Program-made: the position numbers and the translations under genes
Part shown: positions 1-64,000 of the stretch, piece by piece
Position numbering within the stretch: position 1 is the stretch's first letter
Layout: the number at the start of each line of letters is the position of its first letter
Assembly: GCF_000469325.1 (NCBI RefSeq)
Contig: NZ_KI271583.1
Location: 18,215-82,214 of the forward strand
Length of the DNA: 64,000 nucleotides
Origin: Schleiferilactobacillus shenzhenensis LY-73
GTDB taxonomy: Bacteria; Bacillota; Bacilli; Lactobacillales; Lactobacillaceae
Reading direction: 5' to 3'
Notes under the pieces: generated by a model
Database searches by the model: none
What the model saw: only the letters and a program-made list of their open reading frames with translations
What the model was told of the DNA's origin: nothing

Positions 1-52
1 ACCCGTTTATGGCGTGTGGAGAAAAGCCCCGCACTTGGGCATTCTTGACTTA

Positions 53-117
53 GGGTCCTTAGACTGTGTGGGGCTGCCCGCCGGAGCCCGTCTGGGGCTG
101 GCTTGGGGTCCTTAGAC
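53..117. repeat. Degenerate direct repeat, about 53-bp period
   Basis: The 12-mer GGGTCCTTAGAC occurs at 53-64... (53-62 continuing into 64) and again at 106-117, and each copy is followed about 30 bases on by a GGAGCCCG or GGAACCCG block, so two diverged copies of a roughly 53-bp unit lie side by side. ACCCGTTTA also appears at position 1 and at 139. No gene is visible in positions 1-231. Function unknown; it may be the edge of a larger intergenic repeat cut by the window. Confidence 0.4.
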
Positions 118-231
118 CACGGTGGCCTGCTCGGTGGAACCCGTTTAGAGGAGCCCGATTTGTACTATCGCACAGAACACCATTACGCCATCGGTTTGCG
201 GGGCTGGGATAAGAAAGGCGGGGAGACGATC

Positions 232-453
232 ATGGCACCGAGAATTCGCGTACCGCACCTGCTGCAGCATCTCATCAAGGGGGCGTTAACCGCCACGGTG
301 ATCCTGGCCGTGTGGATCGTACTGTATCTGCTGGATGCCGGGGAAGGCGATTCATCCCCGCTGGAATTGGCTGGGATGTGGACGTTCATTGTGATCAGCG
401 CGCTACTGTGGCTGGCGGTATGGACCCTCATGATGCGGCGGCACCGCAAATGA
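232..453 (+). CDS. Small two-TM membrane protein, function unknown
   Basis: Codes for 73 residues. The ATG at 232 is chosen over an upstream in-frame start because a GGCGGGGAG ribosome site lies just before it. Two hydrophobic helices are visible, about residues 16-34 and 47-66, separated by an acidic loop (DAGEGDSSP), and the protein ends in a basic tail (MMRRHRK), which predicts both ends inside. No family is recognised. It is monocistronic: a terminator follows at once. Confidence 0.6.
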   Translation: MAPRIRVPHLLQHLIKGALTATVILAVWIVLYLLDAGEGDSSPLELAGMWTFIVISALLWLAVWTLMMRRHRK

Positions 454-462
454 TTACTCAAA

Positions 463-521
463 ACAGGCAAGGATGACAAAACGCCGGAGTTTCCTCAGCC
501 AATCTGTCGCCTTGCCTTTTT
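463..521 (+). terminator. Rho-independent terminator
   Basis: AGGCAAGG at 465-472 pairs with CCTTGCCT at 510-517, followed by a T run. It closes the small membrane gene and insulates lacLM. Confidence 0.65.
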
Positions 522-573
522 CATATTCAAATCCCCATACTTTTCTGGCCATTCACCCCTACTTTCTCCCCCC

Positions 574-590
574 GGAAACAGCTTACACTA
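574..590 (+). promoter_or_regulatory. cre-like site overlapping lacL -10
   Basis: GGAAACAGCTTACA (574-587) matches the CcpA consensus TGWAANCGNTNWCA at 12 of 14 positions and overlaps the likely -10 TACACT (584-589). Catabolite repression of a lactose gene is the expected biology; the match is my own reading, not a scored search. Confidence 0.45.
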
Positions 591-639
591 GGAGCATAAG
601 GCCGTTTAGCGGTCAATGACATTGACGAGGTGAGAGATT

Positions 640-2532
640 GTGACACCTGATATTCGCTGGCTTGATGATCCCGAGACGTTTCGGGTAGGCGTGCTGCCCG
701 CCCACAGTGACCATCGCTTCTACCAGCATTACCACGAGATCGCGGGGGAGCATTCCAGCTTGGCCCAAAGTCTCAACGGGACATGGCGCTTCCATTTTGC
801 GCCCAACCCCCAAGCCCGGCTGCAGGATTTCTGGCAGGCTGATTACGACCTCAGCGGCTTCGACACCATCACCGTGCCGGAGCATGTTGAGATCGCGGGG
901 TACGATAAGCTGCATTACATCAATACGATGTATCCCTGGGAGGGCCATCATTTCCGCCGGCCCGCCCACACCGTGGGGCAGGATACCAGCGGCACCGGCA
1001 TGTTCAGCACCGCCCCGGACAATCCGGTGGGCCAGTATGCACTGGACTTCACGCTCGCGCCGGCCTTTGCCGGTAAGACGGTCACCGTGCAGTTCGCCGG
1101 TGTGGAAGAGGCCATGTATGTTTGGCTCAACGGCCACTTCTTAGGCTACGCAGAGGACAGTTTCACCCCTTCGGAATTCGACTTGACGCCATACTTGCAC
1201 GCCGGCGCCAACCGGTTAGCTGTCGAGGTATTCAAGCGCAGTACGGCCGCTTACTTAGAAGACCAAGATATGTTCCGCTTCTTCGGCATCTTCCGCGACG
1301 TGACGCTGCTGGCCAAGCCGGCCACGCACATCGAGGACCTGCACATTCAGCCGACGCTGGCCGACGACTTGCAGAGCGGCGTGGTCAAACTGGACTTGAC
1401 TTGCAGCCCAGTGGCTGCCGGGTCCACCGTGCGGGCCATCATCCGCGACGATGAGGGTGAGACCCTGATGGATACGACCCAGCCTGCCGCGGCAGCCCAG
1501 TCATTCACCAGCGACACCCTGGTCCATGTTCATCTTTGGGACCACCACCACCCCTATCTGTACCAGCTGTATCTGGAAGTGCATGATGCAGCTGGCCAAC
1601 TGGTGGAACTGGTACCGTATCAATTCGGCTTCCGGACCATCACGATCGATGCGCAGAAAGTGATCCGCTTGAACGGAGAGCGCCTGATCATCAACGGCGT
1701 CAACCGCCACGAGTGGGACGATGAGCGGGGCCGGGCGGTCACGGCCGCCGACATGGATGAGGACATCCGCATCATGAAGACGCACCACATCAACGCGGTG
1801 CGGACCTGCCATTATCCCGACCACATTTCCTGGTACGACCGCTGCGATGTGAACGGCATTTACATGATGGCCGAGACGAACCTGGAATCCCATGGTACCT
1901 GGCAGAAAATGGGCGCCATTGAGCCGTCCTACAACGTCCCCGGCTCCGTGGCGGAATGGCGAGCGGCGGTTCTGGACCGGGCCCAGAATAACTACGAGAC
2001 CTTCAAGAACCACACCGCCATCCTCTTCTGGTCCCTGGGCAACGAATCCTTCGCCGGCGACAACATTGCGGCGATGAACGCCTACTTTAAGAAAGTCGAC
2101 CCGACGCGCCTCGTGCACTACGAAGGCGTCGTGAACGACCGCGAATACGAGGATCGTATTTCTGATGTTGAAAGCCGGATGTATGCCCATCCGGAAGACA
2201 TCGTCAAGTACCTGGGCAATCACCCCAAGAAGCCGTTCCTGCTGTGCGAATACATGCACGACATGGGCAACTCGCTGGGCGGGATGAAGGCTTACACCGA
2301 CCTCATTGACCGCTTCCCGCAATACGCGGGCGGCTTTATCTGGGATTTCATCGACCAAGCGATTGCGGTGACCGATCCGGTGACTGGGCAGAAAGTCCAC
2401 CGCTACGGCGGCGACTTCGACGATCGGCCAGCGGACTATGAATTCTCCGGCGACGGCCTGCTCTTTGCGGACCGTACACCCAAACCAGCACTCCAGGAGG
2501 TGAGCTATTATTATGGCCGATACGACAAATAA
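640..2532 (+). CDS. lacL: Beta-galactosidase large subunit (GH2)
   Basis: Hydrolyses lactose to glucose and galactose in the cytoplasm as a heterodimer with LacM. The 630 residues match the usual LacL length (about 628). Order: N-terminal jelly-roll sugar-binding domain, immunoglobulin-like middle, TIM barrel. The GH2 acid/base Glu is visible in SLGNESFAG (near residue 467) and the nucleophile Glu in [10 protein letters not shown] (near 536). Start is GTG at 640 behind GAGGTGAG. The gene overlaps lacM by 20 bases, implying translational coupling. A cre-like site lies in the promoter region. No lactose permease or lac regulator is seen next to it. Confidence 0.96.
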
Positions 2533-3475
2533 AAAGTTGCGCGTCATTTACGGCGACGTCACGTTAGGCGTTCAAAGCGACCGGGTGCAATACATTTTCA
2601 ATTACACCCGCAACGGCTTGGAATCCCTGGTGGTGGACGGTAAAGAATGGCTCTACCGGACGCCGCTGCCCACTTTCTGGCGGGCGACGACGGATAACGA
2701 CCGGGGCAACGGCTTTTCTCAAAAATCCGTGCAGTGGCTAGGCGCCGATATGTTCATGAAAGCGGCGGGGGCCACGGTGAAAATTGACGGCGAGCCGATC
2801 GACTTGCCCATCGCGCCGGGAAACAACCAGTATTCGGATCACGAATACGCCGATAGTGTGGCGGTGACCGTTCATTTCACGACGGCCACGATTCCCACCA
2901 CGGCGGTCCAGGTGGAGTACCGCATTGCGGCAGACGGCACCTTGACGATGCACGTCCACTATACCGGCAACGCCAATCTGCCGGATCTGCCGGTCTTCGG
3001 GCTGCGCCTGATCATGCCCACCAAGGCCGTGCGCTATACCTATCAGGGCCTGTCCGGCGAGACATATCCCGACCGGATGGCCGGCGGCGTTCCCGGAACG
3101 TATACCATCCAAGGGCTGCCGGTAACGCCGTACCTGGTACCGCAGGATAACGGCGTGCACATGGCCACCGACTGGGTCGAGGTCGTCCGCGCGACGACCC
3201 AGGACAACACCCAGCTGACCCCCGGGGAGTTCGGCTTGCGCATCAGCAGTGTGGACGCACCGTTCGCTTTCTCCTGCCTGCCGTACACGGCAGAGGAGCT
3301 GGAGAACGCCACCCACATCGAGGAATTGCCGCCCGCGCGGCGCACCGTGCTGAGTATTCTCGGGGCCGTTCGCGGTGTCGGCGGAATCGACAGCTGGGGC
3401 GCAGATGTGGACAAGCCGTACCATATTCCGGCCGGTGAAGACATCGACTTCAGCTTTAAGGTCGCCCCGTTGTAA
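2513..3475 (+). CDS. lacM: Beta-galactosidase small subunit
   Basis: Supplies the C-terminal beta-sandwich (equivalent to LacZ domain 5) that completes the active site of LacL. 320 residues, the usual LacM length. The conserved segment [18 protein letters not shown] (near residue 50) is typical of this domain. The ATG at 2513 lies inside the lacL 3' end with an AGGAGGTGAG site, so the subunits are co-translated. A strong terminator follows. Confidence 0.96.
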
Positions 3476-3487
3476 TCGATTGAAGGC

Positions 3488-3543
3488 AGAAAAAAAGCAG
3501 GTTCCGCCAGCGCGTCAAACGCGCCGGGGACCTGCTTTTTTTG
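3488..3543 (+). terminator. Terminator of lacLM
   Basis: A stem of AAAAAAGCAGGTTCC against GGGGACCTGCTTTTTT with a T7 tail. The A-rich 5' side also makes it usable for the opposite-strand gene ending at 3562. Confidence 0.85.
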
Positions 3544-3561
3544 CTTGGCCGGGGCACAGGA

Positions 3562-3855
3562 TTAACTCTTCCTCGCCAGACGCTTCATCGTCCGCCAACT
3601 GGTCGCCGCTAAGTAAACGTAGATTCCAATCCAAAGCAGTGTGACGACGATCTGGCCGGTGGTATTAATACCCTCGAACAGGTTCGGTGCGGCCATCACA
3701 CCGAAGAGGATGAACATCACTGCGCGGAGCAGGCACTGGACGACGAATTCCCGTGGGTGGCGGGGAATGCTGTAAAGTAAGCGGGCAGTGCGCCGGCGGT
3801 CGAACATGACCCAGAACCCGAAGATGACCAGCAGAATGAGGGCGCCGTATTGCAT
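3562..3855 (-). CDS. Small integral membrane protein, unknown
   Basis: 97 residues read from the ATG at 3855, which has an AAAGGAG site; an upstream in-frame start lacks one. Three hydrophobic stretches are visible (about 4-18, 43-60 and 70-87) with a strongly basic segment RRRTARLLYSIPRHPR after the first. No family recognised. The promoter carries a palindrome centred on its -10, so expression is probably regulated. Confidence 0.6.
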   Translation of the reverse strand: MQYGALILLVIFGFWVMFDRRRTARLLYSIPRHPREFVVQCLLRAVMFILFGVMAAPNLFEGINTTGQIVVTLLWIGIYVYLAATSWRTMKRLARKS

Positions 3856-3887
3856 GATGAATTTCTCCTTTGTTGAGCCCAAGACCT

Positions 3888-3911
3888 GTCTGCCTCTATT
3901 GTAAGGCAGAC
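3888..3911 (-). promoter_or_regulatory. Palindromic operator over a -10 box
   Basis: GTCTGCCT (3888-3895) and AGGCAGAC (3904-3911) form a perfect 8-bp inverted repeat with an 8-base centre. On the minus strand that centre holds TACAAT, a good -10 for the gene starting at 3855. The cognate regulator is not known. Confidence 0.5.
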
Positions 3912-3975
3912 GGGCCAACAAGCGGTGCCAGCGGCTTGGACCAGGGGGCAGACGGCCTTTTCTCCCTTAGCCGGC

Positions 3976-4539
3976 TTAAATCTTACCGACCAGATCAGCA
4001 CCCGGCTTCAATGTCTTGTCGCCGGGCTGCCAATTCGCCGGGCAAACCTGGTCGCCGTGGGCGGCGACGAACTGGGCCGCTTCCAGTGTACGCAGGCATT
4101 CGGCGGCGTTACGGCCGATGCCCATGTTATTGATGGTGTAGGACTGAATCTGGCCCTTGGGATCGATAATGAAGGTCCCGCGGAAGGCCTGGCCGCTGGC
4201 CTTGTCGTAGACGTCTAAGGCGTGGGCGAGGGTACCGGCGGGGTCGGCCAGCATCGGGAACTGGATATCCTTAATGGTGGGACTTTGCTGGTGCCAGGAC
4301 ATGTGCACGAACTCGGAGTCTTCCGAGACTGAGTAGACCTCAGCATCGTGACTGACGAAGTCTTGGTAATGCTTTTGCATATCACCCAGCTCGGTGGGGC
4401 AGACGAACGAATAGTCTGCGGGATAGAACATCAAGACGGCCCACTTGCCCAGCATGTCGGAGCGGCTGACATCGTGGAAGCCCTCGTTTTGGTAGGCCTT
4501 AACGGTGAAGTCCGGTAACGTTTGACCAATTAAACTCAT
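3976..4539 (-). CDS. ahpC: Peroxiredoxin AhpC (typical 2-Cys)
   Basis: Reduces hydrogen and organic peroxides in the cytoplasm. 187 residues, the normal AhpC size. The peroxidatic Cys is in DYSFVCPTELGD (Cys47) and the resolving Cys in GDQVCPANW (Cys166). The ATG at 4539 has GGAGG seven bases upstream; an in-frame ATG two codons earlier sits too close to it. The ahpF reductase usually paired with ahpC is not adjacent, so electrons must come from elsewhere. A PerR-box-like sequence lies in the 5' untranslated region. Confidence 0.96.
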   Translation of the reverse strand: MSLIGQTLPDFTVKAYQNEGFHDVSRSDMLGKWAVLMFYPADYSFVCPTELGDMQKHYQDFVSHDAEVYSVSEDSEFVHMSWHQQSPTIKDIQFPMLADPAGTLAHALDVYDKASGQAFRGTFIIDPKGQIQSYTINNMGIGRNAAECLRTLEAAQFVAAHGDQVCPANWQPGDKTLKPGADLVGKI

Positions 4540-4554
4540 GATCATTCCTCCAAT

Positions 4555-4569
4555 TTAGAATCATTATTG
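4555..4569 (-). promoter_or_regulatory. PerR-box-like site upstream of ahpC
   Basis: TTAGAATCATTATTG matches the PerR consensus TTATAATNATTATAA at 11 of its 14 defined positions. It lies just upstream of the ahpC ribosome site, a position suited to peroxide-responsive repression. Confidence 0.4.
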
Positions 4570-4611
4570 AGTCACCATCAGCGTAGTCCCTTGCTAATTC
4601 TTTGGCAAGAC

Positions 4612-4646
4612 GAAAAAAACCGTCACCGGTAAGACCGGGACGGCAG
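4612..4646 (-). terminator. Terminator of the YxeA-family gene
   Basis: On the minus strand CCGTC-CCGG pairs imperfectly with CCGG-TGACGG and is followed by a T7 run, just after the stop at 4660. Confidence 0.6.
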
Positions 4647-4659
4647 GGAACGCTTGGGT

Positions 4660-5046
4660 TTACTTCAATGCATCTTTGATTTTTTGCGGGACCTTGCTGG
4701 CCGCGATAGGCGACGGGCCATCCACAATCCGTTTTTCGGAGACCTTGCCGATGTAGTAACTGTTGTTCACCAGCGGGGTGGGGTTGATCCGGCTGATCTC
4801 GAAGGGCACGGTCACCTTGGAGCCGTCTTCCCGAATGAAGGTCAAACTGTAGTCATAAGAGTACAGCTGCTGGCCATTGTCAGAAACCTTGGCCCCGGTA
4901 CTGTCCACCGTCGGTTTTTTTTCTGGGGTGGCAGTCACGTAAGTGTACGCTGTTTTACCATTATATGTACTGTCCCAATAGCGATAACCGACGACGCCGA
5001 CGACGAGCAGCGCGGCGAGTGCGATGATACCGAGAATCTTTTTCAT
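4660..5046 (-). CDS. YxeA family (DUF1093) exported protein
   Basis: 128 residues from the ATG at 5046, which has a GGAGGG site. An N-terminal signal/anchor helix (MKKILGIIALAALLVVGVVG) is followed by a soluble domain with the family features: YSYDYSLTF near the middle and NPTPLVNNSYYIGKVSEK. It should be tethered outside the membrane. The biochemical role of the family is not established. It is divergent from the marR-type gene and shares its control region. Confidence 0.75.
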   Translation of the reverse strand: MKKILGIIALAALLVVGVVGYRYWDSTYNGKTAYTYVTATPEKKPTVDSTGAKVSDNGQQLYSYDYSLTFIREDGSKVTVPFEISRINPTPLVNNSYYIGKVSEKRIVDGPSPIAASKVPQKIKDALK

Positions 5047-5132
5047 TTTAGAATCCCTCCGTTTGTCTGATTGAATACAGTATACTCGGTCGACGGTGAG
5101 AAGGAACGAACGGATTTGTAAGGGAGAAAGGC

Positions 5133-5214
5133 AGGTACCTAAATAGTTTGACAAGGGAAGAGACCGGGTGTATCATCATCAATAAGTTAGGTACCTCATA
5201 TTAAGCTGCCTAAC
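5133..5214. promoter_or_regulatory. Paired AGGTACCT operators flanking the promoter
   Basis: The 8-bp palindrome AGGTACCT occurs at 5133-5140 and 5189-5196, on either side of the promoter and 56 bp apart. The second copy is part of a larger inverted repeat GTTAGG (5186-5191) / CCTAAC (5209-5214). This is a plausible autoregulatory operator for the downstream MarR protein and could also control the divergent YxeA-family gene. Confidence 0.5.
5148..5176 (+). promoter_or_regulatory. Consensus promoter of marR-type gene
   Basis: TTGACA (5148-5153), a 17-bp spacer and TATCAT (5171-5176) form a near-perfect sigma-A promoter. Confidence 0.75.
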
Positions 5215-5239
5215 AATAAATTCAAGGAGACGATATTGA

Positions 5240-5866
5240 ATGACTGACCAAACGCAAGATTTGTTCCGCGCCTTCCGCCGCTTCGGCCAACTGAGCCGGC
5301 GCCTCGCCTGGCAGCAGCCCCAGCCGCCGCACCATCATGGCCAAGCCCGCATCCTGCGGGTCATCGCGAATGAAGACGAGCCCAACTCCGCCCGTCTCGC
5401 CGAGATCCTCGACATCCGGCCGTCCTCAGTTTCTGAATTATTGAAGAAACTGGAAGACGCCGGCCTGATCACCCGGGAACCCGACCCGGATGACAAGCGG
5501 GCTAGCAAGATCCACATGACACCAGCGGGGGAGGCGAAGCTGAAGGAAGCGGAGCAGGCCCAGACCGACTTCGCAGACAAGGCCTTCAGCGGCCTCAGCG
5601 ACGAGGAGCAGCAGCAGCTGCTGGCTTTGCTCACGAAGACCGACGATGCCTTGGCTGGCCAAGTGAAGGATACCCCGGACTTCCCGGACGATCCCCGCTT
5701 CGGCGGTCGCGGTATGCACCATCACGGCCCCTGGGGCGATGGTATGCAACACCATGGCCCCCACGGCTTCGGCCGCGGCGAAGGCTTCCCCGGCCGGCCC
5801 GAATTCGGCGAACGCCACATCCACGGCTTCGGCGAACAACCGGACGACGACGAGGATGAAGACTAA
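5240..5866 (+). CDS. MarR-family regulator with His/Gly-rich tail
   Basis: 208 residues. Residues about 30-135 form a winged helix-turn-helix MarR domain (LAEILDIRPSSVSELLKKLE is the recognition region; DPDDKRASKIHMT is the wing). An extra C-terminal tail of about 55 residues is rich in His, Gly, Phe and Pro (MHHHGPWGDGMQHHGPHG) and ends DDDEDED; another HHH lies near residue 35. The tail is outside the usual 140-150 residue family length and looks able to bind metal, which is inference. Strong own promoter with paired palindromes. Confidence 0.85.
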   Translation: MTDQTQDLFRAFRRFGQLSRRLAWQQPQPPHHHGQARILRVIANEDEPNSARLAEILDIRPSSVSELLKKLEDAGLITREPDPDDKRASKIHMTPAGEAKLKEAEQAQTDFADKAFSGLSDEEQQQLLALLTKTDDALAGQVKDTPDFPDDPRFGGRGMHHHGPWGDGMQHHGPHGFGRGEGFPGRPEFGERHIHGFGEQPDDDEDED

Positions 5867-5928
5867 TATAGGGTGAAAGGCACTGCTGACCGGTCCCAAG
5901 CAGTAATTGGTCCCGGTCCGTGGTAAGA

Positions 5929-5972
5929 TAGAGAGCATCGCACTCGCAAGAGGGGCGCTGCTCTCTTTTTTT
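5929..5972 (+). terminator. Terminator after marR-type gene
   Basis: GAGAGCA (5931-5937) pairs with TGCTCTC (5959-5965) and is followed by seven T. Confidence 0.85.
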
Positions 5973-6004
5973 CTGATGATGGAAGGGGCGCGTTACGGGG
6001 ATGG

Positions 6005-6040
6005 GGCGATCGCCATAAACGGGCTCCGCCCTCTTTTTTT
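6005..6040 (+). terminator. Second, weaker terminator-like hairpin
   Basis: A GGCGATCGCC palindrome (6005-6014) is followed by GGGC-TCC-GCCC (6021-6031) and a T7 run. It sits between the marR terminator and the ribosomal promoter, so it probably serves as a backup insulator. Confidence 0.45.
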
Positions 6041-6060
6041 CTGCAAACCACGATTACGCC

Positions 6061-6089
6061 TTGTAATCTCAGCCCCCATCTTGTAGAAT
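6061..6089 (+). promoter_or_regulatory. Main promoter of the S10-spc-alpha operon
   Basis: TTGTAA (6061-6066), a 17-bp spacer and TAGAAT (6084-6089) lie 170 bases before rpsJ. Confidence 0.65.
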
Positions 6090-6095
6090 ATCAAA

Positions 6096-6258
6096 GGTGC
6101 TGTTTTTTCAGAGGGATTAATATACCCCTGAGAGGAAACAGAACCAAGTAGCGCAGACGCAGGAGGTTGCGACACGCCCGGGTGCTTTGCCACGGGCCAG
6201 GCCGGGAATTCTTGCTGAGCTAGTCTACTTTGCGAAAATAGACGAAGGAGGTCACACC
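6096..6258 (+). promoter_or_regulatory. Structured 5' leader of rpsJ
   Basis: About 160 untranslated bases hold hairpins: CAGAGGG against CCCCTG (near 6109-6132) and GTCTA against TAGAC (near 6222-6243) just before the GAAGGAGG ribosome site. Ribosomal leaders that bind an r-protein (L4 in enterobacteria) are known for this operon; whether this one acts that way is inference. Confidence 0.4.
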
Positions 6259-6567
6259 ATGGCAAAACAAAAGATTCGTATTCGTTTGAAGGCCTACGAG
6301 CACCGGACCTTGGACCAGGCTGCTGATAAGATCGTGCAAACCGCACAACGTACCGGCGCCCAGATTTCTGGTCCGATCCCGCTGCCCACCGAACGCTCCC
6401 TGTATACGGTGATCCGTTCACCCCATAAGTACAAGGATTCGCGTGAACAATTCGAAATGCGGACGCACAAGCGCCTGATCGACATTATCGATCCGACACC
6501 CAAGACCGTGGATTCACTGATGAAGTTGGATCTGCCCAGCGGCGTCGACATCGAGATCAAGCTGTAA
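6259..6567 (+). CDS. rpsJ: Ribosomal protein S10
   Basis: 102 residues, full length. It sits in the head of the 30S subunit and, as NusE, joins the antitermination complex. The start [15 protein letters not shown] and the extended loop [15 protein letters not shown] are diagnostic. The ATG at 6259 follows AAGGAGG; an upstream in-frame start lies in the leader and is rejected. It is the first gene of the operon. Confidence 0.98.
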
Positions 6568-6598
6568 TTCATAAATCAAATTTATTGGAGGTGTACTC

Positions 6599-7240
6599 AT
6601 GGCCAGAAAAGGTATCTTAGGAACAAAAGTGGGAATGACTCAAGTCTTTACCAAGAACGGCGAGCTGATTCCGGTGACTGTCATTAAGGCAGACCCGAAC
6701 GTGGTCTTACAAGTGAAGACCCCGGAAACAGACGGCTACGAAGCTGTCCAACTCGGCTACGACGATCTGCGTAAAGTATTGAGTACCAAACCTGCGCAAG
6801 GTCATGCAGCAAAAGCTAACACGACGCCTAAGCGCTACATTCGGGAAATTCGCGATGTTGCGCTGGACGATTACAAAGTTGGTGCGACAGTTACTGTCGA
6901 CGAATTTCAGGCTGGGGACATCGTTGATGTTACCGGTCGTTCCAAAGGCCATGGTTTCCAAGGTAACATTAAAAAGAACGGCCAGTCCCGCGGTCCTGAG
7001 ACCCACGGTTCCCGTTACCACCGTGTACCAGGTTCAATGGGTTCCATCATCAACCGGGTCTTCAAGAACAAGGCATTGCCTGGCCGGATGGGCAACCACA
7101 AGGTAACCATGCAAAACCTTGAAGTGGTGTCCACTGATACGGAAAACAACGTGATTTTGATCCGGGGGAACGTCCCTGGGGCAAACAAATCATTAGTAAC
7201 GATTCGTTCGACCGTTAAACACGGCAAGCTTAAGAAATAA
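6599..7240 (+). CDS. rplC: Ribosomal protein L3
   Basis: 213 residues. L3 seeds 50S assembly and reaches toward the peptidyl-transferase centre. The family signature [13 protein letters not shown] (near residue 120) and [13 protein letters not shown] are present, and the start [15 protein letters not shown] is canonical. It follows rpsJ by 31 bases with a GGAGG site. Confidence 0.98.
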
Positions 7241-7264
7241 CAAATCAGAAAGGAGGAGCACTAA

Positions 7265-7888
7265 ATGGCAGACGTCACATTATACAAGCAAGACGGCAGT
7301 GAAAACGGCACGATCACGTTGAACGATGCGATCTTCGGTATTGAACCGAACGACAGCGTCATCTTCGATGCAGTGATCATGCAGCGCGCTGGTCAGCGTC
7401 ACGGCACCCATGCAGTCCTTAACCGGTCCGCAGTTCGGGGCGGCGGTCGCAAGCCCTGGAAGCAAAAGGGTACTGGCCGGGCTCGTCAAGGGTCGATCCG
7501 GGCACCGCAATGGCGCGGTGGTGGTATCGTCTTTGGCCCGACACAGCGGTCTTACGCTTACAAGTTACCGAAGAAAGCCCGCCGCTTGGCAATCAAGTCC
7601 GCGCTTTCGCAAAAGGTCATTGACGGCGATTTGATCGTTGTCGATACCCTGAAGTTCGACAGCCCCAAGACGAAGGAATTCGCCAGCGTCCTGAAGAACC
7701 TGAAGGTCGACAGCAAGGCATTGATTGCCTTGGAAGCCGGCAATGAACAAGCTGCTTTGTCCGCCCGCAACCTGGCCAACGTTACTGTTGTTCCGGCCAC
7801 CGGCGTGAACGTCTTAGACGTTGTGAACAGCGATAAGCTGATCTTGACCCAAGCAGCGCTTTCCAAGATTGAGGAGGTGCTCGCATAA
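7265..7888 (+). CDS. rplD: Ribosomal protein L4
   Basis: 207 residues. L4 lines the exit tunnel through its extended loop, seen here as [20 protein letters not shown] (about residues 57-76). It is the autogenous repressor of this operon in enterobacteria; that role is not established here. Its stop overlaps the rplW start by one base (TAATG). Confidence 0.98.
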
Positions 7889-8172
7889 TGGCAGCTCGAG
7901 ATATTATCTTACGCCCCGTTGTCACCGAACAATCCATGGCGCTCATGGATGACAAGAAGTACACGTTCGATGTCGCGATTGGCGCCAACAAGATTGCTGT
8001 GAAGCACGCCGTTGAAGAAATCTTCGGTGTCCACGTCAAGTCAGTCAACATTGCCAACATCAAGCCCAAGAAGAAGCGGGTCGGTCAGTACATGGGCCGG
8101 ACCAAGAAGCGGCGCAAGGCAATCGTGACATTGACCGCCGACAGCAAAGAAATCAAACTGTTCGAAGAATAA
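7888..8172 (+). CDS. rplW: Ribosomal protein L23
   Basis: 94 residues. L23 lies at the tunnel exit, where trigger factor and SRP dock. The opening [16 protein letters not shown] and the basic loop [20 protein letters not shown] are typical. Translation is probably coupled to rplD through the overlapping TAATG. Confidence 0.97.
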
Positions 8173-8208
8173 TCCTTACACATTTTGAATAACTAGGAGG
8201 GGAATCGC

Positions 8209-9045
8209 GTGGCCATTATTAAGTATAAACCGACGACCAACGGCCGCCGGAATATGACCGGTTCCGACTTCGCTGAAATCACTAAGACGACGCCGGAGAA
8301 GAGCCTGCTGGAAAGCAAGAGCAAGACGGCAGGCCGCAACGCTCATGGGCACATCACCGTGCGCCATAAGGGCGGCGGCAACAAGCGCAAGTACCGCGTC
8401 ATCGATTTTAAGCGGAATAGCAAAGACGGTGTGAAGGCAACGGTCAAGGCAATCGAATACGATCCTAACCGTACCGCTAACATCGCATTGCTGGGTTACG
8501 AAGACGGCACCAAGGCTTACATCATTGCACCTAAGGGCCTGAAGGTCGGGGCAACGGTTGAATCCGGTGCCCAAGTCGACATCCAGATCGGTAACGCCAT
8601 GGAGTTGGGCAACATCCCTGATGGGACGACCATCCATAACGTTGAGTTGAAGCCTGGCAAGGGCGGCCAATTGGCACGTTCCGCTGGTGCTTCTGCGACG
8701 ATCTTAGGTAACGAAGGCAAGTACACGCTGGTTCGGTTGAGCTCCGGTGAAGTCCGGATGATCATCTCGACCGCCCGTGCTTCCATCGGTTCCGTCGGTA
8801 ACGAACAGCACGAATTGATCAGCATCGGTAAAGCCGGCCGCAAGCGCTGGATGGGCGTTCGCCCGACGGTCCGCGGCTCGGTTATGAACCCGAACGATCA
8901 CCCGCATGGTGGTGGTGAAGGGAAAGCACCGATCGGTCATCCGTCACCGATGTCACCGTGGGGCAAGAAGACGCTGGGTAAGAAGACCCGGAATACGCGT
9001 GCCCGCAGTGAAAAGCTCATCGTTCGTCACCGCAAGGGCAAATAA
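8209..9045 (+). CDS. rplB: Ribosomal protein L2
   Basis: 278 residues. L2 binds 23S rRNA near the peptidyl-transferase centre and bridges the subunits. The conserved C-terminal stretch [20 protein letters not shown], containing the functionally important His, is intact. The start is GTG at 8209 behind AGGAGGGG. Confidence 0.98.
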
Positions 9046-9062
9046 GCATGACGCTTATGCCC
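9038..9062 (+). other. Hairpin at the rplB stop codon
   Basis: ATAAGC pairs with GCTTAT across ATGAC, extended by GGC/GCC, and encloses the rplB stop. There is no T run, so termination is unlikely; mRNA stabilisation or processing is possible. Confidence 0.35.
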
Positions 9063-9099
9063 CTTGCCATTACACTTTACGCATAAGGGAGGTTTACGA

Positions 9100-9399
9100 A
9101 TGGGTCGCAGTTTGAAAAAAGGACCGTTCGCCGATCAGTCATTACTGAAAAAGATCGAAGCCCAAGAGGGCCACGATAAGAAGACAGTAATTAAGACTTG
9201 GTCTCGCCGGTCCACAATTTTCCCAAGTTTCGTTGGTAACACGATTGCCGTTTATGATGGTCGGAAGCATGTCCCGGTGTACATCCAGGAAGACATGGTC
9301 GGCCACAAGTTAGGCGAATTCGTACCGACCCGGACATTCCATGGTCACGGTACCGACGACAAAAAGACAGCCCCTGCAGCTCGTCCTGCAGCACGCTAG
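9100..9399 (+). CDS. rpsS: Ribosomal protein S19
   Basis: 99 residues. S19 binds 16S rRNA in the 30S head with S13. [12 protein letters not shown] and the signature [17 protein letters not shown] are present. The ATG at 9100 follows AAGGGAGG; a longer in-frame start is rejected. The Ala/Pro tail [10 protein letters not shown] makes it slightly longer than the usual 92 residues. Confidence 0.97.
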
Positions 9400-9417
9400 T
9401 AAGGGAGGAAAGAACTC

Positions 9418-9771
9418 ATGGCTGAAACAATTACCTCAGCAACCGCGATTGCGCGGACAGTCCGCATCGCTCCCCGAAAGGCGCGTCTCGTGATCGATTT
9501 GATTCGGGGCCGCAGCGTTGCGGAGGCGCTGGCAATTTTACAATTTACGCCCCGCGCCGGCAGCCCGATCATCACGAAAGTGTTGAAGTCGGCTGTTGCA
9601 AATGCTGAACACAACTATGACTTAGAAGCGCAAAACCTGTATGTCTCTGATGCTTTTGTCAACGAAGGCCCAACCCTCAAGCGGTTCCGTCCTCGGGCCA
9701 AAGGCTCCGCGTCTGCCATCAACAAGCGGACGAGCCATATTACGGTCACCGTTTCTGAAAAAGAAGAATAA
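9418..9771 (+). CDS. rplV: Ribosomal protein L22
   Basis: 117 residues. L22 contributes, with L4, to the constriction of the exit tunnel. The core ([19 protein letters not shown]) and the beta-hairpin loop [17 protein letters not shown] are canonical. The gap to rpsS is 18 bases with a GGGAGG site. Confidence 0.97.
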
Positions 9772-9786
9772 AGGAGGGAATTACGA

Positions 9787-10521
9787 GTGGGTCAAAAAAT
9801 TAATCCGATCGGCTTCCGGGTCGGTGTCATCCGCGATTGGGATGCACGCTGGTATGCCGAACGTAAAGACTTCGCCGACAATCTGCACGAAGACTTGGAG
9901 ATCCGTAACTACATCGCCAAACGATTAGTTGACGCCTCCGTTTCCCGCGTGGAAATCGAGCGGGCCGCTAACCGGGTCAACGTTTCCATTCACACTGCGA
10001 AGCCGGGTATGGTGATCGGCAAGGGCGGCGCTGAAGTGGAGAACTTGCGCAAAGAGTTGAATAACTTGACCGGCAAGCGCGTCCACATCAACATCGTGGA
10101 AATCAAGAAGCCTGATTTGGACGCTCATCTGGTTGGCGATTCTGTCGCTAAGCAGCTGGAAGCCCGGATTGCCTTCCGTCGTGCCCAGCGCCAAGCCGTT
10201 CAACGGACGATGCGCGCTGGTGCCGAAGGGGTCAAGATCCTCGTTTCTGGCCGTCTGAACGGTGCCGATATTGCCCGTAAGGAAATGCAGCACCAAGGTT
10301 CCGTGCCGCTGCACACCCTGCGTGCCGACATCGACTACTCATGGGACGAAGCCCACACCACTTACGGTAAGTTGGGTATCAAGACTTGGATCTACCGCGG
10401 TGAAGTACTGCCTGGCCAAAAGCCGGTGGCAGACGACGCTGGTCCCAGTCAGAACCAGCAACGGCGCAATGACCGTCCGCAACGGCCGCGTCGGAACAAC
10501 AACAGCAGAGGAGGGAAATAA
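9787..10521 (+). CDS. rpsC: Ribosomal protein S3
   Basis: 244 residues against about 218 in many relatives. S3 helps shape the mRNA entry pore. The KH domain loop [12 protein letters not shown] (near residue 75) is intact. The extra length is an Arg/Asn/Gln-rich tail ([20 protein letters not shown]). The start is GTG at 9787 after AAGGAGGG. rplP follows after only 3 bases. Confidence 0.97.
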
Positions 10522-10524
10522 TCC

Positions 10525-10959
10525 ATGTTAGTGCCTAAGCGTGTTAAGCACCGTCGTGAATTCCGTGGTAAAATGCGGGGCGCTGCCAAAGGCGGCAAGA
10601 CGGTGGAATTCGGCGACTTTGGTTTGGAAGCACTCCAATCACACTGGATTACCAACCGTCAGATCGAAGCAGCCCGTATCGCCATGACGCGTTACACCAA
10701 GCGTGGCGGTAAGGTCTACATCCGTATTTTCCCTCATAAGTCATACACAGCCAAAGGTGTCGGCGTCCGGATGGGTTCCGGGAAAGGCGCACCGGCTGGC
10801 TGGGTATCACCCGTTAAGCGCGAAAAGATCATGTTTGAGATCGGCGGGGTTTCGGAAGAAGCCGCGAAGGAAGCATTACGTTTGGCTTCCAACAAGCTGC
10901 CCATCAAGACCAAGATCGTTAAGCGGCAGGAAGTAGGTGGCGAATCTAATGAAGGCTAA
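10525..10959 (+). CDS. rplP: Ribosomal protein L16
   Basis: 144 residues. L16 supports the A-site region of the 50S subunit. [19 protein letters not shown] and [18 protein letters not shown] are diagnostic. Its 3' end overlaps the rpmC start by 11 bases. Confidence 0.98.
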
Positions 10960-11155
10960 AGATTTCACAAAAGAATTACGTGGTTTGTCCACTGACGAAA
11001 TGCTGAAGCGTGAGCAACAGTACAAGGAAGAGCTTTTTAACCTCCGTTTCCAACAGGCGACTGGCCAGTTGCAAAACACTGCACGCTTGTCTGTCGTTCG
11101 CAAGAGCATTGCCCGGATCAAGACTGTCTTGCGCGAGCAAGCGGCGAATAAGTAA
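10949..11155 (+). CDS. rpmC: Ribosomal protein L29
   Basis: 68 residues. L29 packs beside L23 at the tunnel exit. [13 protein letters not shown] at the start and [14 protein letters not shown] in the middle are typical. The ATG at 10949 is preferred over a GTG at 10937 because AGGTGG precedes it at good spacing and family members begin MKAKE. Confidence 0.95.
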
Positions 11156-11175
11156 TCGGAAGGGAGAAAGTTAAC

Positions 11176-11445
11176 TTGAGCGAAGCAACTACTGAACGTA
11201 ACCACCGTCACGTTTATCAAGGCCGTGTCGTAGCTGACAAGGGCGATAAGACGATCACGGTCGTTGTGCAAACGTACAAGACGCATCCCGTGTACAAGAA
11301 ACGGGTCAAGTATTCCAAGAAGTACTATGCCCACGATGAGAAGAACGAAGCTAAAGTCGGCGATCTGGTACGGATCATGGAAACACGTCCGTTGTCTAAG
11401 ACCAAGCGCTTCCGGTTACTCGACATTGTGGAGCAATCGAAGTAA
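11176..11445 (+). CDS. rpsQ: Ribosomal protein S17
   Basis: 89 residues. An early-assembling OB-fold protein of the 30S body. [17 protein letters not shown] and [18 protein letters not shown] are characteristic. The start is TTG at 11176 after AAGGGAG. Confidence 0.97.
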
Positions 11446-11474
11446 CGCCCGTCTGACGAAAGGAGGAAATACAA

Positions 11475-11843
11475 GTGATTCAACAAGAAACTCGGTTGAA
11501 CGTCGCCGATAACTCCGGTGCCCGGCAGATTTTGACCATCAAGGTCTTGGGCGGTTCGAACCGTAAGACAGCCAACATCGGCGACGTTATCGTTGCCACT
11601 GTGAAACAGGCTACACCCGGTGGCGTTGTCAAGAAGGGTGACGTCGTGAAGGCGGTCATCGTCCGGACGGTATCCGGTGCGCGGCGTGCGGACGGCTCCT
11701 ACATTCGTTTCGACGAGAATGCAGCGGTCCTGATCAATGCGGACAAGAGCCCGCGGGGAACCCGTATCTTTGGCCCCGTTGCGCGGGAATTGCGTGAACA
11801 CGACTTCATGAAGATCGTGTCCTTAGCGCCGGAAGTACTTTAA
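11475..11843 (+). CDS. rplN: Ribosomal protein L14
   Basis: 122 residues, exact family length. L14 lies at the subunit interface and binds the silencing factor Rsf[19 protein letters not shown] and [15 protein letters not shown] are diagnostic. The start is GTG at 11475. It opens the spc-type section of the operon without an obvious internal promoter. Confidence 0.98.
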
Positions 11844-11878
11844 TTCCACCAATTCCACAACAGCAAGGAGGCTAAAAC

Positions 11879-12247
11879 ATGTTTGTAAAAACCGGTGATA
11901 AAGTCCGGGTCATTGCAGGCAAGGACAAGGGTAAGGAAGGTACTGTCACCAAAGTACTGCCCAAGCGTAACCGTGTCATTGTCGAGGGTGTGAACAAGGT
12001 TAAGAAGCACACCAAGCCGACCCAGGCTCAACCCCAAGGCTCTGTTCAAGACGTTGAAGCAGCGATCCACGCTTCGAACGTCCAAGTCCTGGACCCCAAG
12101 GATAACCAGCCTACGCGCGTCGGCTACAAAGAAGTCGACGGCAAGAAAGTACGTTATGCCAAGAAGTCCGGCCAAGCCATCGAATATGTCGCCCCTGTCG
12201 CAGCGTCTGACAAAAAAGACGACGCCGACAGCGACGACAAGAAGTAA
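11879..12247 (+). CDS. rplX: Ribosomal protein L24
   Basis: 122 residues; about 103 is usual. L24 initiates 50S assembly. The KOW motif ([19 protein letters not shown]) is intact at the N-terminus. The extra C-terminal part carries [13 protein letters not shown], an acidic/lysine-rich tail not needed for the fold. Confidence 0.97.
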
Positions 12248-12276
12248 ACTGCCAGCGAAAGGAGGACTACACCTAA

Positions 12277-12819
12277 ATGGCTAATCGTTTAAAAGAACGT
12301 TACGTTAAAGAAATCACCCCGTCTCTGATGGAGAAGTTCCACTACACCTCCGTGATGCAGACGCCAAAAATTGCCAAGATCGTGCTCAACATGGGTGTCG
12401 GCGACGCTGTCTCCAACGCCAAGAACCTGGACAACGCCGTTGACGAACTGCGTCTGATCGCTGGTCAGCAGCCGCTGATCACAAAGGCTAAGAAGTCCAT
12501 TGCGACATTCCGTCTGCGTGAAGGCATGTCCATTGGGGCCAAGGTCACACTGCGGGGCGACCGCATGTATGACTTCCTGGACAAACTGATCAACGTTTCT
12601 CTCCCTCGGGTTCGTGACTTCCGGGGCGTTAGCAAGAATTCCTTCGACGGCCGGGGCAACTACACCCTGGGTATCAAGGAACAGCTGATTTTCCCTGAAA
12701 TCGACTATGACAAGGTTGACCGTGTCCGCGGTTTGGACGTTGTTATTGTCACCACTGCGAAGACCGATGAAGAAGCGCGGGAATTGCTGACCCAAGTCGG
12801 CATGCCCTTCAGCAAGTAA
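12277..12819 (+). CDS. rplE: Ribosomal protein L5
   Basis: 180 residues. L5 binds 5S rRNA and touches the P-site t[19 protein letters not shown] and [14 protein letters not shown] are canonical. An 11-base gap precedes rpsN. Confidence 0.98.
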
Positions 12820-12830
12820 GGAGGAGCACT

Positions 12831-13016
12831 TTGGCTAAGAAATCTTTGATCGTCAAAAACGAGCGGCCTGCCAAGTTCAGCTCGCAGGCCTACACTCGCT
12901 GCCAGCGTTGTGGTCGGCCACACTCTGTTTACCGTAAGTTCAAGCTCTGCCGGATCTGCTTGCGTGAACTGGCGCATGAAGGTCAGATTCCCGGCATGCA
13001 CAAGGCTAGCTGGTAA
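12831..13016 (+). CDS. rpsN: Ribosomal protein S14, zinc type
   Basis: 61 residues: the short zinc-ribbon form of S14, with Cys24, Cys27, Cys40 and Cys43 in two CxxC pairs (CQRC and CRIC). The start is TTG at 12831 after AAGGAGG. Its presence in the operon means this is the primary zinc-dependent copy. Confidence 0.97.
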
Positions 13017-13043
13017 TTCCAGTCAGAAGGAGGTTAAAACCAC

Positions 13044-13442
13044 ATGACCATGACTGATCCGATCGCAGACTACCTGACCCGGATTCGTAACGCCAATATG
13101 GTGCGTCATGAATCTTTGGAGGTACCTGCATCCAAAATGAAAAAAGATATGAGCGAGATCTTGAAGCGCGAAGGCTTCATCCGCGATTACGAAGTCATCG
13201 ACGACGACAAGCAAGGCATCATCCGCATCTTCCTGAAGTACGGGAAGAACAACGAGCGCGTTATTTCCGGTTTGAAGCGTATTTCTAAACCTGGTTTGCG
13301 CAGCTACGTGAAGTCCGGTGACGTGCCGAAGGTCCTGAACGGCCTGGGCATCGCTATCATTTCCACGTCCCAGGGTGTCATCACGGACAAGGAAGCACGC
13401 GCCAAAGACGTCGGCGGCGAAGTTATCGCCTACGTTTGGTAA
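13044..13442 (+). CDS. rpsH: Ribosomal protein S8
   Basis: 132 residues. S8 binds the central domain of 16S rRNA and is the spc repressor in enterobacteria. [14 protein letters not shown] and the C-terminal [14 protein letters not shown] are diagnostic. RBS is AGAAGGAGG. Confidence 0.98.
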
Positions 13443-13468
13443 TTCATTTCTAGAGGAGGTGCAACACA

Positions 13469-13999
13469 GTGAGTCGTATTGGTTATAAAGCCATTCCGGT
13501 CCCGGCCGGCGTCACCGTTACTGTAAACGGTGACCAATTGACCGTTAAGGGGCCCAAAGGTGAGATGACCCGGACATTCGATCCGGCCATCACCATCAAG
13601 CAAGAAGACAACGAGATCCATCTGGACCGTCCGAATGATAGCTTGAAGGCAATCCACGGCACGACCCGGGCGAACCTGAACAACATGGTCGTCGGCGTCA
13701 CCGAAGGATACACCAAGAAGCTGCAATTGGTTGGGGTCGGCTACCGGGCCCAATTGAAGGGTGACACGTTGACATTGAACGTCGGCTACTCCCACCCGGT
13801 CGAGATGCACGCCCCCAAGGGTGTGACCATCGAAGTCCCTTCCAACACTGAGATCAACTTGAGCGGTATTTCTAAGCAAGTCGTTGGTGCCTTCGCTGCC
13901 ACGATTCGTGAGGTACGCCCGCCTGAACCTTATAAGGGTAAAGGGATCCGTTACGTTGACGAATATGTTCGGCGTAAGGAAGGTAAGACTGGTAAGTAA
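13469..13999 (+). CDS. rplF: Ribosomal protein L6
   Basis: 176 residues. L6 sits near the factor-binding site. The start [12 protein letters not shown] and the C-terminal signature [14 protein letters not shown] are present. The start is GTG at 13469. Its stop codon lies in the loop of a perfect hairpin. Confidence 0.98.
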
Positions 14000-14046
14000 T
14001 CCTTACCAGTGGTTCTTGCAACTTAGCCGTGCGCTGTGCGTACGGC
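13988..14046 (+). other. Two hairpins between rplF and rplR
   Basis: ACTGGTAAG (13988-13996) pairs perfectly with CTTACCAGT (14002-14010), and the rplF stop TAA is in its loop. A second stem-loop follows: GCCGT-G-CGC (14026-14034) against GCG-T-ACGGC (14038-14046). At 74 bases this is one of the longer gaps in the operon. Without T runs these look like processing, stability or protein-binding sites rather than terminators. Confidence 0.45.
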
Positions 14047-14073
14047 GTCAATCAATCGTATGAGGTGAACATT

Positions 14074-14430
14074 GTGATTTCTAAACCAGATAAAAACAAG
14101 ACGCGGCAACGGCGTCATGCACGTGTCCGCGGCAAGCTTTCTGGTACTGCTGAGCGCCCACGTCTGAACATTTTCCGTTCGAATCAACACATCTACGCGC
14201 AAGTAATTGATGACGTAGCGGGTGTTACGCTCGCAAGTGCCTCAACCATCGAGTCTGACCTGGCCCAAGGGACCAAGACGGAACAAGCCGCCAAAGTTGG
14301 CGCAGCTGTTGCCAAGCGCGCAGCAGACAAGGGTATCGAAGAAGTCGTTTTTGATCGCGGCGGTTACTTGTATCATGGCCGGGTAGAAGCCCTGGCTGAC
14401 GCTGCCCGTGAAAACGGCTTGAAATTCTAA
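14074..14430 (+). CDS. rplR: Ribosomal protein L18
   Basis: 118 residues from GTG at 14074 with GAGGTG before it; a longer reading from 14029 would run through the hairpin and is rejected. L18 binds 5S rRNA with L5. [20 protein letters not shown] and [17 protein letters not shown] are diagnostic. Confidence 0.97.
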
Positions 14431-14453
14431 TAAAAAGGGAGGCAAATACTTTT

Positions 14454-14957
14454 ATGGCAGTTATCGATCCGAGTCATTTAGATCTGGAAGACAACGTGGT
14501 ATCGATCAACCGGGTCACTAAGGTTGTCAAAGGCGGCCGGCGTCTGCGGTTCGCCGCTCTGGTCATCGTTGGCGACCACGAAGGTCACGTCGGTTTCGGC
14601 ACGGGTAAAGCACAAGAAGTACCCGAAGCGATCCGCAAGGCCGTCGAAGACGCTAAGAAGAACTTGGTTGAGTTGCCCATCGTTGGGACAACCATTCCCC
14701 ACCAGGTCATCGGTCACTACGGTTCCGGCCGCATCCTCTTGAAGCCGGCCGTTGCCGGGTCCGGGATTGCTTCCGGCGGTGCCGTTCGTTCAATCATGGA
14801 ACTTGGCGGTATCGGTGATATCACCAGCAAGTCCCTGGGTTCGAACACGCCCATCAACGTTATCCGCGCCACCTTCGACGGGATCGCTCAAATGAAGACC
14901 GCCGCTGAGCTGGCCGATCTTCGGGGCATCTCCGTTGATCAACTCACTGCTGAATAG
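14454..14957 (+). CDS. rpsE: Ribosomal protein S5
   Basis: 167 residues. S5 contributes to decoding fidelity and the mRNA entry site. The double-stranded-RNA-binding-like N-terminal domain ([18 protein letters not shown]) and [15 protein letters not shown] are present. RBS is GGGAGG. Confidence 0.98.
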
Positions 14958-14968
14958 GAGGCATCACC

Positions 14969-15154
14969 GTGGCACAATTGAAAATTACGTTAATTCGTTC
15001 CGTTGCCCACCGGATCCCCGAACAGCGCTTAGTTGTTAAGGAATTGGGTCTGGGCCGGGTCAGCAGTACTGTGACGTTGCCGGACAATGCCGCAACGCGC
15101 GGTGCGCTGACAAAGATCGCCCACTTGATCGACGTGAAAGTCGTCGAGGACTAA
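14969..15154 (+). CDS. rpmD: Ribosomal protein L30
   Basis: 61 residues of the short bacterial form. [20 protein letters not shown] and [17 protein letters not shown] fit the family. The start is GTG at 14969, 11 bases after rpsE. Confidence 0.96.
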
Positions 15155-15179
15155 GTAAAAGCAAAAGGAGGTGCACGAT

Positions 15180-15623
15180 TTGAAGTTACACGAATTGAAA
15201 CCCAGCACCGGTGCGCGTCATGCCCGTAAGCGGGTCGGCCGCGGCACTAGTTCCGGTTATGGTAAGACAGCTGGTAAAGGGACCAAGGGTCAATTGGCTC
15301 GCCAAGGCGGGAAGACTCGTTTAGGTTTTGAAGGTGGCCAGATGCCTTTGTTCCGGCGCATGCCGAAACGCGGCTTCAACAACGTTAACCGTAAGGAATA
15401 CGCTGTGATCAACCTGCAAGACCTGAACCGGTTCCAAGACGGTACTGAGATTACACCGGCATTGCTGGTTGAGTCCGGTGTCGTGAAGAAAGAATTATCC
15501 GGAATCAAATTGTTGGCGAAAGGCGAACTGACAACCAAGGATCTCAAGATCCAAGTCAACAAGTTCTCACCGGCCGCCAAAGATGCTGTCGAAGCAGCAG
15601 GCGGTTCTGTTGAGGTGATTTAA
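15180..15623 (+). CDS. rplO: Ribosomal protein L15
   Basis: 147 residues. Start TTG at 15180, giving [20 protein letters not shown] as in relatives; a GTG at 15171 would lie within the AGGAGG site. L15 is a late-assembling 50S protein with an extended Gly/Arg-rich N-terminus. The stop overlaps secY by one base. Confidence 0.97.
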
Positions 15624-16921
15624 TGTTTGCTACTATTCGAAATGCTTTCAAGGTCAAGGAGATTCGGAACAAGATCTTCTTCACCCTGGGCATTTTCATC
15701 GTGTATCGACTGGGCGCACAAATTGCGGTGCCGGGGATCGATGCAGCAAGTTTGACCAAGATTTCTCAAACGGGTCTGATCCCGTTACTGGATACCGTCT
15801 CCGGTGGGGGATTGGCCAACTACTCCATCTTCTCCATGGGGGTCTCACCCTACATCACGGCGCAAATTGTTGTCCAGCTGCTGCAGATGGATATCATTCC
15901 GAAGTTCGTGGAATGGAGCAAACAGGGTGAAGTGGGTCGGCGCAAGCTGAACCAAGTGACCCGTTACCTGACGATCGTCCTGGGCTTCTTACAGTCCATC
16001 GGGATTACTGCCGGCTTCAACGCCCTCAGTCAATACCACTTGGTGACGACTCCTGGTTGGACCACGTACATCACCATTGGGGTCATCCTCACTGGTGGGA
16101 CCATGCTGCTGACTTGGCTGGGTGAGCAGATCACCGACAAAGGGATCGGCAATGGGATTTCCATGCTGATCTTCGCCGGGATCATTGCCCGCCTGCCCAA
16201 CGGGATCTATCAACTGATTTCGCAGCAGATCGTCAACCAAGAATCCGGCAATATCATTACTGGGATCATCGTGTTGGCCCTGATTGCGCTCGCTGTATTG
16301 CTCATCACTCAGCTGACGACTTTCATGCAGCAAGCCAACCGGAAGATTCCGATTCGTTACACCCGCCGGGCTGTCGGCGGCGGCAGCGAGAGCTACCTGC
16401 CGTTGAAGGTCAACGTCGCGGGCGTGATTCCCGTCATCTTCGCCAGTTCGTTCATCGTGACCCCCCAGACCATCTTGATGGTCTTCCAGGCCAAGTATTC
16501 GGACACTGGCTGGTACCAGACCCTGAGCAACATCTTCAGTATGCAGACGACCACTGGGGCATTGATTTATACCCTCTTGATCGTACTGTTCACTTTCTTC
16601 TATGCCTTCGTTCAAGTCAATCCGCAGAAGGTCTCCGAGAACCTGCAGAAACAGGGGAGCTACATCCCCAGTGTCTGGCCGGGGAAGAGCACTGAGAAAT
16701 ACCTATCCGGTGTTTTGATGCGCTTATCCACCGTCGGCGCGCTGTTCCTGGGGGTCATTGCCCTGCTGCCGCAATTGGCTGCGAATATCTGGGACCTGCC
16801 CCAATCCATTGGGTTAGGCGGGACCAGCTTGCTGATCGTCGTCGGGGTCGCCCTGGAGACGGCCCGTCAACTCGACGGTTTGCTGATGAAGCGCAAGTAC
16901 GTTGGATTTATCCGGGAATAG
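15623..16921 (+). CDS. secY: Protein translocase subunit SecY
   Basis: 432 residues with ten predicted membrane helices. It forms the protein-conducting channel with SecE and SecG. Family signatures include GVSPYITAQIVVQLLQMDI near TM2 and the cytoplasmic loop QQANRKIPIRYTRRAVGGG. Translation is coupled to rplO through TAATG. Confidence 0.98.
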   Translation: MFATIRNAFKVKEIRNKIFFTLGIFIVYRLGAQIAVPGIDAASLTKISQTGLIPLLDTVSGGGLANYSIFSMGVSPYITAQIVVQLLQMDIIPKFVEWSKQGEVGRRKLNQVTRYLTIVLGFLQSIGITAGFNALSQYHLVTTPGWTTYITIGVILTGGTMLLTWLGEQITDKGIGNGISMLIFAGIIARLPNGIYQLISQQIVNQESGNIITGIIVLALIALAVLLITQLTTFMQQANRKIPIRYTRRAVGGGSESYLPLKVNVAGVIPVIFASSFIVTPQTILMVFQAKYSDTGWYQTLSNIFSMQTTTGALIYTLLIVLFTFFYAFVQVNPQKVSENLQKQGSYIPSVWPGKSTEKYLSGVLMRLSTVGALFLGVIALLPQLAANIWDLPQSIGLGGTSLLIVVGVALETARQLDGLLMKRKYVGFIRE

Positions 16922-16933
16922 GAGACGAGCGAC

Positions 16934-17590
16934 ATGAATTTGATGTTAATGGGACTGCCCGGTGCTGGTAAGGGCACCCAGGCAGAAAAGATTGAGGACG
17001 AGTACCCCATCGTCCACATTTCTACCGGTGACATGTTCCGCGAAGCCATGGCCAATGAGACCCCCGTGGGCCTGCAAGCCAAGGCGTACATGGACAAAGG
17101 CGACCTGGTGCCGGATTCCGTCACCAACGCGCTGGTCAAGGAACGCTTGAGCCGGTCCGACGTCGACAAAGGGTACATGCTGGACGGTTATCCGCGGAAC
17201 ATCGACCAGGCGCACGCCTTGGACGAGATCACTGCGGAACTGAACAAGCCGCTGGATGCCGTCATCGACATTCAGGTTGCACCTGAGAAGCTGATGAAGC
17301 GGCTGTCCGGCCGCATCATCTGCAAGAACTGCGGCGCGACCTACAACAAGTTCTTCAACCCGCCGAAGGTTGAGGGCACGTGTGACCGGTGCGGTCACCA
17401 CGAGTTCTACCAACGGGACGACGACAAGCCCGAGACCGTTAAGAACCGGCTCGACGTGAACATTAAGATGAACACGCCGCTGCTGGCTTTCTATGAAAAG
17501 AAGGGCATCCTGCACCGCGTCAATGGCGATCAAGACATTGACAAAGTATTTGCAGAGGTGCAGCACGTTCTCCAAGCCTTTACGCACTGA
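16934..17590 (+). CDS. adk: Adenylate kinase
   Basis: 218 residues. Interconverts AMP, ADP and ATP. Walker A is [10 protein letters not shown] (residues 7-16). The long LID domain binds zinc through Cys130, Cys133, Cys150 and Cys153 (CKNC and CDRC), the Gram-positive pattern. The methionine aminopeptidase gene often found next in Firmicutes is absent here. Confidence 0.98.
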
Positions 17591-17601
17591 CCTGACGCCA
17601 G

Positions 17602-17630
17602 TTGGCAATCATTGCCGGCTGTGGTAAACT
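17602..17630 (+). promoter_or_regulatory. Internal promoter before infA
   Basis: TTGGCA (17602-17607), 17-bp spacer, TAAACT (17625-17630). The 111-base gap after adk and this promoter suggest infA-rpmJ-rpsM-rpsK-rpoA-rplQ can be transcribed separately. An interrupted palindrome GGCAAT-C-ATTGCC overlaps the -35. Confidence 0.65.
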
Positions 17631-17701
17631 AGGTCAGTATGTTGTGTGGGGGTAGCTCGCACATTTTTTTGCGTATGTAGATAATTGAGGAGGAAGCCTT
17701 C

Positions 17702-17920
17702 TTGGCCAAAGACGATGTCATTGAAGTCGAGGGTAAAGTAGTCGATACGTTGCCCAACGCGATGTTTAAAGTAGAACTGGAGAATGGCGCCACAGTGCTG
17801 GCCCACGTTTCCGGTAAGATCCGGATGCACTACATCCGCATCCTGCCCGGGGACCGGGTCACCGTGGAGCTGTCTCCCTATGATCTGACCAAGGGTCGGA
17901 TCACGTACCGTTTCAAGTAA
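17702..17920 (+). CDS. infA: Translation initiation factor IF-1
   Basis: 72 residues, an OB-fold factor that occupies the ribosomal A site during initiation. [20 protein letters not shown] and RIRILPGD-like segment [18 protein letters not shown] are diagnostic. The start is TTG at 17702 after GGAGGA. Confidence 0.97.
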
Positions 17921-17983
17921 CTCAGGGGGGACTGGGCAACCGGTCCGTTCGAGTGAGTAACACACAAAGGAGGAAAACGTCTT

Positions 17984-18100
17984 ATGAAAGTACGTCCGTC
18001 TGTTAAACCGATGTGTGAACACTGCAAGGTTATCAAGCGCAAGGGCCGTGTCTGCATCATCTGCTCTGCCAACCCGAAACACAAGCAGCGTCAAGGTTAA
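17984..18100 (+). CDS. rpmJ: Ribosomal protein L36
   Basis: 38 residues, [14 protein letters not shown] at the start. Zinc ligands of the C-type L36 are present: Cys11, Cys14, Cys27 and His33. AAAGGAGG lies 10 bases upstream. Easily missed because of its size; its place between infA and rpsM is conserved. Confidence 0.97.
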
Positions 18101-18128
18101 TCACAACAACACTATGGAGGTGAACTAA

Positions 18129-18494
18129 ATGGCTCGTATCGCAGGTGTAGATTTACCCCGTGATAAGCACATCGTCATTGCCCTGACCTATATCTTTGGG
18201 ATCGGCAATACCACTGCAAAGAAGATTCTGGACCAAGCCGGTGTCCCTGAAGACACCCACGTTCGCGATTTGACTCCCGATCAAGAAGAGAAGATTCGTG
18301 CCGTCGTGGAGACTATCCGGGTCGAAGGTGACCTTCGCCGGGTCGTTTCGATGAACATCAAGCGGCTGCAAGAAATCGGTTCTTACCGTGGCATGCGTCA
18401 CCGTCGGGGTCTGCCCGTCCGTGGCCAGAACACAAAGAACAACGCCCGTACGCGTAAAGGTCCTAAGACCTCGATCGCTGGACGTAAAAAGTAA
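18129..18494 (+). CDS. rpsM: Ribosomal protein S13
   Basis: 121 residues. S13 forms bridges to the 50S subunit and contacts P-site tRNA through its basic tail ([16 protein letters not shown]). [20 protein letters not shown] and [16 protein letters not shown] are diagnostic. Confidence 0.98.
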
Positions 18495-18510
18495 AAAGGG
18501 AGGTTAACGA

Positions 18511-18900
18511 ATGGCTACTCGTAAGAGCACACGCAAACGCCGTGTGCGGAAGAATATTGAGTCCGGCGTGGCCCATATCCATTCCACGTTTAATAACACA
18601 TTGATCATGATCACGGACCCCCAAGGGAACGCAATTGCTTGGTCCTCTGCCGGTGCTTTAGGCTTCAAGGGCTCACGTAAGTCGACCCCGTTCGCAGCGC
18701 AAATGGCTGCTGAGTCCGCTGCCAAGGAATCCATGGAACACGGCATGAAGAGCGTTGAAGTGGCTGTCAAAGGCCCTGGCTCCGGTCGTGAAGCTGCGAT
18801 TCGTTCGCTGCAGGCGACTGGTTTGGAAGTCACCGCGATTCGTGATGTGACCCCGGTACCGCATAATGGTTCCCGTCCGCCAAAACGTCGTCGTGTATAA
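18511..18900 (+). CDS. rpsK: Ribosomal protein S11
   Basis: 129 residues. S11 lies on the 30S platform near the Shine-Dalgarno helix. [20 protein letters not shown] and the terminal [18 protein letters not shown] are characteristic. A 16-base gap follows rpsM. Confidence 0.98.
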
Positions 18901-18982
18901 GACCCCAGTTGCGTGATCGCAGTTTGTATTGCCGCTTATATTTGATCGAAGACACGTTTTGAAAGGGGTACTCATCACTAAT

Positions 18983-19921
18983 ATGATCGAATTTGAAAAG
19001 CCGAATATTACTAAGGTCGACGAAACCGCGAATTATGGGGAGTTTGTCGTCGAACCTCTCGAACGTGGTTACGGCACAACCCTTGGTAATTCGTTACGGC
19101 GCGTCCTTTTGTCCTCTCTTCCCGGCGCAGCTGTGTCGAGTGTTCAAATTGATGGCGTACTGCACGAGTTCTCCACGATTGACGGGGTGCTCGAAGACGT
19201 TACTCAAATCATTTTGAATATTAAGAAGCTTGCCTTGAAACTGAACACCGACACCGAGAAGACGGTGGAGATCGATGCAGAGGGGCCAACGACCGTTACC
19301 GCCGCGAATATCATCACTGATGACGACGTGGAGATCCTCAACCCGGAACAGTACATTTGCACGATCGCCGATGGCGGCCACCTGCACATGCGGATGACCA
19401 TTAAGAGCGGCCGCGGTTATGTACCGGCTGATCAGAACAAGAGTGAAGATATGCCGATTGGCGTATTACCGGTGGACTCTATTTTTACCCCGATCGAACG
19501 TGTCAACTACCAAGTCGAGAGTACCCGAGTGGGTAAACGCAACGACTTCGATAAGCTGACATTGGCGGTATGGACGAACGGATCGATCGGTCCCCGTGAA
19601 GCGATCTCCCTGGCGGCCAAGATTCTGACCGAACATCTCGCTGGGTTCGTCAATTTGACGGACGAAGCGAAGAATGCCGAAGTCATGGTCCAGAAGGAAG
19701 AAAACCACAAAGAGAAAATGATGGAGATGACCATCGAAGAGCTCGACCTCTCCGTACGCTCCTACAATTGTCTCAAGCGGGCCGGTATCAACACAGTTCA
19801 AGAGCTCACCAATAAGACGGAAGCCGACATGATGAAGGTCCGCAACTTGGGCCGCAAGTCGTTGGAAGAAGTCAAAGCCAAGCTGGCTGCTTTAGGCTTG
19901 TCCTTGAAGAGCGCCGACTAA
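18983..19921 (+). CDS. rpoA: RNA polymerase alpha subunit
   Basis: 312 residues. The N-terminal domain ([20 protein letters not shown]) dimerises and assembles RNA polymerase; the C-terminal domain after residue about 240 ([30 protein letters not shown]) binds UP elements and activators. The ATG at 18983 is taken because relatives begin MIEFEKP; the nearest purine-rich site (AAAGGGG) is rather distant. Confidence 0.97.
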
Positions 19922-19945
19922 CATAAACGAAGGAGGGAATCATAC

Positions 19946-20326
19946 ATGAGTTATCGTAAGCTCGGTCGGAACAGTTCTGCCCGTCGTGCCATGCTGCGCG
20001 ACTTGACGACTGCTCTGCTGATCAACGAACGTATCATCACGACGGAAAGCCGTGCTAAGGAAATTCGCAAGAGCACTGAAAAGATGATCACCCTGGGTAA
20101 GAAGGGTGATCTGTCAGCTCGCCGCCAAGCCGCGACCTATGTGCGCGACGTGGTTGCAGACGTGAAGGAAGAAGACGACAGTGTCGTTATCCAATCCGTT
20201 CTGCAGAAGCTGTTCAGTGACATCGCACCCCGCTACACAGAGCGTCAAGGCGGTTATACCCGCATCTACAAGACGGCTCCGCGTCGCGGCGATGCTGCGC
20301 CGATGGTCATTATCGAATTAGTCTAA
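19946..20326 (+). CDS. rplQ: Ribosomal protein L17
   Basis: 126 residues, last gene of the superoperon. [20 protein letters not shown] and [15 protein letters not shown] are diagnostic. L17 lies at the tunnel exit. A GC-rich hairpin follows at 20332-20359. Confidence 0.97.
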
Positions 20327-20331
20327 TTGAC

Positions 20332-20359
20332 CGCAGCGTGAAGAAATTTCTTCTGCGGC
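20332..20359 (+). terminator. Hairpin after rplQ, no clear T run
   Basis: CCGCA pairs with TGCGG around the palindrome GAAGAAATTTCTTC. It lacks a U tract, so termination may be partial. Confidence 0.4.
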
Positions 20360-20509
20360 GAAAAACGGGCGTTACGATGGTGGATTGGCAACTCCGAGTC
20401 TAGCTTCGGCCGGTGCGCGACAGTCGTCCGCACCGTGCTCACCACGGAATTGGTTTCTTAATATGTTTGTGAGAAAGGCGTCCGGCTTTAGCTTGGCGTC
20501 TTTTTTCTG

Positions 20510-20515
20510 TATAAT
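20510..20515 (+). promoter_or_regulatory. -10 box for the ecf operon
   Basis: A perfect TATAAT preceded by TG lies 38 bases before ecfA1; the -35 (TTTAGC at 20487) is weak. The 180-base gap 20327-20509 contains no gene that I can support. Confidence 0.5.
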
Positions 20516-20553
20516 CAGTCGTGTTGTACCACCAGAAGGAGGGCGAAGGACAG

Positions 20554-21399
20554 ATGACCGAAGAAGCACCCATCATCACGATGGAGAACGTCACGGTGCG
20601 CTATGCGGAACAAGAACAGCCCGCGCTGGACGGCATCAGCTTGACGATTCCGGCCCATTCGTGGACCGCCCTCATTGGCCACAACGGCAGCGGTAAGTCG
20701 ACGCTCATCAAGGCCCTGGACGGGCTGGTGACGATCGACGGCGGTACCATGACCGTGGCCGGTTTGACCGTCAACGAGGAGAATATCTGGCAGATTCGCC
20801 GACGGCTTGGTGTGGTCTTTCAGAACCCGGAGAACCAATTTGTCGGTGCCACAGTGGCGGATGACGTGGCCTTCGGCTTAGAGAACGCCCAGGTCCCCCG
20901 GCCAGCCATGGTGGATCGGGTGGCGGCGGCGTTAGAGCAAGTGGGTATGACCGCCTATGCCGAGCGGGAGCCGGCCCATCTGTCCGGGGGCCAGAAGCAG
21001 CGGGTGGCCATTGCCGGGATCTTGGCCTTGGCGCCGGATATTATTGCGTTGGACGAAGCGACCAGTATGCTTGATCCGGAGGGCCGGGCCAGCGTACTGC
21101 GGACGATTCGGACACTGAAAGCCCAAGAAAACTTAACGATCCTGTCGGTCACCCATGATTTGGAAGAGGCCGCTGCGGCTGACCACGTGATTGTCATTGA
21201 TAATGGCCACCTGGTCGCCAGCGGCACGCCGCCGGAGATCTTCGCCCAAGGGGCGGCACTCATCGATATGGGATTGTCCGTCCCGTTCACCGAACAACTC
21301 AAAACTGACCTGGAAGCCGGCGGCATCACCTTGCCGGCCGGCTATCTTAACGAAGAGGAAATGGCAGCGCAGCTATGGAAATTGTACTCGACCATGTAA
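20554..21399 (+). CDS. ecfA1: ECF transporter ATPase EcfA1
   Basis: 281 residues. Cytoplasmic ATPase of the shared energy-coupling module that powers vitamin and metal uptake through exchangeable S components. Walker [10 protein letters not shown], signature [13 protein letters not shown] and Walker [13 protein letters not shown] are visible. The ATG at 20554 is chosen, AAGGAGG lying 11 bases upstream. Overlaps ecfA2 by 25 bases. Confidence 0.95.
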
Positions 21400-22253
21400 G
21401 CTTTACTTACCAAGCCGGTACCCCGTTTGCGGGCGACGGTCTCAAAGACGTCAGTGTGACCATCCCCGACGGCTCCTATACGGCGATCATCGGCCAGACC
21501 GGCAGCGGCAAGTCCACCTTGCTCCAGCACTTGAACGCGCTGCTGAAGCCGACCCAGGGCACCGTGCGGATCGGCGACCGGGTGATTACGCCGCAGACCA
21601 GCAACAAGAACCTGAAGCCGCTCCGGGCAAAGGTTGGTCTCGTTTTCCAATTCGCGGAAAACCAGCTATTTGAAGAAACGGTGGAAAAAGACGTCGCCTT
21701 TGGCCCCAAGAACTTTGGCGTCCCCGCGGCGGAGGCCATGGAACGCGCCCACCATGCCCTGACGTTGGTGGGCATCGGCCCGGAGTACTACCAGCACTCG
21801 CCCTTTGACCTTTCCGGCGGCCAGATGCGCCGGGTCGCCATTGCCGGAGTCCTGGCGATGACCCCGGAACTGCTTATTCTGGATGAGCCCACCGCCGGCC
21901 TGGATCCCAAGGGCCGTAAGGAACTGATGACGTTATTTGAGCAGCTCCACCAGGAGCAGGGAATCGGCATTGTGCTGGTCACCCACCAAATGGAAGATGT
22001 GGCGAATTATGCCGAACACGTCCTGGTCATGGCCGGCGGCCAGGTCATCAAACAAGGTTCCCCAGCAGCCATCTTTGCTGATCCGGACTGGCTGCACGCC
22101 CACCACTTAGGCCTGCCCCAGGCAGCGCGGTTCGCCCGGCTCGTGCAGGCCCAGGGGCTGCCTTTGCCGGCACCGTTGCCGCTGACCGAGAAGGCACTGG
22201 CGCACGCCCTACTGCCCCTGTTGCACCCAGGAAAGGGGCAGAGCGATGAATAA
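21375..22253 (+). CDS. ecfA2: ECF transporter ATPase EcfA2
   Basis: 292 residues. Partner ATPase of EcfA1; the two form an asymmetric heterodimer. Walker [14 protein letters not shown], signature [13 protein letters not shown] and Walker [13 protein letters not shown]. The start is inside the ecfA1 3' end and its stop overlaps ecfT by 8 bases, so the three are translated as a unit. Confidence 0.95.
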
Positions 22254-23043
22254 ACTGATGATTGGCCGCTATCTCCCGGGTGACTCGCTGGTGCACAAAA
22301 TGGACCCGCGGGGCAAGATCGTCTTGGTCTTTTACTTTATCTGGCTCGTCTTCTTTGCGGACAACGTCTGGTCTTATCTGACCGTTGGGCTCTTTACCCT
22401 GCTGGCCGTGCTGCTCACCCGCATCAAACTGATTTATTTTTGGCGGGGGATCCAACCGGCCATCTTTCTGATCCTCTTCACCGTCCTGATCCAGGTGTTC
22501 TTCACCCGCGGCGGCCAGGTCTACTGGGCGTGGGGACCCTTTGCCCTGTCGAGTGCCGGGGTCGTCAACGCCTGGTTCATCTTCTTCCGGTTGGTGATCA
22601 TCATTGCGATGTCGACGCTGCTCACACTGACCACGTCGCCCCTCGATATCTCTGGGGCGCTGTCGTCCCTGATGACGCCGCTGAAGTGGGTCCATGTACC
22701 AGTGGATATCATTGCCTTGATGCTCTCTATTGCGCTGCGCTTCGTGCCCACGCTGATGGATGAGACGGTCCGCATCATGAATGCCCAGCGCGCCCGCGGG
22801 GTAGACTTCGGCAGCGGCAGTCTGGCCCAGCAGATCAAGGCCATCGTGCCCATCCTCATTCCCCTGTTTGTCAGCGCTATGCACCACGCCGAGGACCTGG
22901 ACGACGCGATGACCGCCCGGGGCTACCGCACCGATGCCCCGCGTACAGCGTTCCGCGTCATCCAGTGGCACCAGCGCGATACCCTCAGCGTCGTGGCTTT
23001 CGCCGCGCTGACGGCCGTGGTTTTTCTTGTCCGAATGCCTTAA
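22246..23043 (+). CDS. ecfT: ECF transporter transmembrane subunit EcfT
   Basis: 265 residues. Membrane scaffold that links both ATPases to S components. Several hydrophobic helices are visible; the coupling-helix Ala-Arg-Gly type motifs are seen as [10 protein letters not shown] (near 184) and MTARGYR (near 223). No S component lies beside it, so the module is of the shared (group II) type. Confidence 0.95.
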
Positions 23044-23062
23044 GTGAGAAAGGAGACAGCCC

Positions 23063-23863
23063 ATGCCCCGCTATCGGTTGATTCTGGCCTATGATGGCAC
23101 CAAGTTCCATGGCTTTCAAAGCCAGCCCCAGCTGCGCACTGTACAGGGAACGATCGAGCAGGCGCTGGTCAAGATGACAAAAGGCAGGAGCGTGACCGTC
23201 TTTGGCGCCGGCCGCACCGATGCCGGCGTCCATGCCCAGGGCCAGGTCGTCCATTTTAATTTCCCGGGAAATATTCCCCCACGGAACATGATGCTGGCAC
23301 TGAATTCGCTGATGCCCCTGGACGTGGTCATCAAGGACTGCACCATCGTCCCGGAGACGTTCCACGCCCAGTTCTCCACCGTGGGCAAGCGCTACGGTTA
23401 CCGCGTGTCCCGCACCCGCTTCACTGATCCGTTCAAGCGTTTCTATACGGGTCATTATCCGTATCAGTTAGACCTGGACCGCATTCGCGCAGCGTTACCG
23501 GATGTCGTCGGTACCCACGACTTCACCAGTTTTGCTGCTTCCGGCGGCGTGATCAAGAACAAGGTGCGGACGATTTACACGGCGACCATGACCGATCGGC
23601 CGGAAGAAGATGAGCTGTATTTCGAATTCATCGGGAACGGCTTTCTCTACAACATGGTCCGTATCTTAGTGGGCGTTCTGTTAGAAATCGGCAATGACCG
23701 CCGGCCGGTCGCGGAATTCCCCCGGCTATACGCCGCCAAAGACCGCCAGGAAGCGCGCATCACGGCTCCCGCGAGCGGGCTGTACTTGCAAGAAGTGTAC
23801 TATACTGACGCAGCGTTGCAGGCGGCCGTGACGGCGAGGCAGCACACGACTGCCAAGGATTAA
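23063..23863 (+). CDS. truA: tRNA pseudouridine(38-40) synthase TruA
   Basis: 266 residues. Converts uridines in the tRNA anticodon arm to pseudouridine. The catalytic Asp is Asp53 in [25 protein letters not shown] near residue 192 is also characteristic. 19 bases after ecfT with an AAAGGAG site; linkage to the ecf genes is common in lactobacilli. Confidence 0.96.
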
Positions 23864-23898
23864 GCCGGCTTACCATAACCTGAATCGAGGTGACGGGG

Positions 23899-24111
23899 AT
23901 GCGCAATCGGTGGTTGTGGCTGGTTAATATACTCGTGCTGCTCGGGTTCATCAGCGCCGCTATTGTCATTCTGCGGCGCACCACGGATGGCACTGGCCAC
24001 GTAGAGACAGGGGCCTCCCGCCTGGTCGCCCTGGCGGTGCTGGGGATCGCCCTGCTGTTGATTCTGGCAGTGGAACTGATCGTCTGGCTGGTTAAGCGGC
24101 GGCACGAGTGA
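23899..24111 (+). CDS. Small two-TM membrane protein
   Basis: 70 residues from ATG 23899 with GAGGTG upstream. Two helices are visible (about 7-26 and 42-62); between them is a short polar loop (RRTTDGTGHVETG), and the end is basic (VKRRHE). It follows truA by 35 bases and may be cotranscribed. No family recognised. Confidence 0.6.
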   Translation: MRNRWLWLVNILVLLGFISAAIVILRRTTDGTGHVETGASRLVALAVLGIALLLILAVELIVWLVKRRHE

Positions 24112-24163
24112 TCCGCAGTGGTGGTCTGGCCGGGTGGCGTTTCGCCAATTACTGACCAAATAA

Positions 24164-24192
24164 TTGACTTCAGTATAGAAAACGGTTACAAA
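24164..24192 (+). promoter_or_regulatory. Fucosidase promoter with strong cre site
   Basis: TTGACT (24164-24169), 17-bp spacer, TACAAA (24187-24192). AGAAAACGGTTACA (24177-24190) fits the cre consensus at 13 of 14 positions and sits over the spacer and -10, as expected for CcpA repression. Confidence 0.6.
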
Positions 24193-24229
24193 TAAGATAG
24201 TAACTGATCTGGGAGGGAGTCTTTTACCT

Positions 24230-25378
24230 ATGGCCAAAAAAGAGCAGCCAATCGTCAATATTCACCGGCAGGATCCGCCGCAGTGGTTTAAAGATGCGGG
24301 ATTCGGCATCTTCATCCACTGGGGTGTCTATAGTGTGCCCGCGTATGCCCCGGTGGATGTGGAGGACTTCGGTACGATTATGAAAGAGAAGTCCATGAAG
24401 TACCTGTATGAGAACCAGCCGTATGCCGAATGGTACGGCAACAGTATGAAGATTCCGGGCAGTCCGGCGTATAAGTACCACCACGAGCACTATGGCGACC
24501 ATACCCCCTACACCAGCTTTGCCAAGAGTTTCCAGCAAACCAGCCAGGCAGTGGACGTGGAAAAATGGGCGGACATGTTTGCGGCGGCGGGGGCGAAGTA
24601 TGTTGTTGTCGTGACCAAACACCACGACGGCTTCGTGATGTATCCCACTGAAGTCAACAATCCCAACATTGCGGACTATCATCTGAATTTTGATTACGTC
24701 GGCCAGCTAGCCGAAGCGGTGCGTAAACGCGGCATGCACTTTGGCGTGTACTATTCGTCACTGCTGGACTGGACGTTCACGACCAAGCCCATCGAAAGCA
24801 CGGCAGACCTGATCCTCAGCACGAACAAGACCCAGACGTATCTGGATTATGCGTGGGACCAATGGCACGAGCTGATCGACCGGTATCACCCCGACATTCT
24901 GTGGAGCGACATCGGCTATCCCGACGATCCCCGGCTGCCCCAACTGTTCAAGGACTTCTATCAAGTCATGCCGGATGGGCTGGTCAATGACCGCTGGAGT
25001 ATCTTCCCAAACTGGATGCGGCATCAATACCTGCACCCGCTGTTCAATTGGGCCGCGAAGATGCAGTTCAAGCAGTCCCAAAAGGCAGACCCGAAGGACA
25101 TGCCGCCCCAGTATTACGATTATCGGACGATTGAGTACACCACAGACTGGCACGGGACGGATTACTTCGAGACGACCCGCGGGATGGACAAGTCCTTTGG
25201 CTACAACCAGTTCAGTCGGCCGCAGGACTATATCACCGCCGATGAAGTCCGGGATATCGTGAGACTGGTCAAGCCCCAGAAGGGCCGCCTGCTGCTGAAC
25301 GTCGGTCCGGAGAAAGACGGCACGATCCCGCCGTATCAAGAACAGATTTTGAAGGATTTGGCAGAAAAGCAGCCTTAA
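24230..25378 (+). CDS. Alpha-L-fucosidase (GH29), intracellular
   Basis: 382 residues. Removes alpha-linked L-fucose from fucosylated glycans or disaccharides. The family opening WFKDAGFGIFIHWGVYSVP (near residue 19) and the nucleophile Asp in DILWSDIGYP (near 226) are present; the end GRLLLNVGPEKDGTIPPYQE is also typical. There is no signal peptide, so it acts on imported small substrates. It is monocistronic with its own cre-bearing promoter and terminator; no transporter is adjacent. Relatives in Lacticaseibacillus (Alf enzymes) are known. Confidence 0.93.
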   Translation: MAKKEQPIVNIHRQDPPQWFKDAGFGIFIHWGVYSVPAYAPVDVEDFGTIMKEKSMKYLYENQPYAEWYGNSMKIPGSPAYKYHHEHYGDHTPYTSFAKSFQQTSQAVDVEKWADMFAAAGAKYVVVVTKHHDGFVMYPTEVNNPNIADYHLNFDYVGQLAEAVRKRGMHFGVYYSSLLDWTFTTKPIESTADLILSTNKTQTYLDYAWDQWHELIDRYHPDILWSDIGYPDDPRLPQLFKDFYQVMPDGLVNDRWSIFPNWMRHQYLHPLFNWAAKMQFKQSQKADPKDMPPQYYDYRTIEYTTDWHGTDYFETTRGMDKSFGYNQFSRPQDYITADEVRDIVRLVKPQKGRLLLNVGPEKDGTIPPYQEQILKDLAEKQP

Positions 25379-25387
25379 CTCGCAATG

Positions 25388-25423
25388 CAGCCGTTCGCCT
25401 GACGCAGGCGGGCGGTTTTTTTG
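25388..25423 (+). terminator. Terminator of the fucosidase gene
   Basis: CCG-TT-CGCCT pairs with AGGCG-GG-CGG, followed by T7. Confidence 0.8.
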
Positions 25424-25433
25424 TCTTTGGGGC

Positions 25434-25464
25434 TTGCCTTGAAGTGCACTTCAAGGTTTAGAGT
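25434..25464 (+). promoter_or_regulatory. MerR-type promoter with 18-bp palindrome
   Basis: TTGCCT (25434-25439) and TAGAGT (25459-25464) are separated by an over-long 19-bp spacer. A perfect palindrome CTTGAAGTGCACTTCAAG fills it (25438-25455). Long spacer plus palindrome is the hallmark of promoters activated by MerR proteins through DNA untwisting. The cognate regulator is most likely the merR gene two genes downstream. Confidence 0.8.
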
Positions 25465-25466
25465 AG

Positions 25467-26342
<876 letters not shown>

Positions 26343-26348
26343 GCCGCC

Positions 26349-26762
26349 ATGACGATTGACGGGGTTGCCAAAAAATTCAACGTCACCAAGGATACGCTTC
26401 GGTACTGGGAGCGAATCGGGCTGCTCCCGCCGATTCAGCGGAACGATAGCGGCTACCGGGACTATACCGAACACGACATGAACTGGGTGTTCTACATCCA
26501 GGCCCTGCGTAATGCCGGCATGTCGATTGAAGCGTTGATCGAGTTTGTGACGCTGTACCGCCAGGGTAACCAGACAGCGGCGGCCCGTAAGACGCTGCTC
26601 GTGGACCAGCGGCAGACGTTGCTGGACCAGTAGCACGAGATCGAGAAGACTATCGACTACCTGACGTATAAGATCGATCATTTCGGTGATCACATGCTGA
26701 CGTATGAGGAAGAAAAGCTGGCCTACGAAGGCCGGCCAAACGACAAAGGAGTGGGAAAATGA
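26349..26762 (+). pseudogene. MerR-family regulator interrupted by in-frame TAG
   Basis: The N-terminal helix-turn-helix is intact (MTIDGVAKKFNVTKDTLRYW, ERIGLLPP, DSGYRDYTEHDM). At 26631-26633 a TAG stops the frame after 94 codons, but the same frame continues open for 42 more codons (HEIEKTIDYLTYKIDHF...) to a TGA at 26760 that overlaps the next ATG as ATGA. The full reading would be 137 residues, the usual AdhR-like length. The context ...LLDQ*HEIEK fits a Gln CAG to TAG change. The missing part includes most of the dimer helix. Either a recent pseudogene, a truncated regulator, a suppressed amber codon, or a sequencing error. Confidence 0.85.
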
Positions 26763-27412
26763 CCAAAAACGTATTGATTATGGCGGCGAACGGCCAGATT
26801 TCAAAGATCGTGACGCACCGTTTGTTAACCGAACCAGCATTCAAGGATGTCCAGCTGACCCTGTTCTTACGGAATAAGGACAGGTTGGCGAAGTTGGCTG
26901 ACAATCCCCGAGTGACGCTCGTGGAAGGCAGTTTGGACAATGCGGACGACGTCGCCAAAGCGATGGCCGGGCAAGATATTGTCTTCGTCGGCGTAGTCGA
27001 CCACAGTCCGGCCAACGCAGAAACTAAGAACGTGATTGCCGGGATGCAAGCGGCCCATGTGCAACGGGTCATCTATACGAATGTGCTGGGCATCTACGAC
27101 GAGGTGCCCGGGGCATTTGGTGCCTGGAATAAGCAAACGATCAGCAGCGGGCTGCCGACGGCCCTGGGCTCTGACCAGCTGCTGGCGGCGTCTGGATTGG
27201 ACTACACCACCCTGCGTCTGCCCTGGCTGAATGACCGCGACGTGCACTATGAAGTGACCCACCGGCACGACCCCTACGTTGGCGTGTCCGGGTCCCGGCA
27301 GAGTATTGCGGACGTCGTGGTCCGCATCATCACGGACCCGGCGTTATACAAGGACGACAGCATTGGCATCGCCGACCCGGACACGGCGGGTCATGACCGG
27401 CCGGTGTACTGA
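26759..27412 (+). CDS. NAD(P)-binding atypical SDR (NmrA-like)
   Basis: 217 residues. The N-terminal Rossmann segment VLIMAANGQISKIVTHRLL lacks a strict GxxGxxG and the classical Tyr-x3-Lys is not obvious, which places it among the atypical SDR/NmrA-like proteins. VTLVEGSLDNADDVAKAM is typical of this group. Overlaps the merR reading by 4 bases and has its own AAAGGAG site, so it is expressed with the aldo/keto reductase. Substrate unknown. Confidence 0.85.
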   Translation: MTKNVLIMAANGQISKIVTHRLLTEPAFKDVQLTLFLRNKDRLAKLADNPRVTLVEGSLDNADDVAKAMAGQDIVFVGVVDHSPANAETKNVIAGMQAAHVQRVIYTNVLGIYDEVPGAFGAWNKQTISSGLPTALGSDQLLAASGLDYTTLRLPWLNDRDVHYEVTHRHDPYVGVSGSRQSIADVVVRIITDPALYKDDSIGIADPDTAGHDRPVY

Positions 27413-27429
27413 GACAGCGGGACAGGCAA

Positions 27430-27466
27430 AAAAACGGCGGCCGCCCATGAAGCACGAACCGCCGCA
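27430..27466 (-). terminator. Terminator of the 27490 gene
   Basis: On the minus strand GCGGCGG pairs with CCGCCGT and a T7 run follows. Transcripts from the opposite side also meet this hairpin. Confidence 0.75.
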
Positions 27467-27489
27467 ACGTCATCGCTAACCGCCTCTGT

Positions 27490-28185
27490 CTAAGTCGCGG
27501 GCAAGATGCGCAATGGCCTGTCCTTCTGCCACCGCATCAGCGGATAGACCAAGACGGCCCCAAGCAGCGGGAAGAGCCATGGGACTTGGGCCAAGAAACG
27601 GGTGCTGACAGAGTTGAGGATGAGGGGCGAAAATGACCGGCTGGCCGGCATGCTTTCACCAAACGACAGCAGCAGACTGATCAGGATGAGCGCCACCACG
27701 ATTTGGCTACTGACCGCACTGCCGCCCTGCAGGATCACCCGGTCCGCCACCATCAAGAACAGCCAGGACCAGACGGCGATACCCAGTGCATAGAGTAAAA
27801 TATCAGCAGGTACCGTCCAGCCTGGGCGTAATTGGCCGGTCCAGGGATCCCGGACCAGGGCGGTGGCGCTCATCAGCACGCTGCTCAATAGGGCGATACC
27901 CCCATTAAACATGGCTTGCTGGTGCCAGACCGCCGCCGGCGGGGCAGTGGTCGCCAAGTCCGCCAAGGGCCGGCGGAGCGGGATGACGATGAGCACGGTC
28001 AGCGAGATGAACGGCACCAGATCGACATGACCGCCCACCGCACCGCCCCGGGCGACCGCTGCCCAATCTGCGGGGTGCTTTGCGATCTGTTCCAAGACAG
28101 GTATCAGAGCAACGGCAGCGTACCAAAGACGCCACAGTCCATACAGCAGGACGGCCCACCAGCGGCCGCCGATACGGGTACGCAC
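27490..28185 (-). CDS. Six-TM protein, local paralog family, copy 1
   Basis: 231 residues from GTG 28185, eight bases after GGAGGTG. About six membrane helices. Motifs shared with the proteins at 29077 and 29772: RWWAVLLYGLWR at the N-terminus, a TTAPPAAVWH loop, RDPWTG(Q)LRPGWT and WSWLFLMVADR. Not recognised as any named family. A C-tract lies in its putative promoter. Confidence 0.75.
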   Translation of the reverse strand: MRTRIGGRWWAVLLYGLWRLWYAAVALIPVLEQIAKHPADWAAVARGGAVGGHVDLVPFISLTVLIVIPLRRPLADLATTAPPAAVWHQQAMFNGGIALLSSVLMSATALVRDPWTGQLRPGWTVPADILLYALGIAVWSWLFLMVADRVILQGGSAVSSQIVVALILISLLLSFGESMPASRSFSPLILNSVSTRFLAQVPWLFPLLGAVLVYPLMRWQKDRPLRILPAT

Positions 28186-28206
28186 AGAAATCACCTCCGC
28201 ATTGAT

Positions 28207-28236
28207 ATTCTCTGCTGGGGGGGGGGCGAATGTCAA
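28207..28236 (-). promoter_or_regulatory. Promoter with 10-bp homopolymer in its spacer
   Basis: On the minus strand TTGACA (28236-28231) is followed by a C10 run (28226-28217) and a possible -10 GAGAAT (28212-28207) at 18 bp. Slippage by one base would give the optimal 17-bp spacing. Confidence 0.4.
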
Positions 28237-28237
28237 C

Positions 28238-28254
28238 TGAAACAGCTTACACTA
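28238..28254 (+). promoter_or_regulatory. cre-like site before the SDR gene
   Basis: TGAAACAGCTTACA fits TGWAANCGNTNWCA at 13 of 14 positions. The 16-mer GAAACAGCTTACACTA (28239-28254) is identical to the lacL promoter region at 575-590. Confidence 0.5.
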
Positions 28255-28291
28255 TGATTCATGCGCAATTAACGAAAGGGGAACCTTACTT

Positions 28292-29029
28292 ATGAAAAAA
28301 GTTATCGTAATCACCGGCGCCTCCAGCGGCATCGGTGAAGCCACCGCCAAGCGTCTGGCGAAAGCCGGCAATCCGGTGGTTCTCGCCGCCCGGCGGGAGC
28401 AGCGGCTGCAAGCCATCGTCGCGGATATTGAAGCCATTGGCGGCCAAGCCGCTTACTTAGTGACAGACGTCACCCAACGGGAGGAAGTCCAAGCCCTGGC
28501 GGACCTGGCTGTGGAGAAATTCGGCCGAATCGACGTGTGGATGAACAATGCGGGATTGATGCCCCAGTCCACTTTTGATCAGCTGAAGGTTGCTGAGTGG
28601 GACCGCATGGTGGATGTGAACATCAAAGGCGTCCTCTACGGCATTGCCGCCGCCTTGCCGGTGATGCGCAAGCAGCAGAGCGGCCAGTTCATCAACGTTT
28701 CTTCCGTGGCCGGCCACGTGGTTCATGCCGGCAGCGGCGTGTATGCCGGCACCAAGTTCGCCGTGCGGGCCATCAGCGACGGCCTGCGCCAAGAGGAAGC
28801 CGCGGCCGGCAGTCATATCCGGGTCACCGTCATTTCTCCCGGTGCCGTGGCTACTGAGCTGACGGAGACGATCACCGACGCCGCTGCTAAGAAGCGGATC
28901 GATGCGCTGTACGACGCCGTCGCCATTGCTCCGGAACGCATTGCCGAAGCGGTGGATTACGCCATTGCCGCCCCGGAGGATACCTCCGTGAACGAGATCT
29001 TGATTCGGCCGACGAAGCAAGTCGGTTGA
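28292..29029 (+). CDS. Classical short-chain dehydrogenase/reductase
   Basis: 245 residues. NADP-type cofactor motif TGASSGIG (residues 8-15) with a basic AARREQ after beta-2. Catalytic Ser138, Tyr151 and Lys155 (YAGTK). NNAG is present as MNNAGLM. Likely an oxidoreductase acting on small alcohols or ketones; the substrate cannot be told. It is flanked by the unrelated membrane paralogs on the other strand and has its own cre-like promoter. Confidence 0.93.
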
Positions 29030-29035
29030 TGGTGA

Positions 29036-29077
29036 AGAAAAGCGGCACCGGGGAATTTGTCCCGATGCCGCTTTTCT
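29036..29077. terminator. Bidirectional terminator
   Basis: AAAAGCGGCACCGGG pairs with CCCGATGCCGCTTTT; A-rich and T-rich flanks serve the convergent genes ending at 29029 and 29077. Confidence 0.85.
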
Positions 29078-29742
29078 TATGCCGTCAGCCATGGCCGGAC
29101 GTGCTGCCGCCAGAGGATCACCGCGGCACAAGCCAGACCGCCGGCCGGCAGAAGCAAGGTTTGAGTGGCAAAAAAGACGACGAGATGGTGAGCACTGCTT
29201 TGATTGAATGCGTGCAGACCGGAGAAAAACTGAGTGAGCAAGACGTAGACAATAATGACCAGCAGCAGACCGCTGACCCACCGGCTGTGCCGGTTCAGCC
29301 AGTCGCTGCCCCGTTGGCAACCGGCCAGGAAGCACCAGTACCAAAGAGCCGTGGTCATACCGTAATGAAGGAGCTTCAGCGCGTCAGGCCAATCAGTTAA
29401 TAGCCAGAACGTGAGCGGGTCGCGGGTACTGGCGGCGGCCGCGGTCATGATGGCGGCCGTTAAGCCGCTCACTAGGAGGTCGAGCAGCGCCGCCTGCCGC
29501 CAGATTTGTTCTGGTGGTGTGGTCCGCAGTAAGGCAGTAATGGGCTTATCCAAAGGCATGATGATGAACACCAGGAGAAATGCAAAGACCAGCAAGCCAT
29601 TGGCCGCGCCGGAGGGCAGAGCGGTACCAGCGCCGGGCGTTGTCCGGGGATGCAGGCGATAAAACTGATAGACACCGGCGTTTGCTGTGATGCAGGCAAG
29701 GTACAGCACGATGGCCCACCAGCGTTTTTTGAGCAGCAGCAT
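29077..29742 (-). CDS. Six-TM protein, local paralog family, copy 2
   Basis: 221 residues from ATG 29742 with GAGGTG upstream. Shares RWWAIVLYL at the N-terminus, IIMPLDKPITALLRTTPPEQIW and TRDPLT with its neighbours, but is the most diverged (the WSWLFLM segment is WYWCFLA). About six membrane helices. It begins 29 bases after copy 3 ends, so the two form one operon. Confidence 0.75.
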   Translation of the reverse strand: MLLLKKRWWAIVLYLACITANAGVYQFYRLHPRTTPGAGTALPSGAANGLLVFAFLLVFIIMPLDKPITALLRTTPPEQIWRQAALLDLLVSGLTAAIMTAAAASTRDPLTFWLLTDWPDALKLLHYGMTTALWYWCFLAGCQRGSDWLNRHSRWVSGLLLVIIVYVLLTQFFSGLHAFNQSSAHHLVVFFATQTLLLPAGGLACAAVILWRQHVRPWLTA

Positions 29743-29771
29743 ATCCAGTCACCTCGTTTTTAGCAACGGCG

Positions 29772-30464
29772 TTAATCGATGGTTGTGCGGACGACCAGAG
29801 GATGGCGGCGCTCCCAGACGCACCACAGGACAACGGCAGCGGCGCCGCCCAGGACCAGCAGCCAAGGGGCGGCGGAGAGAAAGCGGGCGATTTGCATGCG
29901 GCCAGCCGGGCCGCGGCGGCCCTGGCGGTCCATCAGGTTGGTCAGCACCAACAGGCCCAAAACGACTACGGCCCAGGGCCGCCAGTTGATAGTGCGCCAA
30001 TTCACTGCCAGCCGCTGACCGACCATCAAGAAAAGCCAGCTCCATAGGCTCATGGCGAGGGCGTACCAAATCACGTCCAGCGGCCGGGTCCAGCCGGGGC
30101 GGATTGTCCCCGTCAGCGGATCGGTGACCATGCCGGCGGTCCCCATAATCAGGAGACTGCTGCCCACTGCGACGATGGCGTTGAACCCAGACTGAATGCG
30201 GTGCACTGCCGGGGCCGGCTGCGTCGCGACCAGCGTTCGCAGATTACCGGCCAGCGGCAGAATAATGAACAGCGTGAGCGAAACGACCGGTCCGAGGAGT
30301 AATACGGCGTTCGGCGTGGCGATCTGTCGGCCGTACGCGGCGACACTCAGGTGCTGCCGGCCGGCTTCCCGCAGTATGGGCAAGGTGGCAGTGAGTGCAT
30401 CGAACAGGCGCCAGACGACATACAGCAAGATTGCCCACCACCGCTTGCCAATCAGTGTTTTCAA
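29772..30464 (-). CDS. Six-TM protein, local paralog family, copy 3
   Basis: 230 residues from TTG 30464, eight bases after AAGGAGG; a much longer in-frame reading upstream has no ribosome site. Closest to copy 1: IGKRWWAILLYVVWRLFDAL, TDPLTGTIRPGWTRPLDVI and LWSWLFLMVGQR. First gene of a two-gene operon with copy 2. No function can be assigned. Confidence 0.75.
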   Translation of the reverse strand: MKTLIGKRWWAILLYVVWRLFDALTATLPILREAGRQHLSVAAYGRQIATPNAVLLLGPVVSLTLFIILPLAGNLRTLVATQPAPAVHRIQSGFNAIVAVGSSLLIMGTAGMVTDPLTGTIRPGWTRPLDVIWYALAMSLWSWLFLMVGQRLAVNWRTINWRPWAVVVLGLLVLTNLMDRQGRRGPAGRMQIARFLSAAPWLLVLGGAAAVVLWCVWERRHPLVVRTTID

Positions 30465-30532
30465 TGCCAGCGCCTCCTTCTCCACCCACATTGTCCGATA
30501 GCTGGAAAGAAAGGTCAACGAAAAGACACGGC

Positions 30533-30582
30533 ACGAAAAAAGCAGCCTCGGCTGACGATGGTCAGCATCATGGCTGCTTTGG
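30533..30582 (-). terminator. Terminator of the 30613 gene
   Basis: On the minus strand AAAGCAGCC pairs with GGCTGCTTT with an inner GCTGA/TCAGC stem and a T6 run. Confidence 0.8.
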
Positions 30583-30612
30583 TCTATCCGGATACCGTTC
30601 ATTGCCTGTTCG

Positions 30613-31560
30613 TTAATACCCTTGCTGCAAATCGACCTGATTCTCAGCGAGCGTCCCATCCTGGACGAATTGAACCAGGTTGTGATACAGGATGTCGGCG
30701 GCGGCCGCGTAAATGCCCGCAAAAGCGCCGGAAATATGCGGCGTCATCAACAGATGGGGTGCTTGCCAGAGCGGCGAATCGGCCGGCAGGGGTTCCTGCT
30801 CAAAAACGTCCAAGGCCGCGCCGCCCAGCTGACCGTTGTGCAGTGCGGCGACCAGCGCCTTCGTATCCACGGACGGACCGCGGCCGACGTTGATGAAGAG
30901 GGGCGCCCCGGTCAAATCGTTGAAGAAGGCGTCGTTGAAGAAATGATGCGTCTCGGCCGTCAAGGGCATGATGTTGACGATAACGTCAGCGGCCTTGGCC
31001 AGTGCCAATGAATCGCTGTCCCGTCCGACGGTGGCAAAGGGCGCCACCGGTTCCCCATGGTGGGAAATACCGTTGACCGTCATCCCCTGCTGGGCCAAGA
31101 CTTCGGCGATTGCCCGCCCGATGTGACCAGTGCCGTAGATGAGGGCGGTCTTCCCTGGCAAGGTGAAGACGCTAGCCCGCAGGTCATCGCTGGCCCAGAA
31201 GTCGGCTGGGGTCCGCTGGGCACTGGCGGCCACGCCCCGGGCAAAGGCCAGGATGTAAGCCAGGACCGACTCGGCAATGGGCTGGGCGTGGATGCCGCTG
31301 GTGTTGGCCAACAGAATATTCTTGGACTGCAATGTCGTCAAGGGGAAATAATCCACCCCAGCAGAGAACGACTGCACGAAGCGGACGGACGTATTCTCCG
31401 GGAGCAGGGCAGCCGCTTGCTTGTTCCAGCCGAAGATGACGGTGATGTCAGCCAAGCCGTGTTGGGCTAAGTAGTCTGTGCTTTCGACCTGAACGTTGGG
31501 GAGAGCGGTGATTTTTTCTTTTTCAGGGGCAGGGATGCCCATTAAGTCGAGTACTTTCAT
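30613..31560 (-). CDS. D-isomer-specific 2-hydroxyacid dehydrogenase
   Basis: 315 residues. NAD-dependent reduction of 2-keto acids. Rossmann motif IYGTGHIGRAIAEVL near residue 147; catalytic Arg in INVGRGPS, Glu in DVFEQEPL and His in TPHISGAFAG. The length and divergent N-terminus fit a general hydroxyacid dehydrogenase rather than the main D-lactate enzyme; the substrate is not determined. Monocistronic. Confidence 0.9.
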   Translation of the reverse strand: MKVLDLMGIPAPEKEKITALPNVQVESTDYLAQHGLADITVIFGWNKQAAALLPENTSVRFVQSFSAGVDYFPLTTLQSKNILLANTSGIHAQPIAESVLAYILAFARGVAASAQRTPADFWASDDLRASVFTLPGKTALIYGTGHIGRAIAEVLAQQGMTVNGISHHGEPVAPFATVGRDSDSLALAKAADVIVNIMPLTAETHHFFNDAFFNDLTGAPLFINVGRGPSVDTKALVAALHNGQLGGAALDVFEQEPLPADSPLWQAPHLLMTPHISGAFAGIYAAAADILYHNLVQFVQDGTLAENQVDLQQGY

Positions 31561-31606
31561 ATCGTAAAAGCTCCTTTCTGCCTACCGCTATTCTAGCACC
31601 TGCCCC

Positions 31607-32089
31607 CTAGGACGTTGACCCGGATTCCGAGCGGGCGTAGTCGATGGCCAGGACCAGGGCGACGATCAAGCCTTCGTAGTCCTCGTTGTCGATGTCCAGT
31701 TCGTAAGCATGGCCGAAGGAAAACGCATCCTCGTGGATCTTGGCAATGGGGCGGCCCTGGGCCGACACGGTGAAGTGCAAGCCGGTCCAGCTGCCCTCCA
31801 CGTCCACGGCCCCGCTGTCGATGTCGTATTGGTCGCGGAGAAAAGACAGCTTCTTCTTGATGGTGGCGACGACGGCCCCATTCATTTCCACGTCGAAGGT
31901 GGCCAAGAAGCTGAAGGGGCGGTGGACCACCTTGGCGATCTCGTGACCGGCGGGGTCGAAGATCTGAAAAGTTTTGGGCACCTTTAACAAGCTGCCTGTG
32001 ACGGTGTAACAGACTTTGCCCTCAAAGTCGGTGACATCAAAGCGGCCGCCGAGGTTGAAGAAATGCTGGCGGACGTAGAGTTGGCTCAT
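31607..32089 (-). CDS. LURP-one-related (YxjI-like) protein
   Basis: 160 residues, soluble, no signal. The pattern LYVRQHFFNLGGRFDVTD, a tubby-like beta-barrel core (VPKTFQIFDPAGHEIAKV) and Gly-Ser linkers fits the LURP-one-related/DUF567 family, which resembles phospholipid scramblases. Function in bacteria is not known. Confidence 0.75.
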   Translation of the reverse strand: MSQLYVRQHFFNLGGRFDVTDFEGKVCYTVTGSLLKVPKTFQIFDPAGHEIAKVVHRPFSFLATFDVEMNGAVVATIKKKLSFLRDQYDIDSGAVDVEGSWTGLHFTVSAQGRPIAKIHEDAFSFGHAYELDIDNEDYEGLIVALVLAIDYARSESGSTS

Positions 32090-32143
32090 GGCGGAGCTCC
32101 TTTCTTGATTGGTTCCAGGATACCACAGTCGTTCGCTGGCGGA

Positions 32144-32404
32144 CTAAGAACGCCGGCGCCAATCGATGACCACTCCAGTCAGATACAGAACTGCCGCGGC
32201 CGCGCCGATCCAGAAAGCAATCCAAGTCTTTTCGAGGAGCGTCAGGGCGATGATACTGATCAGTTCCAGACCAAAAAGCAGATTGAACAAGCCCCGGTTG
32301 ATCGGCTTCTTGGTGACGAGCGCATCAATCAGAATCCCGGCAAACGCGGCCAGCAGCACAGCATCGACGATAACGAAACCCAGCAGCACATTGGCGTTGA
32401 CCAT
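32144..32404 (-). CDS. Small three-TM membrane protein
   Basis: 86 residues from ATG 32404 with AAGGAAGG upstream. Three hydrophobic segments (about 5-26, 35-54 and 59-78) separated by LVTKKPINRG and a short Glu-Lys turn; C-terminus DWRRRS. No family recognised. It lies just downstream of the LURP-type gene's start on the same strand, 55 bases away. Confidence 0.6.
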   Translation of the reverse strand: MVNANVLLGFVIVDAVLLAAFAGILIDALVTKKPINRGLFNLLFGLELISIIALTLLEKTWIAFWIGAAAAVLYLTGVVIDWRRRS

Positions 32405-32521
32405 GGTGGGCACCTTCCTTTTCTGTCTCAATTATACGCTGCTGCCGCCGCTAACACTGGGCAGACGGCTTCACATGATCTCGGGGAACTGGCGGTGGTC
32501 TCGGCGCGGGCCAACTCGCCG

Positions 32522-32550
32522 TTGACACGGCGGCTCCCAACCGGTATGAT
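32522..32550 (+). promoter_or_regulatory. Consensus promoter of rplM-rpsI
   Basis: TTGACA (32522-32527), 17-bp spacer, TATGAT (32545-32550). Confidence 0.85.
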
Positions 32551-32556
32551 GGTACT

Positions 32557-32620
32557 CGGTATTGTTTACCCCACTGTGAGCCCCGGAAACTTAGATTGGT
32601 GTAAACACCGAAATTGGAGG
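32557..32620 (+). promoter_or_regulatory. L13-type ribosomal leader
   Basis: CGGT plus GTTTACC near 32566-32580 pairs with GGTGTAAACACCG (32598-32610), closing a hairpin just before the GGAGG of rplM. Position and shape fit the Firmicutes L13 leader, an autoregulatory RNA; a covariance-model match would settle it. Confidence 0.6.
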
Positions 32621-32628
32621 AACTTATT

Positions 32629-33072
32629 TTGCGTACAACTTATCTGGCTAAGCCAACTGAAATCGAACGTAAATGGTATGTACTCGACGCCACAGATATT
32701 CCCTTGGGACGTATCTCGGCGGCCGCTGCCACCATTCTGCGGGGCAAGAATAAGCCACAATTCACTCCGAATGTGGATACGGGTGATCATGTGATTATTA
32801 TCAACGCCGCAAATGTGAAGCTGACCGGCCGCAAGGCCTCCCGCAAGTTATATCATCACCACAGCAACTATGCTGGCGGGCTGCGCACCCGGACTGCCGG
32901 AGAGATCCGCGACAACCGTCCGGAAGAATTGATCGAGTTATCGATCAAGGGCATGATGCCGAAGAACTCGCTGGGACACAAGCAGTTCCTGAAGCTGCAT
33001 GTCTATGCAGGGGCAGAACATAAGCAAATTGCCCAACAACCCGTAGTGCTCGATATTAACAAGCTTATCTAA
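32629..33072 (+). CDS. rplM: Ribosomal protein L13
   Basis: 147 residues from TTG 32629 ([18 protein letters not shown]), with TTGGAGG upstream. L13 is an early 50S assembly protein. [19 protein letters not shown] and the signature [20 protein letters not shown] are present. Confidence 0.97.
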
Positions 33073-33086
33073 AGGAGGAATTCATT

Positions 33087-33482
33087 GTGGCACAAAACGC
33101 AGATTATCTTGGCACAGGCCGGCGCAAGAATTCCGTTGCCCGTGTTCGCTTAGTACCTGGTACTGGTAAAATTACGGTCAATGGTCGCCCGGTTGAAGAT
33201 TATATTCAATCCGCCAACCTGATTCTCGACCTGAAGCAGCCGTTCGGCGTGACTGAAACGACCGACACTTACGACGTTAAAGTCAACGTCTTTGGCGGCG
33301 GCTTCTCCGGCCAAGCCGGTGCGATCCGTCATGGTATCGCCCGGGCTTTGCTGCAAGTCGATCCCGACTTCCGCGGCGCACTGAAGAGTGCCGGGTTACT
33401 GACCCGTGACCCTCGGATGAAGGAACGGAAGAAGCCTGGTCTGAAGAAGGCCCGTAAGGCTTCCCAATTCTCCAAGCGTTAA
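33087..33482 (+). CDS. rpsI: Ribosomal protein S9
   Basis: 131 residues. The C-terminal tail ends in KR ([10 protein letters not shown]) that reaches the P-site t[20 protein letters not shown] and [20 protein letters not shown] are diagnostic. Start GTG 33087, 14 bases after rplM. Confidence 0.98.
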
Positions 33483-33503
33483 TCTTTGGATCAGCGATTG
33501 GTC

Positions 33504-33539
33504 AAAAATCCCGCCGATACGATCGGCGGGATTTTTTTG
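33504..33539 (+). terminator. Terminator of rplM-rpsI
   Basis: ATCCCGCCGAT-ACG-ATCGGCGGGAT followed by T7: an 11-bp perfect stem. Confidence 0.93.
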
Positions 33540-33575
33540 TCCCCCCAGCGCGACGGGTATTCGATTGGGGGTTGG

Positions 33576-34376
33576 TTACTGAGCTGGGGCCAATAACCCA
33601 AAGTGGGCCAACGCGTTGACGATGCCGTGCTGGTCGTAGCGGTCCGTCACGTAGTCGGCTTCAGCCCGAGCGGCCGGGACGGCATTGCCCATGGCGATCC
33701 CGTAATCGGCCGCACTCAGCATTGGCACATCATTATTACCGTCGCCGAAGGCAAAGATGGGGGCCGTATCCAAGTGCAGCCCAGTCCGCAAGGCATTGAG
33801 CCCTGAGGCTTTGGTGGTGCCTTTGGGCGCCACGTCCAGGCAATAAATTGAATTGCGGTAGAAGGTCAGCGTCGGGAACTGCGCCCGCACAATCGTTTCC
33901 AGCCGGTGACCGGCGTCATTGTCCGCTAAGAAAAGCAAGCCCTTGGTCACATCCTGGCTGTGATAAAAGTGGGGATCGACGGGCGGCGCGGGTTTCCGAA
34001 TCTTTCGGTAGTTCGTGGTCACCACGTCATTGATCCGGTTCATGCCGACACCAACGTGGTTAGAAAACGCGACACAGACATCGCGGTCATCGGCCCAGGC
34101 GGCGAGCTTTTGGACCGTGGCCGCCGGCAACCATGTGGTGTGCAGCTGGCGGCCTTCGGCATAGACATCGGCGCCATTGGCACTGACGATGGCGTCGAAC
34201 TGGCCGGCGGCGATGATGTCGGCGATCTCAAACCGGTCGCGGCCAGTGGCGATCACCGGCAGTACGCCGTTGGCCCGCAAGCGCTGCAACGCCGCCACCG
34301 TCTCCGCGGGAATTTTCTTTTCGTCGTTCAGCAAAGTGTTGTCAAGATCGAAAGCAGTTAATGCCCGGTACTTCAT
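33576..34376 (-). CDS. Cof-type HAD-IIB phosphatase
   Basis: 266 residues. HAD motif I AFDLDNTLL (the two Asp near residues 9 and 11), the type-IIB cap and motif IV FGDGNNDVPML are visible. Members dephosphorylate sugar phosphates or flavin/pyridoxal phosphates; this one's substrate is unknown. Start ATG 34376 is preferred for the family-like MKYRALTAFDLDNT; an in-frame TTG three codons earlier is closer to AAAGGA and could be used. Confidence 0.9.
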   Translation of the reverse strand: MKYRALTAFDLDNTLLNDEKKIPAETVAALQRLRANGVLPVIATGRDRFEIADIIAAGQFDAIVSANGADVYAEGRQLHTTWLPAATVQKLAAWADDRDVCVAFSNHVGVGMNRINDVVTTNYRKIRKPAPPVDPHFYHSQDVTKGLLFLADNDAGHRLETIVRAQFPTLTFYRNSIYCLDVAPKGTTKASGLNALRTGLHLDTAPIFAFGDGNNDVPMLSAADYGIAMGNAVPAARAEADYVTDRYDQHGIVNALAHFGLLAPAQ

Positions 34377-34545
34377 GAATTTCAATACGTCCTTTCTCAA
34401 CCGTTTAAGGAATATGCCTCCCCATTGTACCAAATCAACGGGGCGGTCCCTAACCGGCACCCTGGATTCGGTTTTCAGAAAGCAATGTGCTAAGATGACA
34501 AAAGCAGCATTTTAAAGACATCAGCAGAAGAAAAGGGGATTCATT

Positions 34546-35901
34546 GTGGACGGCAACGCACATTTTCGGCCCAAGACGGACTGGCACCTTTCTGAAAAAC
34601 ATCATATGGCCATTCCGTGGCAAGACTTGGTGCGGGAGGAGGATCGGCCAGCGAAAGAGGCCAGTCTGCAAGAACGGGCGGCGGTCGTCGGCCGGGTAGG
34701 CATCATTCTGCTCTCTTGCGGTACCGGGGCCTGGCGGGTGCGGGAAGCGATGGACACCGTCGCCCGGGTGCTGGGGCTGACGTGTTCCGCGGACATCGGC
34801 CTGGTCTCCCTCGAATATACCTGCTTCAGCGCGACCCACCACTATTCCCAGGTCTTAGCCCTGCCGACCAGCGGGGTCAACACGGACAAACTGGATCGGA
34901 TGGAACGCTTCGTCCATCAATTCGCTGAGCAATATGCCGACCAGCCGATTCGTGAGATTCACCTGGCCTTGGGCCGCATTCAACGGCGCTCCGGTAATTA
35001 CTCGTTCGTCATCGGCGGGCTCGCGGCGGCGCTGGCTTGCAGCGCCTTCGTGTTCCTCCTGGGCGGCGGCCCGGTGGAGATGCTGTGTGCCTTCATCGGG
35101 GCCGGCATCGGCAATCTGATTCGCGGGTTCATGATCAAGAAACATATGACAACGTTAGCCTGCGTCGGGGTCGGCGTGGCCGCGGCCTGCCTTTCTTACG
35201 TCGCCGTCTTCCAGTCGCTCGTGGCAGTGTTCAATGTGGCGCCCCAGCACGAAGCCGGGTACATCGGGGCTATGCTGTTTGTTATTCCGGGATTCCCGTT
35301 CATCACCAGTATGCTGGATATTTCTAAGCTGGACATGCGCTCGGGCATTGAGCGGCTGGCCTATGCCACGATGATTACGACGGTGGCGGCCCTGGTGGGC
35401 TGGCTGTTCGCTCTGCTGGTCCATTCTCAACCCGGCAACTTCCTGCCGCTGGGGCTGAGTCCTTGGCTGCTGGCCGTTTGCCGCGTCGGCGCCAGCTTTT
35501 GCGGGGTCTACGGTTTCTCCATCATGTTCAACAGTCCGCAAAAAATGGCCATCACGGCCGGTTTGGTGGGCGCCGTGGCCAATACACTGCGCTTAGAACT
35601 GGTGGACCTGACCGCTTTGCCCCCGGCCGCAGCGGCGTTCTTCGGCGCGCTGACCGCCGGCCTGCTGGCGTCGCTCATCAACCGCTACCAGGGCTTCCCC
35701 CGTATCTCGCTCACGGTACCGTCCATCGTCATCATGGTCCCCGGTCTCTACATCTACCGCGGTGTGTACGCCATCGGCACCAATGCCATTGCAACAGGCG
35801 CCCTGTGGCTGACGCGCGCCGTGCTGATCATTATGTTTCTGCCCATGGGCTTATTCCTCGCCCGTCTGATTTTGGATAAGAAATGGCGCCAGAGTGATTA
35901 A
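34546..35901 (+). CDS. Threonine/serine exporter, fused ThrE type
   Basis: 451 residues. The N-terminal half (about 45-290) matches the ThrE domain: a cytoplasmic segment with GTGAWRVREAMDTVARVLGL followed by about five helices with IPGFPFITSMLDI. The C-terminal half (about 310-445) is the ThrE-2 part, with VPSIVIMVPGLYIYRGVYA. In many Firmicutes these are two genes; here they are one. Ten membrane helices in all. Start GTG 34546 with AAAAGGGG upstream. Confidence 0.88.
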   Translation: MDGNAHFRPKTDWHLSEKHHMAIPWQDLVREEDRPAKEASLQERAAVVGRVGIILLSCGTGAWRVREAMDTVARVLGLTCSADIGLVSLEYTCFSATHHYSQVLALPTSGVNTDKLDRMERFVHQFAEQYADQPIREIHLALGRIQRRSGNYSFVIGGLAAALACSAFVFLLGGGPVEMLCAFIGAGIGNLIRGFMIKKHMTTLACVGVGVAAACLSYVAVFQSLVAVFNVAPQHEAGYIGAMLFVIPGFPFITSMLDISKLDMRSGIERLAYATMITTVAALVGWLFALLVHSQPGNFLPLGLSPWLLAVCRVGASFCGVYGFSIMFNSPQKMAITAGLVGAVANTLRLELVDLTALPPAAAAFFGALTAGLLASLINRYQGFPRISLTVPSIVIMVPGLYIYRGVYAIGTNAIATGALWLTRAVLIIMFLPMGLFLARLILDKKWRQSD

Positions 35902-35981
35902 CCGTTTCAATTTAGTTGACCATCATCGCTGTTTTCTGCTCGCCAACACGGTAAACTTGAGTGAGAAGGAGAGTGATCATC

Positions 35982-36467
35982 ATGGCTCAAAAATCTTTGG
36001 TCTTGTACTTTTCACTGTATGGCGACACTCAAACGATGGCCGAGCTGCTCGGCCGCATCACCCACGGGACAGTCGTCCCCCTGCAGGTCGAAACCCCGTT
36101 TCCCGATGACATGAACGCCGTCAACGATGTCGCTGAGGCCCAGCGGGCGAAGGGCACGTTTCCCGTGCTGGCAGGGCCGCTGCCCCCGGTGCAGGAGTAC
36201 GCCATCGTTCTGCTTGGCGGGCCGGTCTGGAATGGTCATGTGGCGACACCGCTGCGCCGGCTCATTCAAGACACCGATTTTGGGGACGTGCCGGTGGCGC
36301 CTTTCTACACTTATGCCACAGATCCTGGCGACTATGCTCAGGAGGTCAATGCCTTACTGGAACCCGGCAGCCGGGCGTCGCTGGGGATGAGTGACGAGAC
36401 CGTGAAGAAGACGAATCAGGCCACGGCGGAGTTGCAGAAATGGTGGGACACGGTACGGCCGCAGTAG
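35982..36467 (+). CDS. Flavodoxin-like protein
   Basis: 161 residues. The FMN phosphate-binding loop is seen as YFSLYGDTQTMAELL near residue 11, and LLGGPVWNGHVATPLRRLI is the second flavin loop. This long-variant pattern resembles flavodoxins that act in menaquinone or protoporphyrinogen redox steps. ATG 35982 has AAGGAG. The 3' end overlaps the GNAT gene by 28 bases. Confidence 0.85.
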   Translation: MAQKSLVLYFSLYGDTQTMAELLGRITHGTVVPLQVETPFPDDMNAVNDVAEAQRAKGTFPVLAGPLPPVQEYAIVLLGGPVWNGHVATPLRRLIQDTDFGDVPVAPFYTYATDPGDYAQEVNALLEPGSRASLGMSDETVKKTNQATAELQKWWDTVRPQ

Positions 36468-36931
36468 TGCACGTTGTCTCGCTGCGGGACGACCCGCGCT
36501 TGCTGGCGCAGATGATCCGGTTCTTCCAGGCCCAGTGGGGGTCGCCGAATAATGATCCGCTCTATGCGAATTGTCTGACGCACAGCGTGGCCCCCATTGG
36601 CCCGCTGCCCCAGTGGTACTTGGCGCTGACGGCCAGCGGCCAGGTGGCCGGCGGCTGCGGACTGATTCCCAACGACTTCATCAGCCGGATGGACTTGATG
36701 CCCTGGCTGTGTGCTTTGGCGGTGCGGCCGCCGTACCGCCATCAAGGCGTGAGCCGCATGCTGGTGGCACGGGTCGTGGCGGATGCCGCAGCGGCCGGGT
36801 TCGAGCGCCTGTACCTGGGCACGGATCTGACGGATTTCTACGAGCGCCAAGGATTCAGTTATCTCGGCGAGGGGTACCAGCCCTGGGGCGGCCGACTGCG
36901 CATCTACCAGCGGCCGTTGCAGCAGGCCTAA
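36440..36931 (+). CDS. GNAT-family N-acetyltransferase
   Basis: 163 residues. The acetyl-CoA loop is in VRPPYRHQGVSRMLV (R-x-x-G-type: RHQGV), following LCALAV, and the end FYERQGFSYLGEG is typical. ATG 36440 lies inside the flavodoxin gene behind GGAG, so translation is coupled. Substrate unknown. Confidence 0.85.
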   Translation: MVGHGTAAVVHVVSLRDDPRLLAQMIRFFQAQWGSPNNDPLYANCLTHSVAPIGPLPQWYLALTASGQVAGGCGLIPNDFISRMDLMPWLCALAVRPPYRHQGVSRMLVARVVADAAAAGFERLYLGTDLTDFYERQGFSYLGEGYQPWGGRLRIYQRPLQQA

Positions 36932-36941
36932 CCACTGATTT

Positions 36942-36955
36942 GGGAACCGTTTCCC
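36942..36955 (+). promoter_or_regulatory. cre-like palindrome before licT
   Basis: GGGAACCGTTTCCC is nearly palindromic with the central CG of cre sites; it matches about 10 of 14 consensus positions and lies just upstream of the licT promoter. Confidence 0.4.
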
Positions 36956-36963
36956 GAAACCCC

Positions 36964-36992
36964 TTGCATTCTCTTCGTGGATTTGCTATAGT
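36964..36992 (+). promoter_or_regulatory. Promoter of the licT-bglP-bglA operon
   Basis: TTGCAT (36964-36969), 17-bp spacer, TATAGT (36987-36992). Confidence 0.8.
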
Positions 36993-37005
36993 GTTTTTGT
37001 AAGCA

Positions 37006-37092
37006 AGGATTGTAACCGCTCTTGTAGTGGGCAAAGCCTGTAGACCGCAGAGTTCATCTATCGAGGATAGGTGTCGGCCCACAGGCTTTTTC
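37006..37092 (+). promoter_or_regulatory. RAT antiterminator / terminator switch 1
   Basis: The ribonucleic antiterminator AGGATTGTAACCGC...GGGCAAAGCCT (37006-37039) overlaps the 5' arm of a terminator, AGCCTGT (37035-37041) against ACAGGCT (37081-37087) plus T5. Binding of LicT to the RAT blocks the terminator, so licT controls its own expression. Confidence 0.9.
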
Positions 37093-37130
37093 TGTTCAAT
37101 TGGGAGAAAGGAGGCAGACGGCCGACCAGC

Positions 37131-37976
37131 ATGGAAGTAACGAAAGTATTCAATAATAACGTGGTTTTGGCCAAGGACGGCAGCCAAGCCCTGGTCCTGA
37201 TTGGCAAGGGGATCGGCTTCGGGAAGAAACCCGGGCAGCCCATCACCGTCACTGATGAGATCGATGTCTATCGCCCGGAAGCAGAGAATTGGCTGAAGAA
37301 CTTCCAAGAAGCGGTCACTTCTATTCCCCCGGAGTATTTCGAACTGGCGTCGGAGATCATCAAGAAGGCCTCCGCCGCCCTCCAGACAACGTTCAACAGT
37401 TACCTGCTGATTGCGCTAGCTGACCACATCCAGTTCGCCATCTACCGCCACCAGCACGACATGGATATCAGAAACGAGCTGCTGTGGGAGATCAAGCGCA
37501 TCTACCCCCGGGAATATGCGGCCGGGCAGGATGCCTTACAGATGACGAACCAGCGCTTCCAGGTGCAGCTCCTGCCGGACGAAGCCGGGTTCATCGCCAT
37601 GAAGTTCGTCGAGAACAGTATGCAGGGGTCCACGGACCGCACGACCAAGGAGATGACCAAGCTCATCAACGGCATGCTGGATATCGTTCAGTACCAGCTG
37701 GGCCGACCGCTGGACAGCGACAGTCTCAGTTTTCAACGGCTGCTGGTCCACCTGCGCTTTTTCGCCCAGCGGACCGTGATGCACGTGGCCGATCCCAACG
37801 GCCCGGACGACGATTTTCTTTACGACCACGTCGCCCAGAAGTATCCCCAAGCCTTCGCCTGTGCCCAAAAGGTGACGACCTTCGTCACCAAGAGTACGGC
37901 CCGGCCGGTGGCTCGGGGTGAGCAAGTCTATCTCACCGTCCACATTCAGCGGCTTATTGCAGAAAGCAACCAGTAA
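37131..37976 (+). CDS. licT: BglG/LicT-family transcription antiterminator
   Basis: 281 residues. An RNA-binding CAT domain (1-55, MEVTKVFNNNVVLAKD...) is followed by PRD1 and PRD2, whose histidines are phosphorylated by PTS proteins. Conserved His99 (ALADHIQF), His207 (LLVHLRFF) and His271 (YLTVHIQR) are present, but the second PRD1 site is Lys158 (GFIAMKFVEN) where relatives have IALH. The AAGGAGG lies an unusually long 16 bases before ATG 37131. It is directly upstream of bglP and bglA, each under a RAT. Confidence 0.95.
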   Translation: MEVTKVFNNNVVLAKDGSQALVLIGKGIGFGKKPGQPITVTDEIDVYRPEAENWLKNFQEAVTSIPPEYFELASEIIKKASAALQTTFNSYLLIALADHIQFAIYRHQHDMDIRNELLWEIKRIYPREYAAGQDALQMTNQRFQVQLLPDEAGFIAMKFVENSMQGSTDRTTKEMTKLINGMLDIVQYQLGRPLDSDSLSFQRLLVHLRFFAQRTVMHVADPNGPDDDFLYDHVAQKYPQAFACAQKVTTFVTKSTARPVARGEQVYLTVHIQRLIAESNQ

Positions 37977-37992
37977 TCATTCATCTCACATC

Positions 37993-38073
37993 GGGATCGT
38001 AACTATTCAATTAGGCGAAACCCAGATCCACCTCGTACGACCACTCGGCCGCCGCGGCGGGTTTGGGTTTTTC
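37993..38073 (+). promoter_or_regulatory. RAT antiterminator / terminator switch 2
   Basis: GGGATCGTAACTATTCAATT...GGCGAAACCC (37993-38023) is a second RAT. Its 3' part AAACCC (38018-38023) can instead pair with GGGTTT (38065-38070) in a terminator with a T5 tail. It gives bglPA an extra layer of LicT control beyond switch 1. Confidence 0.88.
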
Positions 38074-38095
38074 TGTTATCTAGGAGGTCATCACA

Positions 38096-41441
<3,346 letters not shown>

Positions 41442-41453
41442 CTCAGTGGGGAA

Positions 41454-41493
41454 AAAAACACCAAGCAGCATACGACTTTGGCTGCTTGGTGTT
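41454..41493 (+). terminator. Terminator of the bgl operon
   Basis: ACACCAAGCAGC pairs with GCTGCTTGGTGT, followed by T5. Confidence 0.92.
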
Positions 41494-41500
41494 TTTGCGT

Positions 41501-41521
41501 GCGCATTGAAAAACAATGCGC
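41501..41521. repeat. Perfect hairpin beside the bgl terminator
   Basis: GCGCATTG-AAAAA-CAATGCGC, an 8-bp stem with a 5-base loop and no T run. It opens the structured region 41501-41908. Confidence 0.6.
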
Positions 41522-41528
41522 GGGACCC

Positions 41529-41695
41529 GGCGATTTGGGCCCTCCGGCTGGCTGGGGCTGGAACGCCATGGACGCGACTTTGAGCCAAGCAAAGTGCGCT
41601 TGTCTCAAAGATCGGCCTTGTTGTAAGTGGGCAAAGAGCGCCCACTTACAACAATTTCATGGCTGAGCCCCGCCAGCCTCCGGGCCCAAATCGCC
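41529..41695. ncRNA. Three-way-junction structured element
   Basis: An outer stem GGCGATTTGGGCCC (41529-41542) / GGGCCCAAATCGCC (41682-41695) is perfect over 14 bp and continues with GGCTGGC-T-GGGGCT against AGCCCC-GCCAGCC, then CCATG/CATGG. Inside are two hairpins: CTTTGAG..CAAGC (41578-41590) with GCTTG..CTCAAAG (41598-41610), and TTGTTGTAAGTGGGC (41618-41632) with its 15-bp perfect complement (41640-41654). No coding frame fits. It could be a non-coding RNA or a folded mobile repeat (MITE-like); strand is not determined. Confidence 0.6.
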
Positions 41696-41908
41696 TACAT
41701 CCTGTCCAATCGTAAGGTTTTCGATGCCAGGACACATTCACCGGAGGGGTCGCGTGAACTTCATACTGCCAGGCAATGCTGTAATGACCGCAGAGAGGTT
41801 TGCCAGGGCTTCATATCAAGTGAGACTGTTTTAGTTAGTTTCCGAGAATGTAGGAGCCCGGAGTCACCCGGGTCAAGACCACACGGTAACCGCTCTACCC
41901 CAAAACAG
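41696..41908. other. Gene-free stretch with a second folded block
   Basis: ACTGTTTT (41824-41831) and AAAACAGT (41901-41908) are inverted and enclose a CCCGG-AGTCA-CCCGGG hairpin. No gene, tRNA or known riboswitch could be supported here. Confidence 0.4.
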
Positions 41909-42541
41909 TTACTTAGCCTGCGCGGCTTTCAACCGTTGCGCAATTTCTGCCTTGGTCCCCACAGAGATAAACAGCGGACCGTCTGACTGGGCGGGCAGGC
42001 TGTCGGCTAGGCCGCCTAAGTCGTATGGATCGAACCCGATTTGGTCGATTAAGTCTTTGACGGTGTTCTTCGCCTGCTTGTCGTCCCCGGCGATGGGCAC
42101 AGCGATGCGCTGCGGGTCGCCGGTGGGGCGGGGCATGGCGGTGATGCGGGCCATGGCGATGGTGTTGAAGCCCTTGACCACTTTCTTACTCTGCAATTGG
42201 CGAGCGACGAACTGGGACGTGGCCTCTTCGTGTTTCTCCAAATTCATGATATTCCCGTCCCGGTTCGGAAAGTAGTTGGTGACGTCCAAAATGATGGGAT
42301 CGCCGGGAAACGGCGCCGGCAATTCGCGGACCGCATTGAACGGCACAGCCAGCACGACCAGCGGCTGTTTCACGGCGTCCGCGATGGTGCCGGCGCTGGC
42401 GTTGACGCCCAGTTTCTCAATTAACGGATTCAAACTCTCCACGCTGTGGCGGTGGCTCATGACGACATGGTGACCGGCATGGACGAACAACTGCGCTAAG
42501 GCTTTACCCACATTCCCGGTACCGATAAACCCAATATCCAT
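41909..42541 (-). CDS. F420-type NADP-binding oxidoreductase
   Basis: 210 residues. The N-terminal Rossmann motif GFIGTGNVGKALAQLF is followed by a basic SHRHS that fits NADP. DVTNYFPNRDG and KGFNTIAMARI match the NADPH-dependent F420 reductase/YdcP-type group widespread in lactobacilli, which do not make F420; the true substrate is unknown. ATG 42541 with AAGGGGG. Confidence 0.82.
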   Translation of the reverse strand: MDIGFIGTGNVGKALAQLFVHAGHHVVMSHRHSVESLNPLIEKLGVNASAGTIADAVKQPLVVLAVPFNAVRELPAPFPGDPIILDVTNYFPNRDGNIMNLEKHEEATSQFVARQLQSKKVVKGFNTIAMARITAMPRPTGDPQRIAVPIAGDDKQAKNTVKDLIDQIGFDPYDLGGLADSLPAQSDGPLFISVGTKAEIAQRLKAAQAK

Positions 42542-42643
42542 AATCGATTCCCCCTTGTTTGCTCTACTTCAAGCATATCACGCGAGGCCGCGGACGGCAC
42601 GGTCACACGCTTGGTACATTGGCCTGGACCAGTTGACTGGCAC

Positions 42644-42677
42644 AAAAAAATACCGTTCGGCAACTGCCAAACGGTAT
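42644..42677 (-). terminator. Terminator after tRNA-Val
   Basis: On the minus strand ATACCGTTTGGCA pairs with TGCCGAACGGTAT and a T7 run follows. Confidence 0.9.
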
Positions 42678-42699
42678 CGCGGTCATTTGATTGCGCGAG

Positions 42700-42772
42700 T
42701 GGAGACTGCAGGGTTCGAACCTGCGACCCCTTGCATGTGATGCAAATGCTCTCCCAGCTGAGCTAAGCCTCC
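42700..42772 (-). tRNA. tRNA-Val (anticodon CAC)
   Basis: Cloverleaf read on the minus strand: acceptor GGAGGCT/AGTCTCC with one G-T pair, D arm GCTCAGCTGGGAGAGC, anticodon stem TTTGC/GCAAG around loop ATCACAT (anticodon CAC, decoding GUG), T arm GCAGGTTCGAACCCTGC, discriminator A. The CCA end is not encoded. It is a single gene with its own promoter (TTGATT, 16 bp, TATAGT at 42818-42791) and terminator. Confidence 0.95.
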
Positions 42773-42790
42773 AAAAACACTACGTCTACT

Positions 42791-42818
42791 ACTATAAAAC
42801 TTGTGGAAGAAAAATCAA
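42791..42818 (-). promoter_or_regulatory. Promoter of tRNA-Val
   Basis: On the minus strand TTGATT (42818-42813), 16-bp spacer, TATAGT (42796-42791), about 18 bases before the mature tRNA. Confidence 0.75.
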
Positions 42819-42922
42819 GGGAAAAGACACGGTTCGAGGGAAATTGTTAGCGTTTCCCGAGACAGCCTGTTATGCTTTTCTCGACAGTAATGGGGCCGTC
42901 AACAGAAAGCGGGGAGTCCATC

Positions 42923-43180
42923 ATGATTTACGAGGGCATTGCACTAGTGTTACTGGCCGTTCAGCTGCTGGCCAGCCGGAAGAAAAGTCTCGGCATGGGG
43001 ATCGTCAATATCGTAGCGTTTATTGCGTTCACCGCCGTGATCCTGCAGCTGCTCCTGGTCAGGATCACGGCACCCAACTGGCGTATCGCCACGGTCATTG
43101 GCATCGTCATTGTGGGGGTGGGGTGGACGGCCTGGCTGATCGTTCAACTCATCCGCCCCGTCCATCAATCGGCGGCTTAG
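42923..43180 (+). CDS. Small three-TM membrane protein
   Basis: 85 residues from ATG 42923 with a GGGGAG site. Three hydrophobic segments (about 3-16, 22-44 and 50-72), with ASRKKSLG between the first two. It resembles the 86-residue protein at 32144 in size and layout but not in sequence. No family recognised. Confidence 0.6.
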   Translation: MIYEGIALVLLAVQLLASRKKSLGMGIVNIVAFIAFTAVILQLLLVRITAPNWRIATVIGIVIVGVGWTAWLIVQLIRPVHQSAA

Positions 43181-43197
43181 GCAGAGGTCACAGCAGT

Positions 43198-43300
43198 TCA
43201 TTTGTTGTCCTCCGGGTCATGCACCTCATGCCATGCATTGAGCTGTGCCAGCCCCGTAACAGCCCGCCTCGGAGCCCAATCGGTGGGATGTGACCCGCAC
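43198..43300 (-). pseudogene. Relic of a rarA 3' end
   Basis: The minus strand reads HPTDWAPRRAVTGLAQLNAW then HEVHDPEDNK and a TGA at 43200-43198. The C-terminus of the RarA protein encoded at 45594-46922 is HPTDQGSEAKFAARLAQIKAW then HEAHDPDEP. HPTD, LAQ, AWHE and HDP are kept, with one codon deleted. Nothing RarA-like is seen further upstream in this frame. The relic and the live gene flank tex in the same orientation. Confidence 0.7.
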
Positions 43301-43309
43301 GGCGGTCCA

Positions 43310-43338
43310 TTGTGCCGCAACGGGGTTGTTGGTATGAT
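43310..43338 (+). promoter_or_regulatory. Promoter of tex
   Basis: TTGTGC (43310-43315), 17-bp spacer, TATGAT (43333-43338) with an extended TGG before it. Confidence 0.6.
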
Positions 43339-43390
43339 TAAACTTACTAAATCCGTGGGCTAATCCAGTAGAAAACGCGAGGAACAACGA

Positions 43391-45568
43391 GTGAGCAACA
43401 ACAAAATTATCCAACTGATTCAACATGAGTTAACCGAAATCACCGAGCACCAAATCGGCATGGTCATCCAATTAATGGATGACGGGAATACCGTCCCCTT
43501 CATTGCCCGGTACCGCAAAGAAATGACCGGCAACCTGGACGAAGTACAAATCCAAACCATCGAAGAAGCCTATCAGCGGGCCAACACGCTCCAGGACCGT
43601 AAGGCCGCCGTCATCAAAAGCATCGACGAGCAGGGCAAGTTAACGCCGCGCTTGACCCAGCAGATTGAAGCCAGCACAACACTCCCAGAGGTCGAAGACA
43701 TTTATTTGCCTTATAAGCAGAAGCGCCGCACCAAGGCGATGGTGGCCCGCAGCCAGGGACTGGCTGGACTGGCCGAGTGGCTGCTTTCATTTCCCACGGC
43801 GCCGCTAGACCATGAGGCAGAAAAGTATGTGACGCCAGAGAACGGCATCGAGACCGCTGAGGAGGCTCTCGCCGGCGCCCATGAAATCTTAGCGGAAGGT
43901 TTCGGCGAAGCCGCGGAATTGCGCGGGTGGATCCGCCGCTGGACGACCAATTCCGGTAAACTTAAAGTCGTTGCGAAGGCTAGCGCCAAGGACGTAGACG
44001 AAAAGGGCGTTTACCAACAGTATTACGATTTTGAGGCGCCCATAAAGAAAATCGCCGCGACGCAGACCTTAGCGATCAACCGCGGTGAAAAGGAAAAAGT
44101 ATTAACCGTCAAAGTCGTGACAGCGCCAGAGGCGGTCATGAACTTTCTGCACTTTAAGATTATTGCCAGTCACCCTGAGAGTGCCGCCACGAAGTTTATC
44201 GAAGCCGCCTACCAAGACGCCTACAAGCGCTTTATTGCCCCTGCCATTGAGCGGGAAGTACGCAATACGCTGACCGCGACAGCGGATGCCGCGTCCATTA
44301 AGGTGTTCGGTCAAAATTTATATCATCTGCTGATGCAGCCGCCGCTGAAGGGCAAGGTCGTGCTCGGCTTTGACCCCGCGTACCGGACCGGGTGCAAGCT
44401 GGCAGTGGTCAACGAAAACGGCAAACTGTTGGCCCAAACGGTGATTTATCCGCACCCGCCGGCCCCTGAGAAAAAGCGTCAGGCCGCCGCTGGTGAACTG
44501 ATCGACTTATTGGAAAAATACCAAGTGACCATGATTGCCATTGGCAATGGGACCGCCAGCCGCGAGTCAGAACAGTTCGTGGCCTCCGTGATCAAGCAGG
44601 CCAAACGGGACATTTTCTACGTTATCGTGAACGAGGCCGGCGCTTCTGTTTACTCCGCCAGTCAGGCCGCCCGGGATGAATTCCCGGACTTGCCGGTCGA
44701 ACGGCGCAGTGCGATCAGTATTGCCCGCCGGCTGCAGGACCCGCTGGCAGAACTGGTCAAAATTGACCCCGAATCGATCGGTGTCGGCCAATACCAGCAT
44801 GACCTGCCCAGCAAAGAACTCGCGAATGAACTGGACACGATCGTTGAACGGGCGGTGAATCAAGTCGGGGTGGATTTGAACACCGCCAGTGCCCAATTAT
44901 TGACCCACATTTCCGGGCTCTCATCAACCATTGCTGGCAACATTGTCCAGTATCGCGACGACCAGGGCCGGTTCACGACGCGGACCGCTCTGAAAAAGGT
45001 CCCGCGCCTAGGGCCCAAAGCGTTCGAACAGGCGGCAGGCTTTCTCCGGATTCACGACGGGCAGAACCCCTTAGACAACACCGATATCCATCCTGAAAGC
45101 TACCCCGTGGCGAAAAAAATCATGGCCGCGGCGGGTGTGGCAGCCGCTGATTTGGGCAGCGCTCAGGCGAACGCCCAAATCCAGCAAGTGGCCGCCGCGA
45201 ACTTCGTCACTGGCGAGGTCGGTGCGGCAACGGTCCACGACATCATTGCCAGTTTGCAGGCACCGGGCCGCGACTTGCGGGAGACAATGCCGGCCCCGCT
45301 GCTCCGCCAAGACGTGCTGACGATGGCGGACCTCAAAGTGGGCATGAAGCTGCAGGGCACGGTCCGCAATGTGGTTGATTTTGGCGCGTTCGTCGACATT
45401 GGCGTGAAACATGACGGTTTGGTCCACGTTTCTAAAATGGCCCGCAAATTTGTTCGGGACCCGAAGACCGTTGTGGCGGTGGGCGATATTGTCGATGTGT
45501 GGGTCGTCTCCGTTGACCTGGACCGGGAACGGATCCAATTGAGTATGGTTGAGCCTACTGAAGGGTAA
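43391..45568 (+). CDS. Tex-family RNA-binding transcription accessory protein
   Basis: 725 residues. The N-terminal Tex domain (VPFIARYRKEMTGNLDEVQI), a YqgF/RuvC-like central domain (VVLGFDPAYRTGCKLAVV), helix-hairpin-helix motifs (QLLTHISGLSSTIAGNIV) and a C-terminal S1 domain (KVGMKLQGTVRNVVDFGAFV) follow in family order. Involved in transcription or RNA metabolism. Start GTG 43391 with GAGGA. Monocistronic between the rarA relic and rarA. Confidence 0.95.
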   Translation: MSNNKIIQLIQHELTEITEHQIGMVIQLMDDGNTVPFIARYRKEMTGNLDEVQIQTIEEAYQRANTLQDRKAAVIKSIDEQGKLTPRLTQQIEASTTLPEVEDIYLPYKQKRRTKAMVARSQGLAGLAEWLLSFPTAPLDHEAEKYVTPENGIETAEEALAGAHEILAEGFGEAAELRGWIRRWTTNSGKLKVVAKASAKDVDEKGVYQQYYDFEAPIKKIAATQTLAINRGEKEKVLTVKVVTAPEAVMNFLHFKIIASHPESAATKFIEAAYQDAYKRFIAPAIEREVRNTLTATADAASIKVFGQNLYHLLMQPPLKGKVVLGFDPAYRTGCKLAVVNENGKLLAQTVIYPHPPAPEKKRQAAAGELIDLLEKYQVTMIAIGNGTASRESEQFVASVIKQAKRDIFYVIVNEAGASVYSASQAARDEFPDLPVERRSAISIARRLQDPLAELVKIDPESIGVGQYQHDLPSKELANELDTIVERAVNQVGVDLNTASAQLLTHISGLSSTIAGNIVQYRDDQGRFTTRTALKKVPRLGPKAFEQAAGFLRIHDGQNPLDNTDIHPESYPVAKKIMAAAGVAAADLGSAQANAQIQQVAAANFVTGEVGAATVHDIIASLQAPGRDLRETMPAPLLRQDVLTMADLKVGMKLQGTVRNVVDFGAFVDIGVKHDGLVHVSKMARKFVRDPKTVVAVGDIVDVWVVSVDLDRERIQLSMVEPTEG

Positions 45569-45593
45569 TCAATCGCTGCACGACGCGGCGGCG

Positions 45594-46922
45594 CTATGGC
45601 TCGTCTGGATCGTGCGCTTCATGCCAGGCCTTGATCTGCGCCAGCCGCGCGGCAAATTTTGCCTCCGACCCCTGATCGGTGGGGTGGTAATACTCGTGAC
45701 CGACCAGATTGTCCGGCATCGTCTGCATGGTGGTCAGCTTGTCCTTGGTATTGTGGGCATACTGGTAGTCCTCGCCGTAATGCAGGTCGGCCATCAGCTT
45801 GGTGGGCGCGTTGCGCAGCTGCAGCGGCACCGGCTCCGCGGTGGTCTCTTGAGCGTCCTTCTTGGCAGCGTCGTAAGCCGTGTAGAGGGCGTTAGACTTC
45901 GGCGCCAGGCTCAGGTAGACGACGCACTGGGTAAGGTTCACGGTACACTCGGGCATCCCAATGAAGTGGGCGGCTTGGTACGCGGCGACGGCGATCTCCA
46001 GCGCCCGGGAGTCGGCCAGTCCGACGTCCTCGCTGGCGAAGCGGATCAGCCGGCGGGCAACGTACAACGGGTCCTCGCCGCCCTCAAGCATCCGGGCCAG
46101 CCAGTAGATGGCGGCGTCTGGGTCGCTGTTGCGCATGGATTTGTGCAGGGCAGAAATGATGTTGTAGTGTTCTTCGCCTTTCTTATCGTAAAGCAGGGAC
46201 TTCTTCCCCAAAAGCGGCACCAGCGCGTCTTTCGTGATGGTGACGCCTTTTTTGTCCCGGGGCGAATTGAGCACGGCCATCTCCAGTGTGTTCAGTGCCA
46301 CCCGGGCGTCGCCGTTGGCGAACTCGGCCATGATCTGCAAGGCTTCAGGGGTCAGCGTGACGTGCTGCTTGGCTAAGCCCTCCGGCCGGGCCACCGCCCG
46401 TTGAATGATGGTGGCAATGTTGGCCGTGGTCAGCGGGTGCAGGACGAAGACCTTGCAGCGGGACAGCAGTGCGGAGTTGATCTCGAAGGACGGGTTCTCC
46501 GTGGTCGCCCCGATGAGGATGATACTGCCTTTCTCCACGTAAGGCAGAAAGGCGTCTTGCTGGGCCTTGTTGAAGCGGTGGATCTCGTCGACGAAGACGA
46601 TGGTGCGCTCGCCGTATTGGCGGTTGGCCTCGGCGGTCTTCATCACCTCGCGAATCTCCTTGATGCCGCTGGTAACAGCACTGAAGTGGATGAACTTGGC
46701 CTTCGTCTGTTCGGCGATGATCTCGGCCAAGGTGGTCTTGCCGGTCCCTGGCGGCCCCCAGAAGATGAGGGAGGGCACGTCGTCGTGGCTGATCATCTCC
46801 CGCAGCGCCCCGTTCTCGCCCACCAGCTGGTCCTGACCGACGAAATCGGCGAGGGTACGGGGTCGCATCCGCGCCGCCAGGGGTTCCCGGGCTTCGTTGA
46901 TCGAATCGAATAAAGAGGTCAT
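45594..46922 (-). CDS. rarA: Replication-associated recombination protein RarA (MgsA)
   Basis: 442 residues. AAA+ ATPase that acts at stalled replication forks with SSB. Walker A GPPGTGKTTLAE, Walker B VFVDEIHRFNKAQQD, sensor GATTENPSFE. The start ATG 46922 gives MTSLFDSINEAREPLAARMRP as in relatives; a longer frame upstream is rejected. Convergent with tex; only 25 bases separate the stops. Confidence 0.96.
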   Translation of the reverse strand: MTSLFDSINEAREPLAARMRPRTLADFVGQDQLVGENGALREMISHDDVPSLIFWGPPGTGKTTLAEIIAEQTKAKFIHFSAVTSGIKEIREVMKTAEANRQYGERTIVFVDEIHRFNKAQQDAFLPYVEKGSIILIGATTENPSFEINSALLSRCKVFVLHPLTTANIATIIQRAVARPEGLAKQHVTLTPEALQIMAEFANGDARVALNTLEMAVLNSPRDKKGVTITKDALVPLLGKKSLLYDKKGEEHYNIISALHKSMRNSDPDAAIYWLARMLEGGEDPLYVARRLIRFASEDVGLADSRALEIAVAAYQAAHFIGMPECTVNLTQCVVYLSLAPKSNALYTAYDAAKKDAQETTAEPVPLQLRNAPTKLMADLHYGEDYQYAHNTKDKLTTMQTMPDNLVGHEYYHPTDQGSEAKFAARLAQIKAWHEAHDPDEP

Positions 46923-46951
46923 CAGCGGCTGCTTCCTTTCTGAAAATAATT

Positions 46952-46980
46952 TTGAATTCGAAAATTGAATACCGTAGAAT
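46952..46980 (+). promoter_or_regulatory. Promoter of the APC permease gene
   Basis: TTGAAT (46952-46957), 17-bp spacer, TAGAAT (46975-46980) in a short AT-rich patch between the divergent genes. Confidence 0.6.
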
Positions 46981-47101
46981 AAGGCGTAAAGAATTCTCCC
47001 CGGGAGGACCCGCTGTGCATAAGATGCCTTACCGCAACAAGCCGCCGGGCACACGCATTACCTGCTGTTAGTCTCTTTCAGAAAACACGGAGGTAATTGC
47101 G

Positions 47102-48766
47102 ATGCCTGATACAACAGAGACCCGGCCCCACTATATTCCGTGGGTCGTGGTCGCGTTAATGGATTTCGTCACCGTCATCGGCTTCGACGATATCATTTAT
47201 AACTTTCGGAACCAAGGCTTGGTGGCGGTCACCAGCTGGGTGCTGATGACCTTTCTCTACGTCATTCCGTACTCCTTAATTGTAGCGCACTTAGGGTCCA
47301 CGTTCAGCGCCGATGCCGGCGGTATCACCAGCTGGGTGCGGGAGACCAACGGCGATACGCTGGGCTACTTCGCCGCGTGGTTCTACTGGATCACCGGCCT
47401 GCCCTACGTCGTCGACGTGGCCAATTCTGTGGTCATCAGCTTCGGCTGGATGGTCAACGGCGACGGCGACATCCAGTCCCACATGAACAACGCCTGGTTC
47501 GGGCTGCTCACGGCGGTGGTGTTCATCTTCTTCATCTGGTTCCAGAGCCGCTTCCAGAACAAGTCGCTGGAGATCATGTCGGTCATCGGCGGCGGGGCGA
47601 TGTTCATTATGACGGTCCTGTTCGTGGGCATGACCATCGTCGGCCTGACCCAGGGCAGCCCGATCAAGACCCAGCCGTTTAACCTGCAGGCCTTTCTCCC
47701 TAAGAAATTGGACTTGAGCTTCTTCGCCACCTTCGGCCTGTTCATCTTTGCCATGAACGGGTCCGAATTGGCGGCGCCATACACGGCGGACATGAAGCAC
47801 CCCAGCCGGGACTTCCCCAAGTCGTTGAAGATGATCGCCGTGATGACGATGTTTCTGACGTTGTTCGGGACCTTCTCCCTGGGCGTCTACTTCAACGCCC
47901 ACCACTTGCCCAACGACTTGAAGATGAACGGGTCGTACTATGCGTTCCAAGCCATCGGCAAGCAGTTCGGGCTGGGTAATATCTTGATGTACGTCTTCGC
48001 GGTGGTCCAGTGTATCTACATGCTGGCCCAGCTGGCGGTGATTCTGGACGCCTCCACCCGAGTCTTCCTGGGGGACATGGCCAAGCGCTTCATGCCGCGC
48101 CAGCTGAGCAAGACCAACGCCGCTGGCTTGCCAATCAACGGGTATTGGATGACGACGATCCTCTGCGGCATCATCATGGTCATCGCCGGCTTCCTGCCCC
48201 AGATCAACGACATCTTCAACTGGCTGCTGAACTTGAACGGCATCGTCTCGCCGTTCTCCACCTGCTTCCTGTTCTGGGCGTTCATGATGGTCCGGCGCCA
48301 CAGCGACCGTTACCCGACGCCTAGCTATACCTATCTGAAGAATGACCGGGTAGGCTTCCTGGTCGGTCTATGGATGTTTGCCATCACCTTCCTCTTTGCC
48401 TTGATGGGCTTCTGGCCGGTGGACGCGGCATACGGCAGCGCCCTCTGGACCCGCTCGCTGGTGCTCTATATCGTGGTCACACTAGGCATGGTCGTGCTGG
48501 GCTTCCTGATGCCCTGGATCGCCAAGCGCCAGAGAGAAAGGGACGGCCTCGCCTTTGGCGCGGCCTTTTGGTACACCGTTACCGGCCTCCTGATGGTCGG
48601 CGGCGTGTATGTCTTCACGATTGGGATTTACAACGAGATCGTCCCGGCCAGCTTTGGCGTTTGGCGGGTCGTGATTACAGTGCTGGTCGACTTGGGCGTG
48701 GTCGCCCTGGTCTGGCTGGGCACGCGGAACGGCCGGCGGCAAGTGGCAACGGCGGCAGACGATTAA
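47102..48766 (+). CDS. APC-superfamily amino-acid permease
   Basis: 554 residues with 12-14 predicted helices. The first helices carry DFVTVIGFDDIIYNFRNQGL and GGITSWVRETNGDTLGYF, and GLFIFAMNGSELAAPYTADM is the TM6 region of APC transporters. It looks closest to the YjeM-like branch of basic/acidic amino-acid antiporters; the substrate cannot be read. ATG 47102 with GGAGG; single gene with promoter and terminator. Confidence 0.85.
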   Translation: MPDTTETRPHYIPWVVVALMDFVTVIGFDDIIYNFRNQGLVAVTSWVLMTFLYVIPYSLIVAHLGSTFSADAGGITSWVRETNGDTLGYFAAWFYWITGLPYVVDVANSVVISFGWMVNGDGDIQSHMNNAWFGLLTAVVFIFFIWFQSRFQNKSLEIMSVIGGGAMFIMTVLFVGMTIVGLTQGSPIKTQPFNLQAFLPKKLDLSFFATFGLFIFAMNGSELAAPYTADMKHPSRDFPKSLKMIAVMTMFLTLFGTFSLGVYFNAHHLPNDLKMNGSYYAFQAIGKQFGLGNILMYVFAVVQCIYMLAQLAVILDASTRVFLGDMAKRFMPRQLSKTNAAGLPINGYWMTTILCGIIMVIAGFLPQINDIFNWLLNLNGIVSPFSTCFLFWAFMMVRRHSDRYPTPSYTYLKNDRVGFLVGLWMFAITFLFALMGFWPVDAAYGSALWTRSLVLYIVVTLGMVVLGFLMPWIAKRQRERDGLAFGAAFWYTVTGLLMVGGVYVFTIGIYNEIVPASFGVWRVVITVLVDLGVVALVWLGTRNGRRQVATAADD

Positions 48767-48798
48767 CGCAATCGCCCATACTGGCGACTGTTCAATTC

Positions 48799-48825
48799 GG
48801 GTGGGGGATACCTCACCCTTTTTTG
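48799..48825 (+). terminator. Terminator of the permease gene
   Basis: GGGTG pairs with CACCC across about ten bases, followed by T6. Confidence 0.7.
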
Positions 48826-48881
48826 CATCGACTTAATGGTGTCTATCGATGATAAGCAGCATCCAGCGCGAAATCCAACGA

Positions 48882-48909
48882 TTGACCGAGCGACAGTAGC
48901 AGAAATACT
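48882..48909 (+). promoter_or_regulatory. Candidate promoter of a small RNA
   Basis: TTGACC (48882-48887), 16-bp spacer, AATACT (48904-48909). The only plausible promoter ahead of the hairpin series at 48920-49098. Confidence 0.4.
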
Positions 48910-48915
48910 GACTCT

Positions 48916-49098
48916 GACGGCACACCATGGACCGATGCTTCAGCCGGGTGTGCGCTCCACGGAGGCTGCGAAAAGCAGCCGTACTGTGGGTCGAAATGGA
49001 CATGTACTAAAGGGCAAAAACACAGCCAGTTAAATAATTTTCGAGTTCGGTGAATACACGTGGAAGGGTGACGTTATTTTCCCACGCGTGTTTTTTTG
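48916..49098 (+). ncRNA. Candidate structured small RNA
   Basis: Within a 556-base gap (48767-49322) three hairpins follow each other: GCACACC (48920-48926)/GGTGTGC (48947-48953); GGCTGC-GAAAA-GCAGCC (48964-48980) closed by CCAC/GTGG (48957, 48986); and a final ACACG..TGG/CCACGCGTGT stem with T7 (49056-49097) that is a terminator with no gene before it. A promoter-like element precedes. No known riboswitch or T-box fits. From 49100 to 49322 the DNA becomes AT-rich with no gene. Confidence 0.45.
49054..49098 (+). terminator. Orphan terminator before the surface-protein gene
   Basis: ACACG and TGG (49056-49063) pair with CCA and CGTGT (49082-49091), with a 2-base bulge, then T7. Confidence 0.6.
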
Positions 49099-49322
49099 TT
49101 GTGTTTTAATCAGCGGATACAAAGGACCAACTTGATTCTTCCACATTATTTAATTACGTATTTGACTATTGCCAAAAATAACACACATTTTGTATGAAAG
49201 CGACATCAATCATCCTTGCAATACAATTCCCACTATTAATTACCTTGAAAAAGTGGGAACTAAGTGGGTAAATAGAGATGAAGAAAATTCACAAAAAAGA
49301 ATATTTAGGGAGCTAAAATACG

Positions 49323-52300
49323 ATGAGGGAAAGACGGACACTTTTGTGGTTGGCCGCCACACTCGTGTTAGGATGCAGCATGGTTTTCTCTACTGTCAGC
49401 CAAACACGATTGGCTTTTGCGGCCGCTGCGCCGCAAGGAGAATTGAAGACACAGGCAGGTAAGACGTCACTCAATGACTTTACGGGCACGATGCCCAATT
49501 TTCCCCCGCCGACGTCTGCACCGTCTGCTGCCACCGCCGGACTGTCCGCAGCAACATCACCCAATTCAATCACGGCGACCACGAGTGCGCAGTATATTGA
49601 TGACGGGACAGCACCCTTTGACAGCGACGACAATGCCGGGGACGATTCATCGGCCCACAACAATCGGGTGCGCTCATTCGATACGATTCTGATTCCAGTC
49701 TATTATCATATCAACACAGCAGTGGCAAATCCTACCAGCCTGACAGTCCGTGTTGACGGCTATGTGGCGGGCGGCTACTCGCAGGGAAGAGTGGTGGCAT
49801 ATTTTCCTCACTTCGATACGTCGGATAACACAACTGACACCATTAACGTGGATGCGGCGACTGGACAATCGAGCTTTTCTCAGGTACGGACATTAAACAA
49901 CTTGAGCGGCGTGATCTATGTCACCGTTGCTACGGAAATGGGTTACCAGGGGGCAACGTTTACGCCGCATGTTAATTTGGCGCTGACTGGCGTCAACGGA
50001 TCATCCGTAGTTAGTGCGCCGGCAGTATCCGTCAGCGGCATACCGGCGTATACGTTGAGTTGTACACCGGATGTCTCATTCAACGTTTTTGGCGCCAATG
50101 CTAATGTCACACCCCCGGTTTCAATGTATCAATATGTCGCTGTTCAACTAAACCAGTTATCCCATGGAAATGCTGAGTCTGAAAAGGGGGTAACATTTCC
50201 TAACAGTGTTACGTTTACTACCCATATCACCGGTGATGTGACGATGAAGAACAGTAGTGATCCACAATTAACCGGCGATCCGGGTGCATCGTCTTATTTT
50301 TCGGGCGGGACTGTACCCGATGCGAACACGTCACCAAGCAATCAGAAATCTGGAGTCCCCTATATTTGTTCCACGACCCGTGTTGGCACCAGCCAAACAA
50401 CAACACTCACTTTTACTAACCAAGCCGGTGCCTTTAACAATAGCTACCATTTTTGGGCTGATCCAGTGAGAGATGCCACTGAATTAAATAATATTGACAT
50501 TGCATCGTACTGGACATATCAGGACCCGTTTTCTTTAGGGGGTATAATGAATCCAAACTCTTTGGAAAACACAGTGACCCTATATAACAACTTTGCTTTT
50601 GCCGCTGGGACTAATCTAAACGCCGTTACTTTAAATTATGATTCTGCGGACAGCATTCCACATTTTAAGCCGCAACCACCCGCTGGTGAATTTCAAACGT
50701 ATGTGGGCTACTCGAATCCCAATGATTCCCCATCTGGTCAGACACCCTTTGTCAGTTCATTTACCCCAGGAACCGAACTGGAAAGTTACGACGACCGAGA
50801 TCGGTTATTTCACTCTGCTGTTCAGAATATGCCTTTACGGATTGCCAGTTTATTACCTAGCATTGCTAAACCTGCCAGTACCACGTATCACGGCGGCACC
50901 TGTTATGTGATGAAGTGGAATCCTAATAGTTTCAACCTGACGACCGACGATGTCAGTGCTACTCAGAACGCTGAGAGTTCCGGAGGTGCCGGGACACTGA
51001 AATGGGGCGTTCTCCAATCTTCTGTCACACCGGCCTACTCGGGTCAGGGGTTATTTGATCACGGCATCTCGGACTATACGTGGTATTCAAATTACCAGGC
51101 TGCGCAGCAAGACGGTCAAGTGAGTGCCATCGCCCTTGATCGGCCGGCGGCGATTGCGGCCGGTGATGTGGAAAACATTGGTGCGCAATTGGTCATTCAT
51201 TCGGGCAGTTTGATTGGTGGTGCCGATACTGCAGGCAACCCCAATATGGTCTCTTCCAATCTATATTTGTATCCTGATGCCAATCGGGAATCTGTCATCT
51301 CGGTTGCCGAGAGTGACCAGCCCGACTTCACGAACGCGGACGAATATTCCGGTAATACGCTCATGCACCAGACCCCCTACCGGGACTACGATGAAACTTA
51401 CGGCCAGTTTGTCACCATTGGCGTCGTGAAGAACACCTTGGCCAGTTATGCCGCTCCGTTTAATGGATATGGAAGTTATGGCTGGCATTTTTCGGCCTTC
51501 AGTTTTTCTCGGGGTAATGGATTTCCAGTTGATGCACCCTGGAGCGACCAGCAAATCAATTACGTCCCCAGCCAACCTGAGCTTCTGCATATTCCCGGCA
51601 GTCTAGTGTATTTGGACATGACCCATCCCGATCAGCAGCAGAAAATTACCCGTACTGTTACCCTGCCCCAGGGTGTGCGGTATGACCCAAGTTACCCTCC
51701 TCAGCTCGATTACGGGAACTACGGATCCTATTCTCCCCTGTTTACACAGGCATCAACCCAGCCTTCTTGGGCGCACTTTCCCAAAATCACACCACCGCGT
51801 ATTTACAGCAATACCGACGGCACGACAACGCTAACGTGGACGTACGAACTTTCGTACAACGATTTAGAGAAAAGCTTTATTTATGCAGGCGCCCCCAACA
51901 CTTTACCCGACATTAATTTCAAAGTCCGCTTCGACGATTATGCTTGGTCGTACACTGGTACGCCGCCGACAGTCTCGGTCACACTCCCGGACCATGGCCA
52001 GCACATCCTCGTGGCGGGGGATGTGACGAACAATTCACCCTGGGCAAATAACGCCGACCTGTCGCAAGCTCTTAAAGTTAGTCTCAACGCCGGCCCTTAC
52101 GTTTCTGCCATCATACCCCAATCCATTGGCTATCCGCACAGCAGTTTCACAGTCAAAAACCGGCCCTATTCCACCGTCTACCCCACGGGGAATGATGACA
52201 TGGTCGGGCTGATTCCAATTTCGCACAACGGAGATGCCGCCGGCTCTAATTTCCACGGGCAAGTGCAGCTCAGCAAGCTAGCGGTCACACCCGGCGGCCA

Positions 52301-53600
52301 CACTGTGGATGTATACGTCAGCACGGCTGCCGCAGCGGAGTCGATCACTAATCCACGTGATGTGAACATCAGCGACGGCACTTGGACCAAATATACCGGG
52401 GATGCTTCACAATTAGCCAAGGTCACGGCAGTTTACTATCACGTTAGCGGCAACATGCCATATGCGGACCATACCGTGTCCATTGACACAACCTACAGTA
52501 CGACTAACAATTTGCCAGGAGATATTTATGCTGCCAACTCCGTCGTCGCCGGCTACACGACCGATAGTACGCCTAAGAATGTCGTCAACACGGCGGCCCC
52601 CAGTACGTACCAGATTACGGCGGGGCAGTTCTCGGGTCTGGAATGGCACGATATGAACGGCGTGGTGAACGGCCAAACTCAGGGTCCAGACGGTTTGCTG
52701 AATCATCAGGATATCGGCGTTGACGGTACCGTGACCCCGGTGGGTGTCAACCTGTTCAAATTGAATACCAGTACTCAGCAATGGGAACTGGCTGAACACT
52801 ATGACACCGCCACTGGCCAGATCAGTACGGCGGATGTTCTCCAGAGTGCCGCTGGCAACTTTGCGTTGGACGGCATCACGGCGGGGCAGTATTGCGTCGG
52901 CTTTAATCGGGGTGATGCGGCCGCAGTTGGTTTGCGGCCGACGAAGAGTGATGTCGCTCTGGATGGGAACAGTACAATTAACTCGGATCTCAGCAATACG
53001 ACAGCCACCAGCGGCAGTGAAACATACTACCTAAGCAGCAAGACATTTACCATGCCGGATTTGACGAATCTGGGGTCAGCGCCCAACATGATCTTCGACA
53101 ACGTCAATGCCGGTTTCATCGGTGTCGACGGAGGATACAGTCTCAGTGTGCCCAATTTGAATTTTGGTTCTCACGTGCTGCCGCTTCTGGCGAGCATTGC
53201 GGTGCTGCCGAATTTGCCAAAGGCAGGCGCAACTGTGCCCGATAATACCGTGACTGCCAAAGTAATACCGACGTACGCCAATCCGTACAATATCGATGTC
53301 TCTGTCGCAGTCAGCCCATTTCATTTACTGGACAGCACTGGCCAGCCTACCAGTACGGAGGGGTTGCAAGAAAGCACTATCAACTTCTATCCCCAAGCGG
53401 CGGATCAGAGTCCGACCGTTAGCTTGACTCCCGGCGATGCCGCCCAACCATTGTGGCAAAACATCCGCCTGACCGGGTCCTATAGTGAAGACTACAACCG
53501 GATCGTCTTGGATGTGCCTCAACCGAATGCTCAGAATATGGTTCAACCGGGCAAGTATCAGGCGACCATGACATACACACTGAATGTGGCGGGGTTGTGA
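49323..53600 (+). CDS. Large secreted surface protein with WxL-like C-terminus
   Basis: 1425 residues. A signal peptide (LLWLAATLVLGCSMVFSTVS, cut near FAAAA) is followed by a Thr/Ser/Pro-rich linker, long beta-rich stretches and, near residues 1095-1215, an SdrD-B-like domain (GLEWHDMNGVVNGQTQGPDG, LDGITAGQYCVGF). The last ~110 residues look like a WxL domain: IDVSVAVSPFHLLDSTGQPT and a terminal YQATMTYTLNVAGL, though both Trp of the WxL motifs are replaced. There is no LPxTG. Non-covalent wall attachment and adhesion are inferred. Codon use is less GC-rich than neighbours, and the upstream 200 bases are AT-rich. Confidence 0.75.
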   Translation: MRERRTLLWLAATLVLGCSMVFSTVSQTRLAFAAAAPQGELKTQAGKTSLNDFTGTMPNFPPPTSAPSAATAGLSAATSPNSITATTSAQYIDDGTAPFDSDDNAGDDSSAHNNRVRSFDTILIPVYYHINTAVANPTSLTVRVDGYVAGGYSQGRVVAYFPHFDTSDNTTDTINVDAATGQSSFSQVRTLNNLSGVIYVTVATEMGYQGATFTPHVNLALTGVNGSSVVSAPAVSVSGIPAYTLSCTPDVSFNVFGANANVTPPVSMYQYVAVQLNQLSHGNAESEKGVTFPNSVTFTTHITGDVTMKNSSDPQLTGDPGASSYFSGGTVPDANTSPSNQKSGVPYICSTTRVGTSQTTTLTFTNQAGAFNNSYHFWADPVRDATELNNIDIASYWTYQDPFSLGGIMNPNSLENTVTLYNNFAFAAGTNLNAVTLNYDSADSIPHFKPQPPAGEFQTYVGYSNPNDSPSGQTPFVSSFTPGTELESYDDRDRLFHSAVQNMPLRIASLLPSIAKPASTTYHGGTCYVMKWNPNSFNLTTDDVSATQNAESSGGAGTLKWGVLQSSVTPAYSGQGLFDHGISDYTWYSNYQAAQQDGQVSAIALDRPAAIAAGDVENIGAQLVIHSGSLIGGADTAGNPNMVSSNLYLYPDANRESVISVAESDQPDFTNADEYSGNTLMHQTPYRDYDETYGQFVTIGVVKNTLASYAAPFNGYGSYGWHFSAFSFSRGNGFPVDAPWSDQQINYVPSQPELLHIPGSLVYLDMTHPDQQQKITRTVTLPQGVRYDPSYPPQLDYGNYGSYSPLFTQASTQPSWAHFPKITPPRIYSNTDGTTTLTWTYELSYNDLEKSFIYAGAPNTLPDINFKVRFDDYAWSYTGTPPTVSVTLPDHGQHILVAGDVTNNSPWANNADLSQALKVSLNAGPYVSAIIPQSIGYPHSSFTVKNRPYSTVYPTGNDDMVGLIPISHNGDAAGSNFHGQVQLSKLAVTPGGHTVDVYVSTAAAAESITNPRDVNISDGTWTKYTGDASQLAKVTAVYYHVSGNMPYADHTVSIDTTYSTTNNLPGDIYAANSVVAGYTTDSTPKNVVNTAAPSTYQITAGQFSGLEWHDMNGVVNGQTQGPDGLLNHQDIGVDGTVTPVGVNLFKLNTSTQQWELAEHYDTATGQISTADVLQSAAGNFALDGITAGQYCVGFNRGDAAAVGLRPTKSDVALDGNSTINSDLSNTTATSGSETYYLSSKTFTMPDLTNLGSAPNMIFDNVNAGFIGVDGGYSLSVPNLNFGSHVLPLLASIAVLPNLPKAGATVPDNTVTAKVIPTYANPYNIDVSVAVSPFHLLDSTGQPTSTEGLQESTINFYPQAADQSPTVSLTPGDAAQPLWQNIRLTGSYSEDYNRIVLDVPQPNAQNMVQPGKYQATMTYTLNVAGL

Positions 53601-53621
53601 GCCCGTAGAGAAATGGTCAGA

Positions 53622-53663
53622 AAAAAAGCAAGGCGGCCCATTCCAGGGTGCCTCGCTTTTTTT
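53622..53663. terminator. Bidirectional terminator
   Basis: AAAAAAAGC-A-AGGC pairs with GCCT-C-GCTTTTTTT, between the convergent genes. Confidence 0.75.
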
Positions 53664-53690
53664 CATTGCCCGCAGTTTTTTCCGTATTGA

Positions 53691-54926
53691 CTAACGGACC
53701 CAATTACCAGCCCGGAACACCGGCACACTGGTCCCGTCAGCCTGGAGACCGTCAATACTCATATCGCTGCTGCCGACCATGAAGTCCACGTGGACCTGGC
53801 TGCGGTTAAGGCCGGCGGCGGTCAGCTGGGCGTCATCCATCTGGGTGCCGCCGGCGACGGAGAAGGGATAAGCCGCCCCCAGGGCGAGATGGCTGGCGGC
53901 GTTCTCGTCGAAGAGGGTGCTGTAGAACAGAATGCCGGACTGGGCGATGGACGACTGGTCAGGGACCAGGGCTACTTCACCCAGGGAACGGGCACCGGCG
54001 TCGGTGGCCAGTAAATGCTGGAGGACGTCGTTACCTTGGTCGGCCGTGGCTTGGACCACTTGGCCGTCCCGGAAAGTGAACTGCATCCCCGTCAAGAGCT
54101 GGCCGCCGTATGCCAGCGGCTTGGTGGCGGTCACCCGGCCATTGATGCGGGTGCGGTCGGGGGCGGTGAAGACTTCCTCGGTGGGCATGTTGGGCACGAA
54201 GGTGTCGCCCGCCGGCGTCTGGGCCTCGCCGGCCATCCATACGTGGTGCGCGGGCAAGCCGATATGTAAGTCGGTGCGCGGGGAGGTGTAGTGCAGTTCG
54301 GTGAATTGCTGCTGGTTGAGCCAAGCAGTGCGCTCGGCCAGCTTCTTAATGTGTGCTGCCCAGGCCCCGCGGTAATCATCATCGCCCAGACGGACCGTCT
54401 TGAAGATGGCTTCCCAGAGCTTCATGGTGGCACCGGCCGCGCTCAACTGGGGGAAGACGGTTTGGGCCCACTGGGGACTGGCCGCGGCAACGACGGTCCA
54501 GGCAATATCGTTGTTCTGGATGGCGACCCGCCAAGGCTGGCCCACCGTGCCCAGCGCCCGGCGGTAAGCCGCGGCTCGTTCGGGATCAACTCCGGCCAGG
54601 GCATTGGGGGCTTGGGAATGGACAGAAATCCGCTTGGCGTGATGCTGCAGCCAGTATTCGATCTGGTCGGCGTACATCGGCGGGACCGTCAGCAGGCGCT
54701 CGTCCGGGGCGTGGAGCAGCTTTTGCCGGTCTAACGCGTCGTTGTGCCAATCAGTCAGGACTTCGACCGCGCCGGCGGCGTATGCCGCACTGCCGATTTT
54801 TTCGGCGAGTTCGCTTTGGTCGCTGCTGATAGTGACGACCACGGTGTCGCCGGGCTTGACCGCCACCCCGGTATGAATGATCAAATCGGCATAGCGGGTC
54901 AGCTGGTCAGAAAGGGTATAAGTCAT
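53691..54926 (-). CDS. M29-family aminopeptidase (PepS/AmpS type)
   Basis: 411 residues. Metal-dependent cytosolic aminopeptidase used in peptide utilisation. Family motifs: ligand Glu in NMPTEEVFTAP (near 256), GNDVLQHLLATDAGARSLGEV, and HVDFMVGSSDMSIDG near the C-terminus with its His and Asp ligands. Length matches PepS (about 410). Confidence 0.92.
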   Translation of the reverse strand: MTYTLSDQLTRYADLIIHTGVAVKPGDTVVVTISSDQSELAEKIGSAAYAAGAVEVLTDWHNDALDRQKLLHAPDERLLTVPPMYADQIEYWLQHHAKRISVHSQAPNALAGVDPERAAAYRRALGTVGQPWRVAIQNNDIAWTVVAAASPQWAQTVFPQLSAAGATMKLWEAIFKTVRLGDDDYRGAWAAHIKKLAERTAWLNQQQFTELHYTSPRTDLHIGLPAHHVWMAGEAQTPAGDTFVPNMPTEEVFTAPDRTRINGRVTATKPLAYGGQLLTGMQFTFRDGQVVQATADQGNDVLQHLLATDAGARSLGEVALVPDQSSIAQSGILFYSTLFDENAASHLALGAAYPFSVAGGTQMDDAQLTAAGLNRSQVHVDFMVGSSDMSIDGLQADGTSVPVFRAGNWVR

Positions 54927-55000
54927 TCAGATTCCTCATTTCGCAAAAAAACAGCGTATTAAATAACGGTGATTCGCCGATAGTATACCACGACTGGGGC

Positions 55001-55017
55001 CTTATTGAACCAATAAG
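55001..55017. promoter_or_regulatory. Inverted repeat between pepS-type and tetR-type genes
   Basis: CTTATTG-AAC-CAATAAG, a 7-bp perfect inverted repeat, overlaps the -35 region of the minus-strand aminopeptidase promoter (-10 TATACT near 54986). It is a plausible TetR operator. Confidence 0.4.
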
Positions 55018-55191
55018 AAAACAGTCGCAAATCTGAGACACGAAAAAAGTATGAGAATCTTCGAGAATGTGATAACATAACGCTGGAGGATGTTGCGGCA
55101 CGAGACACTATTTTTCAAAAGCGGTCATTTTCGCTCAACTTGGACGTGGGGGTCTGTTAGAAAAATAACGTCTCGACAAAGGAGGTTCATC

Positions 55192-55827
55192 ATGGCACGA
55201 AGGAAAATGATTACCCGTGATATGATTCTCACCAGTGCGTACGATTTGGTGGTGAAGGATGGCTTCAATAATTTCACGGCACGCAATATTGCAAAACGGA
55301 TGGGCTGTTCCACCCAGCCGCTGTACTTGGAGTTCAGCTGCATGGACGACTTGAAACGGGCTGTGATCGAGAAGATCCAGGATTATCTGCGGGAGGATGT
55401 CTTCAGCCGGCACTATACCGGTGACCCGCTGATCGATCTGTCGCTGTCGTACATCGACTTGGCCAAGAACGACCGGTCGTTATACCGGGCGATTTATATC
55501 GAGGACCATTTTGGCCGCGAAGCGATGCGCCGCTTTGCGTACGAAATGGGCATGGAGCGCTTGCGCCTCTATCCCGATGCTCAGCAGCTGTCGGAACGGC
55601 GGCAGCGGGACATCATCACTGGCAACTGGATCATTTCCACCGGTCTATCGGCCCTGGTATCGGCAGGATACCTGGATATTTCCCAGGATCAGATGGTCCA
55701 GATCTTGACGGCCCAGCTCAACGATTTCATCGCCAACGACCGATTCCAGAGCACGGAGAAGACACCAACTCACCAGGAACTGACGGTGAGCACGGACCGG
55801 CGGCTGCACCCGAAGATTCAATTTTAA
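55192..55827 (+). CDS. TetR/AcrR-family regulator
   Basis: 211 residues from ATG 55192 with AAAGGAGG. The DNA-binding domain is at the N-terminus (MILTSAYDLVVKDGFNNFTARNIAKRMGC, then STQPLYLEF) and the ligand domain after residue 60 is unremarkable. Divergent from the aminopeptidase gene; the target is unknown. A terminator follows. Confidence 0.88.
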   Translation: MARRKMITRDMILTSAYDLVVKDGFNNFTARNIAKRMGCSTQPLYLEFSCMDDLKRAVIEKIQDYLREDVFSRHYTGDPLIDLSLSYIDLAKNDRSLYRAIYIEDHFGREAMRRFAYEMGMERLRLYPDAQQLSERRQRDIITGNWIISTGLSALVSAGYLDISQDQMVQILTAQLNDFIANDRFQSTEKTPTHQELTVSTDRRLHPKIQF

Positions 55828-55849
55828 CCATTTTTACAGCATCGCCGGA

Positions 55850-55892
55850 CCGACGGCAGCGGGGGCATGACGCCCAGCACCGCCGGCTTTTT
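55850..55892 (+). terminator. Terminator of the tetR-type gene
   Basis: GCCGG pairs with CCGGC around a GC-rich arm with GGGGGCATGACGCCC, followed by T6. Confidence 0.6.
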
Positions 55893-55985
55893 TGCCGCCG
55901 CGGCCGCCTTTCTGCCCTTGGCCCCCAGAACCCGTGGGGTATAATGGAAGAAGATTGCAAACATATTGTTGCGGAGGTTAATCGA

Positions 55986-57128
55986 TTGGCAAAAGTAAAA
56001 GTTATGACCGTCTTCGGGACGCGCCCGGAGGCCATTAAGATGGCGCCGGTGGTGCTGGCACTGAAGAAGCGCACCGCGGACTTCGACACCGTCACCGTGG
56101 TGACCGGCCAGCATCGGGAGATGCTCCAGCAGGTGCTGGACATCTTCAAGATCGTGCCGGATTACGACCTGCATATCATGCACCAGAACCAGACCCTGGC
56201 GGACATCACCACCCGCGTGCTGGAGAATCTCGGGGCGATCATCGTGAAGGAGCAGCCGGATATTCTGTTGGTGCACGGCGATACGACGACTACCTTCGCC
56301 GCCGCGATTTCTGCCTATTATCAACAGGTCAAGATCGGCCACGTGGAGGCGGGCTTGCGGACGTGGAACAAGTACTCGCCGTTCCCGGAAGAAATGAACC
56401 GCCAGCTCACCGATGTCTTGAGCGACTTGTACTTCGCGCCGACGACCACCAGCCGCGCCAACTTGCTGAAGGAAAATCACCCGGCGAAGAATATCTTCAT
56501 CACCGGGAATACTGCCATCGATGCGCTGCAGTATACCATTCACGACGACTACCACCATGCCGTGCTGGACTTGATCGACCCGCACAAGCGGATGATCCTG
56601 GTCACGATGCACCGGCGGGAGAACCAGGGCGAGCCGATGCGCCGGGTATTCAAGGTAATGCGCCGGGTGATCGACAGCTACGATGATGTTGAGATCGTTT
56701 ATCCGGTCCACCTGAACCCGGTCGTGCAGAAAGCGGCGCACGATATCCTGGGGGACGATCCCCGGGTGCACCTGATCGACCCGCTGGACGTGGTGGACTT
56801 CCACAATCTGGCGGCGCGGAGCTACTTCATCATGAGTGATTCGGGCGGCGTCCAGGAAGAGGCCCCGTCCCTGGGCAAGCCGGTGCTGGTCCTGCGCGAT
56901 ACCACCGAGCGGCCGGAAGGCGTCGCAGCGGGCACCTTGAAGCTGGTCGGGACGCAGACGGATGCTGTGGAGTCCGCAATGCGGGAACTGCTGGATGATC
57001 CGGCGGCTTACAAGAAGATGGCAGAGGCGAAGAACCCTTACGGCGACGGTCATGCGACCGAACGGATCCTGGATGCCATTCTGTATTCGTTTGGAGAGAG
57101 AAAAGAGCGGCCGGCGGAGTTCGAGTAG
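55986..57128 (+). CDS. wecB: UDP-N-acetylglucosamine 2-epimerase (non-hydrolysing)
   Basis: 380 residues. Interconverts UDP-GlcNAc and UDP-ManNAc for wall polymer synthesis. VMTVFGTRPEAIKMAPVV, VHGDTTTTFAAA, GHVEAGLRT and the C-terminal SDSGGVQEEAPSLGKPVLVL are all family signatures. Start TTG 55986, eight bases after GGAGG; the in-frame ATG at 55944 has none. No cotranscribed wall genes are seen. Confidence 0.95.
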   Translation: MAKVKVMTVFGTRPEAIKMAPVVLALKKRTADFDTVTVVTGQHREMLQQVLDIFKIVPDYDLHIMHQNQTLADITTRVLENLGAIIVKEQPDILLVHGDTTTTFAAAISAYYQQVKIGHVEAGLRTWNKYSPFPEEMNRQLTDVLSDLYFAPTTTSRANLLKENHPAKNIFITGNTAIDALQYTIHDDYHHAVLDLIDPHKRMILVTMHRRENQGEPMRRVFKVMRRVIDSYDDVEIVYPVHLNPVVQKAAHDILGDDPRVHLIDPLDVVDFHNLAARSYFIMSDSGGVQEEAPSLGKPVLVLRDTTERPEGVAAGTLKLVGTQTDAVESAMRELLDDPAAYKKMAEAKNPYGDGHATERILDAILYSFGERKERPAEFE

Positions 57129-57366
57129 AGAGATCTGTTCTCGAGGCCGGGTGACTACGGGCTTGGCGACAGCAATATTTCTGCGCGTAACGAAGACCGA
57201 GTTGCTCACTAGACGACTGTAGGGATCTATCCAGCTGAAGCTGCTCTCATCGAAGTCAGCCTGCGACTTAAACGACCGATTCACTCACGATATCAATAAA
57301 GACTGGCACAATTCGGTGCAGGCAGAGTTTTACTCGCTTGCGTTTGTCCCAGCCTTTTTTGTTGTC
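57129..57366. other. Gene-free gap with terminator hairpin
   Basis: No coding frame is supported. Near the right end AGACTGGCACAA (57300-57311) can pair with TTTGTCCCAGCCT (57343-57355) before T6, a plausible wecB terminator. Confidence 0.5.
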
Positions 57367-58446
57367 TCAATGCGCATATGCGCGCATCGTCAACGACAAG
57401 ACGACAATATTACTGAGTGCCAGTCCAGCCAACACCATGAGATATGTCGTTCCCGCCAGCAGCAGGATGCCTTGGCTTTGCCAGAGCCATTGACCAACGA
57501 TGGTGACGGCCAAGGCGGCTGTGCCGATGATAATGCTGCCGGCTTGGCGGATAAAGCGTTCAGCCCAGGTGAAGAGAGTGGTGGCGAGGGTCAGGGTGAG
57601 GGTACCGATGAGGAGTGCTTTGGCGACGGCGGTGAGAAGGGGCATGAAGACCGTGTCGTGGACGACGAGGGGATAGGACCAGCTGCCGCGGGTTTCGGGT
57701 AGGAGCGGGTGGCCGAAGAGCGTCAGGATGAGGGCGGCAGTCAACACAGCGATGGTGAGCAGGCCGAGCCAAGTGAGCAGGTCGACAGCGAGGCGGGCCA
57801 GCGGCCAGGTGCCGGCGTGCTGGAGATTGCGCAGGAGCAGGGCATTACTGCCGCGCCAGTGATCCTGCAGCCGGGTCAGGTGCAGGGCGAGCGCCAGAAC
57901 CAGCACGACGGCCGGGGCGCAGAACCAGGAGGCGAGGTTATAGAAAAAATTAGGTGCGCGCACGGAGGCGGGCAGCTCGAAACCAAGCCCAGCTTGCTGG
58001 ATACGGCGGTACCAGGCAATCTGCTGGGCGTAACGTTCCGCTGAAAAACGGACCTCCTGCCCGGTGGGGTCGAAGTCGCGGACATAGGCCCGGGACAACG
58101 TGACGACCTGTTGACCATTGGTGAGAAAAGTGGCGTTATCGCCGTCAGTGAAGGCCAGTTTTTGCTGGGTGGCGATGTCGGCTAAAGGGGATAACCGAGC
58201 CAACCGTTTGTTGATGGCTGCCTTCTTCGCCTTATCTTTGGTGTCTCGATACGCTTGCCCGAGTTGGCTTACGGCATTGTCCAAATTGTCGCCCACCGTG
58301 TTCAGCCGGGCAATGAGGGTGTCTCGTTGGTTAGCTTGGTCGGCTTGGGTCTTCACGAAAATCAGACCGGCCAGTACAGGGGCCAACAGCAATAGTCCCC
58401 AGATCAGGCGGCTGCGCCAAAGACTATGCCATTCCCATTTGAACAT
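57367..58446 (-). CDS. ABC transporter permease, ABC-2 type
   Basis: 359 residues from ATG 58446 with GGGGGTGAG. An N-terminal helix (LIWGLLLLAPVLAGLIFV) is followed by a ~140-residue extracytoplasmic region, then five or six helices, the layout of ABC-2 permeases. It is the last gene of the cassette that begins with the small secreted protein at 60708. Likely half of the membrane part of an exporter. Confidence 0.8.
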   Translation of the reverse strand: MFKWEWHSLWRSRLIWGLLLLAPVLAGLIFVKTQADQANQRDTLIARLNTVGDNLDNAVSQLGQAYRDTKDKAKKAAINKRLARLSPLADIATQQKLAFTDGDNATFLTNGQQVVTLSRAYVRDFDPTGQEVRFSAERYAQQIAWYRRIQQAGLGFELPASVRAPNFFYNLASWFCAPAVVLVLALALHLTRLQDHWRGSNALLLRNLQHAGTWPLARLAVDLLTWLGLLTIAVLTAALILTLFGHPLLPETRGSWSYPLVVHDTVFMPLLTAVAKALLIGTLTLTLATTLFTWAERFIRQAGSIIIGTAALAVTIVGQWLWQSQGILLLAGTTYLMVLAGLALSNIVVLSLTMRAYAH

Positions 58447-58459
58447 GTCGCTCACCCCC

Positions 58460-59137
58460 TTATTCGAACAATCGTGTATACAGGCCCTCGGCATTCTCTG
58501 TTTCTGTCAGCTGCGTCCGTTGGAGCTGGTGGTCATGAATGTAGATGACCTCTTTGGTGATGCGGTCAACTTCATCCAGATTATGGGAAGACACAATGAT
58601 GGTTTTCCCGGCAGCCCCGGCTTGCAAGATGGCCTGGCGGACCGTCTTCAGACTGCTTGGGTCCAATCCGTTCAACGGCTCGTCCAGCAGAACCAGCGGC
58701 GCGTCCACTAGGAAGGTCATCGCCACCAGCAGCCGCTGGCGCATACCCAGGGAATATTGCCGCACACGCTTGTCCAAGAAATCCGTCACTTGAAGGGCTG
58801 CCGCAACCGGCAAGATCTGTTCCTCCGGCAAGTGGTGCAGCTGAGCGATCAACTGCAGATGTTCCCGCGCGGTCAAGTAAGGATAGAGCACAGAGATGTC
58901 CTGCATGTAGGCCATTTGGGCATAGACCACCGCGGGAGTCAGGGGCGCGTCCATGACGGTGATACTGCCTTGATAATGCTGCAGACTGCCGCTGAGGATA
59001 TTGAATAGGGTCGTCTTGCCGCTGCCGTTGGGGGCAACGAAGGCGTAGATGCCCGGTTGGGTGATGCTGAGCTGGGCGTGGTTAAAAATCGGTTGGCGGC
59101 GGAACTGAAACGTCAGATCCTTAATTTCTAAAATCAT
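58460..59137 (-). CDS. ABC transporter ATP-binding protein
   Basis: 225 residues. Walker A APNGSGKTTLFN, signature-type QYSLGMRQRLLVAM and Walker B LVLLDEPLNGLD, with the H-loop VSSHNLDE. MILEIKDL at ATG 59137 is chosen because GGAGG is seven bases away. Overlaps the upstream permease gene by 17 bases; 13 bases separate it from the next. Confidence 0.92.
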   Translation of the reverse strand: MILEIKDLTFQFRRQPIFNHAQLSITQPGIYAFVAPNGSGKTTLFNILSGSLQHYQGSITVMDAPLTPAVVYAQMAYMQDISVLYPYLTAREHLQLIAQLHHLPEEQILPVAAALQVTDFLDKRVRQYSLGMRQRLLVAMTFLVDAPLVLLDEPLNGLDPSSLKTVRQAILQAGAAGKTIIVSSHNLDEVDRITKEVIYIHDHQLQRTQLTETENAEGLYTRLFE

Positions 59138-60317
59138 AACCATACCTCCGATTCCGCTGCAGCAAGCCGAGCGCACCGGCGAGCAGAACAATACTCCAAA
59201 GAGTCAGTACGAGCACGGCCTGGGCGAACGAACCGCTCCCCATTCTGTAAAGGGCGAAGCCATTGCTGACGGCACCGACATTCAGATAGGGGAAAGGCAG
59301 CCAAGGGGTGCGTTGAATGAAGAATCCCAGGCCGGCGGTGAGAGCGGTCAGCACGGCCGCAAGCAATGCGTTGCGGGTCAGAACGCTCCAAAGCATATCA
59401 ACGGCGAAGCCCAACATGATGACCAGGAATAAGAGCAGCGCACCGCGGCCGAGAAAAGCAGCCAGGGTGATGAAAGTCTCACTGCCGTCGATGTGCCAGA
59501 GCAGGATCGGGTATTGCAGACTGCCTGCGGGAGAAAAGAGCAGGGAACCCGCCAGAAACAGACCGACCGGCACGAGCACCGCCGCCGCTGTGGTCAGCAC
59601 CCCTAAGGCGAAGCGGCTGAGCCACAGACGGTGCGGGTCAACGCCGTTTACTGTGAGCAGTGATAAGTGGCGGTGGGCCTGGTTCAGCTCGCTGGCAAAG
59701 GCCGTACCATAAAAGAGAATGATCACGAGGATCAGTGGCAGCAGCCAATTATTTCGCAACATGTGGCCGATGAAGTACCAGCCATTGGTGTAGAAACGAG
59801 CTCCAGCGGTTCTGGCAATGGAAGCGTATTGATCTGGGTCTCCAGAATAACGTTCGGGTGTCAACTCATCTCGCAATTGCCGGGCTGGGAAAAACGGGAT
59901 CAAGCGTTTCTCAGTGACTATGGTTAATTCTTGAACTGAATTGGTCAACTCAGTTTGTGAGAACACAGGGCCTGAGACTGTAGTACCAGTGGCAAGTGTT
60001 CCAAAGGAGCGATTGCTTGTACCCGGGCCACTATTTTTAGAGTTCTTTAAGGATGATAAATACGCATTTGCGTAGGCCGATGCGCCATCTTTTAATTGAG
60101 CTTGCTCATATTGGTATCGCTCAAGCCAAGGCCCTTTCATCTTTTCTTTGTTTTCATTGGCGATGGCTTTTGTTAACGTTGTTTGATACGTATGGAGGTA
60201 TTCCTGTCCATTACTCATTTCACGAGCGAAAAGAAATGCAAATATTAGTGTGATGGCTACCGAGCACAGTAAGATAACTCTTTTATGGGTCAACTGAAAC
60301 ACAAGAATTTTGTTCAT
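59121..60317 (-). CDS. ABC transporter permease, ABC-2 type
   Basis: 398 residues from ATG 60317 with AAAGGA. Helix 1 (VILLCSVAITLIFAFLF) is followed by a ~160-residue outer region rich in Ser, Asn and Gln, then five or six helices. It pairs with the permease at 57367 around one ATPase. The outer loop is a candidate contact for the small secreted protein. Confidence 0.8.
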   Translation of the reverse strand: MNKILVFQLTHKRVILLCSVAITLIFAFLFAREMSNGQEYLHTYQTTLTKAIANENKEKMKGPWLERYQYEQAQLKDGASAYANAYLSSLKNSKNSGPGTSNRSFGTLATGTTVSGPVFSQTELTNSVQELTIVTEKRLIPFFPARQLRDELTPERYSGDPDQYASIARTAGARFYTNGWYFIGHMLRNNWLLPLILVIILFYGTAFASELNQAHRHLSLLTVNGVDPHRLWLSRFALGVLTTAAAVLVPVGLFLAGSLLFSPAGSLQYPILLWHIDGSETFITLAAFLGRGALLLFLVIMLGFAVDMLWSVLTRNALLAAVLTALTAGLGFFIQRTPWLPFPYLNVGAVSNGFALYRMGSGSFAQAVLVLTLWSIVLLAGALGLLQRNRRYGYDFRN

Positions 60318-60336
60318 GTTGTTGTGTCCTTTCAAC

Positions 60337-60382
60337 ATAAAAACTGCCCACACCGCGCATTTTCACTCGGTACAGACAGTTC
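60337..60382 (-). terminator. Hairpin between secreted protein and permease
   Basis: On the minus strand AACTGTC (60381-60375) pairs with GGCAGTT and a T5 run (60348-60337). It would let most transcripts end after the small gene, giving it higher expression than the transporter. Confidence 0.6.
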
Positions 60383-60402
60383 ATCCGCAAAGTAAGGTCA
60401 AA

Positions 60403-60708
60403 TCAAGGCGCTAACGTGAACGTACCATAATAAGACCCCACATACCCGTTAATTGTGCCTTGGTATCCAGTACGTTTCGCACCTTGCGCATTGTAGTAGA
60501 CACCATTAATGGGTACAGTCTGCCACAATGTTTGCGGTGAAATGTCTTGGAACCAAAAAACGTAAGTGCCAACGAGTTTTGCAGCTGGATCGGACGCTGC
60601 TTGAACAGTTGGCTGATTTGGTGAGAAGGATTGAGCCATGGCTGTGAAGCCAAGGGCCAATCCAAGAGCCATTAGAAAGGAAACTACCAAGCCAAGACCT
60701 TTCTTCAT
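60403..60708 (-). CDS. Small secreted protein of ABC cassette 1
   Basis: 101 residues from ATG 60708 with AGGAG. Signal peptide MKKGLGLVVSFLMALGLALG ends near VQAA-SDPAAK, leaving about 60 residues rich in Gly, Tyr and aromatic residues (GTYVFWFQDISPQTL, GYVGSYYGTFTLAP) with no Cys. Good own promoter (TTGCCA, 17 bp, TATTAT at 60771-60743). Followed by a terminator and three ABC genes. Size and context suggest a bacteriocin-like or signalling peptide, but no known family is matched. Confidence 0.75.
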   Translation of the reverse strand: MKKGLGLVVSFLMALGLALGFTAMAQSFSPNQPTVQAASDPAAKLVGTYVFWFQDISPQTLWQTVPINGVYYNAQGAKRTGYQGTINGYVGSYYGTFTLAP

Positions 60709-60742
60709 GATGGTCATCTCCTAAATTTTTTTGAACATCTTA

Positions 60743-60771
60743 ATAATATCAGAAGAAGGGCTCATTGGCAA
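60743..60771 (-). promoter_or_regulatory. Promoter of cassette 1
   Basis: On the minus strand TTGCCA (60771-60766), 17-bp spacer, TATTAT (60748-60743). The rest of the gap 60772-60885 shows no gene. Confidence 0.75.
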
Positions 60772-60885
60772 CCCTTACGAATGAGAAACGATGACATAAT
60801 TGTTGGACTTCAACTTGGCCAACAATCCAGTCAAGGACTGGTTTTACAGAAGCAACTGCCCATATTAGGGCCAATAGTTGCGTAC

Positions 60886-60932
60886 GAAAAACACACCTCC
60901 ACGTCACAAACATAAAAACGAGAAGGTGTGTC
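60886..60932 (-). terminator. Terminator of the flavodoxin-gtrA pair
   Basis: On the minus strand ACACACCT pairs with AGGTGTGT and a T5 run follows. Confidence 0.75.
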
Positions 60933-60972
60933 GTTCTTTTTGGCGCGCCAGGTTTATCCGCAATCGGAACTA

Positions 60973-61440
60973 TTATGACTGTTTCTTGTTTGCTGCTACC
61001 CGGGCCCGAATCCGATCCACGGTCCGGTGTTTCTGGCGAATGAACGTCCACCGTGACGTCGCGTAGTTGAACAGCCCCACCAGTACCTGGTCAATTACCT
61101 TGGCCCACATACTGGGAATGCCCAAGACTGAGATGCCGATGATCATGATGACGTTGTCCGCCACCAGCGACAGCAGACGGAAGCCGAAGAACGAGACAAG
61201 TTCGGTGCCGACGACCAGCCAGTCGTCGTAATGACTGTGGAACACCAGCGATTTAGTGAACAGGAAGGAAACGGCGTTGCTGATGACCCAAGCCACGTTG
61301 TTGCCGATGACGTAAGGAATGTGCCACACGTGGGTGAACACGAAATAGACCAGAATGTTCACCAAAGAAGCCAGAAAACCATACAGGGTGTAGCGCAAAA
61401 AATGGCGGTACTTATGCACCAGCGCGTGCCAGTTAGGCAT
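60973..61440 (-). CDS. GtrA-family membrane protein
   Basis: 155 residues with four helices. LRYTLYGFLASLVNILVYFV and NNVAWVISNAVSFLFTKSLV are characteristic, as is the end NYATSRWTFI. GtrA-like proteins help flip polyprenyl-linked sugars for wall or teichoic-acid glycosylation. ATG 61440 with AGGTG. 9 bases after the flavodoxin gene. Confidence 0.88.
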   Translation of the reverse strand: MPNWHALVHKYRHFLRYTLYGFLASLVNILVYFVFTHVWHIPYVIGNNVAWVISNAVSFLFTKSLVFHSHYDDWLVVGTELVSFFGFRLLSLVADNVIMIIGISVLGIPSMWAKVIDQVLVGLFNYATSRWTFIRQKHRTVDRIRARVAANKKQS

Positions 61441-61449
61441 AGTGTTCAC

Positions 61450-61902
61450 CTACTTTTGGTCATTATAGCTGGCCAGCAGCTGTTTAGCGAAAGCCTGCAG
61501 GTTGGTAATGTCGTCTTCTTCTGGCGCCAGATCCACCTTGACGGAGGGGGCGCCTTGGGTGGCACCGGTTTTCTTAAAGGCTTCTGCAAAATCGTCCACG
61601 GACTTGGCGAAGTCATCGTAGAACGTGTCGCCGGAGCCGGCACAGCCGAAGACTTTGCCGCTGAGGTCTTCCTCCTGCAGGTCTTCGAAGAAGTCGACGG
61701 CCTCATCGGGCAGCTCGCCGTCGCCGTAAGTATAGGTGACCAGGACGGCAATGTCGTAGTCTTCGTACTCCGCAGCGTCCGTCTGGGAGATCTCGGACAC
61801 GTCGACGTCGACGCCCAGGTTCTCGAATTCCTCTTCCAAAATATCCGCAATTTCTTCGTCGTTACCGGTCATGGATGCATACACAATTTTGGCACTGGCC
61901 AT
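61450..61902 (-). CDS. Flavodoxin, short chain
   Basis: 150 residues. FMN phosphate loop YASMTGNDEEIADIL (near residue 7), TYTYGDGELPDEAVDFFEDL and GCAGSGDTFYDDF are the flavin-binding loops. An acidic cytosolic electron carrier, pI clearly low. ATG 61902 with GGAGG. Cotranscribed with gtrA by position, though the two functions are unrelated. Confidence 0.93.
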   Translation of the reverse strand: MASAKIVYASMTGNDEEIADILEEEFENLGVDVDVSEISQTDAAEYEDYDIAVLVTYTYGDGELPDEAVDFFEDLQEEDLSGKVFGCAGSGDTFYDDFAKSVDDFAEAFKKTGATQGAPSVKVDLAPEEDDITNLQAFAKQLLASYNDQK

Positions 61903-62171
61903 AAGTTCGATTCCTCCGATTGCCTTGCGCAAGACAGGCATAATAACCAAAGTATAGCACAGCGGGTGAAGCTAATCAGAGGAGGGTGGCCAATTATGGG
62001 GTGAGATTTTTCCTGTGAGAGAAAATACACCCAGGCCATTTTTAATCATCATAACTACGGCAAGTGGTATTAACGGTTGAGAGTAAGTAGCGCTCCAAAT
62101 TGAGGAGCGCAATTCACAGGGCTTTTGATCTCCTTAAGAAAAAATTAATAATTAAGCACCTACAAACGCGT
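61903..62171. other. Intergenic with a GCGCTCC hairpin
   Basis: GCGCTCC-AAATTGA-GGAGCGC (62085-62106) is a perfect 7-bp hairpin. No gene is seen; the rest is AT-rich. Confidence 0.45.
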
Positions 62172-62209
62172 ATAAAGCGCTTGCATTCCCAAAAAAACGG
62201 GTGTACCAT
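62172..62209 (+). promoter_or_regulatory. Promoter with cre-like site, cassette 2
   Basis: TTGCAT (62181-62186), 17-bp spacer, TACCAT (62204-62209). ATAAAGCGCTTGCA (62172-62185) has the AAGCGCTT core and 11 of 14 cre positions, over the -35. Confidence 0.55.
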
Positions 62210-62328
62210 TCATGTTTAAGTGGGATATTTAGTTGGTGGGAGACCAGTATACCTGCTTCATCAATGGTCGGACACAACTGGAGAGTCATTGCTGAGTGTT
62301 GGGTCAAGAAAGTATGAGGCTAACGGTT

Positions 62329-62748
62329 ATGAAAACGGCTCGAGCAAACAAGTTCCGCTCAATGCTGGTTTCAGTGGCAGCGCTCTTGGCAGTGGGGACA
62401 GCTTCTGTACTGGCGGGCGCAAATTGGTCACAAGCAGATGTCACGGGGACACCAGGAGGAGGCTCATACCGGGTTGACTATGGTCATGCTGACTATAAGA
62501 TCACCTCGGCTGCAAAAGCTTCGTTCAACGGTGATTACATGACAGCTCATCTGGGCGGACAGGTTGCACTATTTGACGGTAACGGTAATCGGCAGTCTGA
62601 TTGGGTAGGTTTGTGGATTAACCAGACTTGGCGCGCATCATCTTGGGCATCCGTCTACAAGTACTACTATGGCGGTTACAAGACGAATACGTACGAACCA
62701 AATAACGGTCAGGTGGCACGCTTCCATTTTTCATCTGACATGTTGTAA
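62329..62748 (+). CDS. Small secreted protein of ABC cassette 2
   Basis: 139 residues from ATG 62329 with GAGG nine bases upstream. A basic start (MKTARANKFR) and helix (SMLVSVAALLAVGTASVLAG) end near WSQA-DVTG, a good signal-peptidase site. The mature ~104 residues are Gly/Tyr/Ser-rich without Cys (GGGSYRVDYGHADYKI, YKYYYGGYKTNTYEP). Not recognisably homologous to the cassette 1 protein beyond composition. Followed by a terminator hairpin and two membrane genes. Confidence 0.7.
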   Translation: MKTARANKFRSMLVSVAALLAVGTASVLAGANWSQADVTGTPGGGSYRVDYGHADYKITSAAKASFNGDYMTAHLGGQVALFDGNGNRQSDWVGLWINQTWRASSWASVYKYYYGGYKTNTYEPNNGQVARFHFSSDML

Positions 62749-62800
62749 CAGTTCAGCTACATTGTAGCGATTAATGCTGGCGCTGTGTCCGGCACGAGGG

Positions 62801-62834
62801 GGGACGATCACCAACTGGTCGTCTCCCCTTTTCT
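62801..62834 (+). terminator. Hairpin between secreted protein and permease
   Basis: AGGGG-G-GACGA pairs with TCGTC-T-CCCCT and TTTTC follows. Same position as the hairpin of cassette 1. Confidence 0.65.
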
Positions 62835-62876
62835 TCTAAAGTCTGACTATGAGCCATGGAGAGAAGGGAAAACATC

Positions 62877-63668
62877 ATGCTTCATTTTTGGCGAATCAAG
62901 GGATTGTGGATACGATCCGGTATCCTGATCGTTCTCATTGGCTGGCTGGCTTATTTATTCCCAGATTTCACAACGGATATGCCCCAACCTCAGAGACTGG
63001 AGCTGTTTGCCTCGTTTTTCAACCCTAGTCAAAGCCTATTCGCAACGTTGCTGCTCTTTATCAGCAGCTCCGTGCTCATCACAGATTACTGGGTTACTGG
63101 CTTAGCCGTGCACTGGACCGATTTTGTTGTTGGCCGCCGGTCTCGGGCGTGGCTCCTGCGCCATTTGTTTTTCACGACGTTTATTTTCTCTTTTGGTCTG
63201 ATGCTTGTACTGCAACTTGTTGTTTACGGTGTCATGACGTACGTCCGTGGTCCAATTACGCTGACCGGCGATTTTGAATCTCAGTACTTGATGTTTGCCA
63301 ATTTGCGAGCATCACTGTTGGCGGGTGTTTTGACCCACTGTATCGGTTATGCCGTGTTTTCTGACTTCGTGCTGATGATCGGCTTGTGGATCAAGAAACC
63401 CTTTATCTTCAGGATCAGCGGTCCCCTCATTGCACTCGTGATGTTCATCGGTCTGGCGATGTTGAACACGATTCCCGTGCTCAAAAACTTCTTGGCGTAT
63501 TTGTATTTACCGAACCTGATTGCCCCCGGCCAGGTGGGCGATTTTGGGACGTTCATGCTGCCCTTACCCTCGTGGCTCGTTTTCGTTATTGCAGTGGGAC
63601 TCTACAGCCTCGTCACGGTATTGGGGACCGTCGTTCGATTCAAGCGCGGGGGTGAAGTCGATGGCTGA
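62877..63668 (+). CDS. Six-TM permease-like protein of cassette 2
   Basis: 263 residues from ATG 62877 with GAAGGG; an in-frame ATG at 62856 has no site. Six helices resembling ABC-2 permeases: IRSGILIVLIGWLAYLF, SQSLFATLLLFISSSVLITD, LLFFTTF-like LFFTTFIFSFGLMLVLQLVV and others. No ATPase lies within the window; it may follow outside. Overlaps the next gene by 8 bases. Confidence 0.65.
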   Translation: MLHFWRIKGLWIRSGILIVLIGWLAYLFPDFTTDMPQPQRLELFASFFNPSQSLFATLLLFISSSVLITDYWVTGLAVHWTDFVVGRRSRAWLLRHLFFTTFIFSFGLMLVLQLVVYGVMTYVRGPITLTGDFESQYLMFANLRASLLAGVLTHCIGYAVFSDFVLMIGLWIKKPFIFRISGPLIALVMFIGLAMLNTIPVLKNFLAYLYLPNLIAPGQVGDFGTFMLPLPSWLVFVIAVGLYSLVTVLGTVVRFKRGGEVDG

Positions 63669-64000
63669 TACGCCGATGCGGCCCATATTTCGGCAGGCCT
63701 ATAATGTCCGGGCTCTGGCCATTCTGGGCGGAGCACTCATATTCGGTCCATTGATCTCATGGTCCCCCCAAATCCATTATCCGATGGTCGTCACCTTGAT
63801 TCTCAATAATGCTGTCTCGTTAACTAGCAATATTCTTTTTGTCCTGCTCATGACTTACCAGCTAGGACGTCTCCAAGGAATCGGTGTCTTCCTCTCGGTG
63901 CGCATGGGCGTGAGCAATTTCAAGGCGGCTGTATTTTCTGTTTTGTTAACCGACTGGGCATTTTATACGGTGATGCTGTATACAATTGAATCTGTCGTGT
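63661..64000 (+). CDS. Membrane protein of cassette 2, partial
   Basis: Reads open from ATG 63661 to the window end, 113 codons, no stop. MADTPMRPIFRQAYNVRALA is followed by hydrophobic segments (LAILGGALIFGPLISW, LTSNILFVLLMTYQLG, AAVFSVLLTDWAFYTVMLY), a second permease-like protein. The 8-base overlap with the previous gene shows they are coupled. Confidence 0.65.
   Translation, partial: MADTPMRPIFRQAYNVRALAILGGALIFGPLISWSPQIHYPMVVTLILNNAVSLTSNILFVLLMTYQLGRLQGIGVFLSVRMGVSNFKAAVFSVLLTDWAFYTVMLYTIESVV

What the first reader, a model, noticed from the sequence alone, without database searches (positions are those of the whole stretch)
43198..43300. Relic of the rarA 3' end on the other side of tex
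The last 30 codons of RarA are recognisable (HPTD, LAQ, AWHE, HDP and stop) directly upstream of tex, in the same orientation as the intact rarA that lies directly downstream of tex. This is a footprint of a duplication or of tex having been inserted between two rarA copies.
Basis: seen in the sequence. Interest (0 to 1): 0.5.

Follow-up and report, generated by a model that had tools for sequence, protein, structure and literature searches.

The report
Stranded rarA tail beside inserted tex
The last 30 codons of the DNA-repair gene rarA survive as a decayed scrap on the far side of the neighbouring gene tex, which marks where tex was spliced in next to rarA in this bacterium but not in its two closest relatives; it is a neat but ordinary scar of gene acquisition.

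Summary
On the minus strand at about 43196-43290, between a small orphan ORF and tex, lies a decayed copy of the last ~30 codons of rarA. It matches the intact rarA end (45594-45686) at 62 of 83 aligned bases and scores far above shuffled sequence. Its only good matches in 121 whole genomes are rarA C-termini. The two other genomes held of the genus show the empty site: rarA ends 54-69 bases from the same tRNA-Val gene, and neither genome has tex. The pre-insertion state was therefore tRNA-Val/rarA, and the 2.2-kb tex unit, with leader, was placed at the rarA 3' end, leaving a tail stranded next to the tRNA. No second full rarA copy is needed. The likeliest route is recombination with homology at one end only, tex arriving attached to another rarA 3' end; tandem duplication is not excluded. 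Tex groups with Lacticaseibacillus tex. No comparable tail was seen around 120 other rarA loci, so rarA is no evident integration hot spot. This is a real footprint of a known kind, of low general interest.

The parts
42699..42772 (-). tRNA-Val (CAC), syntenic anchor: beside the rarA 3' end in both congeners
   Evidence: ARAGORN; same gene at L037 1321-1395 and L038 1354-1428; blastn 86-88%
42923..43180 (+). orphan ORF, 85 aa, hydrophobic; present only in this genome, so it may or may not have come with the insertion
   Evidence: no Pfam or NCBIfam match; no match in the other 349 of 350 family genomes at E 1e-4; weak 29% match E 0.0013 in G001
43196..43290 (-). relic: last ~30 codons of rarA, stop codon at 43196-43198, with indels
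43288..43328 (.). interval that holds the joint between relic and tex leader; no homology to either side shown
   Evidence: relic homology ends at 43290; leader homology begins at 43329 or before
43329..43390 (+). tex leader, similar to the leader of three related g12 genomes
   Evidence: 0, 3 and 0 of 1000 shuffles as good against L202, L203, L204; the other 23 of 26 leaders, L200 and L201 included, were not clearly above shuffles
43391..45568 (+). tex (725 aa), complete
   Evidence: Tex_N, Tex_central_region, Tex_YqgF, HHH_3, HHH_9, S1 domains; absent from both congeners
45594..46922 (-). intact rarA (442 aa), convergent with tex, 25 bases between the stop codons
   Evidence: AAA, AAA_assoc_2, MgsA_C; 92% and 87% identical to the congeners' rarA; groups with them

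Best explanation
The relic is the stranded 3' end of rarA. Ancestral state: tRNA-Val followed within tens of bases by the end of rarA. A DNA piece carrying the tex transcription unit entered at the rarA 3' end, and the sequence that ran from tex into rarA carried its own rarA 3' end, so that rarA stayed whole. The joint on the other side of tex fell inside the resident rarA, about 30 codons before its stop, and cut off that tail. Cut from its promoter and start, the tail gathered indels and is now a scar. Most likely mechanism (inferred): recombination with homology at one end (rarA) and an illegitimate joint at the other (upstream of the tex promoter), as in homology-facilitated illegitimate recombination. 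Shown: relic, empty site, absence of tex in the congeners. Inferred: direction, donor and mechanism.
For: Relic real and specific to rarA. Empty site in both congeners: tRNA-Val to rarA stop 69 bases (G001) and 54 bases (G002), against 2821 in the window. No tex in either (best matches are S1 domains, residues about 646-719) and no counterpart of window 42773-43390. Both tex joints are tight: 25 bases on the rarA side, about 40 on the relic side. The intact rarA is the lineage's own gene: grouped with the congeners' (100%) and 90% identical to G001 in the alignment columns 1200-1300 near the 3' end. Relic and intact tail differ at 3, 5 and 13 sites of codon positions 1, 2, 3, 13 of 21 at third positions; P = 0.007 for this few at positions 1-2 if all sites changed freely, 0.09 if only the relic did. 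So much of the divergence looks as if gathered while both were coding, that is, in two lineages. The distance (25%) lies between those of the window's tail to G001's (15 of 87 bases) and G002's (26 of 87). Insertion with one homologous and one illegitimate end is documented in three transformable species and in E. coli conjugation (PMC3240628, passages read).
Against: No genome was found with tex next to this rarA that could be the donor: 0 of 40 tex loci read with flanks up to ~10 kb (one had the other rarA paralogue about 4 kb away). The joint interval shows no diagnostic microhomology that I could name. The codon-position signal rests on 21 differences. Only three genomes of the genus are held. 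The orphan ORF between tRNA and relic is not explained.
Confidence: 0.6

Rival explanations
1. Tandem duplication inside the genome: rarA, or its 3' part together with tex, was duplicated, and the extra material was then deleted down to the tail.
For: The relic is closest to the own rarA by score (33, against 29 for G001 and 17 for G002) and shares AWHE with it. Needs no outside rarA donor.
Against: Needs more steps, and a deletion that removed all but 30 codons; the relic is about as distant from the intact tail as another species' rarA, with mostly third-position changes. It still has to explain where tex came from. L041 (g12) scores 29, as high as G001, so the nearest source of the tail is not resolved.
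Confidence: 0.25
2. Site-specific integration: the rarA 3' end served as attachment site of a mobile element that carried tex, and the relic is the displaced gene end; integrase and the rest were lost.
For: Geometry (gene end restored on the insert, old end displaced to the far side) is that of such elements, by general knowledge (recalled).
Against: No integrase or other mobile gene lies between relic and rarA, only tex. No stranded rarA tail near 120 other rarA loci, many with short flanks. Phage records with a rarA tail match: 11 of 50,697, best 48% identity, most of them not annotated and none followed. Two tails only 75% alike do not look like att cores.
Confidence: 0.07
3. tex stood here in the ancestor of the genus and was lost in both congeners.
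For: tex is often missing: 18 of 60 genomes have S1-domain matches only (my count from the best_E column). Tex of the window may be sister to, not inside, the Lacticaseibacillus clade (AU p 0.56).
Against: Needs two clean losses that each also removed the relic and put rarA within 54-69 bases of the tRNA; and the relic itself says that a rarA end lay left of tex before or when tex came.
Confidence: 0.06
4. Chance similarity.
For: Only about 28 residues, half of them identical.
Against: Shuffle tests, reverse search and expected position.
Confidence: 0.02

Closest known systems
Homology-facilitated illegitimate recombination (HFIR) in Streptococcus pneumoniae, Acinetobacter baylyi, Pseudomonas stutzeri, and E. 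coli conjugation (PMC3240628, passages read)
   Same: Foreign gene added beside a resident gene, with homology usable at one side only; insertion tied to loss of resident sequence at the other joint
   Different: The joint is old and decayed, no donor is known, and the 3-10 bp microhomology reported for HFIR could not be read here
Orphaned 3' ends left by effector-module displacement in Vibrio cholerae type VI clusters and Rhs loci (PMC5361080, passages read)
   Same: A new 3' segment enters at a gene with a conserved 5' part and pushes the old 3' end downstream, where it stays as an orphan
   Different: There the gene ends are variable effectors under selection and arrays build up; here a housekeeping gene, one event, and a non-functional remnant
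Displaced 3' gene ends beside integrative elements (recalled, no call)
   Same: Gene end restored, old end on the far side of the insert
   Different: No integrase, no near-identical core, insert is one housekeeping gene

Membership tests
HFIR-type insertion scar | Foreign segment absent from the relatives' empty site | tested here: met
   tex absent, tRNA-rarA adjacent in both congeners
HFIR-type insertion scar | Homology at one joint | tested here: inconclusive
   rarA end present at both joints, as expected, but no donor with tex next to rarA found: 0 of 40 tex loci
HFIR-type insertion scar | Microhomology at the other joint, with deletion of resident DNA | tested here: inconclusive
   Joint lies somewhere in 43288-43328, too decayed
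Integrative element in the rarA 3' end | Integrase gene within the insert | tested here: not met
   Only tex lies between relic and rarA
Integrative element in the rarA 3' end | Near-identical direct repeats (att core) at both ends | tested here: not met
   62 of 83 bases alike, with indels
Tandem duplication remnant | Remnant nearer to the own gene than to any relative's | tested here: inconclusive
   Scores 33 (own), 29 (G001), 29 (L041), 17 (G002)

The most novel reading that the evidence does not exclude
The rarA 3' end is an unrecognised integration site: a mobile element that carried tex used it, restored rarA, and decayed until only tex and the displaced tail were left.
Probability: 0.06. 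Interest if true: 0.4.

Novelty: new member of a known kind. Interest (0 to 1): 0.17.

Why it matters
It is a readable scar of how a housekeeping gene (tex), which many Lactobacillaceae lack, was put into a genome: a single gene with its leader, placed tightly against a neighbour without breaking it. Stranded gene tails of this kind could be searched for systematically to find insertion events that gene-content comparison alone cannot orient. By itself it changes no current view.

Tried and rejected
Looked for a stranded rarA tail next to rarA elsewhere: 121 loci, window included (a few are the same genome twice, and many have 1.5-kb flanks); only the window gave a clear hit (E 1.5e-5); the best of the others was E 0.008, near what 120 searches give by chance. 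Looked for extended homology beyond HPTD: a MAFFT view suggested it, shuffles did not support it. Looked for tex next to rarA in other genomes: 0 of 40 loci. sprT is beside tex in 20 of those 40, in none of the 16 g12 loci, and stands alone elsewhere in all three genomes of the genus, so tex here did not come with sprT. Base composition of tex: third-position GC 0.686, with 11 of 39 long window ORFs lower, so no sign of recent foreign origin. Tree: window tex falls with g12 (99%, 18 rows), but a tree with g12 as a clade without it is not rejected (AU p 0.56) and the pairing with five casei-like rows has only 70% support, so transfer against shared descent is unsettled. Plasmids: 108 records encode a Tex, best 60%, no vehicle evident; the RarA tail matches 29 plasmid records, none of them followed. 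A 43-base match of the region elsewhere in the own genome (E 0.0017) lies in what reads as a ribosomal-protein operon and was taken as chance. A joint paper search for rarA, tex, Lactobacillus and insertion found 0 papers; this is the only search behind the view that the locus itself is not in print.

The genus: g12 holds Lacticaseibacillus (rarA of L. chiayiensis, L070, is identical to that of G154). That the window's genus g1 is Schleiferilactobacillus is my guess from genome size and G+C and comes from no call; the paper listing for that name was seen as a listing only and not used. 'casei-like' for the g12 rows L173-L177 is likewise a label of mine.

Full report
What is there. Reading left to right, the window has a tRNA-Val gene (42699-42772, minus), an 85-aa orphan ORF (42923-43180, plus), the relic (43196-43290, minus), tex (43391-45568, plus) and rarA (45594-46922, minus). 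The relic's minus-strand frame ends HPTD-WAPRRAVTG-LAQLNAWHEVHDPEDNK-stop; RarA ends HPTD-QGSEAKFAAR-LAQIKAWHEAHDPDEP-stop. 62 of 83 ungapped aligned bases agree. In 1000 dinucleotide shuffles the best DNA score was 18 against 33 observed, and in 5000 translated shuffles the best protein score was 66 (next 49) against 78 observed. Across the 64-kb window the relic is the only second place for the RarA tail (E 3e-5, next 0.16). In the reverse direction the relic's frame finds the rarA C-terminus of its own genome and of G001, and little else, in 121 genomes. Similarity stops at HPTD; what lies further toward tex is not above shuffles.

The empty site. The held collection has three genomes of the genus. 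G001 and G002 carry rarA at 92% and 87% protein identity, with its stop codon 69 and 54 bases from the same tRNA-Val gene, and synteny on the other side of rarA continues into the permease and beyond. Neither has tex; their best matches to Tex are S1 domains of other proteins. DNA of window 42773-43390 has no counterpart in them. So the pre-insertion order was tRNA-Val then rarA, and the window's genome has gained 2.8 kb there. The relic lies on the tRNA side of tex, where the rarA end used to be.

What was inserted. The insert between the two rarA ends is tex with its leader only. The tex stop is 25 bases from the rarA stop. The leader (43329-43385) resembles those of three related g12 genomes (0, 3 and 0 of 1000 shuffles as good), while 23 other leaders, two more of the casei-like group included, were not clearly above chance. 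Tex itself is nearest to g12 (73-74%) and groups with it (99%), yet sisterhood outside g12 is not rejected (AU p 0.56). rarA by contrast groups with its congeners (100%) and apart from g12 (99%). tex is patchy: 18 of the 60 genomes show only S1-domain matches (my count). In 20 of 40 tex loci sprT follows tex; in the three genomes of this genus sprT stands alone elsewhere.

How it came about. Both tails have the same reading direction and the same distal end, and an intact rarA is kept. The differences between the tails are 3, 5 and 13 at codon positions 1, 2 and 3. If every site had changed freely so few at positions 1-2 has P 0.007; if only the relic changed freely, P is 0.09 (the 0.55 expectation used there is my own rough figure). 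This leans to two rarA lineages that diverged as working genes and met by recombination, over a duplicate that only decayed. The one-sided recombination known from transformation fits: homology in rarA anchors the incoming DNA, the far end joins where it can, here inside the last 30 codons of the resident rarA. PMC3240628 (passages read) describes that reaction; PMC5361080 (passages read) proposes the same for gene ends pushed downstream in Vibrio type VI clusters. I found no donor with tex beside rarA (0 of 40), and the joint is too decayed to read. A tandem duplication followed by deletion remains possible, an integrative element is unlikely (no integrase, tails not identical, no second case in 120 other rarA loci).

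Verdict. It is a single case of a known kind of event.

Noticed in passing
42923-43180: 85-aa hydrophobic orphan ORF between tRNA-Val and the relic, with no match in 349 other family genomes at E 1e-4; only a weak 29% match in G001. Whether it came with tex is unknown.
   Followed up: partly
left of 42699: The DNA beyond the 3' end of tRNA-Val differs in all three genomes of the genus; in G002 the oxidoreductase of 41909-42541 lies several kb farther from the tRNA. It may be a tRNA-linked variable site.
   Followed up: no
L220 5794-6264; L221 6089-6559; L222 5926-5456: sprT, elsewhere often the partner downstream of tex, stands without tex beside an ABC-transporter cluster in all three genomes of the genus.
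   Followed up: partly
G056 C10 191955-194097: tex is broken into two pieces with stop codons inside in this genome of the same order, one more sign that tex is dispensable.
   Followed up: no
L206 8436-15855: In G103 tex lies about 4 kb from the other rarA paralogue (39% identical), the only one of 40 tex loci with any rarA-like gene near; G103 has no match to the window-type rarA at E 1e-150.
   Followed up: no

Follow-up and report, generated by a model that had tools for sequence, protein, structure and literature searches.

Self-protection against lantibiotics is provided by LanFEG transporters, such as NisFEG and those of the gallidermin type (TIGR03740), and a related resistance pump, NsrFE1E2G, has three membrane subunits. 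Replacement of the Q-loop Gln by Glu (the "E-loop") is a mark of LanF, from work on NukF; a search of open-access papers did not turn up the term "E-loop" for LanF. To our knowledge, few families of unmodified, folded, Sec-secreted bacteriocins are known in lactobacilli. Lactococcin 972 is a small, beta-rich protein without Cys that is secreted by a Sec-type route and left unmodified; ABC/membrane genes follow its gene. In the lactococcin 972-like scb locus of pneumococci, a ComR-type regulator and presumed immunity/transport genes accompany the bacteriocin gene; in 27.5% of the surveyed pneumococcal genomes, scbBC is retained although streptococcin B is missing (PMC11796350).

Two cassettes that resemble these systems in part are located on opposite strands of the window, i.e., the whole 64,000-nucleotide stretch analyzed here, which corresponds to positions 18215 to 82214 of contig C2 in a 3.27-Mb genome of Schleiferilactobacillus shenzhenensis (Table 1). 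When the ORFs, strands, and sizes of both cassettes were re-derived, all matched the earlier description. The secreted proteins, termed SP1 (101 aa) in cassette 1 and SP2 (139 aa) in cassette 2, were confirmed to be Cys-free and Gly/Tyr-rich, each with a single N-terminal hydrophobic segment. SP1 has the stated length from the ATG at 60708 (RBS AGGAGAT) and 104 aa from an upstream ATG at 60717, and its cleavage likely occurs after ...TVQAA. The mature part of the window's SP2 is approximately 108 aa, begins with N-W, and contains a conserved ASFNGD core and a C-terminal HFSSD. The two proteins, described earlier as not being obvious homologs, show no profile relationship (hhalign probability, 0.7%). 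Cassette 1 consists of a permease-ATPase-permease triad, in which the permeases have large outer regions. Cassette 2 leaves the window within permB, and the ATPase that was sought to the right of the window is present there, followed by a third membrane gene. The proposal that both cassettes follow one plan holds only loosely: the secreted proteins are unrelated, the permease sizes and topologies and the ATPases differ, and cassette 1 is kept in few loci, in which SP1 occupies another place and orientation.

Table 1. Features of the two cassettes, numbered from the first position of the window
Feature	Position	Strand	Description
SP1	60403..60708	-	Secreted protein, Cys-free; ORF with RBS
SP1-permease a hairpin	60341..60382	-	15-bp outer stem, then U run
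Cassette 1 permease a	59121..60320	-	399 aa, 6 TM, ~159-aa loop between TM1 and TM2
Cassette 1 ABC ATPase	58460..59137	-	225 aa; PF00005, 4e-22; Q-loop Gln retained
Cassette 1 permease b	57367..58449	-	360 aa, 6 TM, ~138-aa loop between TM1 and TM2
SP2	62329..62748	+	Secreted protein, 139 aa
SP2-permA hairpin	62796..62830	+	Terminator-like; 15-bp stem, T-rich tail
Cassette 2 permA	62856..63668	+	263-270 aa, 6 TM; better RBS at start 62878
Cassette 2 permB	63661..64000 (window end)	+	186 aa, 5 TM; ends at window-equivalent 64221
Cassette 2 ATPase	window-equivalent 64240-64869, outside window	+	From genome sequence
Cassette 2 permC	ends at window-equivalent 65318, outside window	+	Third membrane gene

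Relation to lactococcin 972 and LanFEG loci

The original prediction named lactococcin 972 as the nearest known type and described the W-x-YG pattern of that family as missing. The pattern is indeed absent: SP1 and SP2 matched neither W-x-YG nor PF09683 (at E ≤ 10), 15 SP2 homologs did not match PF09683 at E ≤ 1, and comparison with lactococcin 972 homologs using hhalign yielded probabilities of 0.5% for SP2 and 0.1% for SP1. A genuine PF09683 protein was detected in the same genome and thus serves as a useful internal control. The protein scores just over the PF09683 cutoff, and its locus (C18:38184-40692; L125:7185-9693) encodes a 698-aa membrane partner, with no ATPase gene directly downstream.

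SP2, like lactococcin 972, is predicted to be a small, unmodified, beta-rich protein of the Sec-secreted type, and SP2 loci share with those of lactococcin 972 and streptococcin B (scbABC) the Rgg/ComR-type regulators and the occurrence of loci in which the downstream genes remain but the gene of the secreted protein is missing. In addition to the missing pattern and profile similarity, SP2 differs in mature length, which is approximately 106 aa in its family versus approximately 66 aa in lactococcin 972. The membrane components also differ, because cassette 2 possesses three small permeases whereas lactococcin 972 loci possess one membrane protein of 660 to 720 aa, as present in L126, L127, and L128; the permeases of the cassettes comprise 169 to 399 aa.

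The ATPases linked to lactococcin 972 (L126 and L127) score 274 to 280 bits against TIGR03608, for which the curated cutoff is 254.85 bits; those of both cassettes score 75 to 109 bits, with the cassette 2 ATPases at 97 to 109 bits. The best-scoring family of the cassette 2 ATPases is TIGR03740 (lantibiotic protection), at 119 to 142 bits, and the same NCBIfam model scores best for the cassette 1 ATPase, at 152 bits, in both cases below the cutoff of 309.75 bits. The Q-loop Gln is replaced by Glu (ALIENPxF) in 11/11 aligned cassette 2 ATPases and is kept by the cassette 1 and lactococcin 972 ATPases. Judged by its sequence, the cassette 2 ATPase is LanF-like. Cassette 2 further resembles LanFEG in its small, multisubunit permeases and in its proposed role, which would be to clear a bacteriocin from the membrane. 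Unlike in LanFEG, the ATPases of the cassettes remain far below the TIGR03740 cutoff and the permeases fit no family; SP2, moreover, is predicted to be a folded secreted protein, whereas the partner of LanFEG is a lanthionine peptide. No lanthionine modification genes (LanBC/M) were found among the cassette neighbors, and both SP1 and SP2 lack Cys.

The SP2 family and the gene order of cassette 2

Profile searches identified relatives of SP2 in 15/401 genomes of the family, representing 9 of its 40 genera, and none beyond the window's own genome among 251 genomes drawn from the class. Approximately 12 members are intact, located in several genera of the Lactobacillaceae and on one Melissococcus plasmid. 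The carriers include Lactobacillus hominis, L. jensenii DSM 20557, Periweissella fabalis, Bombilactobacillus apium, Lapidilactobacillus bayanensis, and L. achengensis. The homolog on plasmid pMP1 of Melissococcus plutonius is 64% identical to the Lactobacillus hominis protein; in the record of this honeybee pathogen (strain DAT585, 164877-177194; L129), it is annotated just as a hypothetical protein. The mature region of the family has nearly fixed ends and includes an N-terminal x-W-[TS], a central K-x6-ASFNGD, and the C-terminal motifs EPN and HFS[AS]D. Across genera, identity to the window copy is approximately 26 to 35% for SP2 and approximately 10 to 22% for the permeases. The dN/dS ratio of SP2 was 0.04 in the single pair tested, which differs from many fast-evolving toxin-immunity pairs.

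SP2 and its homologs matched no Pfam or NCBIfam family above chance, permA matched no Pfam family above chance, a PDB sequence search returned nothing for either protein, and SP2 had no match in phages. Searches of the open-access literature found no description of the SP2 locus. By these comparisons, SP2 founds a family absent from every library searched, in agreement with the suggestion that cassette 2 might represent a new family rather than lactococcin 972. One record with an SP2 cassette is titled Faecalicatena absiana YH-C36a (JAEDAG010000001.1; L109); its cassette and flanks are collinear with those of an uncultured Lactobacillus metagenome-assembled genome (L110). The record may be mislabeled, with Lactobacillus-like sequence placed under a Lachnospiraceae name, and in view of this synteny, spread of the family to Clostridia is not claimed.

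The order SP-permA-permB-ATPase-permC recurs in other genera, amid differing flanks, in nearly all loci with an intact SP2. Conservation of the gene order in relatives, on which the original prediction depended, was therefore found for cassette 2, with minor variants: permA and permB are swapped in L092, permC is absent from L109 and L110, and permC is broken in the Melissococcus plasmid locus. In L028, the contig stops before permC. The permA family as a whole was found in 18/301 genomes. In two loci, permA is duplicated near the SP2 gene (L034:5871-7990 and L110:4931-7285), and in the first of these, the broken SP2 is fused in frame to the first permA copy, yielding an ORF of 402 aa. The SP2 loci L089, L090, and L091 are each adjoined by a regulator in which an Rgg C-terminal domain was recognized; L034 has a protein of the same size as these Rgg-like regulators, of which only the HTH part was recognized. 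The window's own SP2 locus has no adjoining Rgg gene.

Terminator-like hairpins had been noted in the intergenic spaces of both cassettes, and both exceed shuffled sequence. The SP2-permA hairpin has a z score of -4.4 (0/200 shuffles as good), and the hairpin in the gap between SP1 and the permease gene has a fold z score of -2.9 (4/200 shuffles as good). Most orthologous SP2 loci possess a hairpin between SP and permA, the position of which is kept while its sequence is unrelated. The presence of unrelated hairpin sequences at one conserved place suggests a selected attenuator.

Loss of SP2, predicted fold, and probable function of cassette 2

We consider it probable, if by no means certain, that cassette 2 serves as a module for antagonism of the bacteriocin type, composed of a putative Sec-secreted bacteriocin, SP2, and candidate ABC immunity genes. 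This reading draws on features computed here, namely, the gene order, the signal sequence, the new family, the hairpins, and the absence or breakage of SP2 where the ABC genes are intact, together with a beta fold modeled for an SP2 ortholog.

SP2 is truncated or frameshifted, and the four ABC genes are open, in five loci (L030, L031, L032, L034, and L095). The breaks occur in several genomes and, in all five loci, on the SP side; some of them may be sequencing errors of draft genomes. The genome of Bombilactobacillus apium contains two of these loci (L030 and L031), i.e., two copies of cassette 2 with SP2 broken and the ABC genes intact in both. The ABC set occurs without SP2 in at least seven loci (L152, L153, L155, L156, L157, L158, and L159), among which L157 has a shorter ATPase frame than the others. 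This count omits L154, where the contig ends approximately 350 bases upstream (labeled "none" in the ATPase tree), and L161, the unclear ATPase frame of which also placed it outside the tree. The comparison of L152 with L033, which belong to one genus, is the clearest: the upstream flank is near-identical and the ABC proteins are 98 to 99% identical, with SP2 missing from L152. In genus g5, the ABC genes without SP2 have dN/dS ratios of 0.06 to 0.25, indicating purifying selection and therefore maintenance of the genes. The ATPase tree repeatedly pairs sister loci of unlike SP2 state, one such pair being the window's locus and that of its congener G021, and the presence of SP2 showed no clustering beyond that of shuffled labels.

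Structure prediction had been proposed for both mature proteins and succeeded for the mature Lactobacillus hominis ortholog of SP2. Using 15 family sequences, AlphaFold2 modeled the ortholog with seven strands, a pLDDT of 90, and a pTM of 0.80. The window's SP2 is 34% identical to this ortholog and was predicted solely at full length, with a pLDDT of 42; this prediction was set aside, and the fold of the window copy is taken from the ortholog. SP2 is probably a small all-beta domain with a jelly-roll-like sandwich, as modeled. The top PDB neighbor of the model in Foldseek is PirA (E = 0.013; TM, 0.53; identity, 6%), and further distant neighbors include Ena spore-pilus subunits, GOLD domains, lectins, and carbohydrate-binding modules. 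Because no match to the PDB or to viral models was obtained at E ≤ 0.001, similarity of fold is not taken as homology. The lactococcin 972 structure was not among the top 50 neighbors.

The persistence of ABC genes after SP2 bears on the suggestion that cassette 2 is an export system, whereby the ABC genes would export or release SP2 and SP2 would be a surface or signaling protein (an adhesin, a lectin, or a cell wall factor) and no weapon. The conserved codirectional gene order and the good conservation of SP2 are consistent with such a system, and a surface adhesin would be compatible with the weak, sugar-binding structural neighbors (CBM86, CBM36, and TNF-like lectins, besides collagen-binding domains). 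However, SP2 has a signal sequence of its own, at least seven genomes have intact ABC genes but no SP2, and five loci have them beside a broken SP2, which together disfavor a dedicated SP2 exporter; ABC genes that outlast SP2 favor self-protection over export, and the best-scoring ATPase family is one of lantibiotic protection. Retention of immunity genes after loss of the bacteriocin gene has a precedent in scbBC. Export of SP2 by the ABC genes is accordingly regarded as unlikely.

The ABC genes might also constitute a resistance pump of general use against envelope stress or antimicrobial peptides, with SP2 as a LanI-like accessory for drug binding or damage sensing. The purifying selection on lone ABC genes, the Rgg-like regulators near some loci, and the similarity of the ATPase to TIGR03740 fit such a pump, but the features of SP2 argue against an accessory: being Cys-free, it has no lipobox and, with no visible cell wall anchor either, is predicted to be released, and its position upstream of the hairpin implies that it should be the most expressed gene of the locus. 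We regard this explanation as quite unlikely. An action of SP2 on insect hosts rather than bacteria, suggested by the PirA neighbor and by two bee-associated carriers (the Melissococcus plasmid and Bombilactobacillus apium), is highly improbable given the 6% identity, an E value above 0.001, the lack of a visible PirB-like partner, the preponderance of other lactobacilli among the named carriers, and the fact that a dedicated protective ABC transporter is sensible only if SP2 harms bacteria.

For the antagonism module that we favor, we infer killing, a target, an immunity function, terminator read-through, and regulation as follows. SP2 would be exported by the Sec pathway via its own signal peptide, which would be cut just before the conserved x-W, and the mature protein, a compact domain folded entirely from beta strands, would act at the surface of competing Gram-positive bacteria. 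PermA, PermB, and PermC, together with the LanF-like ATPase, would make up an ABC transporter; by clearing SP2, or the bound target of SP2, from the membrane, this transporter would shield the producer. The hairpin after SP2 would act as a partial terminator, such that SP2 mRNA exceeds ABC mRNA, and loci with an Rgg-like regulator would probably be turned on by peptide quorum sensing. The orphan ABC modules would be immunity genes retained against producing neighbors, or they could reflect an ABC transporter with its own job, to which SP2 is optional. The conservation of SP2 above that of the permeases, and its low dN/dS, count against a bacteriocin. More tentatively, SP2 may be the first of a new bacteriocin class of the Lactobacillaceae, Sec-secreted and folded as a beta sandwich, that differs from lactococcin 972 in both target and fold and is paired with a new, three-permease type of ABC immunity able to spread by itself as orphan resistance. 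A bacteriocin function of SP2 would account for a group of loci of the type "hypothetical protein plus ABC transporter," and the family could give narrow-spectrum antimicrobials. Natural genomes with and without SP2, and with and without the ABC genes, make the function of SP2 directly testable; in genus g20, for example, SP2 is present in G056 (Periweissella fabalis) and absent from G087.

Cassette 1 and the relatives of SP1

The original bacteriocin/immunity interpretation is supported for cassette 2, where the order is conserved and SP2 is lost with the ABC genes kept, and much less so for cassette 1. SP1 and permease a matched no Pfam/NCBIfam family, and permease b no family, above chance, and SP1 had no match in plasmids. 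The hits of SP1 to Bacillus_PapR (E = 0.064) and oxaloacetate decarboxylase gamma (E = 0.049) concerned the signal-peptide end and fell below the cutoff, and the one match in a PDB sequence search was judged to be due to chance. The permeases of cassette 1 resemble BceAB in their large extracellular regions. Each of the two cassette 1 permeases, however, has 6 TM and carries its loop between TM1 and TM2, whereas BceAB permeases have 10 TM and an extracellular domain between TM7 and TM8, and no two-component system, a BceAB trait, adjoins cassette 1.

A paralog of SP1 with 50% identity is located on contig C17 of the same genome; a single related permease (47% identical) comes next, with no ATPase. 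Two weak relatives were found in genus g29 (L056 and L064), where the gene is convergent with a permease-ATPase-permease operon that adjoins an Rgg regulator; their scores are low but exceed those of shuffled sequence, with 0, 196, 23, and 11 of 20,000 shuffles reaching the score in four cross-tests. A candidate homolog in G058 (L065, 90-434) was dropped because its leave-one-out score was reached by 167/20,000 shuffles. Paralogs of permease a occur in 12/201 genomes of the family, and permease-ATPase-permease triads recur on contigs C10, C20, and C21 of the same genome and in relatives, several of them adjoining Rgg-like genes. Conservation of the cassette 1 order, which had been proposed as a check, is therefore limited to few loci: most triads lack SP1, and its place and orientation differ.

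These observations can be read in two ways. The triad may be a general, often Rgg-linked ABC family to which SP1 is a chance neighbor, and we hold this to be a serious possibility, although short of probable: most relatives of the triad lack SP1, the C17 paralog adjoins one permease only, and the relation of SP1 to the g29 proteins is weak, but members of the SP1 family and of one permease family are neighbors at three types of locus (C2, C17, and g29). That cassette 1 works in general like cassette 2, with an unrelated secreted protein, is compatible with its layout and is possible, though less likely than not.

The triad is multiplied within the genus and in relatives (L059, L062, L065, L066, and L071), with no small secreted protein adjoining. 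The contig that carries the SP1 paralog also harbors a decayed second copy of the cassette 2 ABC module (C17:30754-31332; L160).
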